A stretch of 64,000 nucleotides of DNA from Actinocorallia herbida (lineage in GTDB: Bacteria > Actinomycetota > Actinomycetes > Streptosporangiales > Streptosporangiaceae): assembly GCF_003751225.1 (NCBI RefSeq), contig NZ_RJKE01000001.1, positions 2,356,001-2,420,000 on the forward strand, in the 5' to 3' direction. Shown piece by piece: positions 1-64,000 of this stretch. How positions within the stretch are numbered: the stretch's first letter is position 1; each line of letters begins with the position of its first letter. Made by a program: the position numbers and the translations under genes. A model generated the notes under the pieces. It was given only the letters and a program-made list of their open reading frames with translations. It was not told where the DNA came from and did no database searches.

Positions 1-1071
1 CTCGCCGGCGGCCTGACCGTGGCCGAGCAGACCATGGTCGAGGTGGCCCGCGAGGTGTGGCGGGGCGGCCGGGTGCTGATCCTGGACGAGCCCACCGCCT
101 GCCTCGGCGCGGAGGCCGCCGCCCAGGTCCGCGGTCTGGTGCGCAGGCTCCGCGACAAGGGCGCCGCGATCATCTACATCTCCCACCACATCGACGAGGT
201 CCTCGACATCGCCGACCGGATCACCGTCATGCGCGACGGCAGGGTGGTGCGCGAACTGCGCGCCGGGGAGACCGACGAGCGCGGCCTCGTCAGGGACATG
301 GTGGGCCGTGAGGTCGTCTCGACCAAGCCGCAGCGCAGGCCGTGCGCGCCCGAGGTGGGCCTGGCGATCAGCGACCTGTCGCACGGCAGGGCCATCGAAG
401 GGTTCGGCGTCGAGGTGCGCCGCGGCGAGGTCGTCGCGGTGCTCGGCCCCGCGGGCGACGCCCAGTCGCGGCTGTTCGACCTGCTGTCCGGCCGGCGCCG
501 CCCCGACCGGGGCGCCCTCGCGGTGAACGGCAGGGCGGTCCCGTTCGGGAAGGTCGCGCTCTCGCTGGCCAGCGGGCTGCGCTGCGTCACCGGCGACCGG
601 CGGGCGCTCGGCCTGATCCCCGAGCTGTCCATCGACGAGAACCTGCTGCTCGCCCAGGACCGGCTCGACCGGCGCAGGCTGCACCGCTGGGGCGCCCTGA
701 CGCGCAGGGCGGCCCCGCTCCGCGCGGACTACCGGGTCGTCTCCCTGACCCAGAACCCTCCGGTCGGCAGCCTCTCGGGCGGGAACCAGCAGAAGGTCCT
801 GCTCGCCAAGTGGCTGGGCACCGAGCCGACCGCCTGCCTGCTGGAGGACCCGACGAACGGGGTCGACGTCGCCGCGATGGCCGACATCCACACGCTGATC
901 GACACCCTCGTCGACCGGGGCGTGGCGGTGCTCCTGGCGTCTTCGTCGGCCGAAGAGGTGATGCGTCTCGCCGACCGCGTCATCGCCGTCCGCGACGGCC
1001 GCATGATCGGCGAATACCGCACACAGGACATCACGCGCGACGAACTCATCGCCGCCGTGCTTGGAGGATGA
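1..1071 (+). CDS. Sugar ABC transporter ATP-binding protein (RbsA/MglA type), 5' end cut by window
   Basis: This is the ATPase of a carbohydrate importer that powers uptake through the permease downstream. The frame is open from base 1, so the N-terminal part with the first Walker A lies outside the window. Visible are the signature region of NBD1 (LAGGLTVAEQ), Walker B (VLILDEPTA), the switch His in ISHHIDEV, and then a full NBD2 with a degenerate P-loop lacking the Lys (GPAGDAQSR), signature LSGGNQQK and Walker B LLEDPTNGVD. A degenerate second P-loop is usual for RbsA-type tandem ATPases. Its TGA overlaps the permease ATG (ATGA), so the two are translationally coupled. The substrate cannot be read from the sequence. 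Confidence 0.93.
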   Translation, partial: LAGGLTVAEQTMVEVAREVWRGGRVLILDEPTACLGAEAAAQVRGLVRRLRDKGAAIIYISHHIDEVLDIADRITVMRDGRVVRELRAGETDERGLVRDMVGREVVSTKPQRRPCAPEVGLAISDLSHGRAIEGFGVEVRRGEVVAVLGPAGDAQSRLFDLLSGRRRPDRGALAVNGRAVPFGKVALSLASGLRCVTGDRRALGLIPELSIDENLLLAQDRLDRRRLHRWGALTRRAAPLRADYRVVSLTQNPPVGSLSGGNQQKVLLAKWLGTEPTACLLEDPTNGVDVAAMADIHTLIDTLVDRGVAVLLASSSAEEVMRLADRVIAVRDGRMIGEYRTQDITRDELIAAVLGG

Positions 1072-2078
1072 CCGTGACCGTGAAATCGACCGCAGCACAC
1101 CGCGGTCCCGCAGTGTCGGACGAGGACTCCGCAGCCCTCCGGTTCCTGCGCGGGCTGAGGCACGTGCCGCACCAGGGCCTGCTCGCCGTGCTGGTGCTGA
1201 TCGTGCTGTTCGCCAGCGTCCGCACCGACACGTTCCTGACCTCGGCGAACCTGCTGAACGTGCTCCAGCAGGTCAGCGTCACCGCGGTCATCGCGGGCGG
1301 GCTGACCCTGCTGATGACGGCCGGGGGCATGGACTTCTCCCTCGGCAGCACGGTCTCGGTGGTCACCGCGGTGGCCGCGCAGCTCATCGACGACGGGCAC
1401 GGCACCGGCACCGCCGTCATCGTCTGCCTGCTGCTGTCCGCCGTGATCGGCCTGGTGAACGGCCTCGTCGTCACCTACACCAAGGTCGCCCCGTTCGTCG
1501 TCACCCTCGCGACGGCCACGCTCCTCGACGGCGTCGCGCTGCTCGTGCTGAACGGGATGAGCATCTCCATCGGCGAGCATCTGATGGAGCTCGGCAGCGG
1601 CTCGCTGCTCGGCCTGCCCAACCTCATGATCGTCGCGCTGCTCGTCCTCGCGGTGACCGGCGTCGCCATGCGCTACACCACCTTCGGCCGCGACGCGTTC
1701 GCGATCGGCGGCAACGAGGACGTCGCCCGGCTCAGCGGCATCAACGTGAACCGGCACAAGCTGGTCCTGTACAGCCTCGGCGGCGCCCTGGCGGGCCTCG
1801 CCGGGATCATGCTGCTCGCCCGGCTCGGCGCCAGCAGCCCCGGTACCGGCGGCCTGTCGCTCCAGCTCACCGCGGTGGCGGCGGTCGTCATCGGCGGGAC
1901 GTCCCTGGAGGGCGGGCGCGGCAGCGTCATCGGGACGGCGCTCGGCGTGGTCCTGCTCGGCGTCGTCGCCAATGTGCTGAACCTGCTCCAGATCCCCAGC
2001 TACTGGCAGCTGATCTCGGTCGGCGCGGTGCTGCTCGTCGCGGCGGTCGCCAACCAGCTCCAACGCCGCAGGCACTGA
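1068..2078 (+). CDS. Sugar ABC transporter permease (RbsC/BPD_transp_2 family)
   Basis: Inner-membrane channel of the importer, 336 aa, of normal RbsC length. It is strongly hydrophobic, with about eight to ten membrane segments from residue 38 on, and has the family motif GGMDFSLGSTVSVV near residue 85 plus a GIN segment (LSGINVNR) in the cytoplasmic loop. The N-terminal 35 residues are polar and cytosolic. The start is the ATG overlapping the ATPase stop. The order ATPase-permease-binding protein is typical of ribose/xylose-type importers. Confidence 0.93.
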   Translation: MTVTVKSTAAHRGPAVSDEDSAALRFLRGLRHVPHQGLLAVLVLIVLFASVRTDTFLTSANLLNVLQQVSVTAVIAGGLTLLMTAGGMDFSLGSTVSVVTAVAAQLIDDGHGTGTAVIVCLLLSAVIGLVNGLVVTYTKVAPFVVTLATATLLDGVALLVLNGMSISIGEHLMELGSGSLLGLPNLMIVALLVLAVTGVAMRYTTFGRDAFAIGGNEDVARLSGINVNRHKLVLYSLGGALAGLAGIMLLARLGASSPGTGGLSLQLTAVAAVVIGGTSLEGGRGSVIGTALGVVLLGVVANVLNLLQIPSYWQLISVGAVLLVAAVANQLQRRRH

Positions 2079-2159
2079 CCCCGGCCCACCACCCCGCGGG
2101 GGCTCCAGCCCCCGCACCTCACCCTCATCCCCGGTACCACCCCGAAAGGCGGCATCCCC

Positions 2160-3119
2160 ATGCGCTCTTCCGTCTTCCGCCCCTTGGGCGTCTTCCTCGC
2201 GATCGCCGCGTCCGCGGCCCTCGTCGCCGGCTGCGGCTCCAGCGGCGGCGACACCGCCGACGGCGGCAGCGGCGACGGCATCAAGATCGGGTTCGTGAAC
2301 GGCGCGAACACCGAGTTCCACACCTGTCTGCTCAAGTCCATCGAGGCCGAGGCCAAGGCCGAGGGCATCGAGCTGCTGTCGGCGAACTCGGGCCAGAACC
2401 CCGGCACCGAGCTGTCCAACATCGAGGACATGATCTCCCGCCAGGTCGACGCGCTGATCGTGCAGACGGTCAACGTCGACGCGCTGGAGGGCGACATCAC
2501 CAAGGCGCAGCGGGCGAAGATCCCGATCTTCCTCACCTCGGTCATCACCGACGACGCCTCCAAGATCCTCGGCGCGGCGGTCGTCGACCTCAAGCAGGTC
2601 GGCGCGCTCGACGCGGGCTGGGTCGCCGAGGACGCCAAGGGCGCCTCGGTGGAGGTCGGCGTGATCGCGGGCGCCCCGGGCGCGGCGTCCGAGCTGCTCA
2701 CCGGCGGTTTCAAGGACGCGCTGCCCGACACCGCCAAGGTCGTCGCGGACCAGCCGGGCATGTTCAACCGGGCCAAGGCCCAGGACGTCGCGGAGAACAT
2801 GATCTCGGCGAACCCCGGCCTGGACTACGTGTTCGTCGCCAACGAGGAGATGGCGTTCGGCGCGCTCAACGCCTTCAAGGCGGCCAAGAAGGACGTCAAG
2901 ATCGTCACGGTCAACGGCAGCGAGCCCGGCATCGAGGCCATCAAGGACGGCAGCTTCTCGGCCACCGTCGCGAACTCGCCCGCCGCCATGGGCAAGCTCG
3001 CGGTCCAGAACACCAAGACCCTCCTCGGCGGGGGCACCGCCGACAAGATCGCGCAGGTGCCGATCCAGCTGATCACCAAGGACAACACGGACCAGGCTCC
3101 GCAGTACTGCATCGAGTAG
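2160..3119 (+). CDS. Sugar-binding lipoprotein of ABC transporter (Peripla_BP_4 type)
   Basis: Extracytoplasmic receptor that delivers substrate to the permease, 319 aa. It has a lipoprotein signal peptide with lipobox LVAGC (Cys25), a Gly/Ser/Asp-rich tether, then a periplasmic-binding fold of the ribose/xylose class (IKIGFVNGANTEF at the N-lobe, TVNGSEPGIEAIKDG near residue 250). It lies 81 bp after the permease with a purine-rich RBS before the ATG. Catabolic genes follow, so the ligand may be their substrate. This is inferred from position only. Confidence 0.92.
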   Translation: MRSSVFRPLGVFLAIAASAALVAGCGSSGGDTADGGSGDGIKIGFVNGANTEFHTCLLKSIEAEAKAEGIELLSANSGQNPGTELSNIEDMISRQVDALIVQTVNVDALEGDITKAQRAKIPIFLTSVITDDASKILGAAVVDLKQVGALDAGWVAEDAKGASVEVGVIAGAPGAASELLTGGFKDALPDTAKVVADQPGMFNRAKAQDVAENMISANPGLDYVFVANEEMAFGALNAFKAAKKDVKIVTVNGSEPGIEAIKDGSFSATVANSPAAMGKLAVQNTKTLLGGGTADKIAQVPIQLITKDNTDQAPQYCIE

Positions 3120-3138
3120 GACGTGACGTAAGGCACAC

Positions 3139-3153
3139 TTAACGGACAATTAA
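3139..3153 (+). promoter_or_regulatory. LysR-type T-N11-A box upstream of the LysR gene
   Basis: TTAA-N7-TTAA, an interrupted palindrome with the 4-7-4 geometry and T-N11-A core typical of LysR regulators. It lies 71 bp before the LysR start, in an AT-rich pocket of otherwise GC-rich DNA. It is probably the autoregulatory site. Its half-site differs from the GTGCAA operator of the catabolic units. Confidence 0.45.
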
Positions 3154-3223
3154 CCGAGTCGGGGGGGCCGAAAGCCCAGAAGGCGGACGTCCCCCCGGCG
3201 CGGCCTCGTGCCAGGGAGAAACC

Positions 3224-4135
3224 ATGGATCGTCTTCTCGTCATGCGGAGCTTCGTCACGGTCGCGAAGGTCGGCAGCTTCAGCGGCGCGGCCAAGATGCT
3301 GGGCACCTCCGGGTCGCTCATCTCGCGGCACGTCGCTGACCTGGAGAAGCAGGTCGGCGTGCGGCTGGTCAACCGCACGGCCCGGTCCGTGAGCCTGACC
3401 GAGCCGGGGGTGCGCTACAGCCAGTTCGCCCAGCGCATCCTCGACGAGATCGACGACGAGGACGCCAACCTCGCCGAGGCCCACGACAGACCCGAGGGGA
3501 CCCTGTCGATCATCTGTCCGAAATGGATCGGCAGCCTGGATCTCGGCGACGCCATCGCGGCGTTCTCCACCGCCCATCCGAAGATCACCGTGCGGTTCGA
3601 GCTGGGCGGCATGTCCGACCGCACCTACGACTTCCTCGACGACGGCTTCGACGTCGCCTTCCACACCCGGGACCTGCGCGACTCCAGCGTCCGGTTGAAG
3701 AAGATCGCGTCGCTGCCGTTCGTGCTGTGCGCGTCGGAGTCCTACATCGAGGCGCACGGTCTGCTCACCGACCCCAACGACCTGGCCCGCCACGACTGCC
3801 TCGTGCACGTCAACGACCCGGTCTGGCGGATCGGCCACGGCCACGCGAGCACCCTGCACAAGATCCGGAACGTGGCGTTCTCCTCGAACTCCTACCTCGC
3901 GCTCCAGAAGGCCGCCGTGCACGGCCGGGGGATCGCGCTGATCCCGCACCGGCCGGCCTACGACGACCTCATGAGCGGAGCCCTGAAGGTGCTCCTGCCC
4001 AAGCTGCCCGTCCCCGCCCGCAGCCTGTACGCGATCTACGGGCCCGCCCAGCAGGCGCCCAGGAAGGTCGAGGTCTTCCTCGACTTCCTCACCGGATGGT
4101 TCTCCGACAATCCGATGCCGTCCTATCAATTGTGA
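3224..4135 (+). CDS. LysR-family transcriptional regulator
   Basis: DNA-binding regulator, 303 aa. The N-terminal winged helix-turn-helix (residues 1-60: FSGAAKMLGTSGSLISRHVADLEKQ) is followed by a LysR substrate-binding domain (about 90-295). The ATG follows AGGGAGAAACC. It lies between the importer and the dioxygenase-led operon, so it is the natural candidate to sense a substrate and control both. The family usually acts as an inducer-responsive activator. Which site it binds is uncertain: the nearest T-N11-A box is TTAA-N7-TTAA, while the downstream units share GTGCAA-N7-TTGCAC. Confidence 0.92.
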   Translation: MDRLLVMRSFVTVAKVGSFSGAAKMLGTSGSLISRHVADLEKQVGVRLVNRTARSVSLTEPGVRYSQFAQRILDEIDDEDANLAEAHDRPEGTLSIICPKWIGSLDLGDAIAAFSTAHPKITVRFELGGMSDRTYDFLDDGFDVAFHTRDLRDSSVRLKKIASLPFVLCASESYIEAHGLLTDPNDLARHDCLVHVNDPVWRIGHGHASTLHKIRNVAFSSNSYLALQKAAVHGRGIALIPHRPAYDDLMSGALKVLLPKLPVPARSLYAIYGPAQQAPRKVEVFLDFLTGWFSDNPMPSYQL

Positions 4136-4153
4136 CGGGCACGCGACCGCCGC

Positions 4154-4172
4154 GTGCAACCAACACTTGCAC
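4154..4172 (+). promoter_or_regulatory. Shared catabolic operator, site 1 (perfect GTGCAA-N7-TTGCAC)
   Basis: A 6-bp perfect inverted repeat with a 7-nt spacer. The centre lies 107 bp before the ATG of the dioxygenase-like gene and 53 bp before a TAGGAT -10 candidate at 4216-4221. Related sites occur at 14671-14689 and 17498-17516. The inner GCAA-N7-TTGC has LysR-like 4-7-4 geometry. Confidence 0.6.
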
Positions 4173-4269
4173 ATTCGGTAGTGCTCCGCGCACCCCGCAC
4201 CGGCGGCGGAGTTCCTAGGATCGACAGCGTGCCGCGGCGCGAATCGGCACTCGCAATGAAGGGACGGCA

Positions 4270-5184
4270 ATGGGAATCCAGCGCATCGAGTCGGTGGTCT
4301 ACACCGTCGATGACCTCGCGGAGAACATCAGGTTCTTCACCGACTTCGGCCTGGCCCCGGTCGAGGCCACCGAGACCCGCGCGGTGTTCGCCACGCTGAT
4401 CGGCCAGACGTTCGTGCTGGACACGGCGCCGGACCCGCTGCTGCCGCCCGCGCTGGAGAAGACGCCGACCATCCGCGAGGTGGTCTGGGGCGTGGACACC
4501 GCCGAGTCGCTGGCCGAGCTGGTGGCCAGGGCCGGCGCCGACCGGCCGGTGCGCGAGGACGCGCACGGCGTCTTCCACACGGTCGACGAAACGGGATTCG
4601 GAGTCGGCCTCACACTGGCCGGGCCGACCCCGCCGGAATTCGCCGATCCGCGCACCGGAAACACCTGGGGAAAGGTCTCCCGGTGGAATTCCTCGGTCAC
4701 TTCCGTGGGCCGGGTCCGGCCGATCCGAATGTGCCATGTGGCGTTGAACATCCCCAAGGCCGGGTGGGAGGAGGCGAACGCCTTCTATCTCGACCGCCTC
4801 GGTTTCCGGGCGACGGACATCGTGAAGCCGATGGGCGTCTTCATGCAGTGCGAGGGCGACGACGACCAGCACAACTTCCTGCTCTGCCACCGCCCCGACC
4901 GCGCGGGCTGCAACCACGTCTCGTTCGAGGTCCCCGGCTTCGACGACGTGATCGAGGGCGGCAACCACATGATCGAGCAGGGCTGGCAGGAGGCGCGCAA
5001 GCTCGGCCGGCACACCATCGGCTCGAACGTCTTCCGGTTCATCCACGCCCCGTGCGGCGGCCGCGTCGAGCTCGCCGCCGACATGGACCGGGTGGACGAG
5101 TCCTACGAGACCCGCGTGCACGAGACCACGCCCCCGCACCACATCTGGGCCCTGCGCAGCTCCCGGGAACCCGAAGAGCGCTGA
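4270..5184 (+). CDS. Extradiol-dioxygenase-like VOC protein, two-domain
   Basis: 304 aa with two vicinal-oxygen-chelate modules (about 5-115 and 152-285), the layout of type I extradiol catechol dioxygenases. The second module keeps a 2-His-1-Glu iron triad: His156 (MCHVALN), His216 (NHVSFEV) and Glu267 (GRVELAADMD). By family knowledge such enzymes cleave catecholic rings next to the hydroxyls using Fe(II) and O2. It is the first gene of a tightly spaced operon followed by aldehyde dehydrogenase, FAH hydrolase and alpha/beta hydrolase, a classic meta-cleavage set. The substrate is unknown. A non-oxygenase VOC role is possible because the overall sequence is divergent. Confidence 0.8.
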   Translation: MGIQRIESVVYTVDDLAENIRFFTDFGLAPVEATETRAVFATLIGQTFVLDTAPDPLLPPALEKTPTIREVVWGVDTAESLAELVARAGADRPVREDAHGVFHTVDETGFGVGLTLAGPTPPEFADPRTGNTWGKVSRWNSSVTSVGRVRPIRMCHVALNIPKAGWEEANAFYLDRLGFRATDIVKPMGVFMQCEGDDDQHNFLLCHRPDRAGCNHVSFEVPGFDDVIEGGNHMIEQGWQEARKLGRHTIGSNVFRFIHAPCGGRVELAADMDRVDESYETRVHETTPPHHIWALRSSREPEER

Positions 5185-5207
5185 CGAAGACGCGAAGAAG
5201 GCATTTG

Positions 5208-6653
5208 ATGACGACAGACGACTACACCCCCTTGCAGATGTACATCGCCGGGGAATGGTGCGCCGCCGAGAACGGCGCCACCGCCCCGGTGGTCAACCCC
5301 GCGACCGAGGAGGTCATCGGGCACGTTCCCCTGGCGACGTCCGGCGACCTCGACCGCGCGCTGGCCGCGTCCGTCACGGGGTTCCAGGCCTGGCGCGGCA
5401 CGCCGATCGCGCGCCGGGTGGAGATCCTCCGCAAGGCCGCCGACCTGCTCACCGCCCGGGCCGGGGACATCGGCCGGATCATGACCCTGGAGCAGGGCAA
5501 GCCCTTCCCCGAGGCGCGCAACGAGGCGGTGCGCGTCGCGAACTCGATCCGCTGGGACGCCGAGGACGCGCGCCGCGAGTACGGGAGGATCATCCCGTCC
5601 GCCGACGACACGCTGCTGTCCGTCCGCAAGGAGCCGATCGGGCCCGTCGCGGCCTTCACCCCGTGGAACTTCCCCGCGGGCTCGCCGAACCGGAAGATCG
5701 CCGCGGCGCTGGCCGCGGGCTGCTCGATCATCATCAAGGCGTCCGAGGAGACCCCCGGGACCGCGGTCGAGCTGGTCCGGTGCTTCGCCGACGCGGGGGT
5801 GCCCGCGGGCGCGCTCAACCTGGTCTTCGGCGACCCCGCCCAGGTCTCCGGCCACCTGATCCCGGCCAAGGAGATCAGGCTGGTGGCCTTCACCGGCTCG
5901 GTGCCGGTAGGCAAGCTGCTGGCTTCCGCGGCGGGTGCGGCCATGAAGCCGTCGCTGATGGAGCTCGGTGGGCACGCGCCCGTCATCGTCTGCGCGGACG
6001 CCGACCCCGTGCGGGCGGCCCGGCGCGCGGCCACCGCGAAGTTCTTCAACGCGGGCCAGGTCTGCACCTCGCCCAGCCGCTTCCTCGTCCACGCGGACGT
6101 GCACGACGCGTTCGTCGCGGAGTTCGTCAGGGCCGCCGAGGAACTCGTGGTCGGCGATGGGCTGGCGGAGGGCGTCAAGATGGGCCCGCTCGCCAACGAG
6201 CGGCGGCTCAAGGCGACCGAGGAACTGGTGCACGACGCGGTCGCCAAGGGCGCCAAGGCCGTCACCGGAGGCGCCCGGCTCGACCGGCAGGGCTACTTCT
6301 ACCCGCCGACCGTGCTCGTGGACGTGCCCGCCGACGCCCGGATCATGGCCGAGGAGCCGTTCGGCCCGCTGGCCCCGATCGTCAGGTTCACCGACCTCGA
6401 CGAGGCGCTGGAGATCGCCAACTCGCTGGAGTACGGCCTGGCCGCCTACGGCTTCACCGAGTCCGCGGCGACCACCGAGCGCCTGGTCCGGGGGTTCGAG
6501 GCGGGCATCCTGTCCATCAACCACTGCGGCGGCTCGGTGCCCGAGGCCCCGTCCGGGGGCGTCAAGGCCAGCGGCTACGGTCGCGAGGGCGGGCCGGAAG
6601 GGCTGGAGGCGTACTTCCTCACCAAGCGCGTCTCCCACCTGCTGGGGAGCTGA
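5208..6653 (+). CDS. NAD(P)-dependent aldehyde dehydrogenase (succinate-semialdehyde-dehydrogenase-like)
   Basis: Oxidises an aldehyde to the acid, 481 aa, of normal family length. Visible are the substrate/cofactor region FTPWNFP, FTGSVPVGK, the general base Glu252 (LMELGGHAP) and the catalytic Cys286 (GQVCTSPSR). It is closest in feel to the GabD/hydroxymuconic-semialdehyde group. The start ATG is 23 bp after the dioxygenase-like gene, preceded by GAAGAAGG. In a meta-cleavage pathway it would oxidise the semialdehyde ring-fission product, which is inference. A second, distinct aldehyde dehydrogenase of the same regulon lies at 14781. Confidence 0.9.
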   Translation: MTTDDYTPLQMYIAGEWCAAENGATAPVVNPATEEVIGHVPLATSGDLDRALAASVTGFQAWRGTPIARRVEILRKAADLLTARAGDIGRIMTLEQGKPFPEARNEAVRVANSIRWDAEDARREYGRIIPSADDTLLSVRKEPIGPVAAFTPWNFPAGSPNRKIAAALAAGCSIIIKASEETPGTAVELVRCFADAGVPAGALNLVFGDPAQVSGHLIPAKEIRLVAFTGSVPVGKLLASAAGAAMKPSLMELGGHAPVIVCADADPVRAARRAATAKFFNAGQVCTSPSRFLVHADVHDAFVAEFVRAAEELVVGDGLAEGVKMGPLANERRLKATEELVHDAVAKGAKAVTGGARLDRQGYFYPPTVLVDVPADARIMAEEPFGPLAPIVRFTDLDEALEIANSLEYGLAAYGFTESAATTERLVRGFEAGILSINHCGGSVPEAPSGGVKASGYGREGGPEGLEAYFLTKRVSHLLGS

Positions 6654-6654
6654 C

Positions 6655-7461
6655 GTGAGGTACTGCCGCGTCGAGATCGAGGGCCGGCCCGTCTGGGGAC
6701 GGGTCGACGGCGACGTCGTCGGCCTGCTCACCGGTTCGCCCATCGAGGGGGAGGCCGCACCGGACGGGCGGGTGATCGCCCTGGACACCGCGGTCCTCCT
6801 GCACCCCGTCGTCCCGCCCGTGTTCTACGCCGTCGGGATGAACTACAAGAGCCACGTGGCGCATGCCCAGGCGCTCGGGAACAAGACCGCGGTGCTGCCC
6901 GACAGGCCCGAGGTGGCCTACCGGGCGAACAACGCGCTCACCGGGCACGGAGCCCCGATCGTCAAACCCGCCGAGGTCACCGGGCGGTTCGAGGCCGAAC
7001 CCGAGGTCGTCGCCGTGATCGGGCGGACGCTGCGGCACGCGTCCTACGCCGAGGCCCGCGAGGCCGTCTTCGGGTGGACGATCGGCAACGACGTCAGCGC
7101 GCGCGAGTGGCAGCACGCCGACCGGTCGTTCTGGCGCAGCAAGAACAGCGACACCTTCAAACCGATGGGCCCCTGGATCGAGACTGACGTCGACCCGCTG
7201 GCCCAGACCACCACCCTGCGCGTCAACGGCGAGGAGCGCGCCTCCTTCGCCACCGGGGACATGGTCTTCGACCCGTACGACTACCTGGTCGAGACCTCCC
7301 GGTACCTCACGCTGCACCCCGGCGACGTCCTCTGGCTGGGCGCGGACGCGACCTGCCAGCTGGCGCCGGGGGACACCGTGGACATCGAGATCAGTGGGAT
7401 AGGCGTGCTGACCAACCACGTCGTCCTCGAACGGACCCATCCAGAAAGGCCCCGGCGATGA
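6655..7461 (+). CDS. Fumarylacetoacetate hydrolase family protein
   Basis: 268 aa with a GTG start one base after the preceding stop. The FAH domain (residues 55-260) shows the metal-binding acidic residues in EAEPEVVAVIG and GNDVSAREWQ, and the segment KNSDTFKPMGPWI. Family members are hydratases, decarboxylases or C-C hydrolases acting on 2-oxo-acid intermediates (for example oxopentenoate hydratase or fumarylpyruvate hydrolase), usually with Mg2+. The position directly after the aldehyde dehydrogenase supports a role in processing ring-fission products. The stop overlaps the next ATG. Confidence 0.9.
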   Translation: MRYCRVEIEGRPVWGRVDGDVVGLLTGSPIEGEAAPDGRVIALDTAVLLHPVVPPVFYAVGMNYKSHVAHAQALGNKTAVLPDRPEVAYRANNALTGHGAPIVKPAEVTGRFEAEPEVVAVIGRTLRHASYAEAREAVFGWTIGNDVSAREWQHADRSFWRSKNSDTFKPMGPWIETDVDPLAQTTTLRVNGEERASFATGDMVFDPYDYLVETSRYLTLHPGDVLWLGADATCQLAPGDTVDIEISGIGVLTNHVVLERTHPERPRR

Positions 7462-7829
7462 GCAACCAGCCGCGCTACATCCACCACGTGAACTTTCCGA
7501 CCACCGACATCGAGCGCACCAAGGAGTGGTACGCCAAGGTCTTCGGCCTCAAGGCGATCACCCCGAAGAGCAACACCAAGGTCCTGCTGATGACCCGCGG
7601 GAACTTCGACCTGCACTTCACCCCGGTCGAGGAGATGGACCGGATGGCCCCCTACCACTTCGCCATCGAGGTGGACGACTGGGACGGCTTCCTGGCCCAC
7701 CTCAAGGAACTCGGCATCCGGCACACCCGGCCGATCGAGCGGCCGGAGAACCAGTCGAAGTTCTGCTACATCCACGACCCCGACCACACCATGATCGAGC
7801 TGGTCTTCCACGGCCGCCGCCCGAACTGA
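7458..7829 (+). CDS. Single-domain VOC (glyoxalase/dioxygenase superfamily) protein
   Basis: 123 aa with one VOC module covering the whole length: HHVNFPTTDIERTKEWYAKVFG at the N-terminus and HDPDHTMIELVFHG at the C-terminus. Candidate metal ligands are the His in IHHVNF, the His in PYHFAIEV and the Glu in MIELVF. The ATG overlaps the FAH stop (ATGA), so it is translationally coupled. It might be a second ring-modifying or isomerising enzyme. The exact chemistry cannot be assigned. Confidence 0.85.
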   Translation: MSNQPRYIHHVNFPTTDIERTKEWYAKVFGLKAITPKSNTKVLLMTRGNFDLHFTPVEEMDRMAPYHFAIEVDDWDGFLAHLKELGIRHTRPIERPENQSKFCYIHDPDHTMIELVFHGRRPN

Positions 7830-7871
7830 CCGTCGGCACCCGTCCCTTCCCCCTTTTAGGAGAAAACGCCC

Positions 7872-8654
7872 ATGGGCGTCGCACTTTCCGACGGCACCGT
7901 CAAGATCTACTACGAGGTCCACGGCTCGGGCCCGGCCATCGCGCTCATCCACGGCTCCGGCGGCCACCACGCCGCCTGGTGGCAGCAGGTCGCGGCGCTC
8001 CGCGACCGGTACACGCTGGTCACGATCGACCTGCGCGGCTTCGGCAACTCCGACTCGTCCATGCCGGAGTTCGACGGCCAGGACTTCCCCGGCGACATCC
8101 TCGCCGTCCTCGATGCCGAGAACCTGACCGACGTCCTGGTGTTCGGCCAGTCCATCGGCGCGGTCGCCGCGCTGCGGGCCGGGCTCGCCCGGCCGGACCG
8201 GATCAGCGGCGTCGCGCTCGGCCACTCCCTCGGCGGCATCGCCCACCCGGAGCTGTCCCCGCTCGTCGCGGCGGACCGGGCCGAGGCCGTCAAGCTCGCC
8301 GTCATCGACCGGCTGCTGTCCAAGGAGTTCCAGGCGAACGAGGCCGCGAAGACCTTCCTGTTCCAGCAGCAGGGCACCTTCAACGTCGCCAAGATGGCCG
8401 ACCTGCGCAACCTCTCCGTCGGCGGGCCGACGCTCGACGAGGTCGTCGCCTCCGGCCTCGAGGTCACCTTCCTCGCGGGGGAGAAGGACGCCGTCATCAG
8501 CCCGGCGACCGTCACCCGCGCCCACGAGCTTCTCAAGGGCTCCCACCTTGAGCTCATTCCGGACGCCCCACACTCCATGTACTGGGAACGCCCGGACCTG
8601 TTCAACGCCGCGCTCGTCCGCATCCGCGAGCGCCTTTCGGCTAAGAAGGCCTGA
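7872..8654 (+). CDS. Alpha/beta hydrolase
   Basis: 260 aa alpha/beta-hydrolase fold. It has the oxyanion region HGSGGHH near residue 30, nucleophile elbow GQSIGA with Ser94, acid residue in AGEKDAVISP, and catalytic His in PDAPHSMYW. It is preceded by TTTTAGGAGAAAACGCCC, a strong RBS. Next to dioxygenase, aldehyde dehydrogenase and FAH genes it could be the C-C bond hydrolase for meta-cleavage products or an ester/lactone hydrolase. The sequence alone does not decide. Confidence 0.9.
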   Translation: MGVALSDGTVKIYYEVHGSGPAIALIHGSGGHHAAWWQQVAALRDRYTLVTIDLRGFGNSDSSMPEFDGQDFPGDILAVLDAENLTDVLVFGQSIGAVAALRAGLARPDRISGVALGHSLGGIAHPELSPLVAADRAEAVKLAVIDRLLSKEFQANEAAKTFLFQQQGTFNVAKMADLRNLSVGGPTLDEVVASGLEVTFLAGEKDAVISPATVTRAHELLKGSHLELIPDAPHSMYWERPDLFNAALVRIRERLSAKKA

Positions 8655-8660
8655 AAACTC

Positions 8661-9128
8661 ATGAAACTCACTCTCGAAGAGGCCGAGCAGATCATCGAGG
8701 CCGTCCTCAAGCAGGGCCAGAGCCTCGGCAAGGCGCTCAGCGTCGCCGTCGTCGACGAAGGCGGCTTCCTCAAGTCCGTCAAGCGCGCCGACGGGGCCCG
8801 GCCGCTCACCCCGTCGATCGCCCTGGCCAAGGCGTACAGCGCCGCGGTCATGGAGCGCCCGACGACGATGCTCAAGGACTGGGCGAACAGCAACCCGGGC
8901 TTCTTCGCCTCACTGTCGACCATGGGCACCCACCCGATCGTCGCCACCGAGGGCGGCGTGACCATCAAGCGGGACGGCGAGATCCTCGGCGGCCTCGGCG
9001 TCTCGGGCGGCACCCCCGCCGAGGACCAGCAGGCCTGCGACGACGTGCTCGCCGCGCTCGGCTACGAACTGGAGTTCCGCGCCTGGGGCAAGCCCGGCAA
9101 GTCCGCGGACGAGGCGGGGGAGAAGTAG
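8661..9128 (+). CDS. GlcG/HbpS family protein
   Basis: 155 aa and all family: LTLEEAEQIIEAVLKQ, VAVVDEGG at residue 30, TKAYSAAV-like segment AKAYSAAVM, and the C-terminal glycine-rich GGLGVSGG. HbpS of Streptomyces binds heme, while GlcG-like proteins often sit in glycolate or aromatic-degradation operons with undefined function. No signal peptide is seen, so it is probably cytosolic here. The gap after the hydrolase is 6 bp and the next gene starts 2 bp after its stop, so it is part of the operon. Confidence 0.88.
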   Translation: MKLTLEEAEQIIEAVLKQGQSLGKALSVAVVDEGGFLKSVKRADGARPLTPSIALAKAYSAAVMERPTTMLKDWANSNPGFFASLSTMGTHPIVATEGGVTIKRDGEILGGLGVSGGTPAEDQQACDDVLAALGYELEFRAWGKPGKSADEAGEK

Positions 9129-9130
9129 AC

Positions 9131-10168
9131 ATGGCCGACACGTTCAAATACCGCATCGACCACCACGGCAGCCTGATCCGTCCGGCCGAGGTGCTGGCGG
9201 CACGGGCTCGGCATGCGGCCGGCGAGCTGGACGCGGCGGGCCTGCGCGCGGCCGAGGACGCGGCCATCGCCGAGGCGGTGCGCTTCCAGCGCAAGCTCCG
9301 TCTGTCGGTCGTCACCGACGGCGACTTCCGCCGGGCCGACTTCCGCGGCGCGATCCTGGAGACGGTGCACGGCTTCCGGCGCACGGAGGAGGCCGACAAG
9401 TACGGCCGTCCGACCTGGCTGGCGTCCGCCGAGCTGAAGGCCGACGGCCCGCTCGTCGCCGCCGACGTCGCGGCGCTCGCCGAGCTGACCGGCGCCGCCG
9501 CCCCCAAGGCGACGCTGCCCTCGCCGGCCTACCTCGCGGCGACCTCGTTCGACCCGGCGGGCCCCTACAAGACCCCGGCCGAACTGGGCGAAGCCCTGGC
9601 CCGCGTCGTCCGCGCCGAGATCGAGGAGCTGATCGCGCGCGGCGTCCGCCTCATCCAGCTCAACAACTTCCGCTACCAGGCCTACCTCTTCGGCCGCGGC
9701 GGCCAGCCCCTCACCCTTGAGGAGGCCATCGCGATCGACGCCCTCGCCGTCTCCGTCGAGGACCGCCCCGAGGGCGTCCGCATCGGCCTCTGCCCCACCC
9801 ACAAGGCCGCGGACGTGGACCACGAGGCCGCCGCCCGCCTCTTCGCCGAACTCCCCGTGGACCGCTGGATCCTTCCCTACGACCAGGGCACCCAGGGCGA
9901 GACGGACCTCCTCAAGGCCGTCCCCGCCGACCGCGACGCCGCCCTCGGCATCGTCAGCCCCCGCGCCTCCGCCTTGGAGGACATCGACACGATCATGAAT
10001 CGCATGGACGTGGCCGCGGAGCTCAAGGACATCGAGGACATCGCGATCACCCCCTCGTCGGGCTTCTCCGACACCGCGGGCGCCCCCGAGATCTCCGCCG
10101 AGGACCAGCGCCGCAAGCTCGTGCACGTCGAGACCATCGCCCGCATGTGCTGGGGCAACGAGCTGTAG
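9131..10168 (+). CDS. Cobalamin-independent methionine synthase-like (MetE C-terminal / UROD-like) protein
   Basis: 345 aa TIM-barrel of the MetE C-terminal family (RIDHHGSLIRPAEVL at the N-terminus, DGDFRRADF near 55, LCPTHKAADVDH near 220). Stand-alone relatives are often annotated as methionine synthase but include epoxyalkane:CoM transferases and other alkyl transferases. The His-x-Cys zinc pair of true MetE is not evident: the equivalent stretch reads LCPTHK. The only late Cys is in MCWGNEL at the end. As the last gene of the catabolic operon it may transfer or remove an alkyl group, for example demethylation of a substrate. This is inference. Confidence 0.8.
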   Translation: MADTFKYRIDHHGSLIRPAEVLAARARHAAGELDAAGLRAAEDAAIAEAVRFQRKLRLSVVTDGDFRRADFRGAILETVHGFRRTEEADKYGRPTWLASAELKADGPLVAADVAALAELTGAAAPKATLPSPAYLAATSFDPAGPYKTPAELGEALARVVRAEIEELIARGVRLIQLNNFRYQAYLFGRGGQPLTLEEAIAIDALAVSVEDRPEGVRIGLCPTHKAADVDHEAAARLFAELPVDRWILPYDQGTQGETDLLKAVPADRDAALGIVSPRASALEDIDTIMNRMDVAAELKDIEDIAITPSSGFSDTAGAPEISAEDQRRKLVHVETIARMCWGNEL

Positions 10169-10203
10169 GACCACGAAGGGCGGGCCCCGCCACCGGGCTG
10201 TGT

Positions 10204-10947
10204 TCATCGGGTCCGGTGGTGGGCTCTTGGGGGGCCCTGCTTCGCCGGGGAGAACGAGGCGATCACCCGGTCGTCGACGGCGATCGACACGCAGCCGCAC
10301 GGCCGGGTGCTGTACCCGATGAGCCCCTCGGAGGTGCGGTGCCGTGAACGGAGCGTCCATCCGTGGTCCGGGGGCGCGGGCCTCCGGCACACGGGGCAGC
10401 GGGCCGGGCCGAAGCTGAGGATCCGGCCGGAGACATCGGGAGGGCCGGGCGGCCGGGCCGCCCCGGGCCGCTCCTCGGTGCCGATGTAGAGCCAGCCGAG
10501 GAGCCGCTCGGTGTCCTGGAGGCCCAGCATCCGGCGCGCGGGCCCGCTCTCGGTGTGCGGTCCCGTGCGCCAGACGCTGGCGTAGCCCCGCGCGTGCAGC
10601 AGCAGCATCAGCGAGTACGCCATCAACCCGGCCGCGATCAGCTGTTCCCACTCGGGCACCCGGTGGTCCGGTGCCGGGGCGAACACGAGGGTGGCCAGGA
10701 GGGGCGCTCGGGAGGTCTTCGCGGAGACCTGCGCGCGGCGTTCGGGCGGGGCGTCGGCGGCGAGACACGCACCGAGCTCCTCCCGTCCCGTCCCGCGGAG
10801 CAGGACCCACCGCCACGGGCGCAGCAGACCATGGTCGGGCGCGGCCGCCGCGAGTCTCACGAGCTCGGTGACCTCCCGATCGTCAGGAGCCGGCTCGATC
10901 AGCCGGTGCACGCTGCGCCGGGTCGCTATCGCCGTCGTCACGTCCAT
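10204..10947 (-). CDS. Nitroreductase-family protein with C-terminal zinc-ribbon-like extension
   Basis: 247 aa. Residues 1-175 are an FMN-binding nitroreductase domain (AIATRRSVHRL, APDHGLLRPWRWVLLRG, GWLYIGTEE). After a Pro-rich linker, residues 180-235 form a separate small module with Cys184-x2-Cys187 and Cys217-x-Cys219 (CPVCRRP ... RPCGC) and the stretch RTSEGLIGY, which looks like a metal-binding ribbon. The N-terminus overlaps the 3' end of the exporter gene by 65 bp. It is the last gene of a three-gene minus-strand operon. The substrate is unknown. Confidence 0.82.
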   Translation of the reverse strand: MDVTTAIATRRSVHRLIEPAPDDREVTELVRLAAAAPDHGLLRPWRWVLLRGTGREELGACLAADAPPERRAQVSAKTSRAPLLATLVFAPAPDHRVPEWEQLIAAGLMAYSLMLLLHARGYASVWRTGPHTESGPARRMLGLQDTERLLGWLYIGTEERPGAARPPGPPDVSGRILSFGPARCPVCRRPAPPDHGWTLRSRHRTSEGLIGYSTRPCGCVSIAVDDRVIASFSPAKQGPPRAHHRTR

Positions 10948-11827
10948 GGTCCGTCCCTTCCGATGGGGTGATCTGCGGGGGATGATGCCGGGTCCGCATC
11001 GTCCACGCGCCGGCGAGGACGATGAGGCCGACGGCGAGGAGCTGGCGTGCGGTGAGGCGTTCGCCCAGGAAGACCAGGCCGACGGCCGCGCCGACCGCGG
11101 GGCTGAGCGCCAGCAGCGCGCCGAACACGCGGAGTTCCGTCGTGCGCAGCGTCGTCATGTCCAGCGCGTAGGGCACGACCGAGGACAGGATCGCGACCAG
11201 GAACCCGAGGGGGATGACCCCGGGCTGCTCCAGCACGGCCCGTCCGTCGGCGACGGCCGCGATCGGGGTGAGGATCAGCGCCCCGACGGCGAGCGCGACG
11301 GTGAGACCGGCCCAGTCGAGGGTCAGCCGGCCGACCCGCTGGCTGAGGGCGACATAGGCGGTCCGGCACAGCGCCGCGATCCCGCCCAGGATGATTCCGG
11401 TGGCGGAGAGCGCGCCGCCGGGCACCGCGAGCAGGAGCACCCCGGCCAGCGCGAGCGACGCGGACGCGAGGTGCTCCAGCCTGCGGGACAGGACGAACGT
11501 GAGAGCCAGCGGACCGAGCAGTTCAAGGGTGGACGCCACGCCGATCGGGAGATGACCGATGGCCTGGAAGTAGGCCGTGTTCATCGCGGCGATCACCACT
11601 CCGAACGGGATCGCGACCCGCCACTGGCGGGCCGCGATCCGCCGTACCCGGGGGCGTACGACGATCCACATGATCATGGCGGCGAAGCCGAGGCGCAGCC
11701 CGGCGAGGCCGAGCGGTCCGACCTGGCCGTAGGCGTGCTTGGCGACGGCGGAACCCAGCTGAAGGCTGGTGATCTGGGCGAGGACCAGCACCGGCGCCGG
11801 GATCGCACGGCTTCTCATCATGATCAC
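10883..11827 (-). CDS. EamA-family (RhtA-like) exporter
   Basis: 314 aa drug/metabolite-transporter protein with ten predicted membrane helices in two EamA repeats. The second repeat has the family-typical VVPYALDMTTLR and LGERLTARQLLAVGLIVLAG. RhtA-like members export amino acids or small metabolites. Several in-frame ATGs occur at the start (MIMM), so the exact start is uncertain. It begins 11 bp after the diiron-oxidase-like gene and overlaps the nitroreductase gene by 65 bp, indicating one operon. Its polar C-terminal tail lies entirely in the overlap. Confidence 0.9.
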   Translation of the reverse strand: MIMMRSRAIPAPVLVLAQITSLQLGSAVAKHAYGQVGPLGLAGLRLGFAAMIMWIVVRPRVRRIAARQWRVAIPFGVVIAAMNTAYFQAIGHLPIGVASTLELLGPLALTFVLSRRLEHLASASLALAGVLLLAVPGGALSATGIILGGIAALCRTAYVALSQRVGRLTLDWAGLTVALAVGALILTPIAAVADGRAVLEQPGVIPLGFLVAILSSVVPYALDMTTLRTTELRVFGALLALSPAVGAAVGLVFLGERLTARQLLAVGLIVLAGAWTMRTRHHPPQITPSEGTDHGRDDGDSDPAQRAPADRAGS

Positions 11828-11838
11828 GGGCGCGGTGG

Positions 11839-12594
11839 CTACCGACGCATCTCGGCGGCCACCCCTTCCCAGAAGGACACGGTCAGGTCGCAGAAGCGGG
11901 TGAACGCCTCCACCACGACGCGGAGGTCCGCGGCGTCCCGGCAGACCGCGGCCGCGGAGAGCGCCGCCTGGATCTTGTGGTCCTTCTCGGCCTCGCCGAT
12001 GTGGATGTAGAAGTACTCGCAGGCCTCGTGGAAGTCGTCGTCGGTGTCGTACAGGGACTTGTAGTTGCGGACGCCCTCATAGAGGCGGGTGAGCATCGAG
12101 TAGGCGAGGTTCTCCTGGGCGAGCAGTGCCCCCTGGACGACGCGCTCGTCGTCGGAGGTGAACAGCTCCCGCTGTCCCGCGCTGAACGCCGTCGTGCCGG
12201 CCAGCGGGCGCTGCCGACGGAGCTCCTCGACCTGGACCGGACGGCCGTCGAGCCGGGTGAGGAGGTCGCTGAGGAACGTCTCCAGCAGGACGAGGTGCGC
12301 CTTGGCGGGGTCGCCGTTGCCGTACTCGGAGTAGAGGTTCTTCACGCACTCCACCCGGGCCGTCAGGTCCTCGGTGTTGAGCACGGACAGGGCGACCATC
12401 ACGCTGGTGTTCACCGTGCGGGCCAGGTACTGGCCGGCGAAGACACGGACTTCCGAAGGGGTCAGAGGGCCGGCCGTCCACCGGGTGTAGAACTCGTTGT
12501 TGAGCGCTTCGTGGCGGTGCACCGAATCGGCCAGCTCGGAGATCCTGTGTTCGACTTCCGCGTGGTCGATCCGCTCTGATGTGGCGGCGGTCAC
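11839..12594 (-). CDS. Heme-oxygenase-fold diiron oxidase-like protein (TenA/PqqC/CADD-like)
   Basis: 251 aa, all helical. Candidate iron ligands follow the heme-oxygenase-like diiron oxidase pattern: Glu90 and His100 in EYGNGDPAKAH (E-x9-H), Glu161 in LLAQENLAY, and His198, Glu203 and His206 in HIGEAEKDH. Characterised members perform N-oxygenation, decarboxylation or C-C cleavage of amino or fatty acids. The GTG start at 12594 is chosen because AGGAAG lies just upstream. The frame stays open further but with poor codon bias. The neighbouring exporter and nitroreductase suggest production and export of a small nitrogenous metabolite, or its detoxification. Confidence 0.78.
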   Translation of the reverse strand: MTAATSERIDHAEVEHRISELADSVHRHEALNNEFYTRWTAGPLTPSEVRVFAGQYLARTVNTSVMVALSVLNTEDLTARVECVKNLYSEYGNGDPAKAHLVLLETFLSDLLTRLDGRPVQVEELRRQRPLAGTTAFSAGQRELFTSDDERVVQGALLAQENLAYSMLTRLYEGVRNYKSLYDTDDDFHEACEYFYIHIGEAEKDHKIQAALSAAAVCRDAADLRVVVEAFTRFCDLTVSFWEGVAAEMRR

Positions 12595-12669
12595 GAGGGG
12601 TCTTCCTTTCTTCGAGTCGATATCCGGCGTTTGCTGGACATCTGACTCCCAGGCTGACGTCATGTCCTT

Positions 12670-13182
12670 ATGCAGTTCAACCATTACGGAGGAGAGGCCG
12701 CGATGCTCGCGGCAGACCTGGTGAACCTGACCGGCGAGTTCACCGCCGCTGACCTGGAGCCCCTTCTGGCGTCGCACGGAATCGTGGAGACCCGGCTTTC
12801 GGCGGAAGAGGTCGCGGATCTCGCCGACTGGGCGGACCGGCTCACCCCGGTCTTCGGCGCCCAGGACCTCGACGAGCGCTGCGCGAAGATCAACGCGCTG
12901 CTGGCCAGAACCGTCACCCGGCCGTACATCTCCATGCACGACCACCATCCGCACCTGCACTACAGCGTGCCGGGCGCGGGGGCGGTGGCGCGGATCCGCG
13001 CGGTGACCATCGCGGGACTGGCCTACGTGGTGTGCTTCGCGAGCGCCTCCCGGCTCGGCCGGTGCGCCCGCGGCCGTTGCACCACCGCCTTCGTCGACAC
13101 CTCGCGCAACGGCAGACGCGCCTACTGCTCGGTGCGCTGCGCGAACAACGACGCCGTCGCCCGGCACCGAAGCCGGTCCTGA
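12670..13182 (+). CDS. CGNR zinc-finger domain protein (ABATE/CGNR type regulator)
   Basis: 170 aa. An N-terminal helical region (residues 1-115) precedes a treble-clef-like zinc finger with four Cys: LGRCARGRCTTAF and AYCSVRCANN near residues 130-165. The hallmark CGNR is altered to CANN here. Such proteins are putative DNA-binding regulators in actinobacteria. It is transcribed divergently from the diiron-oxidase operon with only 75 bp between them, so it probably controls that operon. ATG at 12670 is the longest start, and an internal ATG at 12703 follows GGAGGAGAGGCC. Confidence 0.78.
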   Translation: MQFNHYGGEAAMLAADLVNLTGEFTAADLEPLLASHGIVETRLSAEEVADLADWADRLTPVFGAQDLDERCAKINALLARTVTRPYISMHDHHPHLHYSVPGAGAVARIRAVTIAGLAYVVCFASASRLGRCARGRCTTAFVDTSRNGRRAYCSVRCANNDAVARHRSRS

Positions 13183-13209
13183 GACGTGCCGCCGGGGCAT
13201 CATGGAGGG

Positions 13210-14202
13210 ATGGATCTCGTGACGCCGGTGTGCCGGATGCTGGGGATGCGCAGTCCGGTGGTGCAGGCCCCGATCGGGAGCGCGTCGACGCCCGAGCTCG
13301 CGGCGGCCGTCGCGAGGGCCGGGGGCCTGGGGACGCTGGCGCTGACCTGGGCGCCCGCCGCCGAGGTCGGACCCCGGGTCGCGCGGACGCTCGCGCTGTC
13401 CGACGGCGCGCCCATCGCGGTGAACCTCGTGCTCGCCTTCCCCGTCGCCGACCGCCTGGCCGAGTGCCTGGACGCCGGCGCCCGCATCGTGTCGACCTTC
13501 TGGGGCGATCCCGCCCCCCTCAACCCCCGCATCAAGGCCGCGGGCGCGGTGCACCTCCACACGGTCGGATCAGCCGCCGAGGCCGTCGCCGCAGCCGACT
13601 CCGGCGTGGACGTGATCATCGCCCAGGGCGCGGAAGCGGGCGGCCACGTGTGGGGGAAGGTCCCCACGATGGCACTGGTCCCGGCGGTCGTGGACGCCCT
13701 CGCGGGCCGCGCCCCGGTCATCGCGGCAGGCGGCATCGCCGACGGCCGCGGCCTCGCCGCGGCCCTGGCCCTGGGCGCCCAGGCCGCCTGGATGGGCACC
13801 CGCTTCCTCGCCTCCCACGAGGCCGCGACCCATGACGAATACCGCCGCCAGGTGCTCGCCGCCTCCGAGACCGCCTCCACCTACACCCTCGCCTTCGACG
13901 GCGGCTGGCCCGCCGCCCCCCACCGCGCCCTCCACAACTCCACCCTCGACGCCTGGACCACCGCAGGCCGCCCGCCCGCCCCGAACCGCCCGGGCGAAGG
14001 CGACGTACTGGCCCACGACCCCTCGGGCCGCCCCCACCTCCGCTACGCCGACACGATCCCCCTCCCCACCATGAACGGTGACCTGGAGGCCATGGCCCTC
14101 TACGCGGGCACCTCGGCGGCCCTGGTCCACGAAGTCCTCCCCGCCCCTCAGATCATCACCGACACCGTCCACCAGGCCCGCCGAATCCTCACCCCGACCT
14201 GA
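13210..14202 (+). CDS. Nitronate monooxygenase / 2-nitropropane dioxygenase-like flavoenzyme
   Basis: FMN-dependent TIM barrel of about 330 aa: CRMLGMRSPVVQAPIG at the start, IIAQGAEAGGH at residue 138, and the phosphate-binding segment AAGGIADGRGLAAALALGAQAAWMGTRF typical of the family (residues 175-205). It oxidises nitronates or related propionate-3-nitronate-like toxins. GGAGGG at 13204 abuts the ATG, so GTG 13219, nine bases downstream of that RBS, is an equally good or better start. It begins 27 bp after the CGNR gene. Confidence 0.88.
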   Translation: MDLVTPVCRMLGMRSPVVQAPIGSASTPELAAAVARAGGLGTLALTWAPAAEVGPRVARTLALSDGAPIAVNLVLAFPVADRLAECLDAGARIVSTFWGDPAPLNPRIKAAGAVHLHTVGSAAEAVAAADSGVDVIIAQGAEAGGHVWGKVPTMALVPAVVDALAGRAPVIAAGGIADGRGLAAALALGAQAAWMGTRFLASHEAATHDEYRRQVLAASETASTYTLAFDGGWPAAPHRALHNSTLDAWTTAGRPPAPNRPGEGDVLAHDPSGRPHLRYADTIPLPTMNGDLEAMALYAGTSAALVHEVLPAPQIITDTVHQARRILTPT

Positions 14203-14284
14203 CACCCCGGCTCGTCTGCGCATCGAGGGAGGATCGGCATGACCTCGTCGGCGCGTCTCTTCGCCGGTGGTCGTCGGAGGCGGG

Positions 14285-14581
14285 CTAGAGGGTGGTGCCG
14301 AACCAGACGGTGCGGTCGGTGAGGAGGGGGCGGACGGTTTCGATGATGTGCCGTTTGAAGTGGGGGGTTTCGGCGTGGGCGGCGAAAGCGGCCTCGTCGA
14401 CGTACTGCTCGTAGAGGGTGAAGGCGGCTTCGCCGGGGCCGGCGGTGGCGTCGGTGTGCACGATGTAGGCGAGGTTGCCGGGCTCGGTGGGGGTGCGGGA
14501 GGCCATCTGGGCCAGTTCGGCGCGGATCAGGTCGGCGTCGGACTCGGCGCAGCGGTAGTGGGCGATGACGGCGTAGGGCAT
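14285..14581 (-). CDS. Antibiotic biosynthesis monooxygenase (ABM/YgiN-like) domain protein
   Basis: 98 aa ferredoxin-like alpha+beta fold: YAVIAHYRCAESDADLI, AYIVHTD, FTLYEQYVDEAAFAAH and the conserved ETPHFK near residue 72. Family members are cofactor-free quinol monooxygenases or signalling/degradation enzymes that act on small aromatics. It reads convergently toward the nitronate monooxygenase and divergently from the second aldehyde dehydrogenase, so its promoter shares the space holding operator site 2 of the catabolic set. A role in the same quinone/catechol chemistry is plausible. Confidence 0.87.
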   Translation of the reverse strand: MPYAVIAHYRCAESDADLIRAELAQMASRTPTEPGNLAYIVHTDATAGPGEAAFTLYEQYVDEAAFAAHAETPHFKRHIIETVRPLLTDRTVWFGTTL

Positions 14582-14670
14582 GCGGGTCTCCAGGGGTGGG
14601 CGTAGGGGCTCGTCAGAGCGGGTTTCCCCACGATTTCACCATGCCGGAGATCGCGGACGGCTGACACGGT

Positions 14671-14689
14671 GTGCAAGCAATGGATGCCC
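14671..14689 (+). promoter_or_regulatory. Shared catabolic operator, site 2 (GTGCAA-N7-ATGCCC)
   Basis: The left half-site is perfect and the right half matches TTGCAC at 4 of 6 positions. The centre lies 101 bp before the aldehyde dehydrogenase ATG and 42 bp before a TAGGGT -10 candidate at 14722-14727. This is the same operator-to-minus-10 distance as at 17498-17516. It also lies upstream of the divergent ABM gene. Confidence 0.5.
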
Positions 14690-14780
14690 TCGGACGGATG
14701 GTTGCGGGGTCGCGGAATTTCTAGGGTGGGGGCCGCAAAGTGCACCCCGATTCACCATGCAGAGCCCTGAGGAGCCCGTG

Positions 14781-16235
14781 ATGGCCTTGCAGTCGATGGA
14801 GACGCTTTCCGGAGGACGCTGGGTGGGCGCCGACTCCTGGGTCGATGTCTACGATCCGACCGATGTGCGCGAGCCCGTCGCGGCGGTGCCCGCGCTCAGC
14901 CCGGAAGCCGTCACCGCGGCTTACGACGCCGCGGAGGCCGCGTTCGGCGTCTGGAAGCGGACGTCACCGTTCGAGCGGGCCAAGGTCTTCACCCGTGCCG
15001 CGGCGCTGCTGCGGGAGCGGGCGGCGGAGATCGCGGAGGCCGTGAGCACCGAGAACGGGAAGACCCGGGCGGAGGCGCGCGGAGAGACCGAGAAGGCCGC
15101 CGACTTCTTCGAGTACTACGCCGGGGTCGCCCGCGAGGGCTACGGCACGTTGATCCACGATGTGCGGCCCGGCACCCGGACCAGCTTCCAGAGCGAGCCG
15201 ATCGGCGTCGTGCTGGCGATCACGCCTTGGAACGATCCGCTGCTCACCCCGGCGCGCAAGCTCGCCCCGGCGCTGGCCGCGGGCAATACCGCGATCCTCA
15301 AGCCGGCCACCGAGACCCCGATGTCGGCGCTGCACCTGGCGCGCGCCCTGCACGACGCGGGCCTGCCCGCGGGCGTGCTCAACGTGGTGACGGGCCGGAC
15401 CGGCCTGATCTCCGACGCGCTCCTGGACGACCCGCGCATCACCGCGGTGACGTTCACCGGGAGCAACCAGGTCGGCGAGACCCTCCGCGTGCGGCTCGCC
15501 GCCCGGAACGTCAGGTTCCAGGGCGAGCTGGGCGGCAAGAACGCCTCGGTCGTCCTCGCCGACGCCGATCTCGAAGCCGCCGCGACGGCCGTGGTCGCCG
15601 CCTCGTTCGGCCAGGCGGGCCAGCGCTGCACCGCCACGAGCCGGGTGCTCGTCCAGCGCGAGATCCAGGACGCGTTCGCCGAGGCGCTCCGCGTCAGGGT
15701 CGCCGCGCTCCGCCTGGGCTCCGGCCGGGACGCCGACGTGAACGTCGGTCCGCTCGTCAGCCCCGGGCACCGCGACGGCGTCCTCGCCGACATCGACCGG
15801 GCCGTCGCGCAGGGCGCCAAGATCGACGTAGGTGGCGCCGCCCCCGAGGGCGAGGAGTACGCGAACGGCTGCTACGTCGCCCCGACGGTCCTCGCGGGGG
15901 TCACCCCCGAGATGGACGTCTGGCGGCACGAGGTCTTCGGCCCCGTCGTCGTGCTGCGCGCCTTCGACACGCAGGACGAAGCGATCGAGGCGGTCAACGA
16001 CTCCGATTTCGGGCTCGCCGCCGCGATCTTCACCCGTGACCTGGGCGCCGCGCACCGGTTCATCGAGGCGGTCGACTGCGGCCAGGTCGCGGTCAACACC
16101 ACCACCTCGGGCTGGGACGTGCACCACCCGTTCGGCGGATTCCGCGACTCCGGCTCGGCCTTCAAGGAGCAGGGGAGCGAGGCGCTGCGCTTCTACACCC
16201 GAGTGAAGACCGTCGCGATCCACTATGGAGGGTGA
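14781..16235 (+). CDS. Aldehyde dehydrogenase family protein
   Basis: 484 aa NAD(P)-dependent aldehyde dehydrogenase. It contains ITPWNDPLLTPARKLAPALA, TFTGSNQVG, general base Glu249 (FQGELGGKN) and catalytic Cys283 (GQRCTATSR). The start at ATG 14781 is set by GAGGAG six bases upstream. Members of this subgroup include alpha-ketoglutaric-semialdehyde and related sugar-acid aldehyde dehydrogenases, which would fit with the neighbouring 2-hydroxyglutarate oxidase. This is inference. It heads a two-gene unit under the shared operator. Confidence 0.9.
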   Translation: MALQSMETLSGGRWVGADSWVDVYDPTDVREPVAAVPALSPEAVTAAYDAAEAAFGVWKRTSPFERAKVFTRAAALLRERAAEIAEAVSTENGKTRAEARGETEKAADFFEYYAGVAREGYGTLIHDVRPGTRTSFQSEPIGVVLAITPWNDPLLTPARKLAPALAAGNTAILKPATETPMSALHLARALHDAGLPAGVLNVVTGRTGLISDALLDDPRITAVTFTGSNQVGETLRVRLAARNVRFQGELGGKNASVVLADADLEAAATAVVAASFGQAGQRCTATSRVLVQREIQDAFAEALRVRVAALRLGSGRDADVNVGPLVSPGHRDGVLADIDRAVAQGAKIDVGGAAPEGEEYANGCYVAPTVLAGVTPEMDVWRHEVFGPVVVLRAFDTQDEAIEAVNDSDFGLAAAIFTRDLGAAHRFIEAVDCGQVAVNTTTSGWDVHHPFGGFRDSGSAFKEQGSEALRFYTRVKTVAIHYGG

Positions 16236-16268
16236 CGGGCGGCGACGCCGCGGTAGGAAACGAACGGA

Positions 16269-17480
16269 ATGACGAACATGGCCGAAGAGAGCATCGGAAT
16301 CGTCGGCGCGGGCATTGTGGGCCTCGCGATCGCACGAGAGATCACCCGGCGGCGCCCCGGCACCAGGGTCGTCGTCGTGGAGAAGGAGGACCGGGTAGCG
16401 GTCCACCAGACCGGCCACAACTCCGGCGTGGTCCACGCCGGTATCTACTACAAGCCCGGCAGCCTCAAGGCCGAGCTGTGCACCCGCGGAAGGCTGCTCC
16501 TGCGCGAGTACTGCAAGGAGCACGACCTGCCCTATGACGAGTGCGGCAAGCTCGTCGTCGCGGTCAGCGAAGCTGACGTCGCCCGGATGGACGACCTCCA
16601 CAAGCGCGCCGACACGAACGCGGTACCCGGCCTGCGCAGGATGGGCGCGGCGGAGATCAAGGAGATCGAGCCGCACGCGACGGGCCTCGCCGCGCTGTAC
16701 TCGCCCGTCACCGCGATCACCGACTACACCAAGATCGCCGAGTCCTTCGCCGCCGAGATCGTCAAGGCGGGCGGTGAGATCCGGTTCGGCTTCCCCGTCA
16801 CCGGGGTCCGCGAGGTCGCGGGCGGCATGGAGCTGGCGTCCGGCGAGGAACGGATCAAGGTCGACAAGGTGATCCTCTGCGCGGGCATCCACTCCGACGC
16901 CGTCGGCAGGATGGCCGGGGACACCGCAGAGCCCCGCATCATTCCGTTCCGCGGGGAGTACATGCTGATCCGCCCGGAGAAGCGGGACATGATCCGGGGC
17001 CTCATCTATCCCGTCCCCGACCCGCGCTACCCGTTCCTCGGCGTCCACTTCACCCGCCGGGTCTCCGGCGACGTCGAGGTGGGTCCCAACGCCGTCCTGG
17101 CGTTCGCGAGGGAGGGCTACCGGCTCTCCGACGTCTCCATGGCCGACCTGGCCGGGATCGCATCCTGGCCCGGGATGTGGCGGATGGCCCTCCAGCATTG
17201 GCGCACCGGCGTCAAGGAGATGTACGGATCATTCTCCAAGCGCGCCTATATGAAAGAGGCCAAGCGCTATGTCCCGGAAATCGGGGCGGCCGACGTCGTA
17301 CGCGCCGGATCGGGCGTGCGCGCCCAGGCCCTGGACCGAGACGGCAGCCTCGTCGACGATTTCCGCATTCACCGCCTAGGGGCCGTCACCGCGGTCCGCA
17401 ATGCCCCCTCACCTGCGGCGACCTCATCCATGGCGATCGCCGAGCACGTCCTCGACGTGCTCGATGGAAAGGCCACTTGA
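16269..17480 (+). CDS. lhgO: L-2-hydroxyglutarate oxidase (LhgO-like FAD oxidoreductase)
   Basis: 403 aa DAO-family flavoprotein. The N-terminal dinucleotide fold GIVGAGIVGLAIARE is followed by HQTGHNSGVVHAGIYYKPGSLKA, highly characteristic of LhgO, and later PFRGEYMLI and VRAGSGVRAQALDRDGSLVDDF. It oxidises L-2-hydroxyglutarate to 2-oxoglutarate, feeding electrons to O2 or the quinone pool. The start is ATG 16269 or the ATG nine bases later. It lies 33 bp after the aldehyde dehydrogenase, suggesting a pathway that ends at the C5 level (2-oxoglutarate). Confidence 0.9.
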   Translation: MTNMAEESIGIVGAGIVGLAIAREITRRRPGTRVVVVEKEDRVAVHQTGHNSGVVHAGIYYKPGSLKAELCTRGRLLLREYCKEHDLPYDECGKLVVAVSEADVARMDDLHKRADTNAVPGLRRMGAAEIKEIEPHATGLAALYSPVTAITDYTKIAESFAAEIVKAGGEIRFGFPVTGVREVAGGMELASGEERIKVDKVILCAGIHSDAVGRMAGDTAEPRIIPFRGEYMLIRPEKRDMIRGLIYPVPDPRYPFLGVHFTRRVSGDVEVGPNAVLAFAREGYRLSDVSMADLAGIASWPGMWRMALQHWRTGVKEMYGSFSKRAYMKEAKRYVPEIGAADVVRAGSGVRAQALDRDGSLVDDFRIHRLGAVTAVRNAPSPAATSSMAIAEHVLDVLDGKAT

Positions 17481-17497
17481 GGCGAGTATCGCAATCC

Positions 17498-17516
17498 GTG
17501 CAACAACCGTTTGCGC
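17498..17516 (+). promoter_or_regulatory. Shared catabolic operator, site 3 (GTGCAA-N7-TTGCGC)
   Basis: It differs from the perfect site at 4154-4172 by one base in the right half. The centre is 107 bp before the amidohydrolase ATG, identical to site 1, and 42 bp before a TAGCGT -10 candidate at 17549-17554, identical to site 2. Confidence 0.58.
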
Positions 17517-17613
17517 GGCGCGGACTCCGCAAGACCCGATCATTCCTCTAGCGTTTTATCCGCAAGACGTACCACCGGATATCCCGTGGCACCCGAACGA
17601 TTGGAAGCAGATC

Positions 17614-18474
17614 ATGTTCGTTGTCGACTCCCAGGTGCACATCTGGAAGGAAGAGACCCCGGACCGCCCGTGGGTCCCCGGCGCACGGGAGCGGATCCGG
17701 CTGAACGGCCACCGCGAGGACCCCTTCAGCTACGAGGAGTGCCTTGAGCTGATGGACGAGGCCGGCGTCAACCGCGCCCTCATCCTGCCCCCGTCGTGGG
17801 AGGGCGACCGGATCGACTACGCCCTCGAGGCGTGCGAGGCGCACCCCGACCGCTTCGGCATCATGGCGCGCATCCCGCAGAACAAGCCCGAAGAGGGCAC
17901 CGCGATGCTGAAGGACTTCGCCCAGAACCCGTACATCAAGGGCACCCGGCTGACCTTCCACCGGCCGCAGGACCGCAACTGGATGATCGACGGCACCAAC
18001 GACTGGTACTGGCCGATCGCCGAAGAGCTGAACATCCCCACCATGGTCCACGCCCCCGTGTGGAAGGCCGAGCTCGGCCAGATCGCCGGCAACCACCCCG
18101 GGCTGAAGATCATCATCGACCACATGGGCATCATGGCCCGCTGCGTCGACGACGCCATCGGCTACTGGGCCGCCGAGACCGCGGACCTGCACGAGCACCC
18201 CAACATCTACGTCAAGGTCTCCGCGCTGCCCGGCTACTCCACCGCGCCCTTCCCGAACCTCAACATCGAGAAGTACGTCCGGCACATGGTCGACAAGATG
18301 GGCCCGGAGCGCTGCTTCTGGGGCACCGACATCACCCGCCTGCTCGGCCACGGCCTCACCTACACCGACACGATCGAGCAGTTCACCAAGCACTTCGACT
18401 TCACCGCCGAAGAGCTCGAATCCATCATGGGCAAGGGCATCTGCGACGTCCTCGACTGGCCGATCGAAGGCTGA
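17614..18474 (+). CDS. Amidohydrolase family 2 protein (ACMSD/gamma-resorcylate decarboxylase/LigI-like)
   Basis: 286 aa metal-dependent TIM barrel: DSQVHIW at the N-terminus, MVHAPVWKAE near residue 150, IIDHMGIMAR near 170 and CFWGTDITR near 235 with the catalytic Asp. Relatives decarboxylate aromatic or muconate-like acids or hydrolyse lactones such as 2-pyrone-4,6-dicarboxylate. ATG 17614 is chosen because it fits the family N-terminus and leaves a promoter with operator upstream. The longer open frame runs through that promoter. The first His of the usual HxH pair appears replaced (SQVH). Confidence 0.85.
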   Translation: MFVVDSQVHIWKEETPDRPWVPGARERIRLNGHREDPFSYEECLELMDEAGVNRALILPPSWEGDRIDYALEACEAHPDRFGIMARIPQNKPEEGTAMLKDFAQNPYIKGTRLTFHRPQDRNWMIDGTNDWYWPIAEELNIPTMVHAPVWKAELGQIAGNHPGLKIIIDHMGIMARCVDDAIGYWAAETADLHEHPNIYVKVSALPGYSTAPFPNLNIEKYVRHMVDKMGPERCFWGTDITRLLGHGLTYTDTIEQFTKHFDFTAEELESIMGKGICDVLDWPIEG

Positions 18475-18481
18475 TCCCACC

Positions 18482-20221
18482 ATGACTCACCCCACCGGCA
18501 TGACGCCTCCCGGCAGTCCCCGTTCCACCGACGGCGGTGACGCCGTCATCGCGGCGTTCAACGCGATCGGGTCCGACTACGTCTTCTCCTCCCCGGGATC
18601 GGAGTGGGCCCCGGTCTGGGAGTCGCTGGCCCGGAGGCACCGCGACGGGCTGCCCTGCCCGAAGTACCTCGACCTGACGCACGAGACCGTGGCCGTGGGC
18701 ATGGCCACCGGCTACGGGCTCGTCACCCGGCGGGTCCAGGGCGTGCTCCTGCACGCCGGCCCCGGCCTGCTCCAGGGTGCGATGGCCGTGCACGGCGCGC
18801 TCCTGGCGGGCGTGCCGATGGTGGTGGCCTCCTCGGAGTCCTCCACCTACGGCGACGGGCCCGGCCCCGACCCGGGCGGGCAGTGGTACCGCAACCTCTC
18901 GGTCGTCGGTGGGCCGCACGGCCTGGCCCGCCCCTTCGTGAAGTGGGCCAACGAGGCGGCGAGCGTGCACACGCTCCCCGGCATGGTCACCCGTTCGGCG
19001 GAGCTCGCCGAACGGGCCCCGGCCGGACCCGTCTACCTCAACATCCCGCTGGAGGTGCTGCTCGACCCGTGGGAGGAGCGCGACCTCAAGCCGGTCGTGC
19101 CCAAGGGCTCGACGGTCAGCGCCCCGGCGGAGATCCAGGAGGTCCTCGACCTCATCGCGGCGGCCGAGAACCCCGTCATCGTCACCGAGACGGCGGGGCG
19201 CGAGGAGGGCGGCATGGAGGCGCTGGTCGCGTTCGCCGAGGCGCTGGGCATCCCCGTCGTGGAGCCGCCGTCGGCGGTGTGCGCGAACTTCCCGCGCACG
19301 CACGACCTGCACGTCGGCCCGGACATCGAGCCGTGGATGGACACCGCGGACCTGATGATCCTGGTGAACTGCCGGGCGCCGTTCTACCCGCCGAGCCGCA
19401 GGCCGGCGAAGGCGAAGATCGTGGTCATCGACGAGGTGCCGCAGCGGCCCCACGTCGCCTACCAGGTGCTCTTCGCCGATCAGTACCTCGAAGGCGGCGT
19501 CGCGGCGACCCTGCGGGAGCTGACCCGGCTGGCCGACCCTCCCGCCGCCGTCCGCAACGCCCGGGGCGCGGCCAACGAGGAGCGCCGGGCCGCCGAGATC
19601 AAGGCGATCGAGGCCGCCGAGGCCAGGGCGGCGTCGGCGGCGTCCTCCCCTTCGGGGGGAATCGACCCCGTCGCGGTGGCGGTCGCGCTGCGCGAGCTGC
19701 TCGCCCAGGACGACCCGATCATCGTGGACGAGACGATCACGCACAGCCGCGTCGTGTCCCGGCACCTGAAGCGGTCCACCCCGGACTCCTACTTCTACGT
19801 GCAGGGCGGGCTCGGCCAGGGCATCGCGGTCGCGCTGGGCGTCAAGCTCGCCGCGCCGGAGCGGCCCGTGGTCTTCACCGTCGGCGACGGGGCGTTCCAG
19901 TACAACCCGATCGTCGCCTCGCTGGACGCTTCGAAGCAGTACGGCGTTCCGCTGCTGATCGTGATCTTCAACAACCGCAAGTACCTGTCCATGAAGATGA
20001 ACCACCTGCGGTTCTACCCCGATGGCGCCGCCGTGCAGACCGGCGAGTTCCTCGGCGTCGACCTCTCCGGCCAGCCCGAGCTCGCGAAGTTCGCCGAGCC
20101 GTTCGGCTTCCACGGCGAGACCGTCGACCGCCCCGCCGACCTGGCCCCGGCGCTCGACCGGGCGCTCAAGGCGGTCCGCGAGGGCACCACCGCGGTCGTC
20201 AACATCTCCACCTCCCGCTAG
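18482..20221 (+). CDS. Thiamine-diphosphate-dependent enzyme (acetolactate synthase / benzoylformate decarboxylase-like)
   Basis: 579 aa with the three ThDP domains: N-terminal PYR (catalytic Glu in LTHETVAVGMATGYG, residues 60-75), central domain (about 205-345), and C-terminal PP domain with GDGAFQYNPIVASL ... IFNN, the ThDP/Mg motif (residues 460-500). The reaction could be 2-oxo-acid decarboxylation or carboligation. It starts 7 bp after the amidohydrolase, so the two are co-transcribed. It lacks a regulatory subunit gene nearby, arguing against true acetolactate synthase. Confidence 0.88.
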   Translation: MTHPTGMTPPGSPRSTDGGDAVIAAFNAIGSDYVFSSPGSEWAPVWESLARRHRDGLPCPKYLDLTHETVAVGMATGYGLVTRRVQGVLLHAGPGLLQGAMAVHGALLAGVPMVVASSESSTYGDGPGPDPGGQWYRNLSVVGGPHGLARPFVKWANEAASVHTLPGMVTRSAELAERAPAGPVYLNIPLEVLLDPWEERDLKPVVPKGSTVSAPAEIQEVLDLIAAAENPVIVTETAGREEGGMEALVAFAEALGIPVVEPPSAVCANFPRTHDLHVGPDIEPWMDTADLMILVNCRAPFYPPSRRPAKAKIVVIDEVPQRPHVAYQVLFADQYLEGGVAATLRELTRLADPPAAVRNARGAANEERRAAEIKAIEAAEARAASAASSPSGGIDPVAVAVALRELLAQDDPIIVDETITHSRVVSRHLKRSTPDSYFYVQGGLGQGIAVALGVKLAAPERPVVFTVGDGAFQYNPIVASLDASKQYGVPLLIVIFNNRKYLSMKMNHLRFYPDGAAVQTGEFLGVDLSGQPELAKFAEPFGFHGETVDRPADLAPALDRALKAVREGTTAVVNISTSR

Positions 20222-20238
20222 ATCCCGGAGCATCCCTG

Positions 20239-21288
20239 ATGTCACCAGCCAAAGTCGTGGTCGCCGCCCCCGACCTCACCGGCTTCACCACCGAGCTGTT
20301 CACCCGGGCGGGCAGCAGCCCCGAGCACGCGGCGACCATCGCCGAGGTGCTGATCTGGGCGGGCCTGCGCGGCGTGGACTCCCACGGCGTCTCCCGCGTG
20401 CCCCGCTACCTGGAGCTGCTGGAGTCCGGCGAGGCCAACCGCGACCCGAAGATGGAGCTCGTCTCGACGGTTCCGGGCGTCGCCGTCCTGGACGCCGACC
20501 GCGCGCCCGGCCCGGTCGCGCTCACCGCGGCCGCCGACGAGGCCGTCGCGAGGGCGCGCGCGAACGGGATCGGCGCCGTAGGCGTCCGGCAGACCGTGCA
20601 CACCGGCGCGATCGGCTACTACACGACCCGGATCGCCGAGGCCGGACTGACCGGCATCGCGTTCGTCGCGGGCATGCCGAACATGGCCTACACCGGGGCG
20701 AAGGGCGCGGCCGTCGCGACGAGCCCGCTGTCGATCGCCATCCCGGCGACGGGCAGGCCGCCCGTCCTCCTGGACATGGCCACCGCCACCATCGCGCTCG
20801 GCAAGATCGCCCAGTACCGGAGCAGTGGGACCCCGCTGCCCGAGGGCGCCGCCGCCACCGCGGACGGCACCCCCACGACCGACCCGGCGCTGGCCAAGAT
20901 CCCGCTGCCGATGTCCGGGGCCAAGGGCGCGGGCATGTCCCTCGCCTTCGAGCTGATCACCAGCGTGCTCGTCGGCGCCCCGATCGTGTCCAAGTTCCAC
21001 GGCGGCGACCGCAAGCACCGGCAGAACGCGCTGATCCTCGCGCTCGACCCCGCCGCGTTCGGCGACGGCGCCGCCTACCCCGGCGCCGTCGCGGAGACCC
21101 TCGACGTCCTCAAGGGCCTGCCCCGCGCCGACGAGGCCACCGAGATCTTCTACCCGGGCGAGCGCAGCACCGCCGTCGCCGCCCAGCGCGGCGCGACCGG
21201 AATCCCGGTCGGCCCGAAGATCTGGAAGGAACTGGAAGCCGCCGCGGAGAAGCTCGGCGTGAAGGTCCCCGAGCCCGCCACGGCCTGA
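20239..21288 (+). CDS. Malate/L-lactate/ureidoglycolate-type dehydrogenase (Ldh_2 family)
   Basis: 349 aa NAD(P)-dependent 2-hydroxyacid dehydrogenase of the non-Rossmann Ldh_2 family: GVDSHGVSRVPRYLELL near residue 38 (catalytic His), LLDMATATIALGKI near 175, and LPMSGAKGAGMSLAFELI near 222. It interconverts a 2-oxo acid and a 2-hydroxy acid. It begins 17 bp after the ThDP gene and ends the operon before a strong hairpin. Together with LhgO it suggests hydroxy-acid/oxo-acid intermediates. Confidence 0.9.
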   Translation: MSPAKVVVAAPDLTGFTTELFTRAGSSPEHAATIAEVLIWAGLRGVDSHGVSRVPRYLELLESGEANRDPKMELVSTVPGVAVLDADRAPGPVALTAAADEAVARARANGIGAVGVRQTVHTGAIGYYTTRIAEAGLTGIAFVAGMPNMAYTGAKGAAVATSPLSIAIPATGRPPVLLDMATATIALGKIAQYRSSGTPLPEGAAATADGTPTTDPALAKIPLPMSGAKGAGMSLAFELITSVLVGAPIVSKFHGGDRKHRQNALILALDPAAFGDGAAYPGAVAETLDVLKGLPRADEATEIFYPGERSTAVAAQRGATGIPVGPKIWKELEAAAEKLGVKVPEPATA

Positions 21289-21297
21289 CCCGGACCC

Positions 21298-21325
21298 GGC
21301 CGGTCGCGGCACCCCGCGACCGGCC
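21298..21325 (+). terminator. Hairpin terminator after the Ldh gene
   Basis: A perfect 12-bp stem (GGCCGGTCGCGG / CCGCGACCGGCC) with a 4-nt CACC loop starts 10 bp after the dehydrogenase stop. There is no long U tract, as is common in actinobacteria. It separates the dehydrogenase operon from the next gene. Confidence 0.75.
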
Positions 21326-21347
21326 CCTTACGCGGAGGTAGTCCCCC

Positions 21348-22166
21348 ATGCCACGTCCCGAGCGAGGCGGTCGTCGCAATCCCAGGGTCACCCTGGGGCG
21401 CGTCAAGGCCGTCAGCCGTCCCACCCCGCACCTGGCCCGCATCGTCCTGGACGCGCCGGGCCTGGCCGGACGGGAGATCGGCGGCTCCGCCGACCACTAC
21501 GTGAAGCTGCTCTTCCCGCCGCCCGGCGTGGTCTATCCGGAGCCGTTCGACCTCCAGGCGATCCGCGCCGAACTGCCGCGCGACCGGTGGCCCCGGATGC
21601 GCACCTACACGATCCGCACCTGGGACGAGGCGGCCCACGAGCTGACCATCGACGTCGTCCTGCACGGCGACTCCGGCCTCGCCGGCCCCTGGGCGTCGGC
21701 CGCCCGGCCCGGCGACGAGATCCGCTTCGCGGGCCCCGGCGGCGGCTACGCCCCCGACCCGTCCGCGGACGGGCACCTCCTGATCGGCGACGAGAGCGCG
21801 CTCCCGGCCATCTCCGTGGCCCTGGAGATGCTCCCCGAGACGGCCCGCGCCACGGTGTTCGTCGAGGTCGCCGGCCCGGAGGACGAGCAGGAGCTCACCG
21901 CCCCGCCCGGCACCTCCCTCACCTGGATCCACCGGGACACGAGCCCGGTCGGCGACGCCCTCGTCAAGGCGGTCACCGCGGCCGGACTCCCCACCGGCGA
22001 CGTCCAGGCCTTCGTCCACGGCGAGGCCGCCTTCGTCAAGGAACTCCGCGCCCTCCTCGTCGGCGCCGGTCTCCCCCGAGACCGCGTCTCCATCTCCGGC
22101 TACTGGCGCCAGGGCCTGGACGAGGACGACTGGCAGGTGGCCAAACGCGCGGAGAACCCCGCCTGA
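21348..22166 (+). CDS. Siderophore-interacting protein (FAD-binding ferric reductase)
   Basis: 272 aa SIP-family flavoprotein: an N-terminal FAD-binding barrel with the signature RTYTIRTW near residue 85 and AGPGGGY near 128, then a C-terminal SIP domain with HGEAAFVKELR and ISGYWRQGLDEDDW. It reduces ferric siderophores or otherwise supplies Fe(II). ATG is preceded by GCGGAGGTAG. It sits behind the terminator, so it is transcribed separately or by read-through. An iron supply for the upstream dioxygenase is conceivable but speculative. Confidence 0.9.
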   Translation: MPRPERGGRRNPRVTLGRVKAVSRPTPHLARIVLDAPGLAGREIGGSADHYVKLLFPPPGVVYPEPFDLQAIRAELPRDRWPRMRTYTIRTWDEAAHELTIDVVLHGDSGLAGPWASAARPGDEIRFAGPGGGYAPDPSADGHLLIGDESALPAISVALEMLPETARATVFVEVAGPEDEQELTAPPGTSLTWIHRDTSPVGDALVKAVTAAGLPTGDVQAFVHGEAAFVKELRALLVGAGLPRDRVSISGYWRQGLDEDDWQVAKRAENPA

Positions 22167-22592
22167 TCGGTCTCCAGCGCCCGATCACCGCGCCGCCGTG
22201 CGCCCAGGACCGGGCGGGCCCCCGGGTGGGGGTGCTCGACCCGTCGGCCGGGCGCGCCGCCGCACTCTCCCGAGGCGGCGCGCCCGCCCATACCGATGAA
22301 GACGACGACGATCTTCAGGGGAAGGTGTGGATCCGCCCTGCCCCCGAGGGTCCGTTCCGCCTCTCCGCCTGCTCCTCGTGCTGAGGTAGGGCGATCGGAT
22401 ACGCGATCCGGCGGCCGACCGCGCGCTCGGGATGGCCGTCCCGCGTTCGCGGACCTACTGTTCGTGGCGTCGGGGACGACAGCGTGGTCGAGTGCGGTGA
22501 GCCCGTCAAGACGCCCCGGCAGCCGACCCTGCCGACCTGCGAGATCTGAGCGCCGTCCGGGCGCGGGAGCGTCCCTCTCCGGCTCCGGCGGG
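22167..22592 (+). other. Non-coding interval with one strong hairpin
   Basis: No convincing gene in 426 bp. A 12-bp perfect stem (GGGCGCGCCGCC / GGCGGCGCGCCC, 22250-22285, 12-nt loop) probably ends transcription of the siderophore-interacting-protein gene and of the convergent LysR gene. Nothing else is recognisable. Confidence 0.6.
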
Positions 22593-23495
22593 TCAGGGGA
22601 GGGCCTCCAGGACGGTCAGGTCCGCATGCGCGGCGGCGTCGGTGAGCGCGCGGGAGATCGCGGAAGGCGGGTCGACGGACGGCAGGACGAGGCCGATCGG
22701 CTGGGCGCGATCGGGTTCAGCGAGGGGAAGGGCGCGCAACCCCTCCGGGACGCCGAAGACCTGCAGCCAGGGGACCGGAACGATGCTCGTCCAGGCGCCC
22801 GTGCGGACGTGGGCGAAGAGGGTGGCGATGGAGTCGGTCTCGACCCGGGGCGAGGCCAGGGTCCCGGCTTCGGCGAAGAGGGAGTCGAGGACGCGGCGGC
22901 CCTGCATTCCTGGCTCCAGCAGGCACAGAGGGGACAGCGCCGCCTCCCGCCACGTCGTCGCGGCCGAGGCGCCCGTGGTGTCGGCGGTCAGGAGGACGTA
23001 GTGCTCACGGTAGAGCGGCAGGGTGCGGAAGCGGCGGACGGTCTCCGGGTCGAGGTAGGTGAGGGCGGCGTCGAGGTCGAAGTCGCGCAGGCGGACGGCG
23101 ATGTCCTCGGCGCGCAGGTCCGCCTCGACGCGGACGGTCGCGCGCGGATGGGCGGCGCACAGGGGGGTGGTGATCAGGGAGACCGCCGTGGACGCGGTGG
23201 GCACGGCGCCGATGCGGACGGTGCCGGTCAGGCCGTGGCGGAGTGCGTGGGCCTCGTCGCGCAGGGCGTCGCGGTCGGCGAGGAGGCGCTGGGCGCGCAG
23301 GAGGACCCGTTCGCCCTCGGGGGTGAGGCCCTCGAACCTGCGGCCGCGGCGGACGAGGGGGACGCCCAGTTCGTCCTCCAGCCGGCGCAGCCCCTCCGAC
23401 AGGGTCGGCTGGGAGACGTGGCAGGACTCGGCGGCGCGGACGAAGTGGCGTTCCCGGGCGAGCGCGACCAGGTATTCGAGTTGGCGGAGCAGCAC
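22593..23495 (-). CDS. LysR-family regulator (OxyR-like)
   Basis: 300 aa. The N-terminal HTH (MLLRQLEYLVALARERHF, AAESCHVSQPTLSEGLRRLE) is followed by an effector domain. It is divergent from the FdhF/YdeP-type oxidoreductase, a pairing common in actinobacteria. The 148-bp intergenic region holds a near-perfect ATAG-N7-CTAT box. A Cys is present in HVSQ context (SCHVS) and another in PLCLLEPGMQ, but redox sensing cannot be shown. It probably controls the divergent gene. Confidence 0.9.
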   Translation of the reverse strand: MLLRQLEYLVALARERHFVRAAESCHVSQPTLSEGLRRLEDELGVPLVRRGRRFEGLTPEGERVLLRAQRLLADRDALRDEAHALRHGLTGTVRIGAVPTASTAVSLITTPLCAAHPRATVRVEADLRAEDIAVRLRDFDLDAALTYLDPETVRRFRTLPLYREHYVLLTADTTGASAATTWREAALSPLCLLEPGMQGRRVLDSLFAEAGTLASPRVETDSIATLFAHVRTGAWTSIVPVPWLQVFGVPEGLRALPLAEPDRAQPIGLVLPSVDPPSAISRALTDAAAHADLTVLEALP

Positions 23496-23550
23496 GGGAC
23501 GGGTCTACCGTGCCGAAGCCGCGCCGTCGAACGGACGGGCCGGGCGTGTT

Positions 23551-23567
23551 GATAGGCGCCGCCTATC
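23551..23567 (+). promoter_or_regulatory. OxyR/LysR-type box GATAGGCG-C-CGCCTATC
   Basis: An 8-bp perfect inverted repeat around one central base. Its core ATAG-N7-CTAT equals the OxyR half-consensus and LysR T-N11-A geometry. It lies between the divergent LysR (start 23495) and the FdhF/YdeP gene (start 23644), so it is the likely control point for both. Confidence 0.7.
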
Positions 23568-23643
23568 GCGTCATCGCGGGCGGCTCTTTGACGGGCCGTC
23601 CCCGAACGGCCAAAGTGACCGGTAGCAGGGCTAGAGAGGCTGG

Positions 23644-25929
23644 GTGACCATGGGCAAGGGCGAGGGCGAGGAGCGGCTGTCGGTCAAGCCGCCCAAGACA
23701 TGGGCGGCGGGCGTGCCCGGGGTCGCGCACGCGCTGGAGTACGCACTCGGGCAGATGACGCCCGCCACGACCGCGCGCACCCTGCTGTCGCTCAACCAGG
23801 CGGGCGGGGTCGACTGCCCCGGCTGCGCCTGGCCCGAGGGGTCGCCGGACAAGCGGCACCTCAACGAGTACTGCGAGAACGGCGCCAAGCACATCGCCGA
23901 CGAGGCGACCCGGCGCCGGGTGACGCCCGAGTTCTTCCGCGAGCACGCGATCGCGGAGCTGGACGGGCGGTCCGACCAGTGGCTGAACCAGCAGGGCCGG
24001 ATCACCGAGCCGATGATCAAGCGGCCGGGCGACACCCACTACGCCCCGGTCTCCTGGGCGGAGGCCCTGGAACTCGTCGCGGCCGGGCTGCGCGGCCTGG
24101 ACTCCCCGGACGAGGCGCTCTTCTACACGTCGGGGCGGCTGAACAACGAGGCGGCGTTCCTCCTCCAGCTCTTCGCCCGCGCGTTCGGCACCAACAACCT
24201 GCCCGACTGCTCCAACATGTGCCACGAGTCCAGCGGCACCGCGCTCGGCCAGACCCTCGGCATCGGCAAGGGCAGCGTCAGCCTCGACGACATCCATCAG
24301 GCCGATCTCGTCTTCGTCGTCGGCCAGAACCCCGGCACCAACCACCCGCGGATGCTGTCGGCGCTGGAGGAGACCAAGCGGAACGGCGGCAGGGTCGTCG
24401 CGGTGAACCCGCTGCCCGAGGCGGGGCTGATGCGGTTCAAGCACCCGCAGAAGCCGCGCGGCGTCGTCGGCAGGGGCACGCCCATCGCCGACGAGTTCGT
24501 GCAGATCCGCGCGGGCGGCGACCTCGCCCTCTTCCAGGCGCTCAACCTGCTGCTGCTCGAAGCCGAGGACGCGGCCCCCGGCACGGTCCTCGACACCGGG
24601 TTCATCACCGAGCACACCTCGGGCTTCGCCGAGTTCGCCGAGGGCGTCCGGGGTCTGGCGTGGCCGGACATCCTGTCGGCCACCGGGCTCACCCGGGCGC
24701 AGATCGAGCGCGTCCACGCGATGGTGCTGGAGTCCCGGAGCGTCATCGTGTGCTGGGCCATGGGGATCACCCAGCACCGGCACGGCGTCCCGACCATCCG
24801 CGAGATGGTCAACTTCCTGCTGCTGCGCGGCAACCTCGGCCGTCCCGGCGCGGGCGTGTGCCCGGTGCGCGGGCACAGCAACGTGCAGGGCGACCGGACC
24901 ATGGGCATCAACGAGAAGCCCCCGAAGCCCTTCCTCGACGCCTTGGGCAAGGAGTTCGGGTTCACGCCCCCGGCCGAGCACGGGTACGACACCGTCGAGG
25001 CCATCCGCGCGATGCGGGACGGGAAGGCCAAGGTCTTCCTCGGCGTCGGCGGGAACTTCGTCCGGGCCACCCCCGACAGCGCCGTCACCGAGGCCGCGCT
25101 CCGCTCGTGCCGGCTGACCGTGCAGATCTCCACCAAGCTCAACCGCTCGCACACCGTCTGCGGCGACACCGCGCTCATCCTGCCGACCCTCGGCCGCAGC
25201 GACCGCGACGTCCAGGCGAGCGGCGTCCAGTTCTTCACCGTCGAGGACTCGATGAGCGAGGTGCACGCCTCCCGGGGCCGTCTCGCCCCGGCGTCGCCGC
25301 ACCTGCTCAGCGAGGTCGCCATCATCGGCCGCCTCGCCCGGCTGACCCTCGGCGACGACCTCGGCATCCCGTGGGCCGAGTTCGAGGCCGACTACGCCCT
25401 GATCCGCGACCGGATCTCCCGGGTCGTCCCCGGCTTCGCCGACTTCAACGCCCGCGTCGCCGTCCCCGGAGGCTTCCTCCTGCCGAACCCGGTCAACTCC
25501 CACGAATACCGGACGAGCACCGGCAAGGCCCTGTTCACCCGCAACGCCTTCGTGGACCTCCGCGCCCCCGAAGGCCACCTCATCCTCCAGACGCTGCGCT
25601 CCCACGACCAGTGGAACACCATCCCCTACACCGCGAACGACAGGTACCGGGGCATCAAGGGCAGTCGCCGGGTAGTCCTGGTCAGCCCCGAGGACCTCAC
25701 CTCCCTCGGCATCCCCGACGGCTCGGTCGTCGACCTTGTCGGCGTCTGGACCGACGGCGTCGAACGCCGCGCCCCCGGCTTCACCGTCGTCTCCTACCCG
25801 ACGGCCCCCGGCTCCGCCGCCGCCTACTACCCGGAGACCAACGTGCTGGTCCCTCTCGACAGCGTCGCCGAGGACAGCAACACCCCCACCTCCAAGGACG
25901 TCGTCGTCCGCCTCGAACCGGCGACCTGA
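23644..25929 (+). CDS. FdhF/YdeP-family molybdopterin oxidoreductase
   Basis: About 760 aa, cytosolic, without a twin-arginine signal. It has CPGCAWPE near residue 58, followed by the molybdopterin oxidoreductase core (residues 105-520; CHESSGTALGQTLG, VVGQNPGTNHPRM, RGHSNVQGDRTMG) and a C-terminal molydopterin dinucleotide-binding domain (about 620-755). The YdeP subfamily is formate-dehydrogenase-like with unproven substrate. GTG 23644 and ATG 23650 are both possible, with GAGAGG just upstream. It is regulated presumably by the divergent LysR through the box at 23551. Confidence 0.9.
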   Translation: MTMGKGEGEERLSVKPPKTWAAGVPGVAHALEYALGQMTPATTARTLLSLNQAGGVDCPGCAWPEGSPDKRHLNEYCENGAKHIADEATRRRVTPEFFREHAIAELDGRSDQWLNQQGRITEPMIKRPGDTHYAPVSWAEALELVAAGLRGLDSPDEALFYTSGRLNNEAAFLLQLFARAFGTNNLPDCSNMCHESSGTALGQTLGIGKGSVSLDDIHQADLVFVVGQNPGTNHPRMLSALEETKRNGGRVVAVNPLPEAGLMRFKHPQKPRGVVGRGTPIADEFVQIRAGGDLALFQALNLLLLEAEDAAPGTVLDTGFITEHTSGFAEFAEGVRGLAWPDILSATGLTRAQIERVHAMVLESRSVIVCWAMGITQHRHGVPTIREMVNFLLLRGNLGRPGAGVCPVRGHSNVQGDRTMGINEKPPKPFLDALGKEFGFTPPAEHGYDTVEAIRAMRDGKAKVFLGVGGNFVRATPDSAVTEAALRSCRLTVQISTKLNRSHTVCGDTALILPTLGRSDRDVQASGVQFFTVEDSMSEVHASRGRLAPASPHLLSEVAIIGRLARLTLGDDLGIPWAEFEADYALIRDRISRVVPGFADFNARVAVPGGFLLPNPVNSHEYRTSTGKALFTRNAFVDLRAPEGHLILQTLRSHDQWNTIPYTANDRYRGIKGSRRVVLVSPEDLTSLGIPDGSVVDLVGVWTDGVERRAPGFTVVSYPTAPGSAAAYYPETNVLVPLDSVAEDSNTPTSKDVVVRLEPAT

Positions 25930-26023
25930 CCGCCGGGCCGGAGTTCACGGCGCCGGCCGGGCCCTGGCGCCGCCGGTCCACGCGGGCGCGGCACTTCGTC
26001 GCCCTCCCCGGCGGCGGTGTGCG

Positions 26024-26066
26024 GACGCAGCCCCCGGCTCCGGGAGGGCCGGGGGCGGCGTGCGTC
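26024..26066 (+). terminator. Bidirectional terminator hairpin
   Basis: Outer stem GACGCA/TGCGTC and inner stem GCCCCCGGC/GCCGGGGGC with a 4-nt bulge form one long hairpin in the convergent gap between the FdhF/YdeP gene and the LysR gene at 26065. It reaches the LysR stop codon. Confidence 0.7.
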
Positions 26067-26982
26067 AGCGGAGGGGGACGGGCTGCGGGAAGAGGGTGCG
26101 GGCCGCGTCGGTGAAGGCTTCGACGAGCGGGGTCGCGCGGGCGGCGGGCCAGACCAGGGACCACTCGGTGGCGGGGGCGTCGTGGATCGGGACGAAGGCG
26201 ATGCCGGGGTGCGAGTAGTAGCGGACGACGTGGGCGTTGAGTGGGCAGACGATCCGGCCCGCGGCGACCTGGGCGAGGACCGCGTGGAACGTGGTCGCGC
26301 GGGGGCCTCGCGGGATCGGGCGGCCCCGGGGCGTCGCGGCGGGGAGCATGGACTCGAACCAGTAGGCGGGGACGTCGGGGCCCGGGTCGAGGGCGGAGCG
26401 GTCGGCGAGGTCCTCCAGGGAGGCCGACGGGTGGAGGGCCAAGGGGGAGTCCTCGGCGACGGCGAGGACGCGGCCTTCGGTGAAGAGGGGAGGCCCGACG
26501 GCCAAATCGGGCTCCCGGACCGGCAGCCACAGGAGCTGCACGTCGGTGTCCCCGGCGCGCAGCGGCGCGAACGGGTCGCTGAAGTGGAACTCGACGAACC
26601 GGACGTCGGCATCGGGATGCTTGTCCCGGAAGGCGGCGACGACGGGGGCGAGTTCGTGGCCGAGCGCGCCCATCACACCGAGCCTGAGGGTGCCCAGGAC
26701 ACCGCGGGCGGTGCTCTCGGCGCGGGCGAGGGCGGCGCGGATGAGGTCGTGGCCCTGCCGCAGGTCGTCGCGCAGGCGGGCGCCGATCACGGTGAGCCGG
26801 ACGCTCCGGCTGGTGCGCTCGAACAGCGGCGCGCCGACGCGGCGCTCCTGCTTGCCGATCGACTGGCTGACCCGGGCCTGGGAGAGGCGCAGCCGCTCGG
26901 CCGTCCTGCCGAAGTGCAGTTCCTCGGCGAGCACGAGGAAGATCTCGATGTCGCGCAGCTCGATGCCCGGTCCTCGATCCAT
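26065..26982 (-). CDS. LysR-family transcriptional regulator
   Basis: 305 aa. HTH at residues 10-70 (ELRDIEIFLVLAEELHF, AERLRLSQARVSQSIGKQERR) and a LysR effector domain (95-300). It is divergent from an ABC transporter pair 97 bp away, which it may control. No clear RBS precedes ATG 26982, and a perfect palindrome covers the start codon, so translation may be leaderless or autorepressed. Confidence 0.9.
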   Translation of the reverse strand: MDRGPGIELRDIEIFLVLAEELHFGRTAERLRLSQARVSQSIGKQERRVGAPLFERTSRSVRLTVIGARLRDDLRQGHDLIRAALARAESTARGVLGTLRLGVMGALGHELAPVVAAFRDKHPDADVRFVEFHFSDPFAPLRAGDTDVQLLWLPVREPDLAVGPPLFTEGRVLAVAEDSPLALHPSASLEDLADRSALDPGPDVPAYWFESMLPAATPRGRPIPRGPRATTFHAVLAQVAAGRIVCPLNAHVVRYYSHPGIAFVPIHDAPATEWSLVWPAARATPLVEAFTDAARTLFPQPVPLR

Positions 26983-26995
26983 AAGCCAAGCTTAT
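26981..26995 (-). promoter_or_regulatory. LysR T-N11-A palindrome over the LysR start codon
   Basis: ATAAGC-CAA-GCTTAT is a perfect 6-3-6 inverted repeat with T-N11-A geometry. It includes the first codon of the LysR gene and lies 85 bp before the TTG start of the ABC ATPase. Confidence 0.55.
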
Positions 26996-27079
26996 TGCGG
27001 CATGTCGGATCGGTCCTTGATGCCGGGGTGCGCAGCCGGGAGGCTCGAAGGGATCATCCGGCACCACGAAGGAGCGGCC

Positions 27080-27844
27080 TTGCACGCGGAAGAACCCGCG
27101 CTCCGGCTCACCGGCCTCACCAAGCGCTTCGGCGGCAAGACGGCCGTCGACGGCCTCGGCCTCGACGTCCCGCGCGGCGCCTTCCTCGGCCTGGTGGGCC
27201 AGAACGGCGCGGGCAAGACCACGACCCTGGCGATGGCGGTCGGCCTTCTGCGCCCCGACTCCGGAACCGCGCGGATCCTCGGTGCCGACGTCTGGGCGGA
27301 CCCGGCCGCGGCGAAGGCGCTCGTCGGGGTGCTGCCCGACGGCCTCGCCCTGCCCGAACGGCTGACCGGCCGCGAGGTCCTGACGTACCTGGGGTTGCTG
27401 CGCGGCCTCGACCGCAGAACCGTCGAGGAGCGCACGGCCGAACTGCTGCACGTCCTCGACCTGTCCGGGGCGGACCGCACCCTCGTGCTGGAGTACTCGA
27501 CGGGAATGCGCAAGAAGATCGGCCTGGCGACGGCCCTGCTGCACGCGCCGCGCCTCCTCGTGCTGGACGAGCCGTTCGAGGCGGTCGACCCGGTGTCCGC
27601 GGCGACGATCAAGACGATCCTGCGCGGCTTCGTCGCGGGCGGCGGCACCGTCGTGCTGTCCAGCCACGTGATGGCCCTCGTGGAGCAGCTGTGCGACCAC
27701 GCGGCGGTGCTGGACCGGGGCCGGATCGCCGCCGCCGGGACACTCGACGAGGTCCGGGCGGGCCTGAGTCTCGAAGACCGGTTCGTCCGGCTCGTTGCCG
27801 GAGAGGGCAAGGACGCGAGGGAGCTTTCGTGGCTGTCGCGCTGA
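27080..27844 (+). CDS. ABC transporter ATP-binding protein (CcmA/DrrA type)
   Basis: 254 aa exporter-type ATPase: Walker A GQNGAGKTTT near residue 43, signature YSTGMRKKI near 142, Walker B RLLVLDEPFEAVDP near 162, H-loop SSHVMALVEQL. TTG 27080 is chosen because AAGGAG lies five bases upstream and the protein then starts at the family N-terminus. A longer ATG start at 27003 would add an unsupported leader. It overlaps the permease gene by 16 bp, so the pair is one operon. The cargo is unknown. Confidence 0.88.
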   Translation: MHAEEPALRLTGLTKRFGGKTAVDGLGLDVPRGAFLGLVGQNGAGKTTTLAMAVGLLRPDSGTARILGADVWADPAAAKALVGVLPDGLALPERLTGREVLTYLGLLRGLDRRTVEERTAELLHVLDLSGADRTLVLEYSTGMRKKIGLATALLHAPRLLVLDEPFEAVDPVSAATIKTILRGFVAGGGTVVLSSHVMALVEQLCDHAAVLDRGRIAAAGTLDEVRAGLSLEDRFVRLVAGEGKDARELSWLSR

Positions 27845-29616
27845 CCATGGCCCGGATGCGGCTCGCCGTCCTTCGGCACGCCTCCGAGGGCGGGCAGGGC
27901 TCGCTGACGTCCACGGGAGTGTCGCTCGGCGCGCTCTGCGCGGCCGGGACGCTCTACCTCGCCGCGACCGCGCGGCCCGAGGCGCTCGCCGCGGCGTACG
28001 CGCTCTGGACGGCGGGCTGGACCCTCGGCCCGATGGCGATGGGCGGCGGCGACGAGACCCTGCGGCCCGAGCACTTCGCGCTGCTCGGCCTGCGCCGCCG
28101 GGCCCTCGCGACCGGCCTGCTCGCCGCGGCGTTCACCGGGTTCGCCCCGCTGATCAGCCTCGCCGCACTGCTCGGGCTCGTGGTCTCCGGCGCCCGCGAG
28201 GGGCCGGTCCCGGCGCTCGTCGCGGCGCCCGCGCTCGTGCTGCAGCTCGCCTCGTTCGTGCTGCTGTCGAAGGTCGCGACGGGCCTGCTCGGGCTCGCGC
28301 TGCGCACCAGGTGGGGCGCGCTCGCGGCGGGGCTGGCCAACGGCGCGCTGCTCGCCGGGCTCAGCCAGATCTGGGTGTTCCTCGCCTACTTCGGCGAACG
28401 CGGCGTCCCCGCCGTCGTCTGGTGGCTGCCGTCGGGGTGGGGGCTGCGCGCCGTGGAAGGAGACCCCCGCGCGCTCGCCGGCCTTGCGCTTCTCGACGTG
28501 CTTCTGCTGACGGTCTGGGCGGGCCTGCTCGCTCTGGGCACGGGCAGGCCGCGCAAGATGGGACGGCCGAGGCGGCCTCTCAAGGCGACGACCCCCACGG
28601 GGGCGGTCATCGCCAAGGAAGTGCGCACCTGGACCCGGGATCTCGCCCGGACCTACCACCTGGTGTTCGCCTTGTCGTTCGGCGTCTGCTTCGGCGCCTG
28701 CCCACTGCTCATCGGCTGGGAGGGGATGCTGCCTTACGCGGGACCGCTGTTCGTCATCATGGCGGCCTCTCTCACGTCCAACCTGTACGGGACGGACGGG
28801 ACCGCGCTGTGGCTGACGGTCATGACCCCCGGGGGCGGGGACGTCCGGGGACGCCAGGTGGCATGGCTGGCCGTCGTGGGGCCGGCGGCGGTGGCCGTCA
28901 CGGGCGTCACGACGTGGCTCGCCGGTGCCCCGTGGCCTTTTGTGCTCGCCGTGCTGCCCGCCCTGCTCGGCGGCGCCACCGGGCTCGTGCCCCTGCTCTC
29001 GGTCTACGGCCTCGTCCCGGGCACCGACCCGCACAGGCGCGGCGGCAACCCGCTGCGCCTCGGCGAGGACAACGGCGGCCTCACCGGGCTGGCCTACCTC
29101 ACGCTCGCGCTGGTCGCCCTCGCCGGTCTGCCCGCGGGGTTCGCGGCGCTGTCGTACGGCTGGGCCGGAGTACCGGTGGGCGTCGCGACCGGGGCCTTGT
29201 GCGCCGTCGTCCTCGGCCGCCTCGCCGCGCGGAGGCTCGCCGCGCGGGGGCCCGAACTGCTGCACGCGATGCGCACCGGCCGCCGCCCGAAGCCCGAGCG
29301 GGCGCGGACGTTCGCCGTGCTGCCCGCCCCGCGCCGGGCGCTCGTCTCGACGGGCTTCCTGCTCGGGATGATCGCGCTGTTCCCGCAGGGGATCGTCGCG
29401 GGGATCTTCGCGGCGCAGGGGATCGAGCGGCACACCTGGTTCCTCGCGACCTATCCGGACGCGGGCCTGCGCCTGCCCGTCGCGGGAGGGATGGCCGCGC
29501 TCGGCCTGGTCCTGCTGGGCTGCGCGGCCCTCGGAGTGCGCCGCCTCGCGGGGCGGGACATCAGCGGGCGGGCTCCCCGACGGGTTCGCCGAGGCCCAGA
29601 CGGGGCCGGGCCATGA
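27829..29616 (+). CDS. ABC exporter permease, large membrane protein
   Basis: 595 aa, about twelve hydrophobic segments spread from residue 20 to 575, with a basic loop near residues 240-260 (RPRKMGRPRRPLK). No specific family is recognised beyond ABC-2-like permeases, and the assignment rests on the coupled ATPase gene. GTG 27829 has AGGGAG five bases upstream and overlaps the ATPase 3' end. The last 18 codons overlap a minus-strand open segment with coding-like codon bias. No peptide or antibiotic genes adjoin it, so the substrate cannot be inferred. Confidence 0.82.
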   Translation: MAVALTMARMRLAVLRHASEGGQGSLTSTGVSLGALCAAGTLYLAATARPEALAAAYALWTAGWTLGPMAMGGGDETLRPEHFALLGLRRRALATGLLAAAFTGFAPLISLAALLGLVVSGAREGPVPALVAAPALVLQLASFVLLSKVATGLLGLALRTRWGALAAGLANGALLAGLSQIWVFLAYFGERGVPAVVWWLPSGWGLRAVEGDPRALAGLALLDVLLLTVWAGLLALGTGRPRKMGRPRRPLKATTPTGAVIAKEVRTWTRDLARTYHLVFALSFGVCFGACPLLIGWEGMLPYAGPLFVIMAASLTSNLYGTDGTALWLTVMTPGGGDVRGRQVAWLAVVGPAAVAVTGVTTWLAGAPWPFVLAVLPALLGGATGLVPLLSVYGLVPGTDPHRRGGNPLRLGEDNGGLTGLAYLTLALVALAGLPAGFAALSYGWAGVPVGVATGALCAVVLGRLAARRLAARGPELLHAMRTGRRPKPERARTFAVLPAPRRALVSTGFLLGMIALFPQGIVAGIFAAQGIERHTWFLATYPDAGLRLPVAGGMAALGLVLLGCAALGVRRLAGRDISGRAPRRVRRGPDGAGP

Positions 29617-29800
29617 GGACGAGCGCGCCTGCCGTCAGGATCGCGGAGACCGGCATCATCACGGCCATCGGCAGCGACTCGGGGACCTTGCCCAGCACCG
29701 AGACCAGCAGCGGCACGCCGACGACGGCGAGCGCCGCGAAGATCGCCCGCGAGGTCGAGACGGACAGGCCGCGGAGGCCGGAGGCCGGGACGGGGCCGCG
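29561..29800 (-). pseudogene. Possible remnant of a membrane-protein C-terminus
   Basis: The minus strand reads an uninterrupted 70-80 codon stretch with near-complete G/C third positions. It encodes two hydrophobic segments (IFAALAVVGVPLLVSVLG and LPMAVMMPVSAILTAGALVL) and a polar tail ending at a stop at 29561-29563. No good start or RBS is present, and upstream codon bias collapses near 29810. It looks like the 3' end of a transporter gene whose front part was lost, overlapping the ABC permease 3' end. It could be chance, since antisense frames of GC-rich genes mimic coding bias. Confidence 0.3.
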
Positions 29801-29878
29801 CCCCGAGGCGGCGGCCTCGGGGCGCGGATCGGAGGGTCGCGGAACCGGACGGCGCGGCCGTTCCCGTGACCGCGGCGG

Positions 29879-30175
29879 TCAGGACTGGACGGCGCGGGCG
29901 CAGGCCTCGGTGCCGGTCAGGGGCGAGAGGCCCGTGGCGGTCATCAGGCCCTCGCAGAGGGTCTGGGCGTACTCGGAGCCGACGGTTCCGGCGAGCGCGG
30001 CGGTGGTGGTGCAGACGAGCGACCGCACGGTGTTGGTGGCTCCCTGGGAGGAGAGGTAGGTCGTGCAGTCCTGCGAGGTCGCCGCGGCGGGCGCCCCGGT
30101 GATGCCGATCAGGCCGGCGGTGGCCAGCGCGGCGGTGGCCGCGCCGATCGCGAGGCGCCTCATCGAGCTGCGCAT
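29879..30175 (-). CDS. Small secreted hypothetical protein
   Basis: 98 aa. It has a basic N-terminus and hydrophobic core ending in GAPAAATS, a clear Sec signal peptide cleaved after about residue 32. The mature ~66-residue part contains four Cys (DCTTY, LVCTTT, TLCEGL, EACARA), likely forming two disulfides outside the cell. GGGAGA precedes the ATG. No family is recognised. Confidence 0.72.
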   Translation of the reverse strand: MRSSMRRLAIGAATAALATAGLIGITGAPAAATSQDCTTYLSSQGATNTVRSLVCTTTAALAGTVGSEYAQTLCEGLMTATGLSPLTGTEACARAVQS

Positions 30176-30437
30176 AGGGGTTTCTCCCTAGATCCGGAGT
30201 GGATAGGTGGCGTCACAAAGAGTGACTTGGGAGAAGTTTCCGGCATTGGCGACATGGCGGCATATGGCCTGCATGGCAAGGGTATTGTCACTGCCTGCAA
30301 TTGAATGATCGCTCAGTGCTGATAATTTTGGCCGATTCGTTCCGCACGAGCCGCCGGGCACTGGACGGACGACCGGAGGCCCCTGTCCGGAACCGTCCGG
30401 CGGGCGGGGGGTGGCCTTTCGAGGCCGGGCCGAAGGA

Positions 30438-31136
30438 CTAGAAGTCGGCGCGGTAGTCGGTGAGGGTGAGCGTGGGGATGCCGAGGTCGGCACGCCACCG
30501 CTGGGCCAGGGGCGGGGCGTCGGCGCCTTCGGCGAGGAGGTGCATCCAGCTGGAGATGAGGACGTCGAGGGCGAGGTCGCCGTCGCTGTCCCAGCCGCGG
30601 CGCATCCAGCGGCGGGCCAGCGCGTCGAGCTGGTTGAAGGCTAGAACGCCGCGGACGCGCCGGGTGTCCGGATCGAAGCGGCCGGCCTGGTCGAGGCCGG
30701 TGGCGATGTCGTCGATGACCTCCTCGAACCACTCGTCGACGAGGTCGCGCAGGTCCGGGTCGATCACGGCGGCGTCCAGGGCCGAGGTGATGTAGGGCTT
30801 GATCTCCGGCCAGCGGGCCGCGGAGTCGAGCAGCCAGTTGGCGATGCCCTCGCGGGAGCCGTCACGGACCGCGGTGACCAGCTCCTCCGAGCGCGAGGCG
30901 TAGCCGTCGGCGGTGCCCGCGCGGCGCAGGATCTCGTTCAGCTGCCCGATGAGGGCGCGCATGAGGTCACTGCGGGAGGCGAAATGGGCATAAAAGGTGA
31001 CCTTTGTGGTGCCGGCCGCGCTTGCGATGTCCTCGACGGTCGTCGCGGCGTAGCCCTTGTCGTCGAAGAGTTCCAGCGCCTTGGTGAGGAGACGGCGGCG
31101 CGTCATCTCCTTCTGGGCGGCGCGCAGATTGGCCAC
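30438..31136 (-). CDS. TetR-family regulator
   Basis: 232 aa. HTH at residues 10-60 (RRRLLTKALELFDDKGYAATTVEDIASAAGTTKVTFYAHFASR) and a ligand-binding domain to the end. It is divergent from a second TetR gene with 174 bp between them. There is no adjacent enzyme gene on its own strand. The target is unknown. It or its neighbour could bind the paired palindromes near 33339 and 39478, but nothing links them directly. Confidence 0.9.
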   Translation of the reverse strand: MANLRAAQKEMTRRRLLTKALELFDDKGYAATTVEDIASAAGTTKVTFYAHFASRSDLMRALIGQLNEILRRAGTADGYASRSEELVTAVRDGSREGIANWLLDSAARWPEIKPYITSALDAAVIDPDLRDLVDEWFEEVIDDIATGLDQAGRFDPDTRRVRGVLAFNQLDALARRWMRRGWDSDGDLALDVLISSWMHLLAEGADAPPLAQRWRADLGIPTLTLTDYRADF

Positions 31137-31310
31137 GTCAGCAGGCCTTCGCGTCCGGAAGCGGGCGCGGCGAAGGCAGGGCGGCCGGTCTCTTCGTCAT
31201 GCCACCACCCTAGCGACCCCGCACCGGTGGGCGGGTGCTCGAGCGCGTCGGCTGCGGCGCGGGGCCGAGACGGCCGCACAGGGGCATATTCGCCGCATTA
31301 GGATGCCGCC

Positions 31311-31955
31311 ATGTCCTCCCCGCACGCCGACGCGCGCCTGAGCCCCGCCGAACGCGCCGTCCGCCGCCGCCTCGCCGGACTGGAGGAGGCGGCCGCCGCC
31401 GACGTGCGGGCGCTGATGGACGCCGGCCTCGCGCTCATGGTCGAGCGGGGCGACGGGCGGGGCCCGCGCGTCGCCGACATCGTCGCCGCGGCAGGGTTGT
31501 CGAACGACGCCTTCTACCGGTACTTCTCCGGCAAGGAAGCCCTGGTCGAGGCGATCGTCGACCGGGGCGCGCGCACCCTGACGGCCTACGTGGCACGCCG
31601 CGTCGCCGCCGAGACCGACCCCGTCGAGGCGATCCGGGCGGGTGTGCTCGCCGTGCTCAAGCAGGTCTCGGACGCCGCCCTGGCCCGCCAGACCCGGGCC
31701 GTCCTCGGCAACTCCCTCAGCATGTCCCCGGGCAGCGTCCACGTCTCGGTCCGCCTCGTCGAGGACCTCGCCGACGTCTTCGCCGGGCCCCTCACCGCCC
31801 TGGCCTCCCCGGCCCCGGCGTCCGCCGCCCGTACCATCGCCTCGGCTACCGTAGGCACCCTCCACTATTACCTCTTCAAGGGCGACCTCCCCTCCACCCC
31901 CGAGACCGAAGCCCTCGTCTCCTTCCTCCTCACCGGCGCCACCCCCGCCACCTGA
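31311..31955 (+). CDS. TetR-family regulator
   Basis: 214 aa. HTH at residues 30-80 (ADIVAAAGLSNDAFYRYFSGKEALVEAI) after a 25-residue polar leader, then a C-terminal sensing domain. ATG 31311 gives the leader. It is transcribed away from the other TetR gene. Downstream are 470 bp without genes and then an SDR gene. Confidence 0.9.
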   Translation: MSSPHADARLSPAERAVRRRLAGLEEAAAADVRALMDAGLALMVERGDGRGPRVADIVAAAGLSNDAFYRYFSGKEALVEAIVDRGARTLTAYVARRVAAETDPVEAIRAGVLAVLKQVSDAALARQTRAVLGNSLSMSPGSVHVSVRLVEDLADVFAGPLTALASPAPASAARTIASATVGTLHYYLFKGDLPSTPETEALVSFLLTGATPAT

Positions 31956-32426
31956 CCCACCCCGGCACATCACCCCGACGTCCCCGTCCGTCGCGGTCCC
32001 GGCCCGCGTGCGGGCGCCGGTCGGCGTCACCCCGGGTGTCCACGTGCGCGGCGGGGCCCGCGCCGACCCGGGCCGACGCCCGGCGGCCGCCCGCACTCAC
32101 GGTCGGCGCGGGTGTCCGGCCCGGTCCGCCTGCCGGGCTGCCGGCGTGGCCGCCCCTGATCCTCGCCGTCGTCACGCGCCGTCCGCCTGGTCTGCGCTCC
32201 GGCCCTGATGTTCGTGCCCCGAGATGGGATGCCCGCCTGATTCGGAACGCGGCTTTGGCGCTGTTCGAGGGGGCGGTGGAAGGCCCGTCCGGCCTGCCCG
32301 GAGCGGCTCGGGAGGGGCGTCGTCGGCCATGCGGGGTGTGGGTGGGTGGCCCGTAGTGGTCGGGTGGGGGTGTGGTCGTCGGCCGGGGTGCCACGCTTGG
32401 TTTCTCGGGTGGGGGAGGGGGAGGGC
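31956..32426 (+). other. Interval without recognisable gene
   Basis: 471 bp of GC-rich sequence between a TetR and an SDR gene. Open frames exist on both strands but lack RBS, family motifs or consistent codon bias. Nothing specific is seen apart from purine-rich DNA before the SDR start. Confidence 0.5.
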
Positions 32427-33176
32427 ATGGGCGGGCGGGTCGCCGTGGTGTCGGGCGGGGGCACCGGGATCGGGCGGGCGATCGCGGGAAGGCTTCTCGC
32501 GGACGGGTGCCGGGTGGTCGTCGTCGGGCGGCGGACGGAGGTGCTGCGCCGGGCGGCCGCCGAGCTCGGCGATGGGGTCGTGCCGGTGGCGGCCGATCTC
32601 ACGTCTCCCGAGGAGGTCGCGCGTCTGGCCGGGGAGGTGGGGGCGCTCGGGCAGGTCGACGTGCTGGTGAACAACGCGGGGGCGATCGCTCGGCGGGTCG
32701 CGTCCGGGGATCTGGCGGAGCTGGCGGAGGCGTGGCGGCGGGACCTCGACGCGAACCTGATGACCGCGGTGCTGCTCACGAGTGCGCTGACGCCGCTGCT
32801 GGCCCGTCCCGGAGGCAGGGTCGTGTTCATCAGCTCCACGGCGGCACAGCGCGGGGGCTCGGGCGAGTACTCGGGCGGGCCGTACGCGGCGGCCAAGGCG
32901 GCGTTGCACGGGTGGGCGCTCGGGCTGGCACGGGAACTCGGCCCGGACGGGGTGACGGTCAACGTGCTGGCCCCGGGGTACGTCGAGGACACGGAGATCT
33001 TCGGGGAGCGGTGGTCTCCGGAATTCCACGCGGCGAAGGTCGCGGACACGCTGGTCGGGCGGGCGGGGACGCCGGACGACGTCGCGGCCGCGGTGTCGTA
33101 CCTGGCCTCGCCCGGGGCGGGGTATCTGACGGGGCAGGTCATCGGGCTCAACGGCGGCGCGGTCCTCGGGCGGTGA
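32427..33176 (+). CDS. Short-chain dehydrogenase/reductase
   Basis: 249 aa Rossmann enzyme: cofactor loop SGGGTGIGRAIA (residues 9-20), NNAG at about 88, catalytic Ser in FISSTAAQ, YxxxK in YAAAKAALHGW, and C-terminal LNGGAVLG. ATG 32427 follows GGGGGAGGGGGAGGGC. It resembles 3-oxoacyl-ACP-reductase-like SDRs. It lies 220 bp before an acyl-CoA dehydrogenase with its own regulated promoter. Confidence 0.9.
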   Translation: MGGRVAVVSGGGTGIGRAIAGRLLADGCRVVVVGRRTEVLRRAAAELGDGVVPVAADLTSPEEVARLAGEVGALGQVDVLVNNAGAIARRVASGDLAELAEAWRRDLDANLMTAVLLTSALTPLLARPGGRVVFISSTAAQRGGSGEYSGGPYAAAKAALHGWALGLARELGPDGVTVNVLAPGYVEDTEIFGERWSPEFHAAKVADTLVGRAGTPDDVAAAVSYLASPGAGYLTGQVIGLNGGAVLGR

Positions 33177-33338
33177 GTCGCGCGGTGCGCGGTTCGCCTG
33201 CGGGTGGGTTCGGTGGGGTTCGTGTGGTTCGGGGACCGGGGTGGCGGACTCCCTGTGGGGGTTCAGGCGGGAGGCCCGGGTGGGGTGGCTGGTTTCCGTT
33301 GGGTTCTCCCTTCACGTCAACAAGCATTCCTAGATTCG

Positions 33339-33373
33339 AGAATGACGTTCTGCTAGCTTACGAAGGGCGTTCT
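33339..33373 (+). promoter_or_regulatory. Paired palindromic operators before the acyl-CoA dehydrogenase
   Basis: AGAATGACGTTCT (33339-33351) and the weaker CGAAGGGCGTTCT (33361-33373) start 22 bp apart and flank a TAGCTT -10 candidate. The 13-bp AGAAT-N3-RTTCT form and the 22-bp spacing recur at 39478-39512. Overlap with the promoter suggests repression, probably by a TetR protein. Confidence 0.55.
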
Positions 33374-33398
33374 GATTGAGTTGAGGAGGTAGTGCCGG

Positions 33399-34724
33399 AT
33401 GTGGGATTTCAGTACTGATCCGGGATTTCAGGCGGAGCTGGACTGGGTCGCGGAGTTCGTCCGGGAGGAGGTCGAGCCGCTCGACCTGCTGCACCCGGGG
33501 AACCACGAACCGTACGACCGGGAGAGCGAGGTCTTCAAGGAGACCGTCAGGCCGCTCCAGCAGCGGGTGAAGGAGCGGGGGCTGTGGGCCGCGCACCTGG
33601 CGCCGGAGCTCGGCGGGATGGGCATGGGGCAGGTGCGCCTGGCACTGCTGAACGAGATCCTCGGCAGGTCGCAGTGGGCGCCGATGGTGTTCGGGACCCA
33701 GGCGCCCGACTCCGGCAACGCCGAGATCCTCGCGCACTACGGCAACGAGGAGCAGCGCCGCCTGTACCTGGAGCCCCTGCTCGACGGAAGGATCGTCTCC
33801 ACCTACGCGATGACCGAGCCGACCGGCGGAGCCGACCCCGGCGGCTTCAGCTGCCGGGCCGTCCGCGACGAGGACGGCTGGGTCATCAACGGCGAGAAGT
33901 GGTTCGCGTCCAACTACCCGCACGCCGCGTTCGTCATCGCCATGGTCATCACCGACCCGGACGTCGCCGTGCACAAGGGCACGTCGATGTTCATCATCCC
34001 GCGCGGCACCCCCGGCATGGAGATGGTCCGCGGCACCGGCCTGTTCGGTGAGCCGCTCGGCGAGGGCGTCCACGGGTACCTGCGGTTCACCGACTGCCGG
34101 GTGCCGCTGGAGAACCTGCTCGGCGAGCCGGGCACCGCGTTCGCCATCGCGCAGACCCGGCTCGGCGGCGGGCGGCTGCACCACGCGATGCGCTCGGTCG
34201 GCGTGCTCAAGCGCGCGATGGAGATGATGACCGAGCGGATCCTCAGCCGCACGACGCGCGGCGGCCCCCTCGCCGACCAGCAGTCGGTCCGGCAGTCGCT
34301 CGCCGAGGTGTGGATCGCGGTCGAGCAGTTCCGCCTCCAGGTGCTGCACGCCGCATGGCAGGTCGACCGCTCCCGCGAGACCAAGGACCCCGAGCACGTC
34401 CGCGCGGCACGGCTGCACATCTCGGCGGTCAAGGCGGCGACGCCGGGGACGCTCGTAGACGTCGTCTACAAGGTGATGCACCTGCACGGCGCGCTGGGCG
34501 TCTCCAACGAGCTGCCGCTCATGCGGATGTGGCAGATGGGCCCGACCCTGGGCATCGCCGACGGCCCGACCGAGGCGCACAAGGACGTCGTCGCCAAGCT
34601 GCTGCTGCGCGACGCCGTGCCGGCCGAGGACGGCCTGTTCGGCTCCGAGCACCTGCCCACCAAGGTCGCGGCGGCGCGGGCGAAGCTCGCGGCGGCCGCC
34701 GAGAAGCAGAAGGAGACCTCCTGA
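33399..34724 (+). CDS. Acyl-CoA dehydrogenase
   Basis: 441 aa FAD enzyme for alpha,beta-dehydrogenation of acyl-CoAs. The N-terminal helical domain is followed by the beta-domain motif YAMTEPTGGADP (about residue 133) and VINGEKWFASN, and a C-terminal helical domain with RLHGALGVSNELPLMRMWQ. It has a GAGGAGG-type RBS. Its TGA overlaps the ATG of the kinase-like gene. The pair acyl-CoA dehydrogenase + APH-like protein is frequent in actinobacteria and resembles the two halves of ACAD10/11-type hydroxy-fatty-acid metabolism. Confidence 0.92.
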   Translation: MWDFSTDPGFQAELDWVAEFVREEVEPLDLLHPGNHEPYDRESEVFKETVRPLQQRVKERGLWAAHLAPELGGMGMGQVRLALLNEILGRSQWAPMVFGTQAPDSGNAEILAHYGNEEQRRLYLEPLLDGRIVSTYAMTEPTGGADPGGFSCRAVRDEDGWVINGEKWFASNYPHAAFVIAMVITDPDVAVHKGTSMFIIPRGTPGMEMVRGTGLFGEPLGEGVHGYLRFTDCRVPLENLLGEPGTAFAIAQTRLGGGRLHHAMRSVGVLKRAMEMMTERILSRTTRGGPLADQQSVRQSLAEVWIAVEQFRLQVLHAAWQVDRSRETKDPEHVRAARLHISAVKAATPGTLVDVVYKVMHLHGALGVSNELPLMRMWQMGPTLGIADGPTEAHKDVVAKLLLRDAVPAEDGLFGSEHLPTKVAAARAKLAAAAEKQKETS

Positions 34725-35764
34725 TGAGCGAGAAGCCCACGCTCGACCTCGCCGCGCTGAACGCCTGGCCGGGGCTCGCCGGGCTGCCCGGATCCGGACC
34801 GGTCGAGGAGGCGGTCCGGCTCCGCGGCGGCGCGCAGAACCTGCTGTTCACGATCCGCCGCGCCGACGGCACCGAACTCGTCCTGCGCCGCCCGGGGAGG
34901 CACCTGCGCGAAGGCGCCTCGGCGGCCTTCACCCGCGAGAGCCGCGTCCTCACCGCGCTCGCCGGGACCGGCGTGCCGCACCCCCGCCTGTACGCGAGTC
35001 ACCCTGACGACGACGTGATCGGCGCGCCCTTCTCCGTCCTGGAGAAGATCGAGGGGTTCACCCCGAAGGGCGAGCTGCCCGGCCGGTACGGCACCGACCC
35101 GTCCTGGCGGCGCGCGTCCGCGCTCGCCCTGGTCGAGGGCGCGGCCAAGCTGGCCTCCCTCGACCCGTACGCGATCGGCCTCGGCGACCTGAGCAAGACC
35201 GACAACTGGCTGGAGCGCCAGACCGCCCGGTACCTCAAGATGCTCCAGGGCTACCGGGACACCGAGGAGTACCGCGCGACGGAGTCTCCGCACGTCGTCC
35301 CCGTCAGCGCGTGGCTCGAGGCGAACCGCCCGCCGGACTTCCGGATCGGCATCGTGCACGGCGACCTCCAGTTCGCCAACGTCATGTTCACCCACGAGAC
35401 CCCGGGCCTGGCCGCGATCGTCGACTGGGAGATGGCCGGCCTCGGCGACCCGCTCCTCGACCTCGCCTGGATCCTCACCGCCTGGCGCGAGAAGGGCGAC
35501 CCGCCCGGCAGCGACCCCTACCTGAGTCCCTGGGACGGCATGCCCTCCCGCGCCGAACTCGTCGACCACTACGCCTCCCTCACCGGCCGCGACACCACCC
35601 ACTTCCGCTGGTTCCAGGTCCTCGCCTGCTTCCGCCTCGCCGCCCTCCTGGAGGGCACCTATGTCCGCGCCCTCACCGGCCAACTGGACCGCGCCATGGG
35701 TGAGGGCATCCACGACTACGCCTCCTGGCTCTGGCAGAAAGCCGCCCAGGAGATCTCCACCTGA
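34724..35764 (+). CDS. APH-family phosphotransferase (ACAD10/11-like kinase)
   Basis: 346 aa aminoglycoside-phosphotransferase/choline-kinase fold: P-loop-like RLRGGAQNLLFTI near residue 35, Brenner motif IVHGDLQFANVMF near 210 (catalytic Asp) and IVDWEMAGLGDPLLDLAWIL near 228 (Mg-binding Asp). The ATG overlaps the stop of the acyl-CoA dehydrogenase. In the mitochondrial ACAD10/11 proteins a kinase domain is fused to an ACAD and phosphorylates 4-hydroxyacyl-CoA. This neighbouring pair may do the same (inference). Antibiotic resistance is unlikely given the context. Confidence 0.9.
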   Translation: MSEKPTLDLAALNAWPGLAGLPGSGPVEEAVRLRGGAQNLLFTIRRADGTELVLRRPGRHLREGASAAFTRESRVLTALAGTGVPHPRLYASHPDDDVIGAPFSVLEKIEGFTPKGELPGRYGTDPSWRRASALALVEGAAKLASLDPYAIGLGDLSKTDNWLERQTARYLKMLQGYRDTEEYRATESPHVVPVSAWLEANRPPDFRIGIVHGDLQFANVMFTHETPGLAAIVDWEMAGLGDPLLDLAWILTAWREKGDPPGSDPYLSPWDGMPSRAELVDHYASLTGRDTTHFRWFQVLACFRLAALLEGTYVRALTGQLDRAMGEGIHDYASWLWQKAAQEIST

Positions 35765-36053
35765 CCCCACCCGAGAAGCCCCGGCTCTCACAGGGCTCCG
35801 GCAAAGTCGTCCGGTAGCCCTGTGGTGCGGGGTTCTGCGGGGCGTGAGCCGCGCGGGCGTGTTCCGGTCCGGTGGAGGTTCCCACGCCTTCCGTCCGACA
35901 GGGAACAGCGCCCGCGCCAGGCCCTCGGCCCGCATCTCCGCGCTTGTTCGCACGCCACTGAGCCGATCAGGGAACACGAGGCACAGCGAGGTGTCATGGC
36001 CGCACGTTCCCGTTCCGAGGGAGTGAGCGGCGTGGTTCGCCGACCGAGCGTGG

Positions 36054-36752
36054 TCAGACGGGCTGGCCCATGGGCCGGATGGTCAGGGTGTTGAGGTCCA
36101 CGCCCGCCGGCTGGTCGAGGGCGAAGCAGATGGCCTCGGCGATGGGCTGGGGAGTCAGGGCGAAGGGGGGAACGTCTGCGCCCTGCCAGAAGGGCGTGTC
36201 GATCATACCGGGGTTGACCAGAGTGACACCGATGCCGCGGGTCGTGGCGTGCAGGCGCAGGTTCTCGGCGAGCCCGGTGGTGGCCCACTTGGTGGCCGAG
36301 TAGAGATTGGCGGGAGAGTTCTTCAGCCCGGCGACGCTGCCGATGAGCACCAGCCGCCCACCGGTGGCCTCAAGATGGGGCAGGGCGGCATGGGCCAGCA
36401 GGGCGGGGCCGAGGACGTTGGTGAGGATCATGGGCGACCACAGCGTCGGGTCGCCGGTCCCGATGGAGCCGCCGGACATGAATCCGGCGTTGGCCACCGC
36501 CGCGTCAAGGGCACCGAAATGCTCCACGGCGCGGGCCACGGCCGACTCGGTGGCCTGCCAGTCCGCCGCGTCCGCGACCAGGCCCAGGAGCCGGTCGGGG
36601 TGGCCGGCCTCGTCGAGGAAAGTCTTCAGCTTGCTCTCGTTGCGGCCGGTGACCACCACACGGTGGCCGCGGTCGAGGAGCAACTGCGCGGTGTGGGCGC
36701 CGATACCGCTGGTCGCGCCGGTGATCAGTACGGTCTTGCTGGTCATGGTCAT
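36054..36752 (-). CDS. Short-chain dehydrogenase/reductase
   Basis: 232 aa classical SDR: LITGATSGIGAHTAQLL (residues 9-25), VANAGF near 87, catalytic LIGSVAG Ser and YSATKWATTGLAEN (YxxxK). It is divergent from an XRE/MmyB-type regulator 170 bp away, a very common actinobacterial pairing in which the regulator controls the SDR. The substrate is unknown. Confidence 0.92.
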   Translation of the reverse strand: MTMTSKTVLITGATSGIGAHTAQLLLDRGHRVVVTGRNESKLKTFLDEAGHPDRLLGLVADAADWQATESAVARAVEHFGALDAAVANAGFMSGGSIGTGDPTLWSPMILTNVLGPALLAHAALPHLEATGGRLVLIGSVAGLKNSPANLYSATKWATTGLAENLRLHATTRGIGVTLVNPGMIDTPFWQGADVPPFALTPQPIAEAICFALDQPAGVDLNTLTIRPMGQPV

Positions 36753-36922
36753 GCTCCTGAGGTGTGGATGGGGGACGGCGGACGGCGGCCCGCGATGAAG
36801 GAATGCCGGTCAAGTCCGCCGACCCCAGGAAACCGGTGCCGTCAGAGGCGGGGAAGGCCGCGTTTATGGGGGGTATGAACGCGACCTCTCTCTGTCGGCC
36901 GGACCATGGGTACCGTGGGCGA

Positions 36923-37852
36923 ATGGAACCTCCGTCCGAAGACCGCACCGGTGATCCCACCGACAACCGTTCGGAGATCCGCGACTTCCTCATCAGCCGG
37001 CGCGCCAAGCTCTCCCCGGAGCGGGTCGGGCTGCCCACCGGCCGGCGCCGCCGGGTTCCGGGACTACGGCGCGAGGAGGTCGCGGCCCTCGCCGGTGTGA
37101 GCACCGAGTGGTACACACGGCTGGAGAAGGGCCACATCGGCGGCGTCTCCGAGGACGTGCTGGAAGCGGTCGCGCAGGCCTTGCTCCTCAATGAGGACGA
37201 GCGCACCTACCTGCTCGATCTGGCCAGAGCGGCTCGTCGCGCTCGCCGCAGGTCGCACCGCCGCGAGGGCGTCAAGATCCCGTCCCCCGTCCAATGGATG
37301 GTGGACTCCATGACCATGGCTCCCGCCTTCGTACGCAGCGGCCCTTTGGACATCATCGCGAGCAACGCGCTGTGCAGGGCCCTGTACTCGCCGATGTTCG
37401 ACAGCGGCACCACCGCCGACCGGGGCCGCGCCAATTTCCCCCGTTACCTCTTTCTCGACCCCGGCTCCGCCGACTTCTTCGTCGACTGGGAGGAAGGCGC
37501 GAGGGCCACGGTCGCAGTGCTCCGCGCCGAAGCCGGACGTGAACCTCACGACCGGGCCCTGCGCGAGCTCGTTGGCGAGCTGTCCACGCTGAGCCCCGAC
37601 TTCCGCACCCTGTGGGCCGGCCACGACGTCCGGATCCGTCACGAAGGCGTCAAGCGGCTGAACCATCCCGAAGTCGGCCGTCTGGAGATGACCTTCCGCG
37701 ACCTGAGCCTGCCCCTGCCGCAAGGGGCCGTCCACGACCTGATCATCTACACGGCCGAGCCCGGCACCGTCTCGGAGGACCGCCTCAAACTCCTCGCCAG
37801 TTGGACGGCACCGCAGACCTCACCTACGGAGCCGATCCGCCCGCCCCGCTGA
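36923..37852 (+). CDS. XRE-family regulator with MmyB-like ligand domain
   Basis: 309 aa. The helix-turn-helix at residues 15-85 contains the hallmark RVPGLRREEVAALAGVSTEWYTRLEKG, followed by a PAS-like MmyB ligand-binding domain (110-290; IIASNALCRALY, NFPRYLFLDP). ATG 36923 is taken as the start because it matches the family N-terminus. The open frame extends upstream. Divergent from the SDR gene, whose repressor it likely is. Confidence 0.9.
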   Translation: MEPPSEDRTGDPTDNRSEIRDFLISRRAKLSPERVGLPTGRRRRVPGLRREEVAALAGVSTEWYTRLEKGHIGGVSEDVLEAVAQALLLNEDERTYLLDLARAARRARRRSHRREGVKIPSPVQWMVDSMTMAPAFVRSGPLDIIASNALCRALYSPMFDSGTTADRGRANFPRYLFLDPGSADFFVDWEEGARATVAVLRAEAGREPHDRALRELVGELSTLSPDFRTLWAGHDVRIRHEGVKRLNHPEVGRLEMTFRDLSLPLPQGAVHDLIIYTAEPGTVSEDRLKLLASWTAPQTSPTEPIRPPR

Positions 37853-38120
37853 CCTCACGCGTTCATGAGGTGGCGGTCCGGGGATCGATCAGCACCACGA
37901 AGAGCGCCGTTGACCTACTTGACCTACCTTGACCTGCAACGACAGGACGTGCTGAGGCCCTGTCGACTGCGAGGGAAAGTGCACTTCGCAGGTGAAGCAC
38001 CTGATCCCGGCCCCCTCCCGGGGCTTCTCCCCCCTCGACCCTCCGCCCGCGCCCAGAACACCAGGACGCGCGACCTGGGAGCCCCTGCCGTCGCCGCCGA
38101 CTTGGGATTTCCCCCGCCCC

Positions 38121-38273
38121 GTCTACCGCACCCGGAACACAGGCCGTCACAGGCGCTCTCACCGTGCCTGGTGGGCACTCCACCGTCTACCGCACCCGGA
38201 GCACGGGCCGTCGCAGGCGCTCTCACCGTGCCTGGTGGGCACTCCACCGTCTACCGCACCCGGAACACAGGGA
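38121..38273 (+). repeat. 64-bp tandem repeat, about 2.4 copies
   Basis: Copies begin at 38121, 38185 and 38249, each opening with GTCTACCGCACCCGGA. The first two full units differ at three A/G positions, and the third is partial (about 25 bp). Each full unit contains GGTGG-GCACT-CCACC, a small hairpin. Function unknown. Confidence 0.85.
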
Positions 38274-38411
38274 CCGCCCGACGTACGCCCCGAGCCGCCG
38301 CGACTCGGGGGCCTCTCTCAGAGCCGCCGGACATGTCCGCCGAGCGCACGCGCAACCCCGTGTCCACGGGTCGGGCGCGGGTCCGCGCCTCTTGCTCTCC
38401 GCGTCCGTGTT

Positions 38412-38467
38412 CCGGGAGCCGGGAGCCGGGAGCCGGGAGCCGGGAGCCGGGAGCCGGGAGGCGGGAG
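38412..38467 (+). repeat. 7-bp tandem repeat (CCGGGAG) x7 plus one variant
   Basis: Seven perfect CCGGGAG units (38412-38460) followed by GCGGGAG. It is a short VNTR-like array, probably length-variable between strains and prone to slippage. Confidence 0.9.
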
Positions 38468-38666
38468 GCGCGGCTCCGGGGGAAACGGCTCGAGGAGGGG
38501 CTCCCCTCTGCGGGAGCCCCGGTCGTCGGCGCGCCGGGGGCTCTCGCGGAGGGGTCCGGCGGGGTGCCGGGAGCCGGGGTGACGTGGGGTGCGGGCCCTG
38601 GAGTCTCTGTCGTGGGCCCTGGGAATGGCCGGTCTTCGGGGCCGGGGGCCGGGGGCGGGCCGTGGG

Positions 38667-39425
38667 TCAGGGCATGCCGCCGTCTACGCGGAGGGTGGCG
38701 CCGGTGGTGTAGGAGGAGGCGTCGGAGATGAGGTAGAGGGCCGCGCCGGTGATTTCGGATGGGCGGCCGATGCGCTGGAGGGCGTGGGGTTTGACGCCCT
38801 CGGAGAGGCCGGCGTCGTCCCAGCCGGCGGTCGCGCCGGTGGCGAAGGGGCCGGACATGAGGGTGTTGACGCGGACCTTGGGGCCGAAGGCATGGGCCAG
38901 GCCCTCGGTGAGGGCGTTCAGGCCGGCCTTCGCGGCGGCGTAGGGGAGGATGCCGGGGCGGGGGCGGATGGAGCCGGTCGAGCTGATGTTGAGGATCGCG
39001 CCGCCCGTCTCGCGCATCCGCTCCCCGGCGAGGACGGACAGGCGGAAGGGGCCCTTCAGGTTGAGGTTCACCACGGCGTCGAACAGCTTCTCGCTGACGG
39101 AATCCAGGCTGTCGTACAGCGGCGACATGCCCGCGTTGTTGATGAGCGCGTCCAGCCTGCCGAACCGCGCGTACACCGCGTCCACCAGGCCCGGGAGCTG
39201 ATCCCACCGGCCGATGTGGACGGCGTGGGGAAGCACGCTGCGGCCCGTCTCCTTCTCGATCTCCTTCGCGACCGCCGCGCACGCCTCGCCGTCGCGGCTG
39301 GCGACCACGAGGTCGGCGCCGCAGCGCGCGGCGGCGAACGCCATCTCCCTGCCGAGGCCCCGGCTGCCTCCGGTGACCAGCACGACCCGTCCGGTCAGAT
39401 CGAACAACCCGTCCGCGTAGCCCAT
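38667..39425 (-). CDS. Short-chain dehydrogenase/reductase
   Basis: 252 aa SDR: LVTGGSRGLGREMAF (residues 16-30), NNAGMSPLYD near 95, catalytic ISSTGSIRPRPG, YAAAKAGLNALTEGL (YxxxK) and C-terminal RVDGGMP. The ATG at 39425 has GGAAAGGAAG upstream; a longer open frame exists but lacks an RBS. Its promoter region carries the paired AGAAT-N3-RTTCT palindromes, shared with the divergent hydrolase. Confidence 0.92.
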   Translation of the reverse strand: MGYADGLFDLTGRVVLVTGGSRGLGREMAFAAARCGADLVVASRDGEACAAVAKEIEKETGRSVLPHAVHIGRWDQLPGLVDAVYARFGRLDALINNAGMSPLYDSLDSVSEKLFDAVVNLNLKGPFRLSVLAGERMRETGGAILNISSTGSIRPRPGILPYAAAKAGLNALTEGLAHAFGPKVRVNTLMSGPFATGATAGWDDAGLSEGVKPHALQRIGRPSEITGAALYLISDASSYTTGATLRVDGGMP

Positions 39426-39477
39426 CGTTCTTCCTTTCCCGGCGCCCCCGCGCCTCGAACCATCGTTCTTTCTTCTG

Positions 39478-39512
39478 AGAATATAATTCTTGCCAGCCAA
39501 GAATCCAGTTCT
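39478..39512 (+). promoter_or_regulatory. Paired palindromic operators in a divergent promoter
   Basis: AGAATATAATTCT (39478-39490) and AGAATCCAGTTCT (39500-39512), 22 bp start to start, as at 33339-33373. The first contains TATAAT. Overlapping them is a 7-5-7 repeat, ATTCTTG-CCAGC-CAAGAAT (39486-39504). They lie between the minus-strand SDR and the plus-strand hydrolase and probably repress both. Confidence 0.6.
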
Positions 39513-39607
39513 GACAAGGGTCCGTTCACGCCGGGCCCTGGCTGGCCGCGCGGAGCGCGTGTTATGCAAGGTCTCCCCCTGTTGAGCGCGGCCCGGCTGG
39601 AGGACTT

Positions 39608-41014
39608 TTGCGCGTCACGGAGCGGCTGACCGGCAGGCCGGGCCTCATCTCGACCTTCTTCGACCTCGGTGAGCACGGCTATACCGCCGACGAGTACTTC
39701 GTCTCCGGCACGGCGGCGAGGTACGAGCACGCGGGACCCGTCGAAGCCGACGGGCTGTGGACCGCGCGCGAGGCGGGCGAGGCGCCTTACACGACCCGGA
39801 TCGTCGTCTACCGCCCTGCGGATCCCGCCGCGTTCGACGGCACCGTGGTGGTGGAATGGCTGAACACCTCCTCCGGCGCCGACACCCCGGCGGTCTGGCT
39901 CACCGCGCATCGGCACCTGCTGCGTTCCGGGCACGCCTGGGTAGGGGTGAGCGCCCAGGCCGACGGGATCCACGGCGGGTCCCTGTTCGCCTCCCGCTCC
40001 GGCGCGTTCAAGTCGATCACTCTGCCGCCGCTCAAGGACAGCGACCCCGAGCGCTACGCCGCCCTGGCCCATCCCGGAAACCCCCACTCCTACGCGATCT
40101 TCACGGCGCTCGGCGCGCTGCTGCGCGAGCGGGTGACGGCCGAGGCGCTCGGCCTGCCCGGTGTGCGCACCCTGCTCGCGGCGGGCCAATCCCAGTCGGC
40201 GGCCTGCCTCGTGACCCATCTCAACGCGGTCGCGCCCCTGCACCCGGTCTATGACGGCTACTTCCTGCACGGAAGGCCCGGACTTCCCTCCGGCCTGACG
40301 ACGGGTTCGCGCCTGGAGCCGGAACAGGTCCCCGCCCGGGTGCGCACCGACGGCCGCGCCCCGATCCTCATCGTGCAGAGCGAGACCGACGTCTTCGGGC
40401 TTCTCGACGCCGTCCGCTCCCGCCAGCCCCACGACGGCCGCCTGCGCGTCTGGGAGATCGCGGGCGCCGCGCACGCCGACACCTACACGCTCTCCGCCTC
40501 GTTCCGTGACTCCGGCACGCTCGCCCCGGCCGACCTCGCGGCCCTCCTGGCCCCCACCGACACCCCGCTCGGCACCCAACTCCCCGCTCCCATCAACTCA
40601 GGTCCCCAACAGCACTACGTCGCCCAGGCCGCCCTCGCCTCCCTCCTCCGCTGGACGACCGACGGCATCCCGCCCGGCTCGCCGATGCCGCTGGGCACGC
40701 TCCGCGCGCCCGACGGCACCCTGTCCCTCCGCACCGATGACGACGGCATCGCCCGCGGCGGCGTCCGAACTCCCTGGGTAGATTCGCCGATCTCGCTGCT
40801 CACCGGCCTCCCTCACACGAGGGATATCGGCCCGGCTCTGCTCTTCGGCGCGACCCACCCCCTCCCCGGCCTGCCCACCCGCTACCCCGGCGGTCTCCCC
40901 GACTACCTGGCGCACTTCGAGTCCGCCGCCCTCCGCTCCCTCGAAGACGGCTTCCTCCTGGAGCCCGACTACACCGAGGCCATAGCCCTGGCCGAAGCCG
41001 CCTACCCCCGCTGA
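39608..41014 (+). CDS. Alpha/beta-hydrolase domain protein (large, Abhydrolase_10-like)
   Basis: 468 aa. The N-terminal beta-rich part contains VVEWLNTSSGADTPAVW, then the nucleophile elbow AAGQSQSAACL with Ser195 and an acid/His pair candidate in QSETDVFG and GAAHADTYT. Relatives are uncharacterised esterase/hydrolase-like proteins often near steroid or lipid catabolic genes. TTG 39608 has GGAGG four bases upstream; no better ATG exists. Co-regulated with the divergent SDR through shared operators. Confidence 0.8.
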   Translation: MRVTERLTGRPGLISTFFDLGEHGYTADEYFVSGTAARYEHAGPVEADGLWTAREAGEAPYTTRIVVYRPADPAAFDGTVVVEWLNTSSGADTPAVWLTAHRHLLRSGHAWVGVSAQADGIHGGSLFASRSGAFKSITLPPLKDSDPERYAALAHPGNPHSYAIFTALGALLRERVTAEALGLPGVRTLLAAGQSQSAACLVTHLNAVAPLHPVYDGYFLHGRPGLPSGLTTGSRLEPEQVPARVRTDGRAPILIVQSETDVFGLLDAVRSRQPHDGRLRVWEIAGAAHADTYTLSASFRDSGTLAPADLAALLAPTDTPLGTQLPAPINSGPQQHYVAQAALASLLRWTTDGIPPGSPMPLGTLRAPDGTLSLRTDDDGIARGGVRTPWVDSPISLLTGLPHTRDIGPALLFGATHPLPGLPTRYPGGLPDYLAHFESAALRSLEDGFLLEPDYTEAIALAEAAYPR

Positions 41015-41030
41015 TCCCCTCGGCCCTCCC

Positions 41031-41790
41031 GCCCCCGAACCGCACGCGACGAGTCGTCGCCCCGGCACCACCCCCCGCCCCAGCGCGCCGGACGCGTCCG
41101 CCGGGTCGGCTCACGCGGTCCGATGCGGCCTTTGACCTCCTGCCCCGACGCGTCCCTCCGGGTTCGCCCCTGACCCGGCCGGGCTTGTCTTCGGCCCGGC
41201 CGAGATGGCCTGGTGGCCGAGGCGTGGTGCCGACCTCTCCCGTCGGCTTCCCGCCCCGGAGGCGACCCGGGCTTCCCGCGCCGGGGGCCGTGGCTCTCGT
41301 CGCGGCCGCTCATCCCCGCGGATCCTCTCGAGCGCCGACCGCCCGCCGAACCGGACGTGGCGAGTCGTCGACCCGGAACCACCGTCCGACCGGCCTCCCG
41401 CACCGGCCTGCTGAGACGGGTCCGCCGGGCTGGATCGCGCGTCCGGCGCGGTCGACGCCTTCCCGCCCGGGAACCGACCCGGGCTTCCCGCGCCGAGGTG
41501 GCCCGGCGGTTTCCGCTTCGACGTGGCTTTCGGCTTCCCGGCCTGAGGTGGCCTGGCGGGTCGGCTTGCGCGTCCGGCGTGGCCCGTCGATTTCCCGTTC
41601 TGGGGTGGCTCGGCGGTTTCAGGCTCGGCGTGGCCTGTCGGTTTCCCGTTTTGAGGCGGCCCGGGACTTCGCGCCCGGAGGTGTCGTGGTGGGTCGGCTC
41701 GTGTGCCGACGCGGCCCGTCGGGTTCCCGTCCCGAGGGGTCCTGGTGGTTCCGTGTCGACGTGGCGCCGCCGACTTCTCGCCTCGAGGTC
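41031..41790 (+). repeat. Degenerate, diverged tandem-repeat region without genes
   Basis: Related segments recur at irregular spacing. TTCCCG-containing units at 41485, 41535, 41592 and 41643 share the form TTCCCG-N4-GAGGTGGCCCGGCGG at 50-57 bp intervals. An older copy of the stretch CCGAACCGNACG..GAGTCGTCG appears at 41034 and 41345. Open frames exist on both strands but their translations are Arg/Pro-rich and repeat-driven, so I do not call genes up to about 42019. Confidence 0.6.
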
Positions 41791-42019
41791 GGCTGGGGGC
41801 TTGGCTTGCGTGCCTGACGTGGCTCGGATGTTCGGACATTAAGGGTGTTCGGTGGATGAAAGTGGATACAAATGGGCGGAACCTATGTGCGGGGCTGTTC
41901 GGGGGCTGGGGTGCGGCGGGATGCGGGGCGGGGTTCCCGCAGCCCGCGGATAGGGGGCGTCGTCTGGCGGCGGCGTATGCCGTCCGGGTCGTTCGGCTCT
42001 CGGGTGCCGGGGTGCCGGG

Positions 42020-42367
42020 GTGCCGGTCGGGCTCGTCGGGCTCGCGGGAGGTGTGCCCGGTGCGCTGCTTCTGGCGGTCGCCAACGCGATCGTGCGCGGG
42101 GCCGCGTACCGGCCGGACGGCCCCGCGGACCTGGACGCGAAGGCGTTCACGGACGACGGGTTCGGGTTCGCCGTGATGGTCCGCGCGGTGTTCCGGGTGG
42201 TTCTCGGCGGGTTTCTGGTGGTGGCCGTGCCGGGTGTCCTTCGGGTGCTGCGCGTCGGGCGTCGTGGTCCGTACTGGTTGCTTCTGTGCGTCTTCTGCGT
42301 GTCTCCCTACGCTGCGGCCGAGTTGAGCACGGGAGCGGGCCTGTTCCCGCACGGGATCCTCTTCTGA
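42020..42367 (+). CDS. Small hypothetical membrane protein
   Basis: 115 aa with three likely membrane segments (LVGLAGGVPGALLLAVANAIV, FRVVLGGFLVVAVPGVL, YWLLLCVFCVSPYAA) and strong G/C third-position bias, supporting a real gene. The GTG start lies in a short GGGGTGCC repeat without a good RBS, so the start is uncertain and the gene may be truncated at its 5' end. It is not recognised. Confidence 0.45.
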   Translation: MPVGLVGLAGGVPGALLLAVANAIVRGAAYRPDGPADLDAKAFTDDGFGFAVMVRAVFRVVLGGFLVVAVPGVLRVLRVGRRGPYWLLLCVFCVSPYAAAELSTGAGLFPHGILF

Positions 42368-42500
42368 CCGCCGAACTCCCATAAGACGCCCACGGGCGGG
42401 TGTCCGGGGTGTTGGGCGGATGCACTGGGTCGGGTGGGAAGGGTGGTCTGGGGGGAGCCGGGTGGTGAGGATGGGGGTTCGCTGTCCTTGAGGAGGAGCC

Positions 42501-45500
42501 GTGGTGGAGAAGGTGCTGGTCGCCAATCGTGGGGAGGTCGCGGCTCGGGTGGTGCGGGCGGCGCGAGGGCTGGGGATCGGGGTGGTGGGGGTGCGCGCTC
42601 GGGACGAGGAGGCGGGCGGGCATGTGCGGCGGTTCGAGGAGGTCGTGGTGCTGCCGGGGGAGGGCGCCGCGGCGTATCTGGACGCGGGGGCGCTGGTGGA
42701 GGCCGCGCGAAGGAGCGGCGCCGACGCGGTGCATCCGGGGTACGGGTTCCTCGCGGAGAGCGCGGAGTTCGCACGGGTGTGTGAGAACAACGGGCTGGTC
42801 TTCGTGGGGCCGTCGGCCGGGGTGCTCGAGCTGTTCGGCGACAAGGCGAGGGCGCGGGAGGCGGCGCGGGAGGCCGGGGTGCCGGTGTCGCCCGGGACGG
42901 ACGGGGCGACCGACCTGGACGGGCTGTACGGGTTCTGGGACGGGCAGGCCGTCGAAGGCGGAGGGGTCGTCGTCAAGGCGCTCGCCGGAGGCGGCGGACG
43001 AGGGATGCGGGTCGTGCGGGAGCGCGAAGGACTCTCCCATGCCTACCGTGACGCCTCCGCTGAGGCCCTTGCGGCGTTCGGCTCGGGGGAGGTGTGCGCG
43101 GAGCTGCTCATCGAGGGTGCCAGGCATGTGGAGGCGCAGGTCGCGGGGGACGGGACCGGGCGAGCCGCGCACCTGTGGGATCGGGAGTGCAGCGTGCAGC
43201 GGCGGCATCAGAAGCTCCTCGAGGTGGCGCCGAGTGGGGTCCTGCCGGAAAGCGCGCGCGCTGAGCTGCTCGACGCGGCCGTAAGGCTCGCCGAACAAGC
43301 GCGCTTGCGGGGGCTGGCCACTGTGGAGTTCCTTGCGCTGCCCGACGGGAGGTTCTTCTTCCTCGAGGTGAATCCGCGGCTCCAGGTGGAGCACACCGTC
43401 ACCGAGCAGGTCCTGGGGATCGACCTGGTCGCCGCGCAGTTCCGGCTGGCCGCGGGGGCGTCGCTGGAGGAGGCGGGGCTGACGGGCGTCGGCGCGCCGC
43501 GCGGGTGCGCGATCCAGGTGCGGGTCAACGCCGAGACGGTCCGGCCCGATGGGCTCGTCGCGCCCGCGGCCGGGACGCTCACGAGGTTCGAGCCCGCCGG
43601 GGGCGCCGGAATCCGGGTGGAGACCACCGGACATGTCGGGATGAAGGTGGATCCCCGGTTCGACTCGCTGCTCGCCAAGCTCGTCGTCCACGACCCGTCG
43701 GGGTTCGCTGGCGCGCTGAGGCTCGCCCGCGAGGCCGTCGCGGAGACCGCGATCGAGGGGACCGCGACGAACCTCGCGCTCCAGGCCGCGATCCTCGCCC
43801 ACCCCGACGTCGCGGAGGGCCGCGCCGACACCGGCTGGCTCGACCGGGTCCTGCCCGGCCTCGCCGCCGAGGCCGCCGACGCCCCGCGCGCGCACGAACC
43901 CGCCGACGACCGCGCGCTGGCGGCCCCCGTGGCGGGCCTCGTCGTCGCGGTCGAGGCCGAGCCGGGCCGGACGGTCAGGGCGGGCGACGTCCTCGTGATC
44001 GTCGAGGCGATGAAGATGCAGTACCCCGTGGCCGCCCCCTTCGGCGGAACGGTCGCGGTGCCGCGCGTCAAGGTCGGCGACGTCGTCGCCGAGGGCGAGC
44101 CGCTGCTCCTGCTCGACCCGGACGGCTCCGGCGGCCCCGAGGCACGCCAGGCGGCCGAGATCGACCTCGACGCCGTCCGCCCCGACCTCGCCGCGTTCCG
44201 CGCCCGCCGCGCGCTCCTGCACGACGACGCCCGCCCCGACGCCGTCGCCAAACGGCACAGGCTCGGCCTGCGCACGGCCCGGGAGAACATCGCCGACCTC
44301 ACCGACGGCGAAGGGCTCACCGTCGAGTACGGCGGCCTGGCCGTGGCCGCCCAGCGCGCTAAGAGAAGCGAGGAAGACCTCCAGGCCCGCACCCCCGCCG
44401 ACGGCATCATCACCGGCCTTGGAAGGGTCAACGGCGAGGAGTTCCCGCCCGACCGCTCGACGTGCGCGGTCCTCGCCTACGACTACACGGTCCTTGCCGG
44501 CACCCAGGGCTACTACGGCCACCAGAAGACCGACAGGTTGCTCAAGCTCGCCCGGGAACGCCGCCACCCCGTCGTCTTCTTCGCCGAAGGCGGCGGCGGA
44601 CGCCCCGGCGACACCGACGCCCCCATGGTCGCCGGCCTTCACTTCCCGACCTTCGCCGCGATGGGCGCGCTCAGCGGGGTGGTCCCGACCGTCGGGATCG
44701 CCGCGGGCAGGTGCTTCGCGGGCAACGCGGCCCTGCTCGGCACCTGCGACGTCGTCATCGCCACCCGCGACGCGACGATCGGGATGGGCGGCCCGGCGAT
44801 GATCGAGGGCGGCGGCCTCGGCGTCTTCACCCCCGAGGAGGTCGGCCCGATCGAGGTGCAGACGCGCAACGGCGTCGTGGACGTCGCCGTCGCCGACGAG
44901 GCGGAGGCCGTCGCGGTCGCCAAGCGCTACCTGTCCTACTTCCAAGGGCCTGTCGACGCCTACGAGACCGCCGACCAGCGGCTCCTTCGCCATCTCGTCC
45001 CGGAGGACCGCAAGCGCGTCTATGACGTCCGGTCCGTGATCACCACCCTGTGCGACTCGGCTTCCGTGCTGGAACTGCGCGCCGCCTTCGGCAGGTGCGC
45101 GATCACCGCGCTGGCCCGGATCGAGGGCCGTCCCGTCGGCCTCATCGCCAACGACCCGGCGGTCCTCGGCGGCGCGATCGACGCCGACGGGGCCGACAAG
45201 CTCGCCCGGTTCCTCGATCTCTGCGACGCGTTCGCCCTGCCCGTCGTCTCCCTGTGCGACACGCCCGGGTTCATGGTCGGCCCCGACGCCGAGAAGACCG
45301 CCACGGTCCGGCATTTCCCCCGCCTCTTCGTCCGCGGCGGCCACCTGACGATCCCGGTGGCGATGGTCGTCCTGCGCAAGGCGTACGGCCTCGGCGCCCT
45401 GGCCATGTCGGCCGGGCACTTCCACAACACGTCCGCGACGCTCTCGTGGCCCACGGGCGAGTTCGGCGGCATGAACCTGGAGGGCGCGGTCCGCCTCGCC

Positions 45501-45743
45501 GCCCGGGACGCCCTCGCCGCGATCGCCGATCCCGACGAGCGGCAGCGCGCCTTCGAGGAGATGGTCGCCTACTCCTACGCCCAGGGCAGCGCGCTCAACA
45601 CGGCCTCCTATCTGGAGATCGACGAGGTGATCGATCCGGCGGACACCCGGTCCGCGCTGGGCGCCCTGCTGTTCGGCGCACCCGTCCAGGTCCGTGACGG
45701 ATGGGCGAACCCTTCCCGTCGCACAGGGGTCGACACGTGGTGA
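42501..45743 (+). CDS. Single-chain biotin-dependent acyl-CoA carboxylase (BC-BCCP-CT fusion)
   Basis: 1080 aa. Biotin carboxylase at residues 1-450 (KVLVANRGEVAARVVRAAR, HPGYGFLAES, FFLEVNPRLQVEHTVTE), biotin carrier domain at about 468-540 with biotinyl Lys505 in EAMKMQ, and both halves of a carboxyltransferase at 570-1080 (GYYGHQKTDRLLKLA, MGGPAMIEGGGLG, CDTPGFMVGPDAEKT). It carboxylates an acyl-CoA (acetyl, propionyl or longer) using ATP and bicarbonate. Most actinobacteria split this over two or three proteins; the one-chain form resembles long-chain acyl-CoA carboxylases. GTG 42501 or 42504 follows AGGAGGAG. Confidence 0.93.
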   Translation: MVEKVLVANRGEVAARVVRAARGLGIGVVGVRARDEEAGGHVRRFEEVVVLPGEGAAAYLDAGALVEAARRSGADAVHPGYGFLAESAEFARVCENNGLVFVGPSAGVLELFGDKARAREAAREAGVPVSPGTDGATDLDGLYGFWDGQAVEGGGVVVKALAGGGGRGMRVVREREGLSHAYRDASAEALAAFGSGEVCAELLIEGARHVEAQVAGDGTGRAAHLWDRECSVQRRHQKLLEVAPSGVLPESARAELLDAAVRLAEQARLRGLATVEFLALPDGRFFFLEVNPRLQVEHTVTEQVLGIDLVAAQFRLAAGASLEEAGLTGVGAPRGCAIQVRVNAETVRPDGLVAPAAGTLTRFEPAGGAGIRVETTGHVGMKVDPRFDSLLAKLVVHDPSGFAGALRLAREAVAETAIEGTATNLALQAAILAHPDVAEGRADTGWLDRVLPGLAAEAADAPRAHEPADDRALAAPVAGLVVAVEAEPGRTVRAGDVLVIVEAMKMQYPVAAPFGGTVAVPRVKVGDVVAEGEPLLLLDPDGSGGPEARQAAEIDLDAVRPDLAAFRARRALLHDDARPDAVAKRHRLGLRTARENIADLTDGEGLTVEYGGLAVAAQRAKRSEEDLQARTPADGIITGLGRVNGEEFPPDRSTCAVLAYDYTVLAGTQGYYGHQKTDRLLKLARERRHPVVFFAEGGGGRPGDTDAPMVAGLHFPTFAAMGALSGVVPTVGIAAGRCFAGNAALLGTCDVVIATRDATIGMGGPAMIEGGGLGVFTPEEVGPIEVQTRNGVVDVAVADEAEAVAVAKRYLSYFQGPVDAYETADQRLLRHLVPEDRKRVYDVRSVITTLCDSASVLELRAAFGRCAITALARIEGRPVGLIANDPAVLGGAIDADGADKLARFLDLCDAFALPVVSLCDTPGFMVGPDAEKTATVRHFPRLFVRGGHLTIPVAMVVLRKAYGLGALAMSAGHFHNTSATLSWPTGEFGGMNLEGAVRLAARDALAAIADPDERQRAFEEMVAYSYAQGSALNTASYLEIDEVIDPADTRSALGALLFGAPVQVRDGWANPSRRTGVDTW

Positions 45744-45873
45744 TCAATAGCAGTGATCATGGCGCTGAGCAGGGAAGATCCTCAGAGGTGGCGGGGGCTT
45801 TCCCGGCCGGACACTAAACTTGGCCCTGTCGTTATCTTGTGTGATTCGTGTTTAGGAGGGTAGGTTTGTCGCC
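45741..45873 (+). promoter_or_regulatory. furA promoter region with repeated TGATCA
   Basis: It contains TGATCA-ATAGCAG-TGATCA (45741-45759), which begins in the carboxylase stop codon, and an AT-rich stretch with TTATCTTGTGTGATTC before the furA RBS. FurA-type regulators bind AT-rich DNA in their own promoters, so the latter is the likelier autoregulatory site (inference). Confidence 0.4.
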
Positions 45874-48551
<2,678 letters not shown>

Positions 48552-48597
48552 GGCAAGGTCCTCACCCCGGGCGCTGCCCGGCTGAGGTGAACCGCTG

Positions 48598-48635
48598 ACG
48601 GCGGCCGTCCGCGCGCGAGCGCGGACGGCCGCCGT
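48598..48635 (+). terminator. Strong terminator after katG
   Basis: Perfect 17-bp stem (ACGGCGGCCGTCCGCGC and its complement) with a GCGA loop, starting 46 bp after the katG stop and followed by TTC. A smaller hairpin CCGGGC-GCT-GCCCGG lies at 48567-48581. Confidence 0.88.
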
Positions 48636-48667
48636 TCTCGCGTGTCGGGGTATTGAACTGTTGCCCG

Positions 48668-50520
48668 TTGATTGTTCAGGAGTGTTCGGAAGCGTCCACA
48701 AGGTCGTGTCCGTGGTGTCCGTGGCGTCCGTGGGTTGGGGGTGTGGCCGCTGGTTCCGGCAGCCTGGCGTGGACTGTGTGTTGTCCGATTCCCGGGACAT
48801 GGCCCTGGCACCGGGAGTAGGTTCTCGATTGATCACGTTCGGTGACTTCGGTCAGGTGAGGGGGGTCGTCTGCTGTGGGTGTGTCGATGCCGCTGCGGTC
48901 GATGGTCGCGCCGTTCGTGGTCGCCGAGGCTTGTGGTGTGTCGGTGCGGACCCGTCTGAAAGACCTCACCACCCGGGACGAGGAGGTGTTGCGTCGGGTC
49001 GTCGCGCATCTGGGATCCCTCGCTGCCCGGGACCTGAAGGTGCGTTGTGCTGACGGGCTGGGGCATAGCGCCCACCGGTGGGCGGAGCGTAAGCGGGAGC
49101 TGACGGTGGTTTCGTCGTCGAGGTGGGCGGGTGCGGTCACGAAGGCCTCGCATGATCAGTGGGCGCTGGCCCGCCGTTCTCAGACCGCGCACATCACGGC
49201 CCTGGATGCCGCGATCGCCACGATCACTGGCCGGCTTGCTCTGCCGGTCGGGCGGAAAGGCGCCAAAGGTGTGCCGGGCGGGTACCGGTCGGTCGCGGAG
49301 CGGTTCGGGAAGTCCCGTCGCCTCACGGTGCTGCGACAGCGCCGGGAGCGGGCCGTAGCGGATCGGGCCGAGGGCCGGGTGCGCATCGTGCGGGGCGGAA
49401 AGAGCCTTGCTCGTTCCCGGCATCATCTGGAGGCCGCAGGGTTGAGTGAGGAGCAGTGGCGGGGCAGGTGGGAGGCGGCCCGCCGGTTCTTGTCCGCGGA
49501 CGGCGAGACCGGCAAGCGATACGGCAACGAGACCCTGCGCGTCACCCCTGACGGGCAGGGTGTCGATCAAGCTGCCCGTCCCGCTGGCGGAGTTCGCGAA
49601 CGCCCCTCACGGCCGGTACGTGCTGTCCGCCCGAGCCCGTTTCGCGCACAGGGGTGAGGAGTGGGTGGGTCGGGTGGAGGTGGATCGGGCGGTGGCCTAC
49701 CGCATCCACCTGGACCCCGCACGGGGCCGCTGGTACGTGGACGCATCCTGGCAGCGCCCACCCGTTCAGGCGATCCCGTTGAAAGCGGCGCTGGCCTGCG
49801 GTGTGGTGGGGGTCGACACCAATGCCGACCACCTCGCCGCCTGGCACCTCGACACCCGCGGCAACCCGATCGGAACAGCCCGAAGGTTCTCCTATGACCT
49901 GTCGGGCAGCGCCTCGCACCGCGACGCGCAGCTCCGCCACGCCCTCACCCGGCTCCTGCACTGGACGCGCCGTCTCGGCGTCGCCGCGATCGCCATCGAG
50001 GACCTCGACTTCACCGACGTCAAAACCCGCGAGAAGCACGGCAGACGGCGTCTGCGCCGGGTCGTTCACGGGATCCCGACGGGCCGGTTGAAGGCCCGGC
50101 TGGTCTCGATGGCCGCCGAACACGCGATCGCCTTGGTGGCGGTCGACGCGGCCTACACCAGCCGGTGGGGAGCCGAGCACTGGCAGCAGCCCACCAGCAC
50201 AGCGTCACGCAAGACCAGCCGTCATGAGGCGGCGAGTCTCGTGATCGGACGGCGCGCCCAGGGCCTTGGTGCCCGGCGTCGGACGGCACCGCCCCCGCAT
50301 CACCGTAGTGATGGTGCGGGGCATCGGACCGTCCAGGCCCGGCACCACGACCCAGGGTGCGAGGAACCCCGCCCCGTCCGGATCGGAGGGCGGACACGAT
50401 CCGCCGCTCCACCGGGCGCGAGAAGGCAAGGGGAACCATTCTGTCCAGCACCGTTCGGGACAGACGCACTCACCCCGGGAGGAATACTCCTGGACAGTGC
50501 TCAGGAACGGTTGACCTCAA
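48668..50520 (+). mobile_element. IS605/IS1341-like element carrying only a broken tnpB
   Basis: A TnpB gene without TnpA lies between the katG terminator and a PPOX gene. A TTGAT, the target-adjacent motif known for some TnpB elements, is at 48668-48672, and the right end shows hairpins and TTGACCTCAA at 50511-50520. The boundaries are estimates from these landmarks, not from a confirmed empty site. Confidence 0.55.
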
Positions 50521-50552
50521 GCCCGGTTGAGGGTGGAGGGTCGGACACATGA
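48875..50552 (+). pseudogene. tnpB: TnpB-type RNA-guided nuclease gene with a single frameshift
   Basis: The first frame (GTG 48875 to about 49556) encodes the N-terminal part ending GNETLRVTPDG; the homologous sequence continues one frame over as RVSIKLPVPLAEFA. One extra base within 49553-49559 explains the break. The second part carries RuvC motifs VGVDTNADHLAAW (Asp), AIAIEDLDF (Glu) and RHEAASLVIGRRA, where the third acidic position is Glu, not the usual Asp. The typical four-Cys zinc finger is absent. Probably inactive unless frameshifting occurs. The nominal end overlaps the next gene's ATG. Confidence 0.75.
50441..50520 (+). ncRNA. Candidate TnpB guide-RNA (reRNA/omegaRNA) scaffold end
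   Basis: The 3' end of the tnpB frame folds into two stems: CTGTCC/GGACAG (50441-50463) and CCGGGAG/CTCCTGG with one G-U pair (50475-50493), then AGGAACGGTTGACCTCAA. In characterised TnpB loci the guide RNA spans the tnpB 3' end and reads into flanking DNA, so bases after 50520 would be the guide. Inferred, not proven. Confidence 0.45.
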
Positions 50553-50947
50553 CCTTCACCGCGGAAGAACTCCGCTACCTCGCCGGCCAGCGTCTCGGCC
50601 GCCTCGCCACGCTCGCCGCCGACGGCACCCTCCAGAACAACCCGGTCGGCTTCACCGTGCACGAGGCCGAGGGCTACATCGAGATCGGCGGCTACGACAT
50701 GGGCAAAAGCCGCAAGTTCCTCAATATCCAGAAGAACCCCGAGGTCTCCCTCGTCATCGACGACATCGCCTCCCTCGACCCCTGGGAGGTCCGCGGCATC
50801 GAGATCCGCGGCCGCGCCGAACCCGTCACCGGCATTGAGCGGGGCCCCTCGGAGTCCTACCTCAGCGCCGAGGCCATCCGCATCCACCCCCGCCGCATCC
50901 GCAGCTGGAACCTGGAAGGCAGCTCCTCGGCCCGCTGGCTCCCCTGA
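50549..50947 (+). CDS. PPOX-class F420-dependent oxidoreductase family protein
   Basis: 132 aa split-barrel flavin/F420-binding protein: FTAEELRYLAGQRLGRLATLAADGTLQNNPVGF at the N-terminus, SRKFLNIQKNPEVSLVIDD in the middle, and RIHPRRIRSWNLEG at the C-terminus, as in Rv1155/Rv2074-like proteins. GGAGG lies nine bases before the ATG. It starts at the right edge of the TnpB element, which spared its RBS, though its original promoter may have been displaced. Confidence 0.9.
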   Translation: MTFTAEELRYLAGQRLGRLATLAADGTLQNNPVGFTVHEAEGYIEIGGYDMGKSRKFLNIQKNPEVSLVIDDIASLDPWEVRGIEIRGRAEPVTGIERGPSESYLSAEAIRIHPRRIRSWNLEGSSSARWLP

Positions 50948-51239
50948 TTCCCGCACCGGGAGCCTTACACGGCCCCGTCAACGGCTTCCCAGGCCCGCAC
51001 CACGACCATCAGTCCGAGACGATCATAAAGGACCTCCTGGCCTTGGCCGCAGCATCCCCCAGCTCGGCCTCGGTCATACCGGCGCCCCTTCGCGGCGGCC
51101 ACCCGGAGCGGCCGCCACCAAGGCGATGGCCCGTATGGCCGCGCGCCTTGCGCGGCGATTTCAGCGCTTCCCCCAGGTCTTCCCGGTGCCTGCCCGGTCT
51201 TGCGGAATGGCGGTGGATGCCGAAGGGGTCTGATGCTTG

Positions 51240-52175
51240 TTACCTGGGTGGGGGTTTGTGGGGGTTGTTCCAGGGGGTGAGTTTGTCGGGGTTGAGGATG
51301 ATCCAGAGTTGGGTGATGTGGCCGGAGGTGATTTCGGCGGAGACGACGCCGTGGACGGTGCCGTCGACGGTGATGGCGGCGCCGGGGCGGCCGTTGACGG
51401 TGGTCTCGGTGAGGGTGGCGGTGGGGGCGATGGCGTGGACCTTGCGGAGGATGCCCAGGAGGAAGCGGGCGACGCGGTCGGCGCCGATGACGGGGCGGCG
51501 GGCGGCGCTGACCTTGCCGCCGCCGTCGCTGCGGGCGGTGACGGCGGGGTCGAGGAGGGCGGTGAGGGAGTCCAGGTCGCCGGTGAGGCAGGCGGCCTTG
51601 AAGGCGGCGATGACGCGGGCGCCGTCCTCGGCGGGGGTGAGGGCGGGGCGTTCGCGGGCCAGGCGGCGGCGGGCGGAGGCGGCGAGCTGACGGCAGGAGG
51701 CGGGGCTGCGGCCCACGGCCTCGGCGATCTCGGCGAAGGGGACGCCGAACACGTCGTGCAGGATGAAGGAGACGCGTTCGGCGGGGGTCACCGCGTCGAG
51801 GACGACGAGCATGCCCATCGCCACGGACTCGTCGAGGGTGATCCGTTCGGCGGGGTCGGCCGCGCCGGAGGGGGCCGCGCTCGTCCAGGTGCCCGCGCCG
51901 GGGAGCGGTTCGGGCAGCCACTCGCCGGTGTAGCGCTCGCGGCGGCGGCGCGCCGAGGCCAGGACGTCGAGGCAGATGCGGCTCGCGACGCGGGTGAGCC
52001 AGGCGGCGGGCCGCTCGATCGCCTCCCGCTCGGACTCCTCCAGCGCGTACCAGCGCGCGTATGTCTCCTGGACGACGTCCTCGGCGTCGTGCACCGAGCC
52101 GAGCATCCGGTATCCGAGGTCGAGGAGGCCGCGCCGCTCGTCGGCGACGGGCCGGGCGCTCTCCGGCGAGGTCAT
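51240..52175 (-). CDS. ECF41-type RNA polymerase sigma factor with SnoaL-like C-terminal domain
   Basis: 311 aa. Sigma-2 (residues 15-80: LGYRMLGSVHDAEDVVQETYARWY), sigma-4 (130-185) and a C-terminal NTF2-like domain. The ECF41 hallmarks are all present: YTGEWLPEPL in the linker, SDGGGKV in the extension and ILNPDKL near the end. In this group the C-terminal domain, rather than an anti-sigma factor, controls activity. The ATG overlaps the stop of the upstream oxidoreductase gene (ATGA), matching the known genomic pairing of ECF41 with such partners. Confidence 0.92.
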   Translation of the reverse strand: MTSPESARPVADERRGLLDLGYRMLGSVHDAEDVVQETYARWYALEESEREAIERPAAWLTRVASRICLDVLASARRRRERYTGEWLPEPLPGAGTWTSAAPSGAADPAERITLDESVAMGMLVVLDAVTPAERVSFILHDVFGVPFAEIAEAVGRSPASCRQLAASARRRLARERPALTPAEDGARVIAAFKAACLTGDLDSLTALLDPAVTARSDGGGKVSAARRPVIGADRVARFLLGILRKVHAIAPTATLTETTVNGRPGAAITVDGTVHGVVSAEITSGHITQLWIILNPDKLTPWNNPHKPPPR

Positions 52176-52918
52176 CGGGCCTGCTCGGTGAGCCAGGCGG
52201 CGAAGGTCTGGGTGCCGCGCGGCCCCGGCCCGGTGGGGAGCAGGCCGCCTTCGCGCATCGCCTTGCCCGCTTTGCCGGGGAGGGGGAGGGCGAGGACGGG
52301 GCGGCGGTCGCCGCGGGTGCGCAGTAGGGCTCGGACCATGGCGGGAAGGTACTCCTCGCGCGGTCCGGCGAGGTCGGGGACCCTGCCCTGCGGGCCGCCC
52401 GCGGCGAGTCCGGCGAGGACCGCGGCGGCCTCGCGGGCCGCGATCGGCCGGGTGCGGGCGGCCGGGACGAGCGCGACGGGGCCGGGCGGGAGGGTCTGGC
52501 GCGTCTGCGCGGCGAACTCGTGGAACTGGGTGGCGCGCAGCACGGTCCACGGGACGGCGCCTTCGGTGACGAGCCGCTCCTGGAGGACCTTGCCCTGGTA
52601 ATAGCCGAAGGGGACCCGGTCGATCCCGACGATCGACAGCAGCACGTGGTGCCGGACGCCGGCCCGGGTCTCGGCCTCCAGCAGATGGGTGGTCTCGGCG
52701 GTGAAGAACGCCTCGGCCTTGCCCCTGCTCAAGGTGGAGACGTTCGCCGTGTCGACGACCGTTTCGACCCCGTCCAGGGCCTTGTCCAGGCCGTCGCCCG
52801 TCACCAGGTCGACGCCCGCGGCTCGGCTGAGCACGACGGTCTCGTGGCCCGCCTCCGCCAGGGCCGCCACGATGTGCCGCCCGATCGTGCCCGTGCCTCC
52901 GGCCACCGCGATGCGCAT
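52172..52918 (-). CDS. NAD(P)-binding NmrA/SDR-like protein, ECF41 partner
   Basis: 248 aa atypical SDR: cofactor loop AVAGGTGTIGRHIVAAL (residues 4-20), LLSIVGIDRVPFGYYQGKVLQERLV (105-130; Tyr-x3-Lys in YYQGK), and a lipid/quinone-type C-terminal part. Members act as oxidoreductases or NADPH sensors. It is coupled to the sigma factor by a 4-bp overlap and is likely both its co-operonic partner and a regulon member, as known for COE genes next to ECF41. Confidence 0.88.
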   Translation of the reverse strand: MRIAVAGGTGTIGRHIVAALAEAGHETVVLSRAAGVDLVTGDGLDKALDGVETVVDTANVSTLSRGKAEAFFTAETTHLLEAETRAGVRHHVLLSIVGIDRVPFGYYQGKVLQERLVTEGAVPWTVLRATQFHEFAAQTRQTLPPGPVALVPAARTRPIAAREAAAVLAGLAAGGPQGRVPDLAGPREEYLPAMVRALLRTRGDRRPVLALPLPGKAGKAMREGGLLPTGPGPRGTQTFAAWLTEQAR

Positions 52919-53012
52919 GCCGGTCCACCCCTCGTCGGTCCGTCTCTGTCTTCTACCCTTACGACGAGACAGCCCGCCAAGATGTAGGGCAAAGCCGGAA
53001 AACGCCTCGGGA

Positions 53013-54047
53013 TCAGCCCAGGAACGCCGTGATCTGCGGGAGGTCGACGGAGGTGCGGATGCCCGGGGCCGCGGCGCACACGTGCGGGATCGCGTTGACC
53101 GCCCGGTTGGCGGTGTAGCCCGGCGTCACCGCGCCGAGCCCGTTGAGCGGGACGGGGAAGCCGATCGTGACGTCGAGGGGCGCGTCCCCGTCGACCCGGA
53201 CGCGCCAGCCGGTGGACCCGAGGTCCCAGCCGGGCTCGAGCGCCGTGGCGCAGTACCAGTTCGCCCGGAAGGTGACCACGGGCGCGCCGCCCCGCAGGCC
53301 CGTGACGATCATGCGCTGCGCCGCGACGGTGCCGGCCGCCAGCGTGCCCGCGGCGATCTCGACGGTCTCGGGGGTGACGGCGACCTCGCCGGACGCCTCG
53401 ATCGTGTCGAGGGGGAGGCCGAGGGCGTCGGTGAGGACGGCGAGGGACGGGCCGAAGCTCGTCTTGCCGTGGGACAGGCGGGCCTCGCCGATCTCGGCGG
53501 GAGGGCGGCCGAAGCCCATGACGTCGAACAGCAGGGCGGGGGAGTCCCGCCGGGAGAGGTCGGCGAACTCGTCGATGACGAGGCCGTCGAGCCGCCTCTG
53601 GAGCGAGGTGAGGACGATCGGCAGGGCCTCGGTGATGAAGCCGGGGCTGCTGCCCGTGCTGTGGATCGAGGTGCCGCCGTGGGCGCAGGCCGCCTCGATC
53701 CGGGCCCGCAGCGCGGGGTCGAGTGCCTCGGGCCGGTGGAACTCGCCGCGCGTGGTGACGATGTTCGCGCCGGAGGCGAGGATGCGGCACACCTCGTCGA
53801 AGTCGCAGGCCAGCGGCATGTACAGGACGCAGTCGGCGCCGAGCGCGAGGATCTCCTCGACGTCCCGGGTGGCCAGGACACCGGTCGGCTCGCCCCCGGC
53901 GAGTTCGCCCGCGTCACGGCCCTCCTTCGCCGCGGAGCGCACGTAGAGCCCGGCGAGGTCGAGCCGCGGGTGCGCGATCACCTCGCGCAGCGCCTTGGTC
54001 CCGATGTTGCCCGTGGCCCACTGCACGACCCGGTACCCGTCGCTCAT
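53013..54047 (-). CDS. DapB/2,4-diaminopentanoate-dehydrogenase-like NAD(P)-dependent oxidoreductase
   Basis: 344 aa. N-terminal Rossmann segment RVVQWATGNIGTKALREVIAHP (residues 5-26) and a C-terminal catalytic half with HSTGSSPGFITEALP near 128. Actinobacterial homologues are abundant and usually annotated as dihydrodipicolinate reductase-like; their substrates are mostly unknown. GAAGGAGG precedes the ATG. It is divergent from the monooxygenase operon, with 130 bp that include a palindrome at 54143. Confidence 0.85.
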   Translation of the reverse strand: MSDGYRVVQWATGNIGTKALREVIAHPRLDLAGLYVRSAAKEGRDAGELAGGEPTGVLATRDVEEILALGADCVLYMPLACDFDEVCRILASGANIVTTRGEFHRPEALDPALRARIEAACAHGGTSIHSTGSSPGFITEALPIVLTSLQRRLDGLVIDEFADLSRRDSPALLFDVMGFGRPPAEIGEARLSHGKTSFGPSLAVLTDALGLPLDTIEASGEVAVTPETVEIAAGTLAAGTVAAQRMIVTGLRGGAPVVTFRANWYCATALEPGWDLGSTGWRVRVDGDAPLDVTIGFPVPLNGLGAVTPGYTANRAVNAIPHVCAAAPGIRTSVDLPQITAFLG

Positions 54048-54142
54048 CGCGTTCCTCCTTCTCGATTTTGAGAACGCTAATTCCGTTTGGGAAGAAGGTC
54101 AATATCGACCGGTGCGGAACGTTGACGGCTAATGCTGGTTTT

Positions 54143-54159
54143 CCTACTGTTTAAGTAGG
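54143..54159 (+). promoter_or_regulatory. Palindrome CCTACT-GTTTA-AGTAGG before the monooxygenase operon
   Basis: Perfect 6-bp inverted repeat with a 5-nt spacer, 19 bp before the ATG of the first monooxygenase gene. A related sequence, CCTACT-N5-AGTCTG, is at 59471-59487 just before the SAM-IV riboswitch. Confidence 0.55.
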
Positions 54160-54177
54160 TCTTTGAGAGGGGGCGGG

Positions 54178-55533
54178 ATGGGGCGGCAGATCCACCTCGC
54201 GGCGCACTTCCCGGGCGTGAACAACACGACGGTCTGGGCCGATCCGGCCTCGGGGAGCCAGATCGACTTCGCGTCGTTCGCACACCTGGCGCGGACGGCG
54301 GAACGGGGCAAGTTCGACTTCTTCTTCCTCGCCGAGGGGTTGCGGCTGCGGGAGATGAAGGGGCGGATCCACGACCTCGACGTGATGGGCAGGCCCGAAT
54401 CCTTGACCGTCCTCGCGGCCCTCGCGGGGGTGACGACGCACCTGGGCCTGGCCGCGACCGTCAACTCGACCTTCAACGAGCCGTACGAGCTGGCCCGCCG
54501 CCTCGCCACGCTGGACCATCTGAGCGACGGCCGGGCCGCCTGGAACGTCGTGACGAGCTGGGACGCCTTCACCGGCGAGAATTTCCGCCGCGGCGGCTAC
54601 CTCGCGGAGGCCGACCGTTACAACCGGGCCCGGGAGATGCTCCAGACAGCGCGCGAGCTGTGGGACTCCTGGGACGACGGCGCGATCCTCGCCGACCGGG
54701 AATCCGGGCGGTTCGTCGCCGCAGACCAGGGGGCCTTCCGGCATGCCGGGCCGCAGTTCGACATCTCCGGCGTGTTCGGCACCCCGCGCCCGCCGCAGGG
54801 GCATCCCGTCATCATCCAGGCGGGCGACTCCGAGGAGGGCCGCGAGTTCGCCGCCTCCGACGCGGACGTCATCTTCAGCCGGCACAGCGTCCTGGAGGAG
54901 GCCCGCGCCTTCTTCAAGGACGTGAAGTCCCGCCTCGCCAAGTACGGTCGCCGCCCGGACGACCTCAAGATCCTCCCCGCGGTGACCGCGGTCGTCGCCG
55001 ACACCGACGCCGAGGCCGTCGAGGAGGCCGCGCGCATCCGCCGCGCCCAGGTGAGCGCGCCGACCGCGCTCGCGTTCGTCGAGGGCGTCTGGGGCCGCGA
55101 CCTGTCCGGATACGACGCCGACGGGCCGCTGCCGGACCTCGACCCCGATCCGGGCGAGGGCGTCTCGCGGGGCCGGGCGCAGTTCCGCGGCGACCGGGCC
55201 GCCGTCGCGCGACGCTGGCGGGAGCTGTCGGAGGCGCGCGGCGGGCTCACGATCCGCGAGCTCGTCATCGAGGCGACCGGCCGCCAGACGTTCGTCGGCG
55301 CGCCGGGGACCGTCGCCGAGCAGATGGACGACTACGTCCAGACCCGCGGATCCGACGGGTTCATCCTCGTCCCGCACCTCACCCCGACCGGGCTCGACGC
55401 CTTCGTCGACCGCGTCGTCCCGCTGCTCCAGGAGCGCGGCTCGCTGCGCGCCGACTACACCGGCGCCACCCTGCGCGACCACCTCGGCCTGTCCGGCCCG
55501 CGAAGGCCGTCCGTGAGAGAGAAGGACGCATGA
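54178..55533 (+). CDS. NtaA/SnaA/DszA-type FMN-dependent monooxygenase
   Basis: 451 aa bacterial luciferase-like TIM barrel: GRQIHLAAHFPGVNNTTVW at the N-terminus, FFLAEGLRLRE, LATLDHLSDGRAAWNVVTSWD (residues 110-132), and FIQAGDSEEGREFAA-like segment IIQAGDSEEGREFA near 220. The family oxidises nitrilotriacetate, dibenzothiophene sulfone or pristinamycin II with FMNH2 supplied by a reductase. ATG 54178 follows GAGAGGGGG. It is the first gene of a four-gene operon; carbon-sulfur or C-N cleavage of scavenged compounds is likely. Confidence 0.9.
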   Translation: MGRQIHLAAHFPGVNNTTVWADPASGSQIDFASFAHLARTAERGKFDFFFLAEGLRLREMKGRIHDLDVMGRPESLTVLAALAGVTTHLGLAATVNSTFNEPYELARRLATLDHLSDGRAAWNVVTSWDAFTGENFRRGGYLAEADRYNRAREMLQTARELWDSWDDGAILADRESGRFVAADQGAFRHAGPQFDISGVFGTPRPPQGHPVIIQAGDSEEGREFAASDADVIFSRHSVLEEARAFFKDVKSRLAKYGRRPDDLKILPAVTAVVADTDAEAVEEAARIRRAQVSAPTALAFVEGVWGRDLSGYDADGPLPDLDPDPGEGVSRGRAQFRGDRAAVARRWRELSEARGGLTIRELVIEATGRQTFVGAPGTVAEQMDDYVQTRGSDGFILVPHLTPTGLDAFVDRVVPLLQERGSLRADYTGATLRDHLGLSGPRRPSVREKDA

Positions 55534-56717
55534 CGCACCTGCACCTCGCGGTGGCGCTCGACGGGGCGGGCTGGCACCCGGGCGCCTGGCGGGACCCCCT
55601 CGCCCGGCCCGCCGAGCTGTTCGGCGCGCGGTACTGGGCGGACCTCGCGGCAGAGGCCGAACGCGGGTTCCTCGACTTCCTCACCTTCGAGGACGCCCTC
55701 GCCGTCCAGTCGTCCCGGTGGGAGGGCCCCGACGGGCGCACCGACCAGGTGCGGGGGCGGCTCGACGCGGTGCTCGTCGCGGCCAGGCTCGCCGCCGTGA
55801 CGTCGGCGATCGGCCTGGTCCCGACCACGAGCACGACGCACACCGAGCCGTTCCACGTGGCGATCGGCATCGCCTCCCTCGACCACGCGACGTCCGGGAG
55901 GGCGGGCTGGCGGCCGCAGGTGTCCGGGAAGGCGGCGGACGCCTTGCACTTCGGGCGCCGGACACTGCCGGTGTTCGCACCCGAGGAGTACGGGACCGGG
56001 GCCGTCGCGGAGGTCGTCGCCGGACTGTTCGGGGAGGCGGCCGACGCGGTCGAGGCGGTCCGGCGGTTGTGGGACAGCTGGGAGGACGACGCGATCATCC
56101 GGGACACGGACACCGGAAGGTATGTGGACCGCGCCAAACTCCACTACATCGACTTCGAGGGGCGGCATTTCAGCGTCCGGGGGCCGTCGATCACGCCCCG
56201 CCCGCCGCAAGGGCAGCCGCTCATCACCGCGCTCGCCCACGACGTCGTCCCTTACGAGTTCGCCGCGCGCTCGGCGGACGTGGTCTACGTGACCCCGCAC
56301 TCCGTGGCGGACGCGCACACGATCGTCGGCGCGGTCCGGGAGGCCGAGCGCACCGTCGGACGGACGGGCGCGCCCCTCAGGGTCTTCGCCGACCTCGTCG
56401 TCTTCCTCGGCCCGGCCGCCGCCGACCGCAAGGACGCGCTCGACGAACTGGACGGCGCTCCCTACACGTCCGACGCCCTGGTCTTCACGGGCACCGCGGA
56501 CGACCTCGCCGACCTGCTGTCGTCCTGGCAGGAGACCGGGATCGAGGGCTTCCGCCTCCGCCCCGGCGCCCTTCCCCGCGACCTCCACCACATCACTCGC
56601 GACCTCGTCCCCGCCCTCCAGGCTCGCGGCGCCTTCCGCGGCGCGTACGCCGAGGACGTCCTCCGTACCCGCCTCGGCCTCGCCCGCCCCGCCAACCGCT
56701 ACGCCCCGGCCCCGTGA
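55530..56717 (+). CDS. Luciferase-like FMN monooxygenase (NtaA/SnaA/DszA-related)
   Basis: 395 aa, second paralogue: [51 protein letters not shown] (residues 110-130), [17 protein letters not shown] near 222. The ATG overlaps the preceding stop. Probably acts on a related substrate or forms a pathway step after the first enzyme. No flavin reductase gene is in the operon, so FMNH2 must come from elsewhere. Confidence 0.88.
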
Positions 56718-56766
56718 GGGGCGCTGTGACCACTGTTCTTGTGAGACTTGCCTTCGGGAGGCGGCT

Positions 56767-57897
56767 TTGAGCGTTCCCCTGTCGATCCTGGACCTCGCGC
56801 CCGTCCTGGCCGGGGGGAGCGTGCGCGACGCACTGCGCGACACCCTCGACCTGGCGCGCCACGCGGAGGAGTTCGGGTACCACCGGTACTGGCTCGCCGA
56901 GCACCACCTCGCGCCGGGCGTCGCGTCGTCGGCGCCACAGGTGCTCATCGGAGCGGTCGCCGCGGCGACCAGCCGGATCCGGGTCGGGTCCGGCGCGGTG
57001 CAGGTCGGGCACTGGACGCCGCTGGCGGTCGCCGAGCAGTTCGGCACACTCGACGCGCTGTACCCGGGCCGGATCGACCTCGGGCTCGGCCGCTCCGGGC
57101 AGGCCCGCGCCGAACTCGCCGCCCGCCGCGCCGCGCCGCCGCCGCGCCCGGAGGCCAGGACCGTCGACGGGCTGCTGATCCCCCGTCCGTTCGACTTCGG
57201 CGTCCTCGGCACCTCCGCGGCGTTCAAGACGTTCTCCCAGCTCCAGCAGCCGGGCGCGCGGACCCCCGACTTCGCCGAGACGGTCGACGCGATCACCGCG
57301 CTCCTCGCCGGAACCCACCACATCGAGGACGGGATCCCGGTCCGCGCGTTCCCCGGCGAGGGCGCGGAGCTCGACCTGTGGATCCTCGGCAGCAGCGGCG
57401 GCGAGAGCGCGCGGGTCGCGGGAGAGCGGGGGCTGCCGTTCGCCGCGAACTACCATGTCGCGCCCTCCAACGTGCTGGAGGCGGTCGAGGCGTACCGGGC
57501 GGCGTTCAAACCGTCGGACGCGCTCGGCGAACCGTACGTGGTGGTCTCGGCCGACGTCGTGGTCGCCGAGGACGACGCGACCGCGCGCCGCCTCGCCGCG
57601 CCCTACGCGCTGTGGGTGCGGAGCATCCGCCGGACCGGCGCCGCGATCCCCTTCCCGACCGAGGCCGACGCCGCCGCGCACGAGTGGACCGACGCCGACC
57701 TCGACCTCGTCGCCGACCGGACCGCCACCCGGTTCACGGGCGCGCCGGAGACGGTCGTCGAACGGCTGCGGACGCTCCAGCGCGTCACCGGCGCCGATGA
57801 ACTCCTCGTCACCACCATCGTTCACGACCACGCCGCCCGCGTCCGCTCCTTCGAGCTGCTCGCGCGCGCCTGGCACGGCACCGGAGGAACCCCATGA
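56767..57897 (+). CDS. LLM-class flavin-dependent oxidoreductase (MsnO8-like)
   Basis: 376 aa luciferase-family enzyme of a different subgroup: [42 protein letters not shown] (residues 38-57), [26 protein letters not shown] and [23 protein letters not shown] 56767 has GGGAGG upstream. It is 49 bp after the previous gene and overlaps the next by 4 bp. The substrate is unknown. Confidence 0.9.
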
Positions 57898-58754
57898 CCT
57901 ATGCCCCGCCCGTCGACGTCGCCGCGCACGGCCCCTACGGCCCCGAGAGGGTCGAGTACTCGGCGGCGGCCGGACGTCCCGTCTACCCCTTCCAGGGCCG
58001 CCTCGGCACGCCCGCCCACCCGGCGGCCGCCGGGCGCTACCACCTGTACGTCGCCTGGGTGTGCCCGTACGCGCAGCGCGTCGCGATCGTGCGTGAGCTG
58101 CTCGGTCTCCAGGACGTCGTCGGGCTGTCTTACGTGGACGACGAGAGGGACGCGCTGGGCTGGGCGTTCCGGGAACGGCGCGGGGACGACCCCGTCAACG
58201 GGTTCCGGTACCTGAGCGAAGCCTACGAGGCCACCGAACCGGGTTACCCCGGGCACCTCTCCGTGCCCGTCCTCTGGGACACCCGTTCGCGCCGCATCGT
58301 GAGCAACCACTACCCGGACATCACCTTGGACCTCGCCACGCAGTTCACCCCTTGGGCGGACCCTTCCGTGCAGCTGTACCCCGCGCACCTGCGCGCGCGC
58401 ATCGACGTCCTCAACGACGAGATCTTCACCGACGTGAACGACGGGGTGCAGAAGGCCCGTGCGGCGGACCCCGAGACGGCCTCCGCCGCACGGGCTCGCT
58501 TGTCCGCGGCGTTCTCCCGCTACGACGAGGTCCTCGCACGCTCCCCGTACCTGCTCGGCGACTCCCTCACCGAAGCCGACGTGCGGCTCTGGGTGACGCT
58601 CGTCCGCTACGACTCCGTCTCCAACGCGCACGGTGAGATCTCGCCGGATTCCCTCGCGGCCTACCCCTCCCTGGCCTCCTACACGGCCCGTCTCCTAGCG
58701 CTCCCCGCCTTCGCGGCGACGACGGACCCGTCCCTCATGCCCCTCGCCGGCTGA
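57894..58754 (+). CDS. Glutathionyl-hydroquinone-reductase-like GST-family protein
   Basis: 286 aa. N-terminal thioredoxin-like domain with the catalytic Cys in WVCPYAQRV (about residue 59), typical of Xi-class GSTs (YqjG/ECM4), and an all-alpha C-terminal domain with [13 protein letters not shown] and [14 protein letters not shown]. In actinobacteria, which lack glutathione, mycothiol is the probable thiol partner. It would reductively release thiol-quinol adducts or electrophiles formed by the upstream monooxygenases. Confidence 0.9.
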
Positions 58755-58843
58755 CCCCGTTCCCGCAGGTCACCCGCATTGACTCCACTCGGTGGCGGCA
58801 CGTAGCGTCTTATGTGCTCTACGTAGCCACCGGAAGGGACTCG

Positions 58844-59191
58844 ATGCGCATCCGACCCGTCCTGACCACGGCCGCCGCCCTCGCGGCCCTCACCACCGCC
58901 CCCGCCTCCGCCACCCCGCAGCCCCCCGCCCCGTCCGTGGTCGTCGCCATCACCTTCTGCCAGGAACCCGACTACAAGACCTGCGACCGCTACGGCGTCG
59001 ACACCGGCACCGCCTACCAGGTCCCCGCCCCCTACACCAGCAAGCTCGCCTCCGCCCGCACCGAACCCGCCGGCACCACCTGCACCCTCTACAAGTACGA
59101 GAACGCCATGGGCCGCCTCGCCGAGATCACCCCCTCGGGCACCTCGACCCTGGAGGTCAAGCCCACCTCCTTCCGCTGCACCGCCCCCTGA
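58844..59191 (+). CDS. Small secreted hypothetical protein
   Basis: 115 aa with a Sec signal peptide (MRIRPVLTTAAALAALTTAPASA, cleavage after about residue 23). The mature part has four Cys (TFCQEPDYKTCDRYG, GTTCTLYKY, SFRCTAP) likely in two disulfides. ATG 58844 is chosen for GGAAGGGA upstream. A hairpin terminator follows. No family is recognised. Confidence 0.75.
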   Translation: MRIRPVLTTAAALAALTTAPASATPQPPAPSVVVAITFCQEPDYKTCDRYGVDTGTAYQVPAPYTSKLASARTEPAGTTCTLYKYENAMGRLAEITPSGTSTLEVKPTSFRCTAP

Positions 59192-59470
59192 CCCCCGCCG
59201 CCGAGGGTTCTCACGAACCCTCGCGCGGCGAACAGGTTTCCGCGCACCGCTCTCTCCGGCAGCGCCTCGCCCACTCGGCCGCCCGCGCCCGGGCGGCCTC
59301 TCGGCGGACGGCGCCGGATCCGCTCGGGACCGGCCGGCACGCGGCACCGCCAACACCCGCTTGAGGAGCGCAGGGCCGCCTCGGGCGGGTGTTCGCGTAC
59401 ACCTCGAGACGCCGGAAGGGCGATCGGGGTCCGGCCTGGGTCGGTGGATCGTGACCAAATTCATGTATTT
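59192..59470 (+). other. Intergenic interval with terminator
   Basis: Apart from the hairpin at 59202-59223, nothing recognisable is present until the AT-rich promoter region that begins near 59455. Open frames on the minus strand here are Arg/Gly/Ala-rich and lack an RBS. Confidence 0.5.
59202..59223 (+). terminator. Hairpin terminator after the secreted-protein gene
   Basis: Perfect 9-bp stem CGAGGGTTC/GAACCCTCG with a TCAC loop, 10 bp after the stop codon. Confidence 0.75.
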
Positions 59471-59493
59471 CCTACTTAATTAGTCTGTATTAT
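59471..59493 (+). promoter_or_regulatory. Promoter and operator-like site of the riboswitch transcript
   Basis: CCTACT-TAATT-AGTCTG (59471-59487) matches the palindrome at 54143 in the left half and four of six right-half bases. TATTAT at 59488-59493 is a good -10 element, 10 bp before the aptamer. The stretch is the most AT-rich part of the area. Confidence 0.5.
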
Positions 59494-59502
59494 GTGGGTG
59501 TC

Positions 59503-59582
59503 GGCAAGGAGTGCCAGCGTCAAGCCCCGGCTCGCTGGCCGGCAACCCTCACTGATGCGGGGTGCCCCGGGTGAAGGCCAGG
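59503..59582 (+). promoter_or_regulatory. SAM-IV riboswitch
   Basis: The sequence follows the actinobacterial SAM-IV consensus: GAGTGCCAGCG, CAAGCCCCGGCT, CGCTGGCCGGCAACCCTC, then GGGGTGCCCCGGGTGA. The P2 stem GCCAGCG (59513-59519) / CGCTGGC (59533-59539) is perfect. P1 (GGC ... GCC) looks shorter than usual. It binds S-adenosylmethionine in known members and normally precedes methionine/sulfur genes; here the next gene is a LuxR-type regulator, 36 bp downstream. CCTCAC inside the aptamer can pair with GTGAGG at the gene's RBS. Confidence 0.88.
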
Positions 59583-59618
59583 TGGCGTTCGCGTCACAAG
59601 CAACGGTGAGGACGAATC

Positions 59619-60863
59619 GTGGGCGTGGTGAGTGCGGTCGTGGAGACGGCCGTGGACAAGGTCGGCGAAGAGACGGTGCGGGACCTCGTCTGGGCGGGGC
59701 GGCCGGACGAGGCGGAGAAGGCGCTGGCGCGCCTGGCGGACGGCGGCCGTGACCCGGACGGCAGAGTCAGGGACTGGGCGTCGGTATGGTACCCGGAGAG
59801 GATCGGGCCGCCGGTGGCACGGTCCGAACCGGGCCGGGCGACCGGATTCGATGTGCTGCGCGACCTGCTGGCGACCCGTGCGGCGGGCCCGGCGGTGCGC
59901 GAGGCCGAGGCGGTGCTCGGCAGCTGCCCGATGAGCACCGACGCGTTGACGTCCTTGGGCGGGGCGCTCGCCGCGCTGGTCTACGCCGACCGGGCGGACC
60001 TCGCGGCGCGCTGGTGCCGTCCGCTGCTGGAGCAGACCACCGCGCACTGCGACCCGGTGTGGCTCGGGCTGTTCGCGGCGATCCGCGGCGAGACCGCGCT
60101 CCGGCTGGGCGACGCCGCCGAGGCGGCGGCGTGCGTCCGGACCGCGCTGCTGCACATTCCGTGGGGCGACTGGGGCGTCGCGATCGGCATCCCGTTCGCC
60201 ACGATGATCGCCGCCAAGACGACCCTGGGCATGACGGAGGACGTCATCAGATATCTCGCGGTGCCCGTTCCCGAGGCGATGTGGGAAACACCCGCGGGGC
60301 TGCATTATCTCGCGGCGCGCGGCCAATTCCACGCGGCGTCGGGAAATGCGGCGGACGCGCGCGCCGACCATCTGGAATGCGGCCGGAGAATGCGGCGGTG
60401 GGGCATCGACCTGCCGGGTCTCGCGGCCTGGCGGATCGGCGCGGGGCACGCCGCGCTCGCGCTCGGCGAGCGTGCCGAGGCGGCGTCCCTCGCCCGGGAG
60501 CAGCTCGCGCTCGTCGGCGCCGCGCCCACCCGGACGCGCGGCGCCGCACTGCGCCTGCTCGCCCTCGCGGGCGCCCCTGAGCAGCGGCAGATCCTGCTGG
60601 AGCAGGCGCACGACGTGCTCCACGAGGCGGGTGACCTACGGGAGGCGGAACGTGCCAAGGCCGATCTGCGACCCGCCGAGCCGGCCAGGACGGTGCTCAG
60701 CGAGGCCGAGGCCAAGGTCGCCGAACTCGCCGCCCGCGGGCTGTCGAACCGGCAGATCTCGACCCGGCTGTACATCACGGTGAGCACCGTGGAACAGCAT
60801 CTGACCCGCATTTACCGCAAGCTCGGCGTGCGCCGCAGGAGCCAACTCGCCGCATTCCTGTGA
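59619..60863 (+). CDS. LuxR-family transcriptional regulator under the SAM-IV riboswitch
   Basis: 414 aa. Residues 1-340 are helical, TPR-like repeats resembling the C-terminal part of LAL regulators, without an ATPase P-loop. The C-terminal LuxR HTH (about 350-412) reads LSEAEAKVAELAARGLSNRQISTRLYITVSTVEQHLTRIYRKLGV. GTG 59619 has GAGGA upstream. Proteins like this activate antibiotic clusters, and the PKS gene begins 104 bp downstream in the same orientation, so it is the likely pathway activator. Confidence 0.9.
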   Translation: MGVVSAVVETAVDKVGEETVRDLVWAGRPDEAEKALARLADGGRDPDGRVRDWASVWYPERIGPPVARSEPGRATGFDVLRDLLATRAAGPAVREAEAVLGSCPMSTDALTSLGGALAALVYADRADLAARWCRPLLEQTTAHCDPVWLGLFAAIRGETALRLGDAAEAAACVRTALLHIPWGDWGVAIGIPFATMIAAKTTLGMTEDVIRYLAVPVPEAMWETPAGLHYLAARGQFHAASGNAADARADHLECGRRMRRWGIDLPGLAAWRIGAGHAALALGERAEAASLAREQLALVGAAPTRTRGAALRLLALAGAPEQRQILLEQAHDVLHEAGDLREAERAKADLRPAEPARTVLSEAEAKVAELAARGLSNRQISTRLYITVSTVEQHLTRIYRKLGVRRRSQLAAFL

Positions 60864-60967
60864 CCCCTTGGCGATAGGGGGCGCTAGGGGTTCGCGGATC
60901 TGGTGGCGGTATCCCCCGGTGGACAGAATCGATCAAGTAAGAGATCGGTCTTCCCCGGGGGGACAGC

Positions 60968-64000
<3,033 letters not shown>

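What the first reader, a model, noticed from the sequence alone, without database searches (positions are those of the whole stretch)
59503..60863. SAM-IV riboswitch controls a LuxR-type activator next to a PKS instead of a methionine gene
The aptamer at 59503-59582 matches the SAM-IV consensus, and the next coding sequence, 36 bp away, is a LAL/LuxR-like regulator followed by a modular PKS. SAM-IV elements are known mainly before methionine/sulfur genes. A regulator as direct target would wire SAM abundance into polyketide production, a form of control I do not know to be described.
Basis: partly seen in the sequence, partly recalled or inferred. Interest (0 to 1): 0.82.

Follow-up and report, generated by a model that had tools for sequence, protein, structure and literature searches.

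The report
SAM riboswitch controls polyketide-cluster activator gene
A known type of RNA sensor for S-adenosylmethionine sits directly on the start signal of a regulator gene beside a polyketide gene cluster, and the surroundings suggest, without yet proving it, that the cluster is turned on when the cell runs short of sulfur.

Summary
The SAM-IV element is real: RF00634, 59503-59608, 80.9 bits against a cut-off of 38. It ends 10 nt before the GTG (59619) of a LuxR/LAL-type regulator and overlaps its Shine-Dalgarno sequence, so translational control is likelier than termination. A modular PKS follows. A LuxR helix-turn-helix lies downstream of 3 of 51 SAM-IV elements checked in the family, and of 0 of 58 others with shorter flanks: the window, a same-genus genome and another genus.

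The cluster (LuxR, PKS, SDR, two SnoaL, importer SBP and permease) recurs in eight genomes. A box, GTAGGAAATA, precedes the regulator in all eight (one with a mismatch) and 11 other SAM-IV elements, 10 of them beside importer homologues. A TAGGGG-N4-TAGGGG repeat (up to 2 mismatches) precedes PKS1 in 8/8 clusters and the SBP in 7/8.

Best reading: SAM/sulfur shortage releases translation of the activator, which turns on PKS and importer. SAM binding, the sign of the switch and the polyketide's role are untested; folding does not settle the sign. No paper in the library holds both 'SAM-IV' and 'LuxR'.

The parts
54163..55533 (+). LLM1, NtaA/DmoA-family FMN monooxygenase (neighbour, probable sulfur-acquisition operon)
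   Evidence: TIGR03860, 416.6 bits, cut-off 279.7; 74-75% identical homologues in SAM-IV operons of G005, G007 and 75% in G003
55620..56717 (+). LLM2, second NtaA/DmoA-like monooxygenase (start approximate)
   Evidence: TIGR03860, 256.5 bits, below its cut-off of 279.7, in ORF 54660-56717; homologues at 65-66% in G003, G005, G007
56767..57897 (+). LLM3, MsnO8-family monooxygenase
   Evidence: TIGR03558, 337.9 bits, cut-off 166.95
57894..58754 (+). GST-like protein
   Evidence: PF13410, 47.8 bits; 52-55% identical to proteins directly behind SAM-IV in L080, L082, L087, L092, L101
59466..59475 (-). GTAGGAAATA box, probable transcription-factor or promoter element of a sulfur regulon
   Evidence: only TAGGAAATA in 117 kb of the locus; one of 3 GTAGGAAATA in the genome, 0 for the reversed control; present upstream of the regulator in 8 of 8 clusters, 7 exact
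59488..59493 (+). possible -10 hexamer TATTAT (read by eye)
   Evidence: not supported by the promoter scan, which found no + strand site
59503..59608 (+). SAM-IV riboswitch aptamer (P1, P2a/b, P3, P5, PK-1, PK-2)
   Evidence: RF00634, 80.9 bits
59550..59554 (+). 5' strand of PK-2 (CACUG), register shifted by one against the family
   Evidence: alignment and pair counts
59604..59608 (+). 3' strand of PK-2 (CGGUG), overlaps the SD
59605..59612 (+). Shine-Dalgarno-like GGTGAGGA, 6 nt before the GTG
   Evidence: same sequence in G002
59619..60863 (+). LuxR/LAL-type regulator, 414 aa, without the N-terminal ATPase of LAL proteins
   Evidence: GerE PF00196, 50.5 bits; aligns with residues 467-943 of a 949-aa LAL with AAA_16 in G210
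60875..60890 (+). TAGGGG-N4-TAGGGG repeat, probable operator of the regulator
60968..64000 (+). PKS1 (continues beyond the window to about 69988 in window numbering)
   Evidence: KS-AT-ACP then KS-AT-DH-ER-KR-ACP

Best explanation
A SAM-IV riboswitch in the 5' leader of a cluster-situated LuxR/LAL-type activator. Shown by sequence and comparison: the aptamer, its place on the ribosome-binding site, its kept association in three genomes, the box before the regulator, and the repeat before PKS1 and the importer gene. Inferred: with SAM bound, the aptamer with PK-2 keeps the SD out of reach and the regulator is not translated. When SAM falls, as in sulfur shortage, the SD opens, the promoter with the GTAGGAAATA box is active, the regulator is made, binds the TAGGGG repeats and turns on the PKS operon and the importer. 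The cluster would then be part of the sulfur-shortage response.
For: Aptamer 80.9 bits, and 82.3 bits before the 71%-identical regulator of G002; 75.7 bits before a full-length LAL homologue in another genus, G210. HTH downstream in 3 of 51 elements against 0 of 58. 10 nt from aptamer to start codon and no terminator found. Box upstream of the regulator in 8/8 clusters, 7 exact, shuffles 0.0; exact box before 14 of 52 SAM-IV elements (3 regulators, 11 others) against 0 of 30 high-scoring ones and 0.005 per shuffled set. 10 of those 11 loci hold SBP and permease homologues. Elsewhere the box lies near sulfonate-type transporter genes, a molybdopterin oxidoreductase and a rhodanese/MBL gene. Repeat before PKS1 8/8 and SBP 7/8; 10 of 18 exact repeats in eight whole genomes are at these two places.
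Against: No expression or binding data. Five of eight clusters have no SAM-IV at the regulator, so the switch is dispensable. The U-A pair 3 of P1 is C-G in these three elements and pair 4 is A-G or A-A, so affinity may differ. In the window and G002 the PK-2 of the usual register is broken and only a shifted one can form. Without pseudoknots the predicted minimum-energy fold buries the SD in a helix that excludes P3, which would fit an ON switch as well. In G210 the start lies about 134 nt downstream, so the same platform cannot be read there. The repeat is not enriched genome-wide (18 exact against 32 of the reversed control), and the G150 copy before PKS1 has 2 mismatches, a level met about 20 times in 117 kb.
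Confidence: 0.62

Rival explanations
1. ON switch: at low SAM the 5' strand of P3 pairs with the SD (CCUCACUG with CGGUGAGG); SAM binding forms P3 and frees part of the SD, so plentiful SAM allows regulator and polyketide synthesis.
For: The minimum-energy folds of the window and G002 leaders without pseudoknots contain this helix.
Against: PK-2 pairs half of the SD in the bound form too; CCUC is conserved in SAM-IV and pairs with many GAGG-type SDs, so part of the match is generic. The promoter box links the gene to sulfur-acquisition operons that should be on at low SAM. The known SAM riboswitches repress (recalled).
Confidence: 0.15
2. Relic: the SAM-IV and its promoter came from a sulfur operon moved next to the regulator and no longer regulate it.
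For: Monooxygenase and GST-like genes lie just upstream and have homologues in SAM-IV operons elsewhere; five of eight clusters do without it.
Against: Aptamer helices kept in three genomes of two genera, with PK-2 compensations in G210; box present before the regulator also in clusters without SAM-IV; the three carriers lie on one side of a branch with support 100, as for one old gain or loss.
Confidence: 0.13
3. The switch matches polyketide production to methyl-donor supply because the product is methylated.
For: SAM is the methyl donor of tailoring enzymes (general knowledge).
Against: No methyltransferase domain in the four PKS genes or in the SDR, SnoaL and monooxygenase genes scanned; genes further out were not all scanned.
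Confidence: 0.05

Closest known systems
SAM-IV riboswitch RF00634
   Same: Full-length match, P1-P3, P5, PK-1; core GAG, CAAC and GGUGC kept
   Different: Target is a LuxR/LAL regulator; P1 pair 3 is C-G instead of U-A; PK-2 shifted by one and fused with the SD in the window and G002
SAM-IV before cysteine-desulfurase-like/PLP enzymes (own genome L005; S. lividans and S. clavuligerus in passages of PMC8079986 and PMC8269248)
   Same: Same riboswitch class; the second copy in this genome
   Different: Enzyme target rather than regulator; 30 of 30 top-scoring family elements precede a SufS-like gene
LAL-type LuxR activators of polyketide clusters (PikD, RapH and the like, recalled)
   Same: Cluster-situated, C-terminal LuxR HTH, probable direct-repeat operator before the PKS
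   Different: No ATPase domain in the window protein; leader carries a riboswitch
Riboswitches that control transcription factors in other bacteria (for example B12 with pocR, recalled)
   Same: Metabolite to RNA to regulator logic
   Different: SAM-IV class, polyketide cluster target

Membership tests
SAM-IV riboswitch (RF00634) | Covariance-model score above gathering | tested here: met
   80.9 against 38 bits, full length
SAM-IV riboswitch (RF00634) | P1, P2a/b, P3, P5 and PK-1 | tested here: met
   Helices 96-100% paired over 37 distinct sequences, window included; P1 of the window has three standard pairs and an A-G
SAM-IV riboswitch (RF00634) | PK-2 between P3 loop and 3' end | tested here: inconclusive
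   Usual register broken in window and G002; a 5-bp helix shifted by one is possible; G210 has 5 of 5 pairs
SAM-IV riboswitch (RF00634) | Binds SAM and changes expression | not testable with these tools
   Needs in-line probing and reporter
LuxR/LAL regulator | C-terminal LuxR-type HTH | tested here: met
   PF00196, 50.5 bits
LuxR/LAL regulator | N-terminal AAA ATPase of a full LAL | tested here: not met
   No AAA match in the 414-aa protein; present in the G210 homologue. It is filed as LAL-like, not as a LAL
Sulfur-limitation regulon | Shared promoter box with sulfur genes | tested here: met
   that the box is bound by a sulfur regulator is inference
Sulfur-limitation regulon | Induced by sulfur shortage | not testable with these tools
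   Needs RNA-seq or RT-qPCR

The most novel reading that the evidence does not exclude
A polyketide cluster that belongs to the sulfur-starvation response: its LAL-like master activator is gated by a SAM-IV riboswitch of a distinct subtype (C-G at P1 pair 3, PK-2 fused with the SD), and the polyketide with its dedicated importer serves sulfur scavenging, in the way siderophores serve iron.
Probability: 0.33. Interest if true: 0.88.

Novelty: new variant of a known kind. Interest (0 to 1): 0.72.

Why it matters
If true, a primary metabolite is read directly by RNA to set a cluster-situated activator of a modular PKS. A 2026 review (PMC13379591, passages seen) calls the role of such mechanisms in whole-cluster control not well studied. 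It gives a testable elicitor (sulfur limitation or leader mutation) for a cluster of unknown product, and hints that some polyketides serve sulfur acquisition.

Tried and rejected
Methyl-supply idea: no methyltransferase domain in the genes scanned. Degenerate SAM-IV before the regulators of G005, G007, G187, G150, G037 and G004: none found with the family model in 1.5-kb flanks or with model R1 (one hit of 14.8 bits, E 0.83, in G004, taken as chance). More LuxR-linked elements in the class: R1 gave own 138.7 bits, next 93.8, in 394 genomes drawn evenly; regulator homologues at E <= 1e-55 only in the own genome of 394. Genome-contig scan found only a short HTH match in a MAG. G004 has a regulator-like stretch with the box but no SDR, SnoaL, SBP or permease hit in about 61 kb fetched; it is not counted among the eight clusters. 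Rrf2/CymR as owner of the box: a paper search gave only a listing and no match that I could use. Sulfur limitation plus polyketide cluster: listing of 8 papers, none on this subject by title. Folding to decide the sign: undecided.

What was left out: of 44 family genomes with more than one SAM-IV, 40 were re-searched and the own genome; G307, G311 and G312 were not. Alignment A3 used 38 of the 82 elements at hand; ten elements with the variant core GGCATCCC were among those left out. L116 was dropped because its element was cut short, and L162 because no core was found. The flanks of the 58 control elements reach only about 1.5 kb, so a long LAL would be missed there. Shuffles keep single-base composition only.

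Full report
Observation. Rfam finds SAM-IV at 59503-59608 with 80.9 bits, the only family above its cut-off in the window. The gene codes for 414 aa with a LuxR HTH. The genome has two SAM-IV elements: this one and one of 112.1 bits before a SufS-like cysteine desulfurase gene (236.8 bits, below the curated cut-off of 475.1). The genome has 81 GerE matches, so the regulator type itself is common.

Relatives. In 341 genomes of the family, 263 have SAM-IV. The regulator's close homologue in G002 (71% identity) also has SAM-IV in front (82.3 bits), and so has a 949-aa homologue in G210, of another genus (75.7 bits, start about 134 nt downstream). A LuxR HTH was found downstream of 3 of 51 elements checked and of 0 of 58 others (30 top-scoring family elements and 28 of 29 from a class sample, with flanks of about 1.5 kb). 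All 30 top-scoring family elements precede a SufS-like gene. Class-wide samples of 394 genomes gave no further case.

A subtype. The three regulator-linked aptamers begin GGCAAGGAG; the 48 other readable elements have T at position 3. The pair formed with this position is U-A in 34 and C-G in 3 of 37 distinct sequences, the three being these. By homology to SAM-I (recalled) this pair lies at the sulfonium contact; a C keeps the O2 carbonyl, so SAM binding is plausible but untested. PK-2 has changes on both sides at 5 of 5 pairs over the alignment and fits G210 in full (CUGUG with CACAG), but in the window and G002 only a helix shifted by one (CACUG with CGGUG) is possible, and it takes in part of the SD. 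The cryo-EM paper of SAM-IV (PMC6890682, passages) describes PK-2 between the P3 side and the 3' end and no large change on SAM binding.

Mechanism. With 10 nt between aptamer and start, and no terminator-like site, control of translation initiation is the simplest reading. Folding without pseudoknots puts the SD into an 8-bp helix with the 5' strand of P3 (-63.6 kcal/mol, against -46.2 with aptamer helices enforced and pseudoknots not counted), so folding does not tell ON from OFF. I favour OFF because of the sulfur context.

The cluster. LuxR, PKS genes (loading module, five extension modules and a thioesterase in four genes of the own genome), an SDR, two SnoaL-type proteins, an SBP and a permease recur in eight genomes (own, G002, G210, G005, G007, G187, G150, G037). 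The SBP and permease resemble nickel/peptide importers below the curated cut-offs. A tree of four cluster proteins separates own, G002 and G210, the carriers of SAM-IV at the regulator, from the other five with support 100: one gain or loss suffices. G005 and G007 have a SAM-IV in the same cluster before a second SBP/permease/monooxygenase operon.

Two motifs. GTAGGAAATA lies 28 bp before the aptamer; it is the only TAGGAAATA in 117 kb and one of 3 sites in the genome, control 0. It lies within 400 bp upstream of the regulator in 8 of 8 clusters (7 exact, G150 one mismatch). It is exact before 14 of 52 SAM-IV elements (3 regulators and 11 others) and 0 of 30 top-scoring ones; 10 of the 11 lie beside homologues of the importer. 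Other sites in G005, G210 and the own genome lie near NMT1-type binding proteins, a transport permease, a molybdopterin oxidoreductase and a rhodanese/MBL gene; some sites (L183, L193, L195, L197, L198) had no evident sulfur gene. TAGGGG-N4-TAGGGG lies between regulator and PKS1 in 8/8 clusters (5 exact) and before the SBP in 7/8 (5 exact; not G210). Exact matches number 18 in eight genomes, 10 of them at these places; the reversed control has 32 matches, so the signal is the place, not the number. In the own 117 kb about 20 matches with up to 2 mismatches occur, so the 2-mismatch copy of G150 is weak.

Reading. The regulator and its PKS appear wired into a sulfur-shortage response at the promoter in all eight clusters and, in three, also by a SAM-IV riboswitch. 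The neighbouring monooxygenases and GST-like protein (54163-58754) have homologues in SAM-IV operons of other genomes. What the polyketide does is unknown.

Novelty. No paper in the library holds both SAM-IV and LuxR; of 64 papers with 'SAM-IV riboswitch' 40 were listed. Further searches gave listings in which I found no SAM riboswitch before a cluster regulator; passages were opened of PMC8079986, PMC13379591, PMC5143413 (a synthetic theophylline switch), PMC8269248, PMC2864571 and PMC6890682. The library holds no subscription papers or most supplementary tables, so an unremarked listing elsewhere is possible.

Noticed in passing
L084, L085, L089, L090, L091, L095, L098, L099, L100, L103: Ten SAM-IV elements have the core GGCATCCCGC in place of GGCAACCCTC, a change next to the SAM-contact bases; possible variant with altered ligand.
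   Followed up: no
G218 (L089, L091, L095, L103 and others); L099 in G314: G218 has six SAM-IV matches, including a divergent pair about 80 bp apart, one of which precedes a 156-aa ORF; a similar pair is in G314 (154-aa ORF).
   Followed up: no
L070-L072, L074-L076, L078, L079, L083, L088: SAM-IV before lipoproteins of about 370-390 aa, not identified.
   Followed up: no
L077, L080, L082, L086, L087, L092, L101, L107: SAM-IV with the GTAGGAAATA box before GST-like and/or FAD proteins and a SBP/permease operon.
   Followed up: partly
window 58814-59191: 125-aa ORF with a signal-like N-terminus and no Pfam match, between the GST-like gene and the riboswitch.
   Followed up: no
PKS1, window 60968 onward: The first KS shows no CSS active-site motif in a simple pattern scan, as expected of a loading module (recalled).
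   Followed up: no
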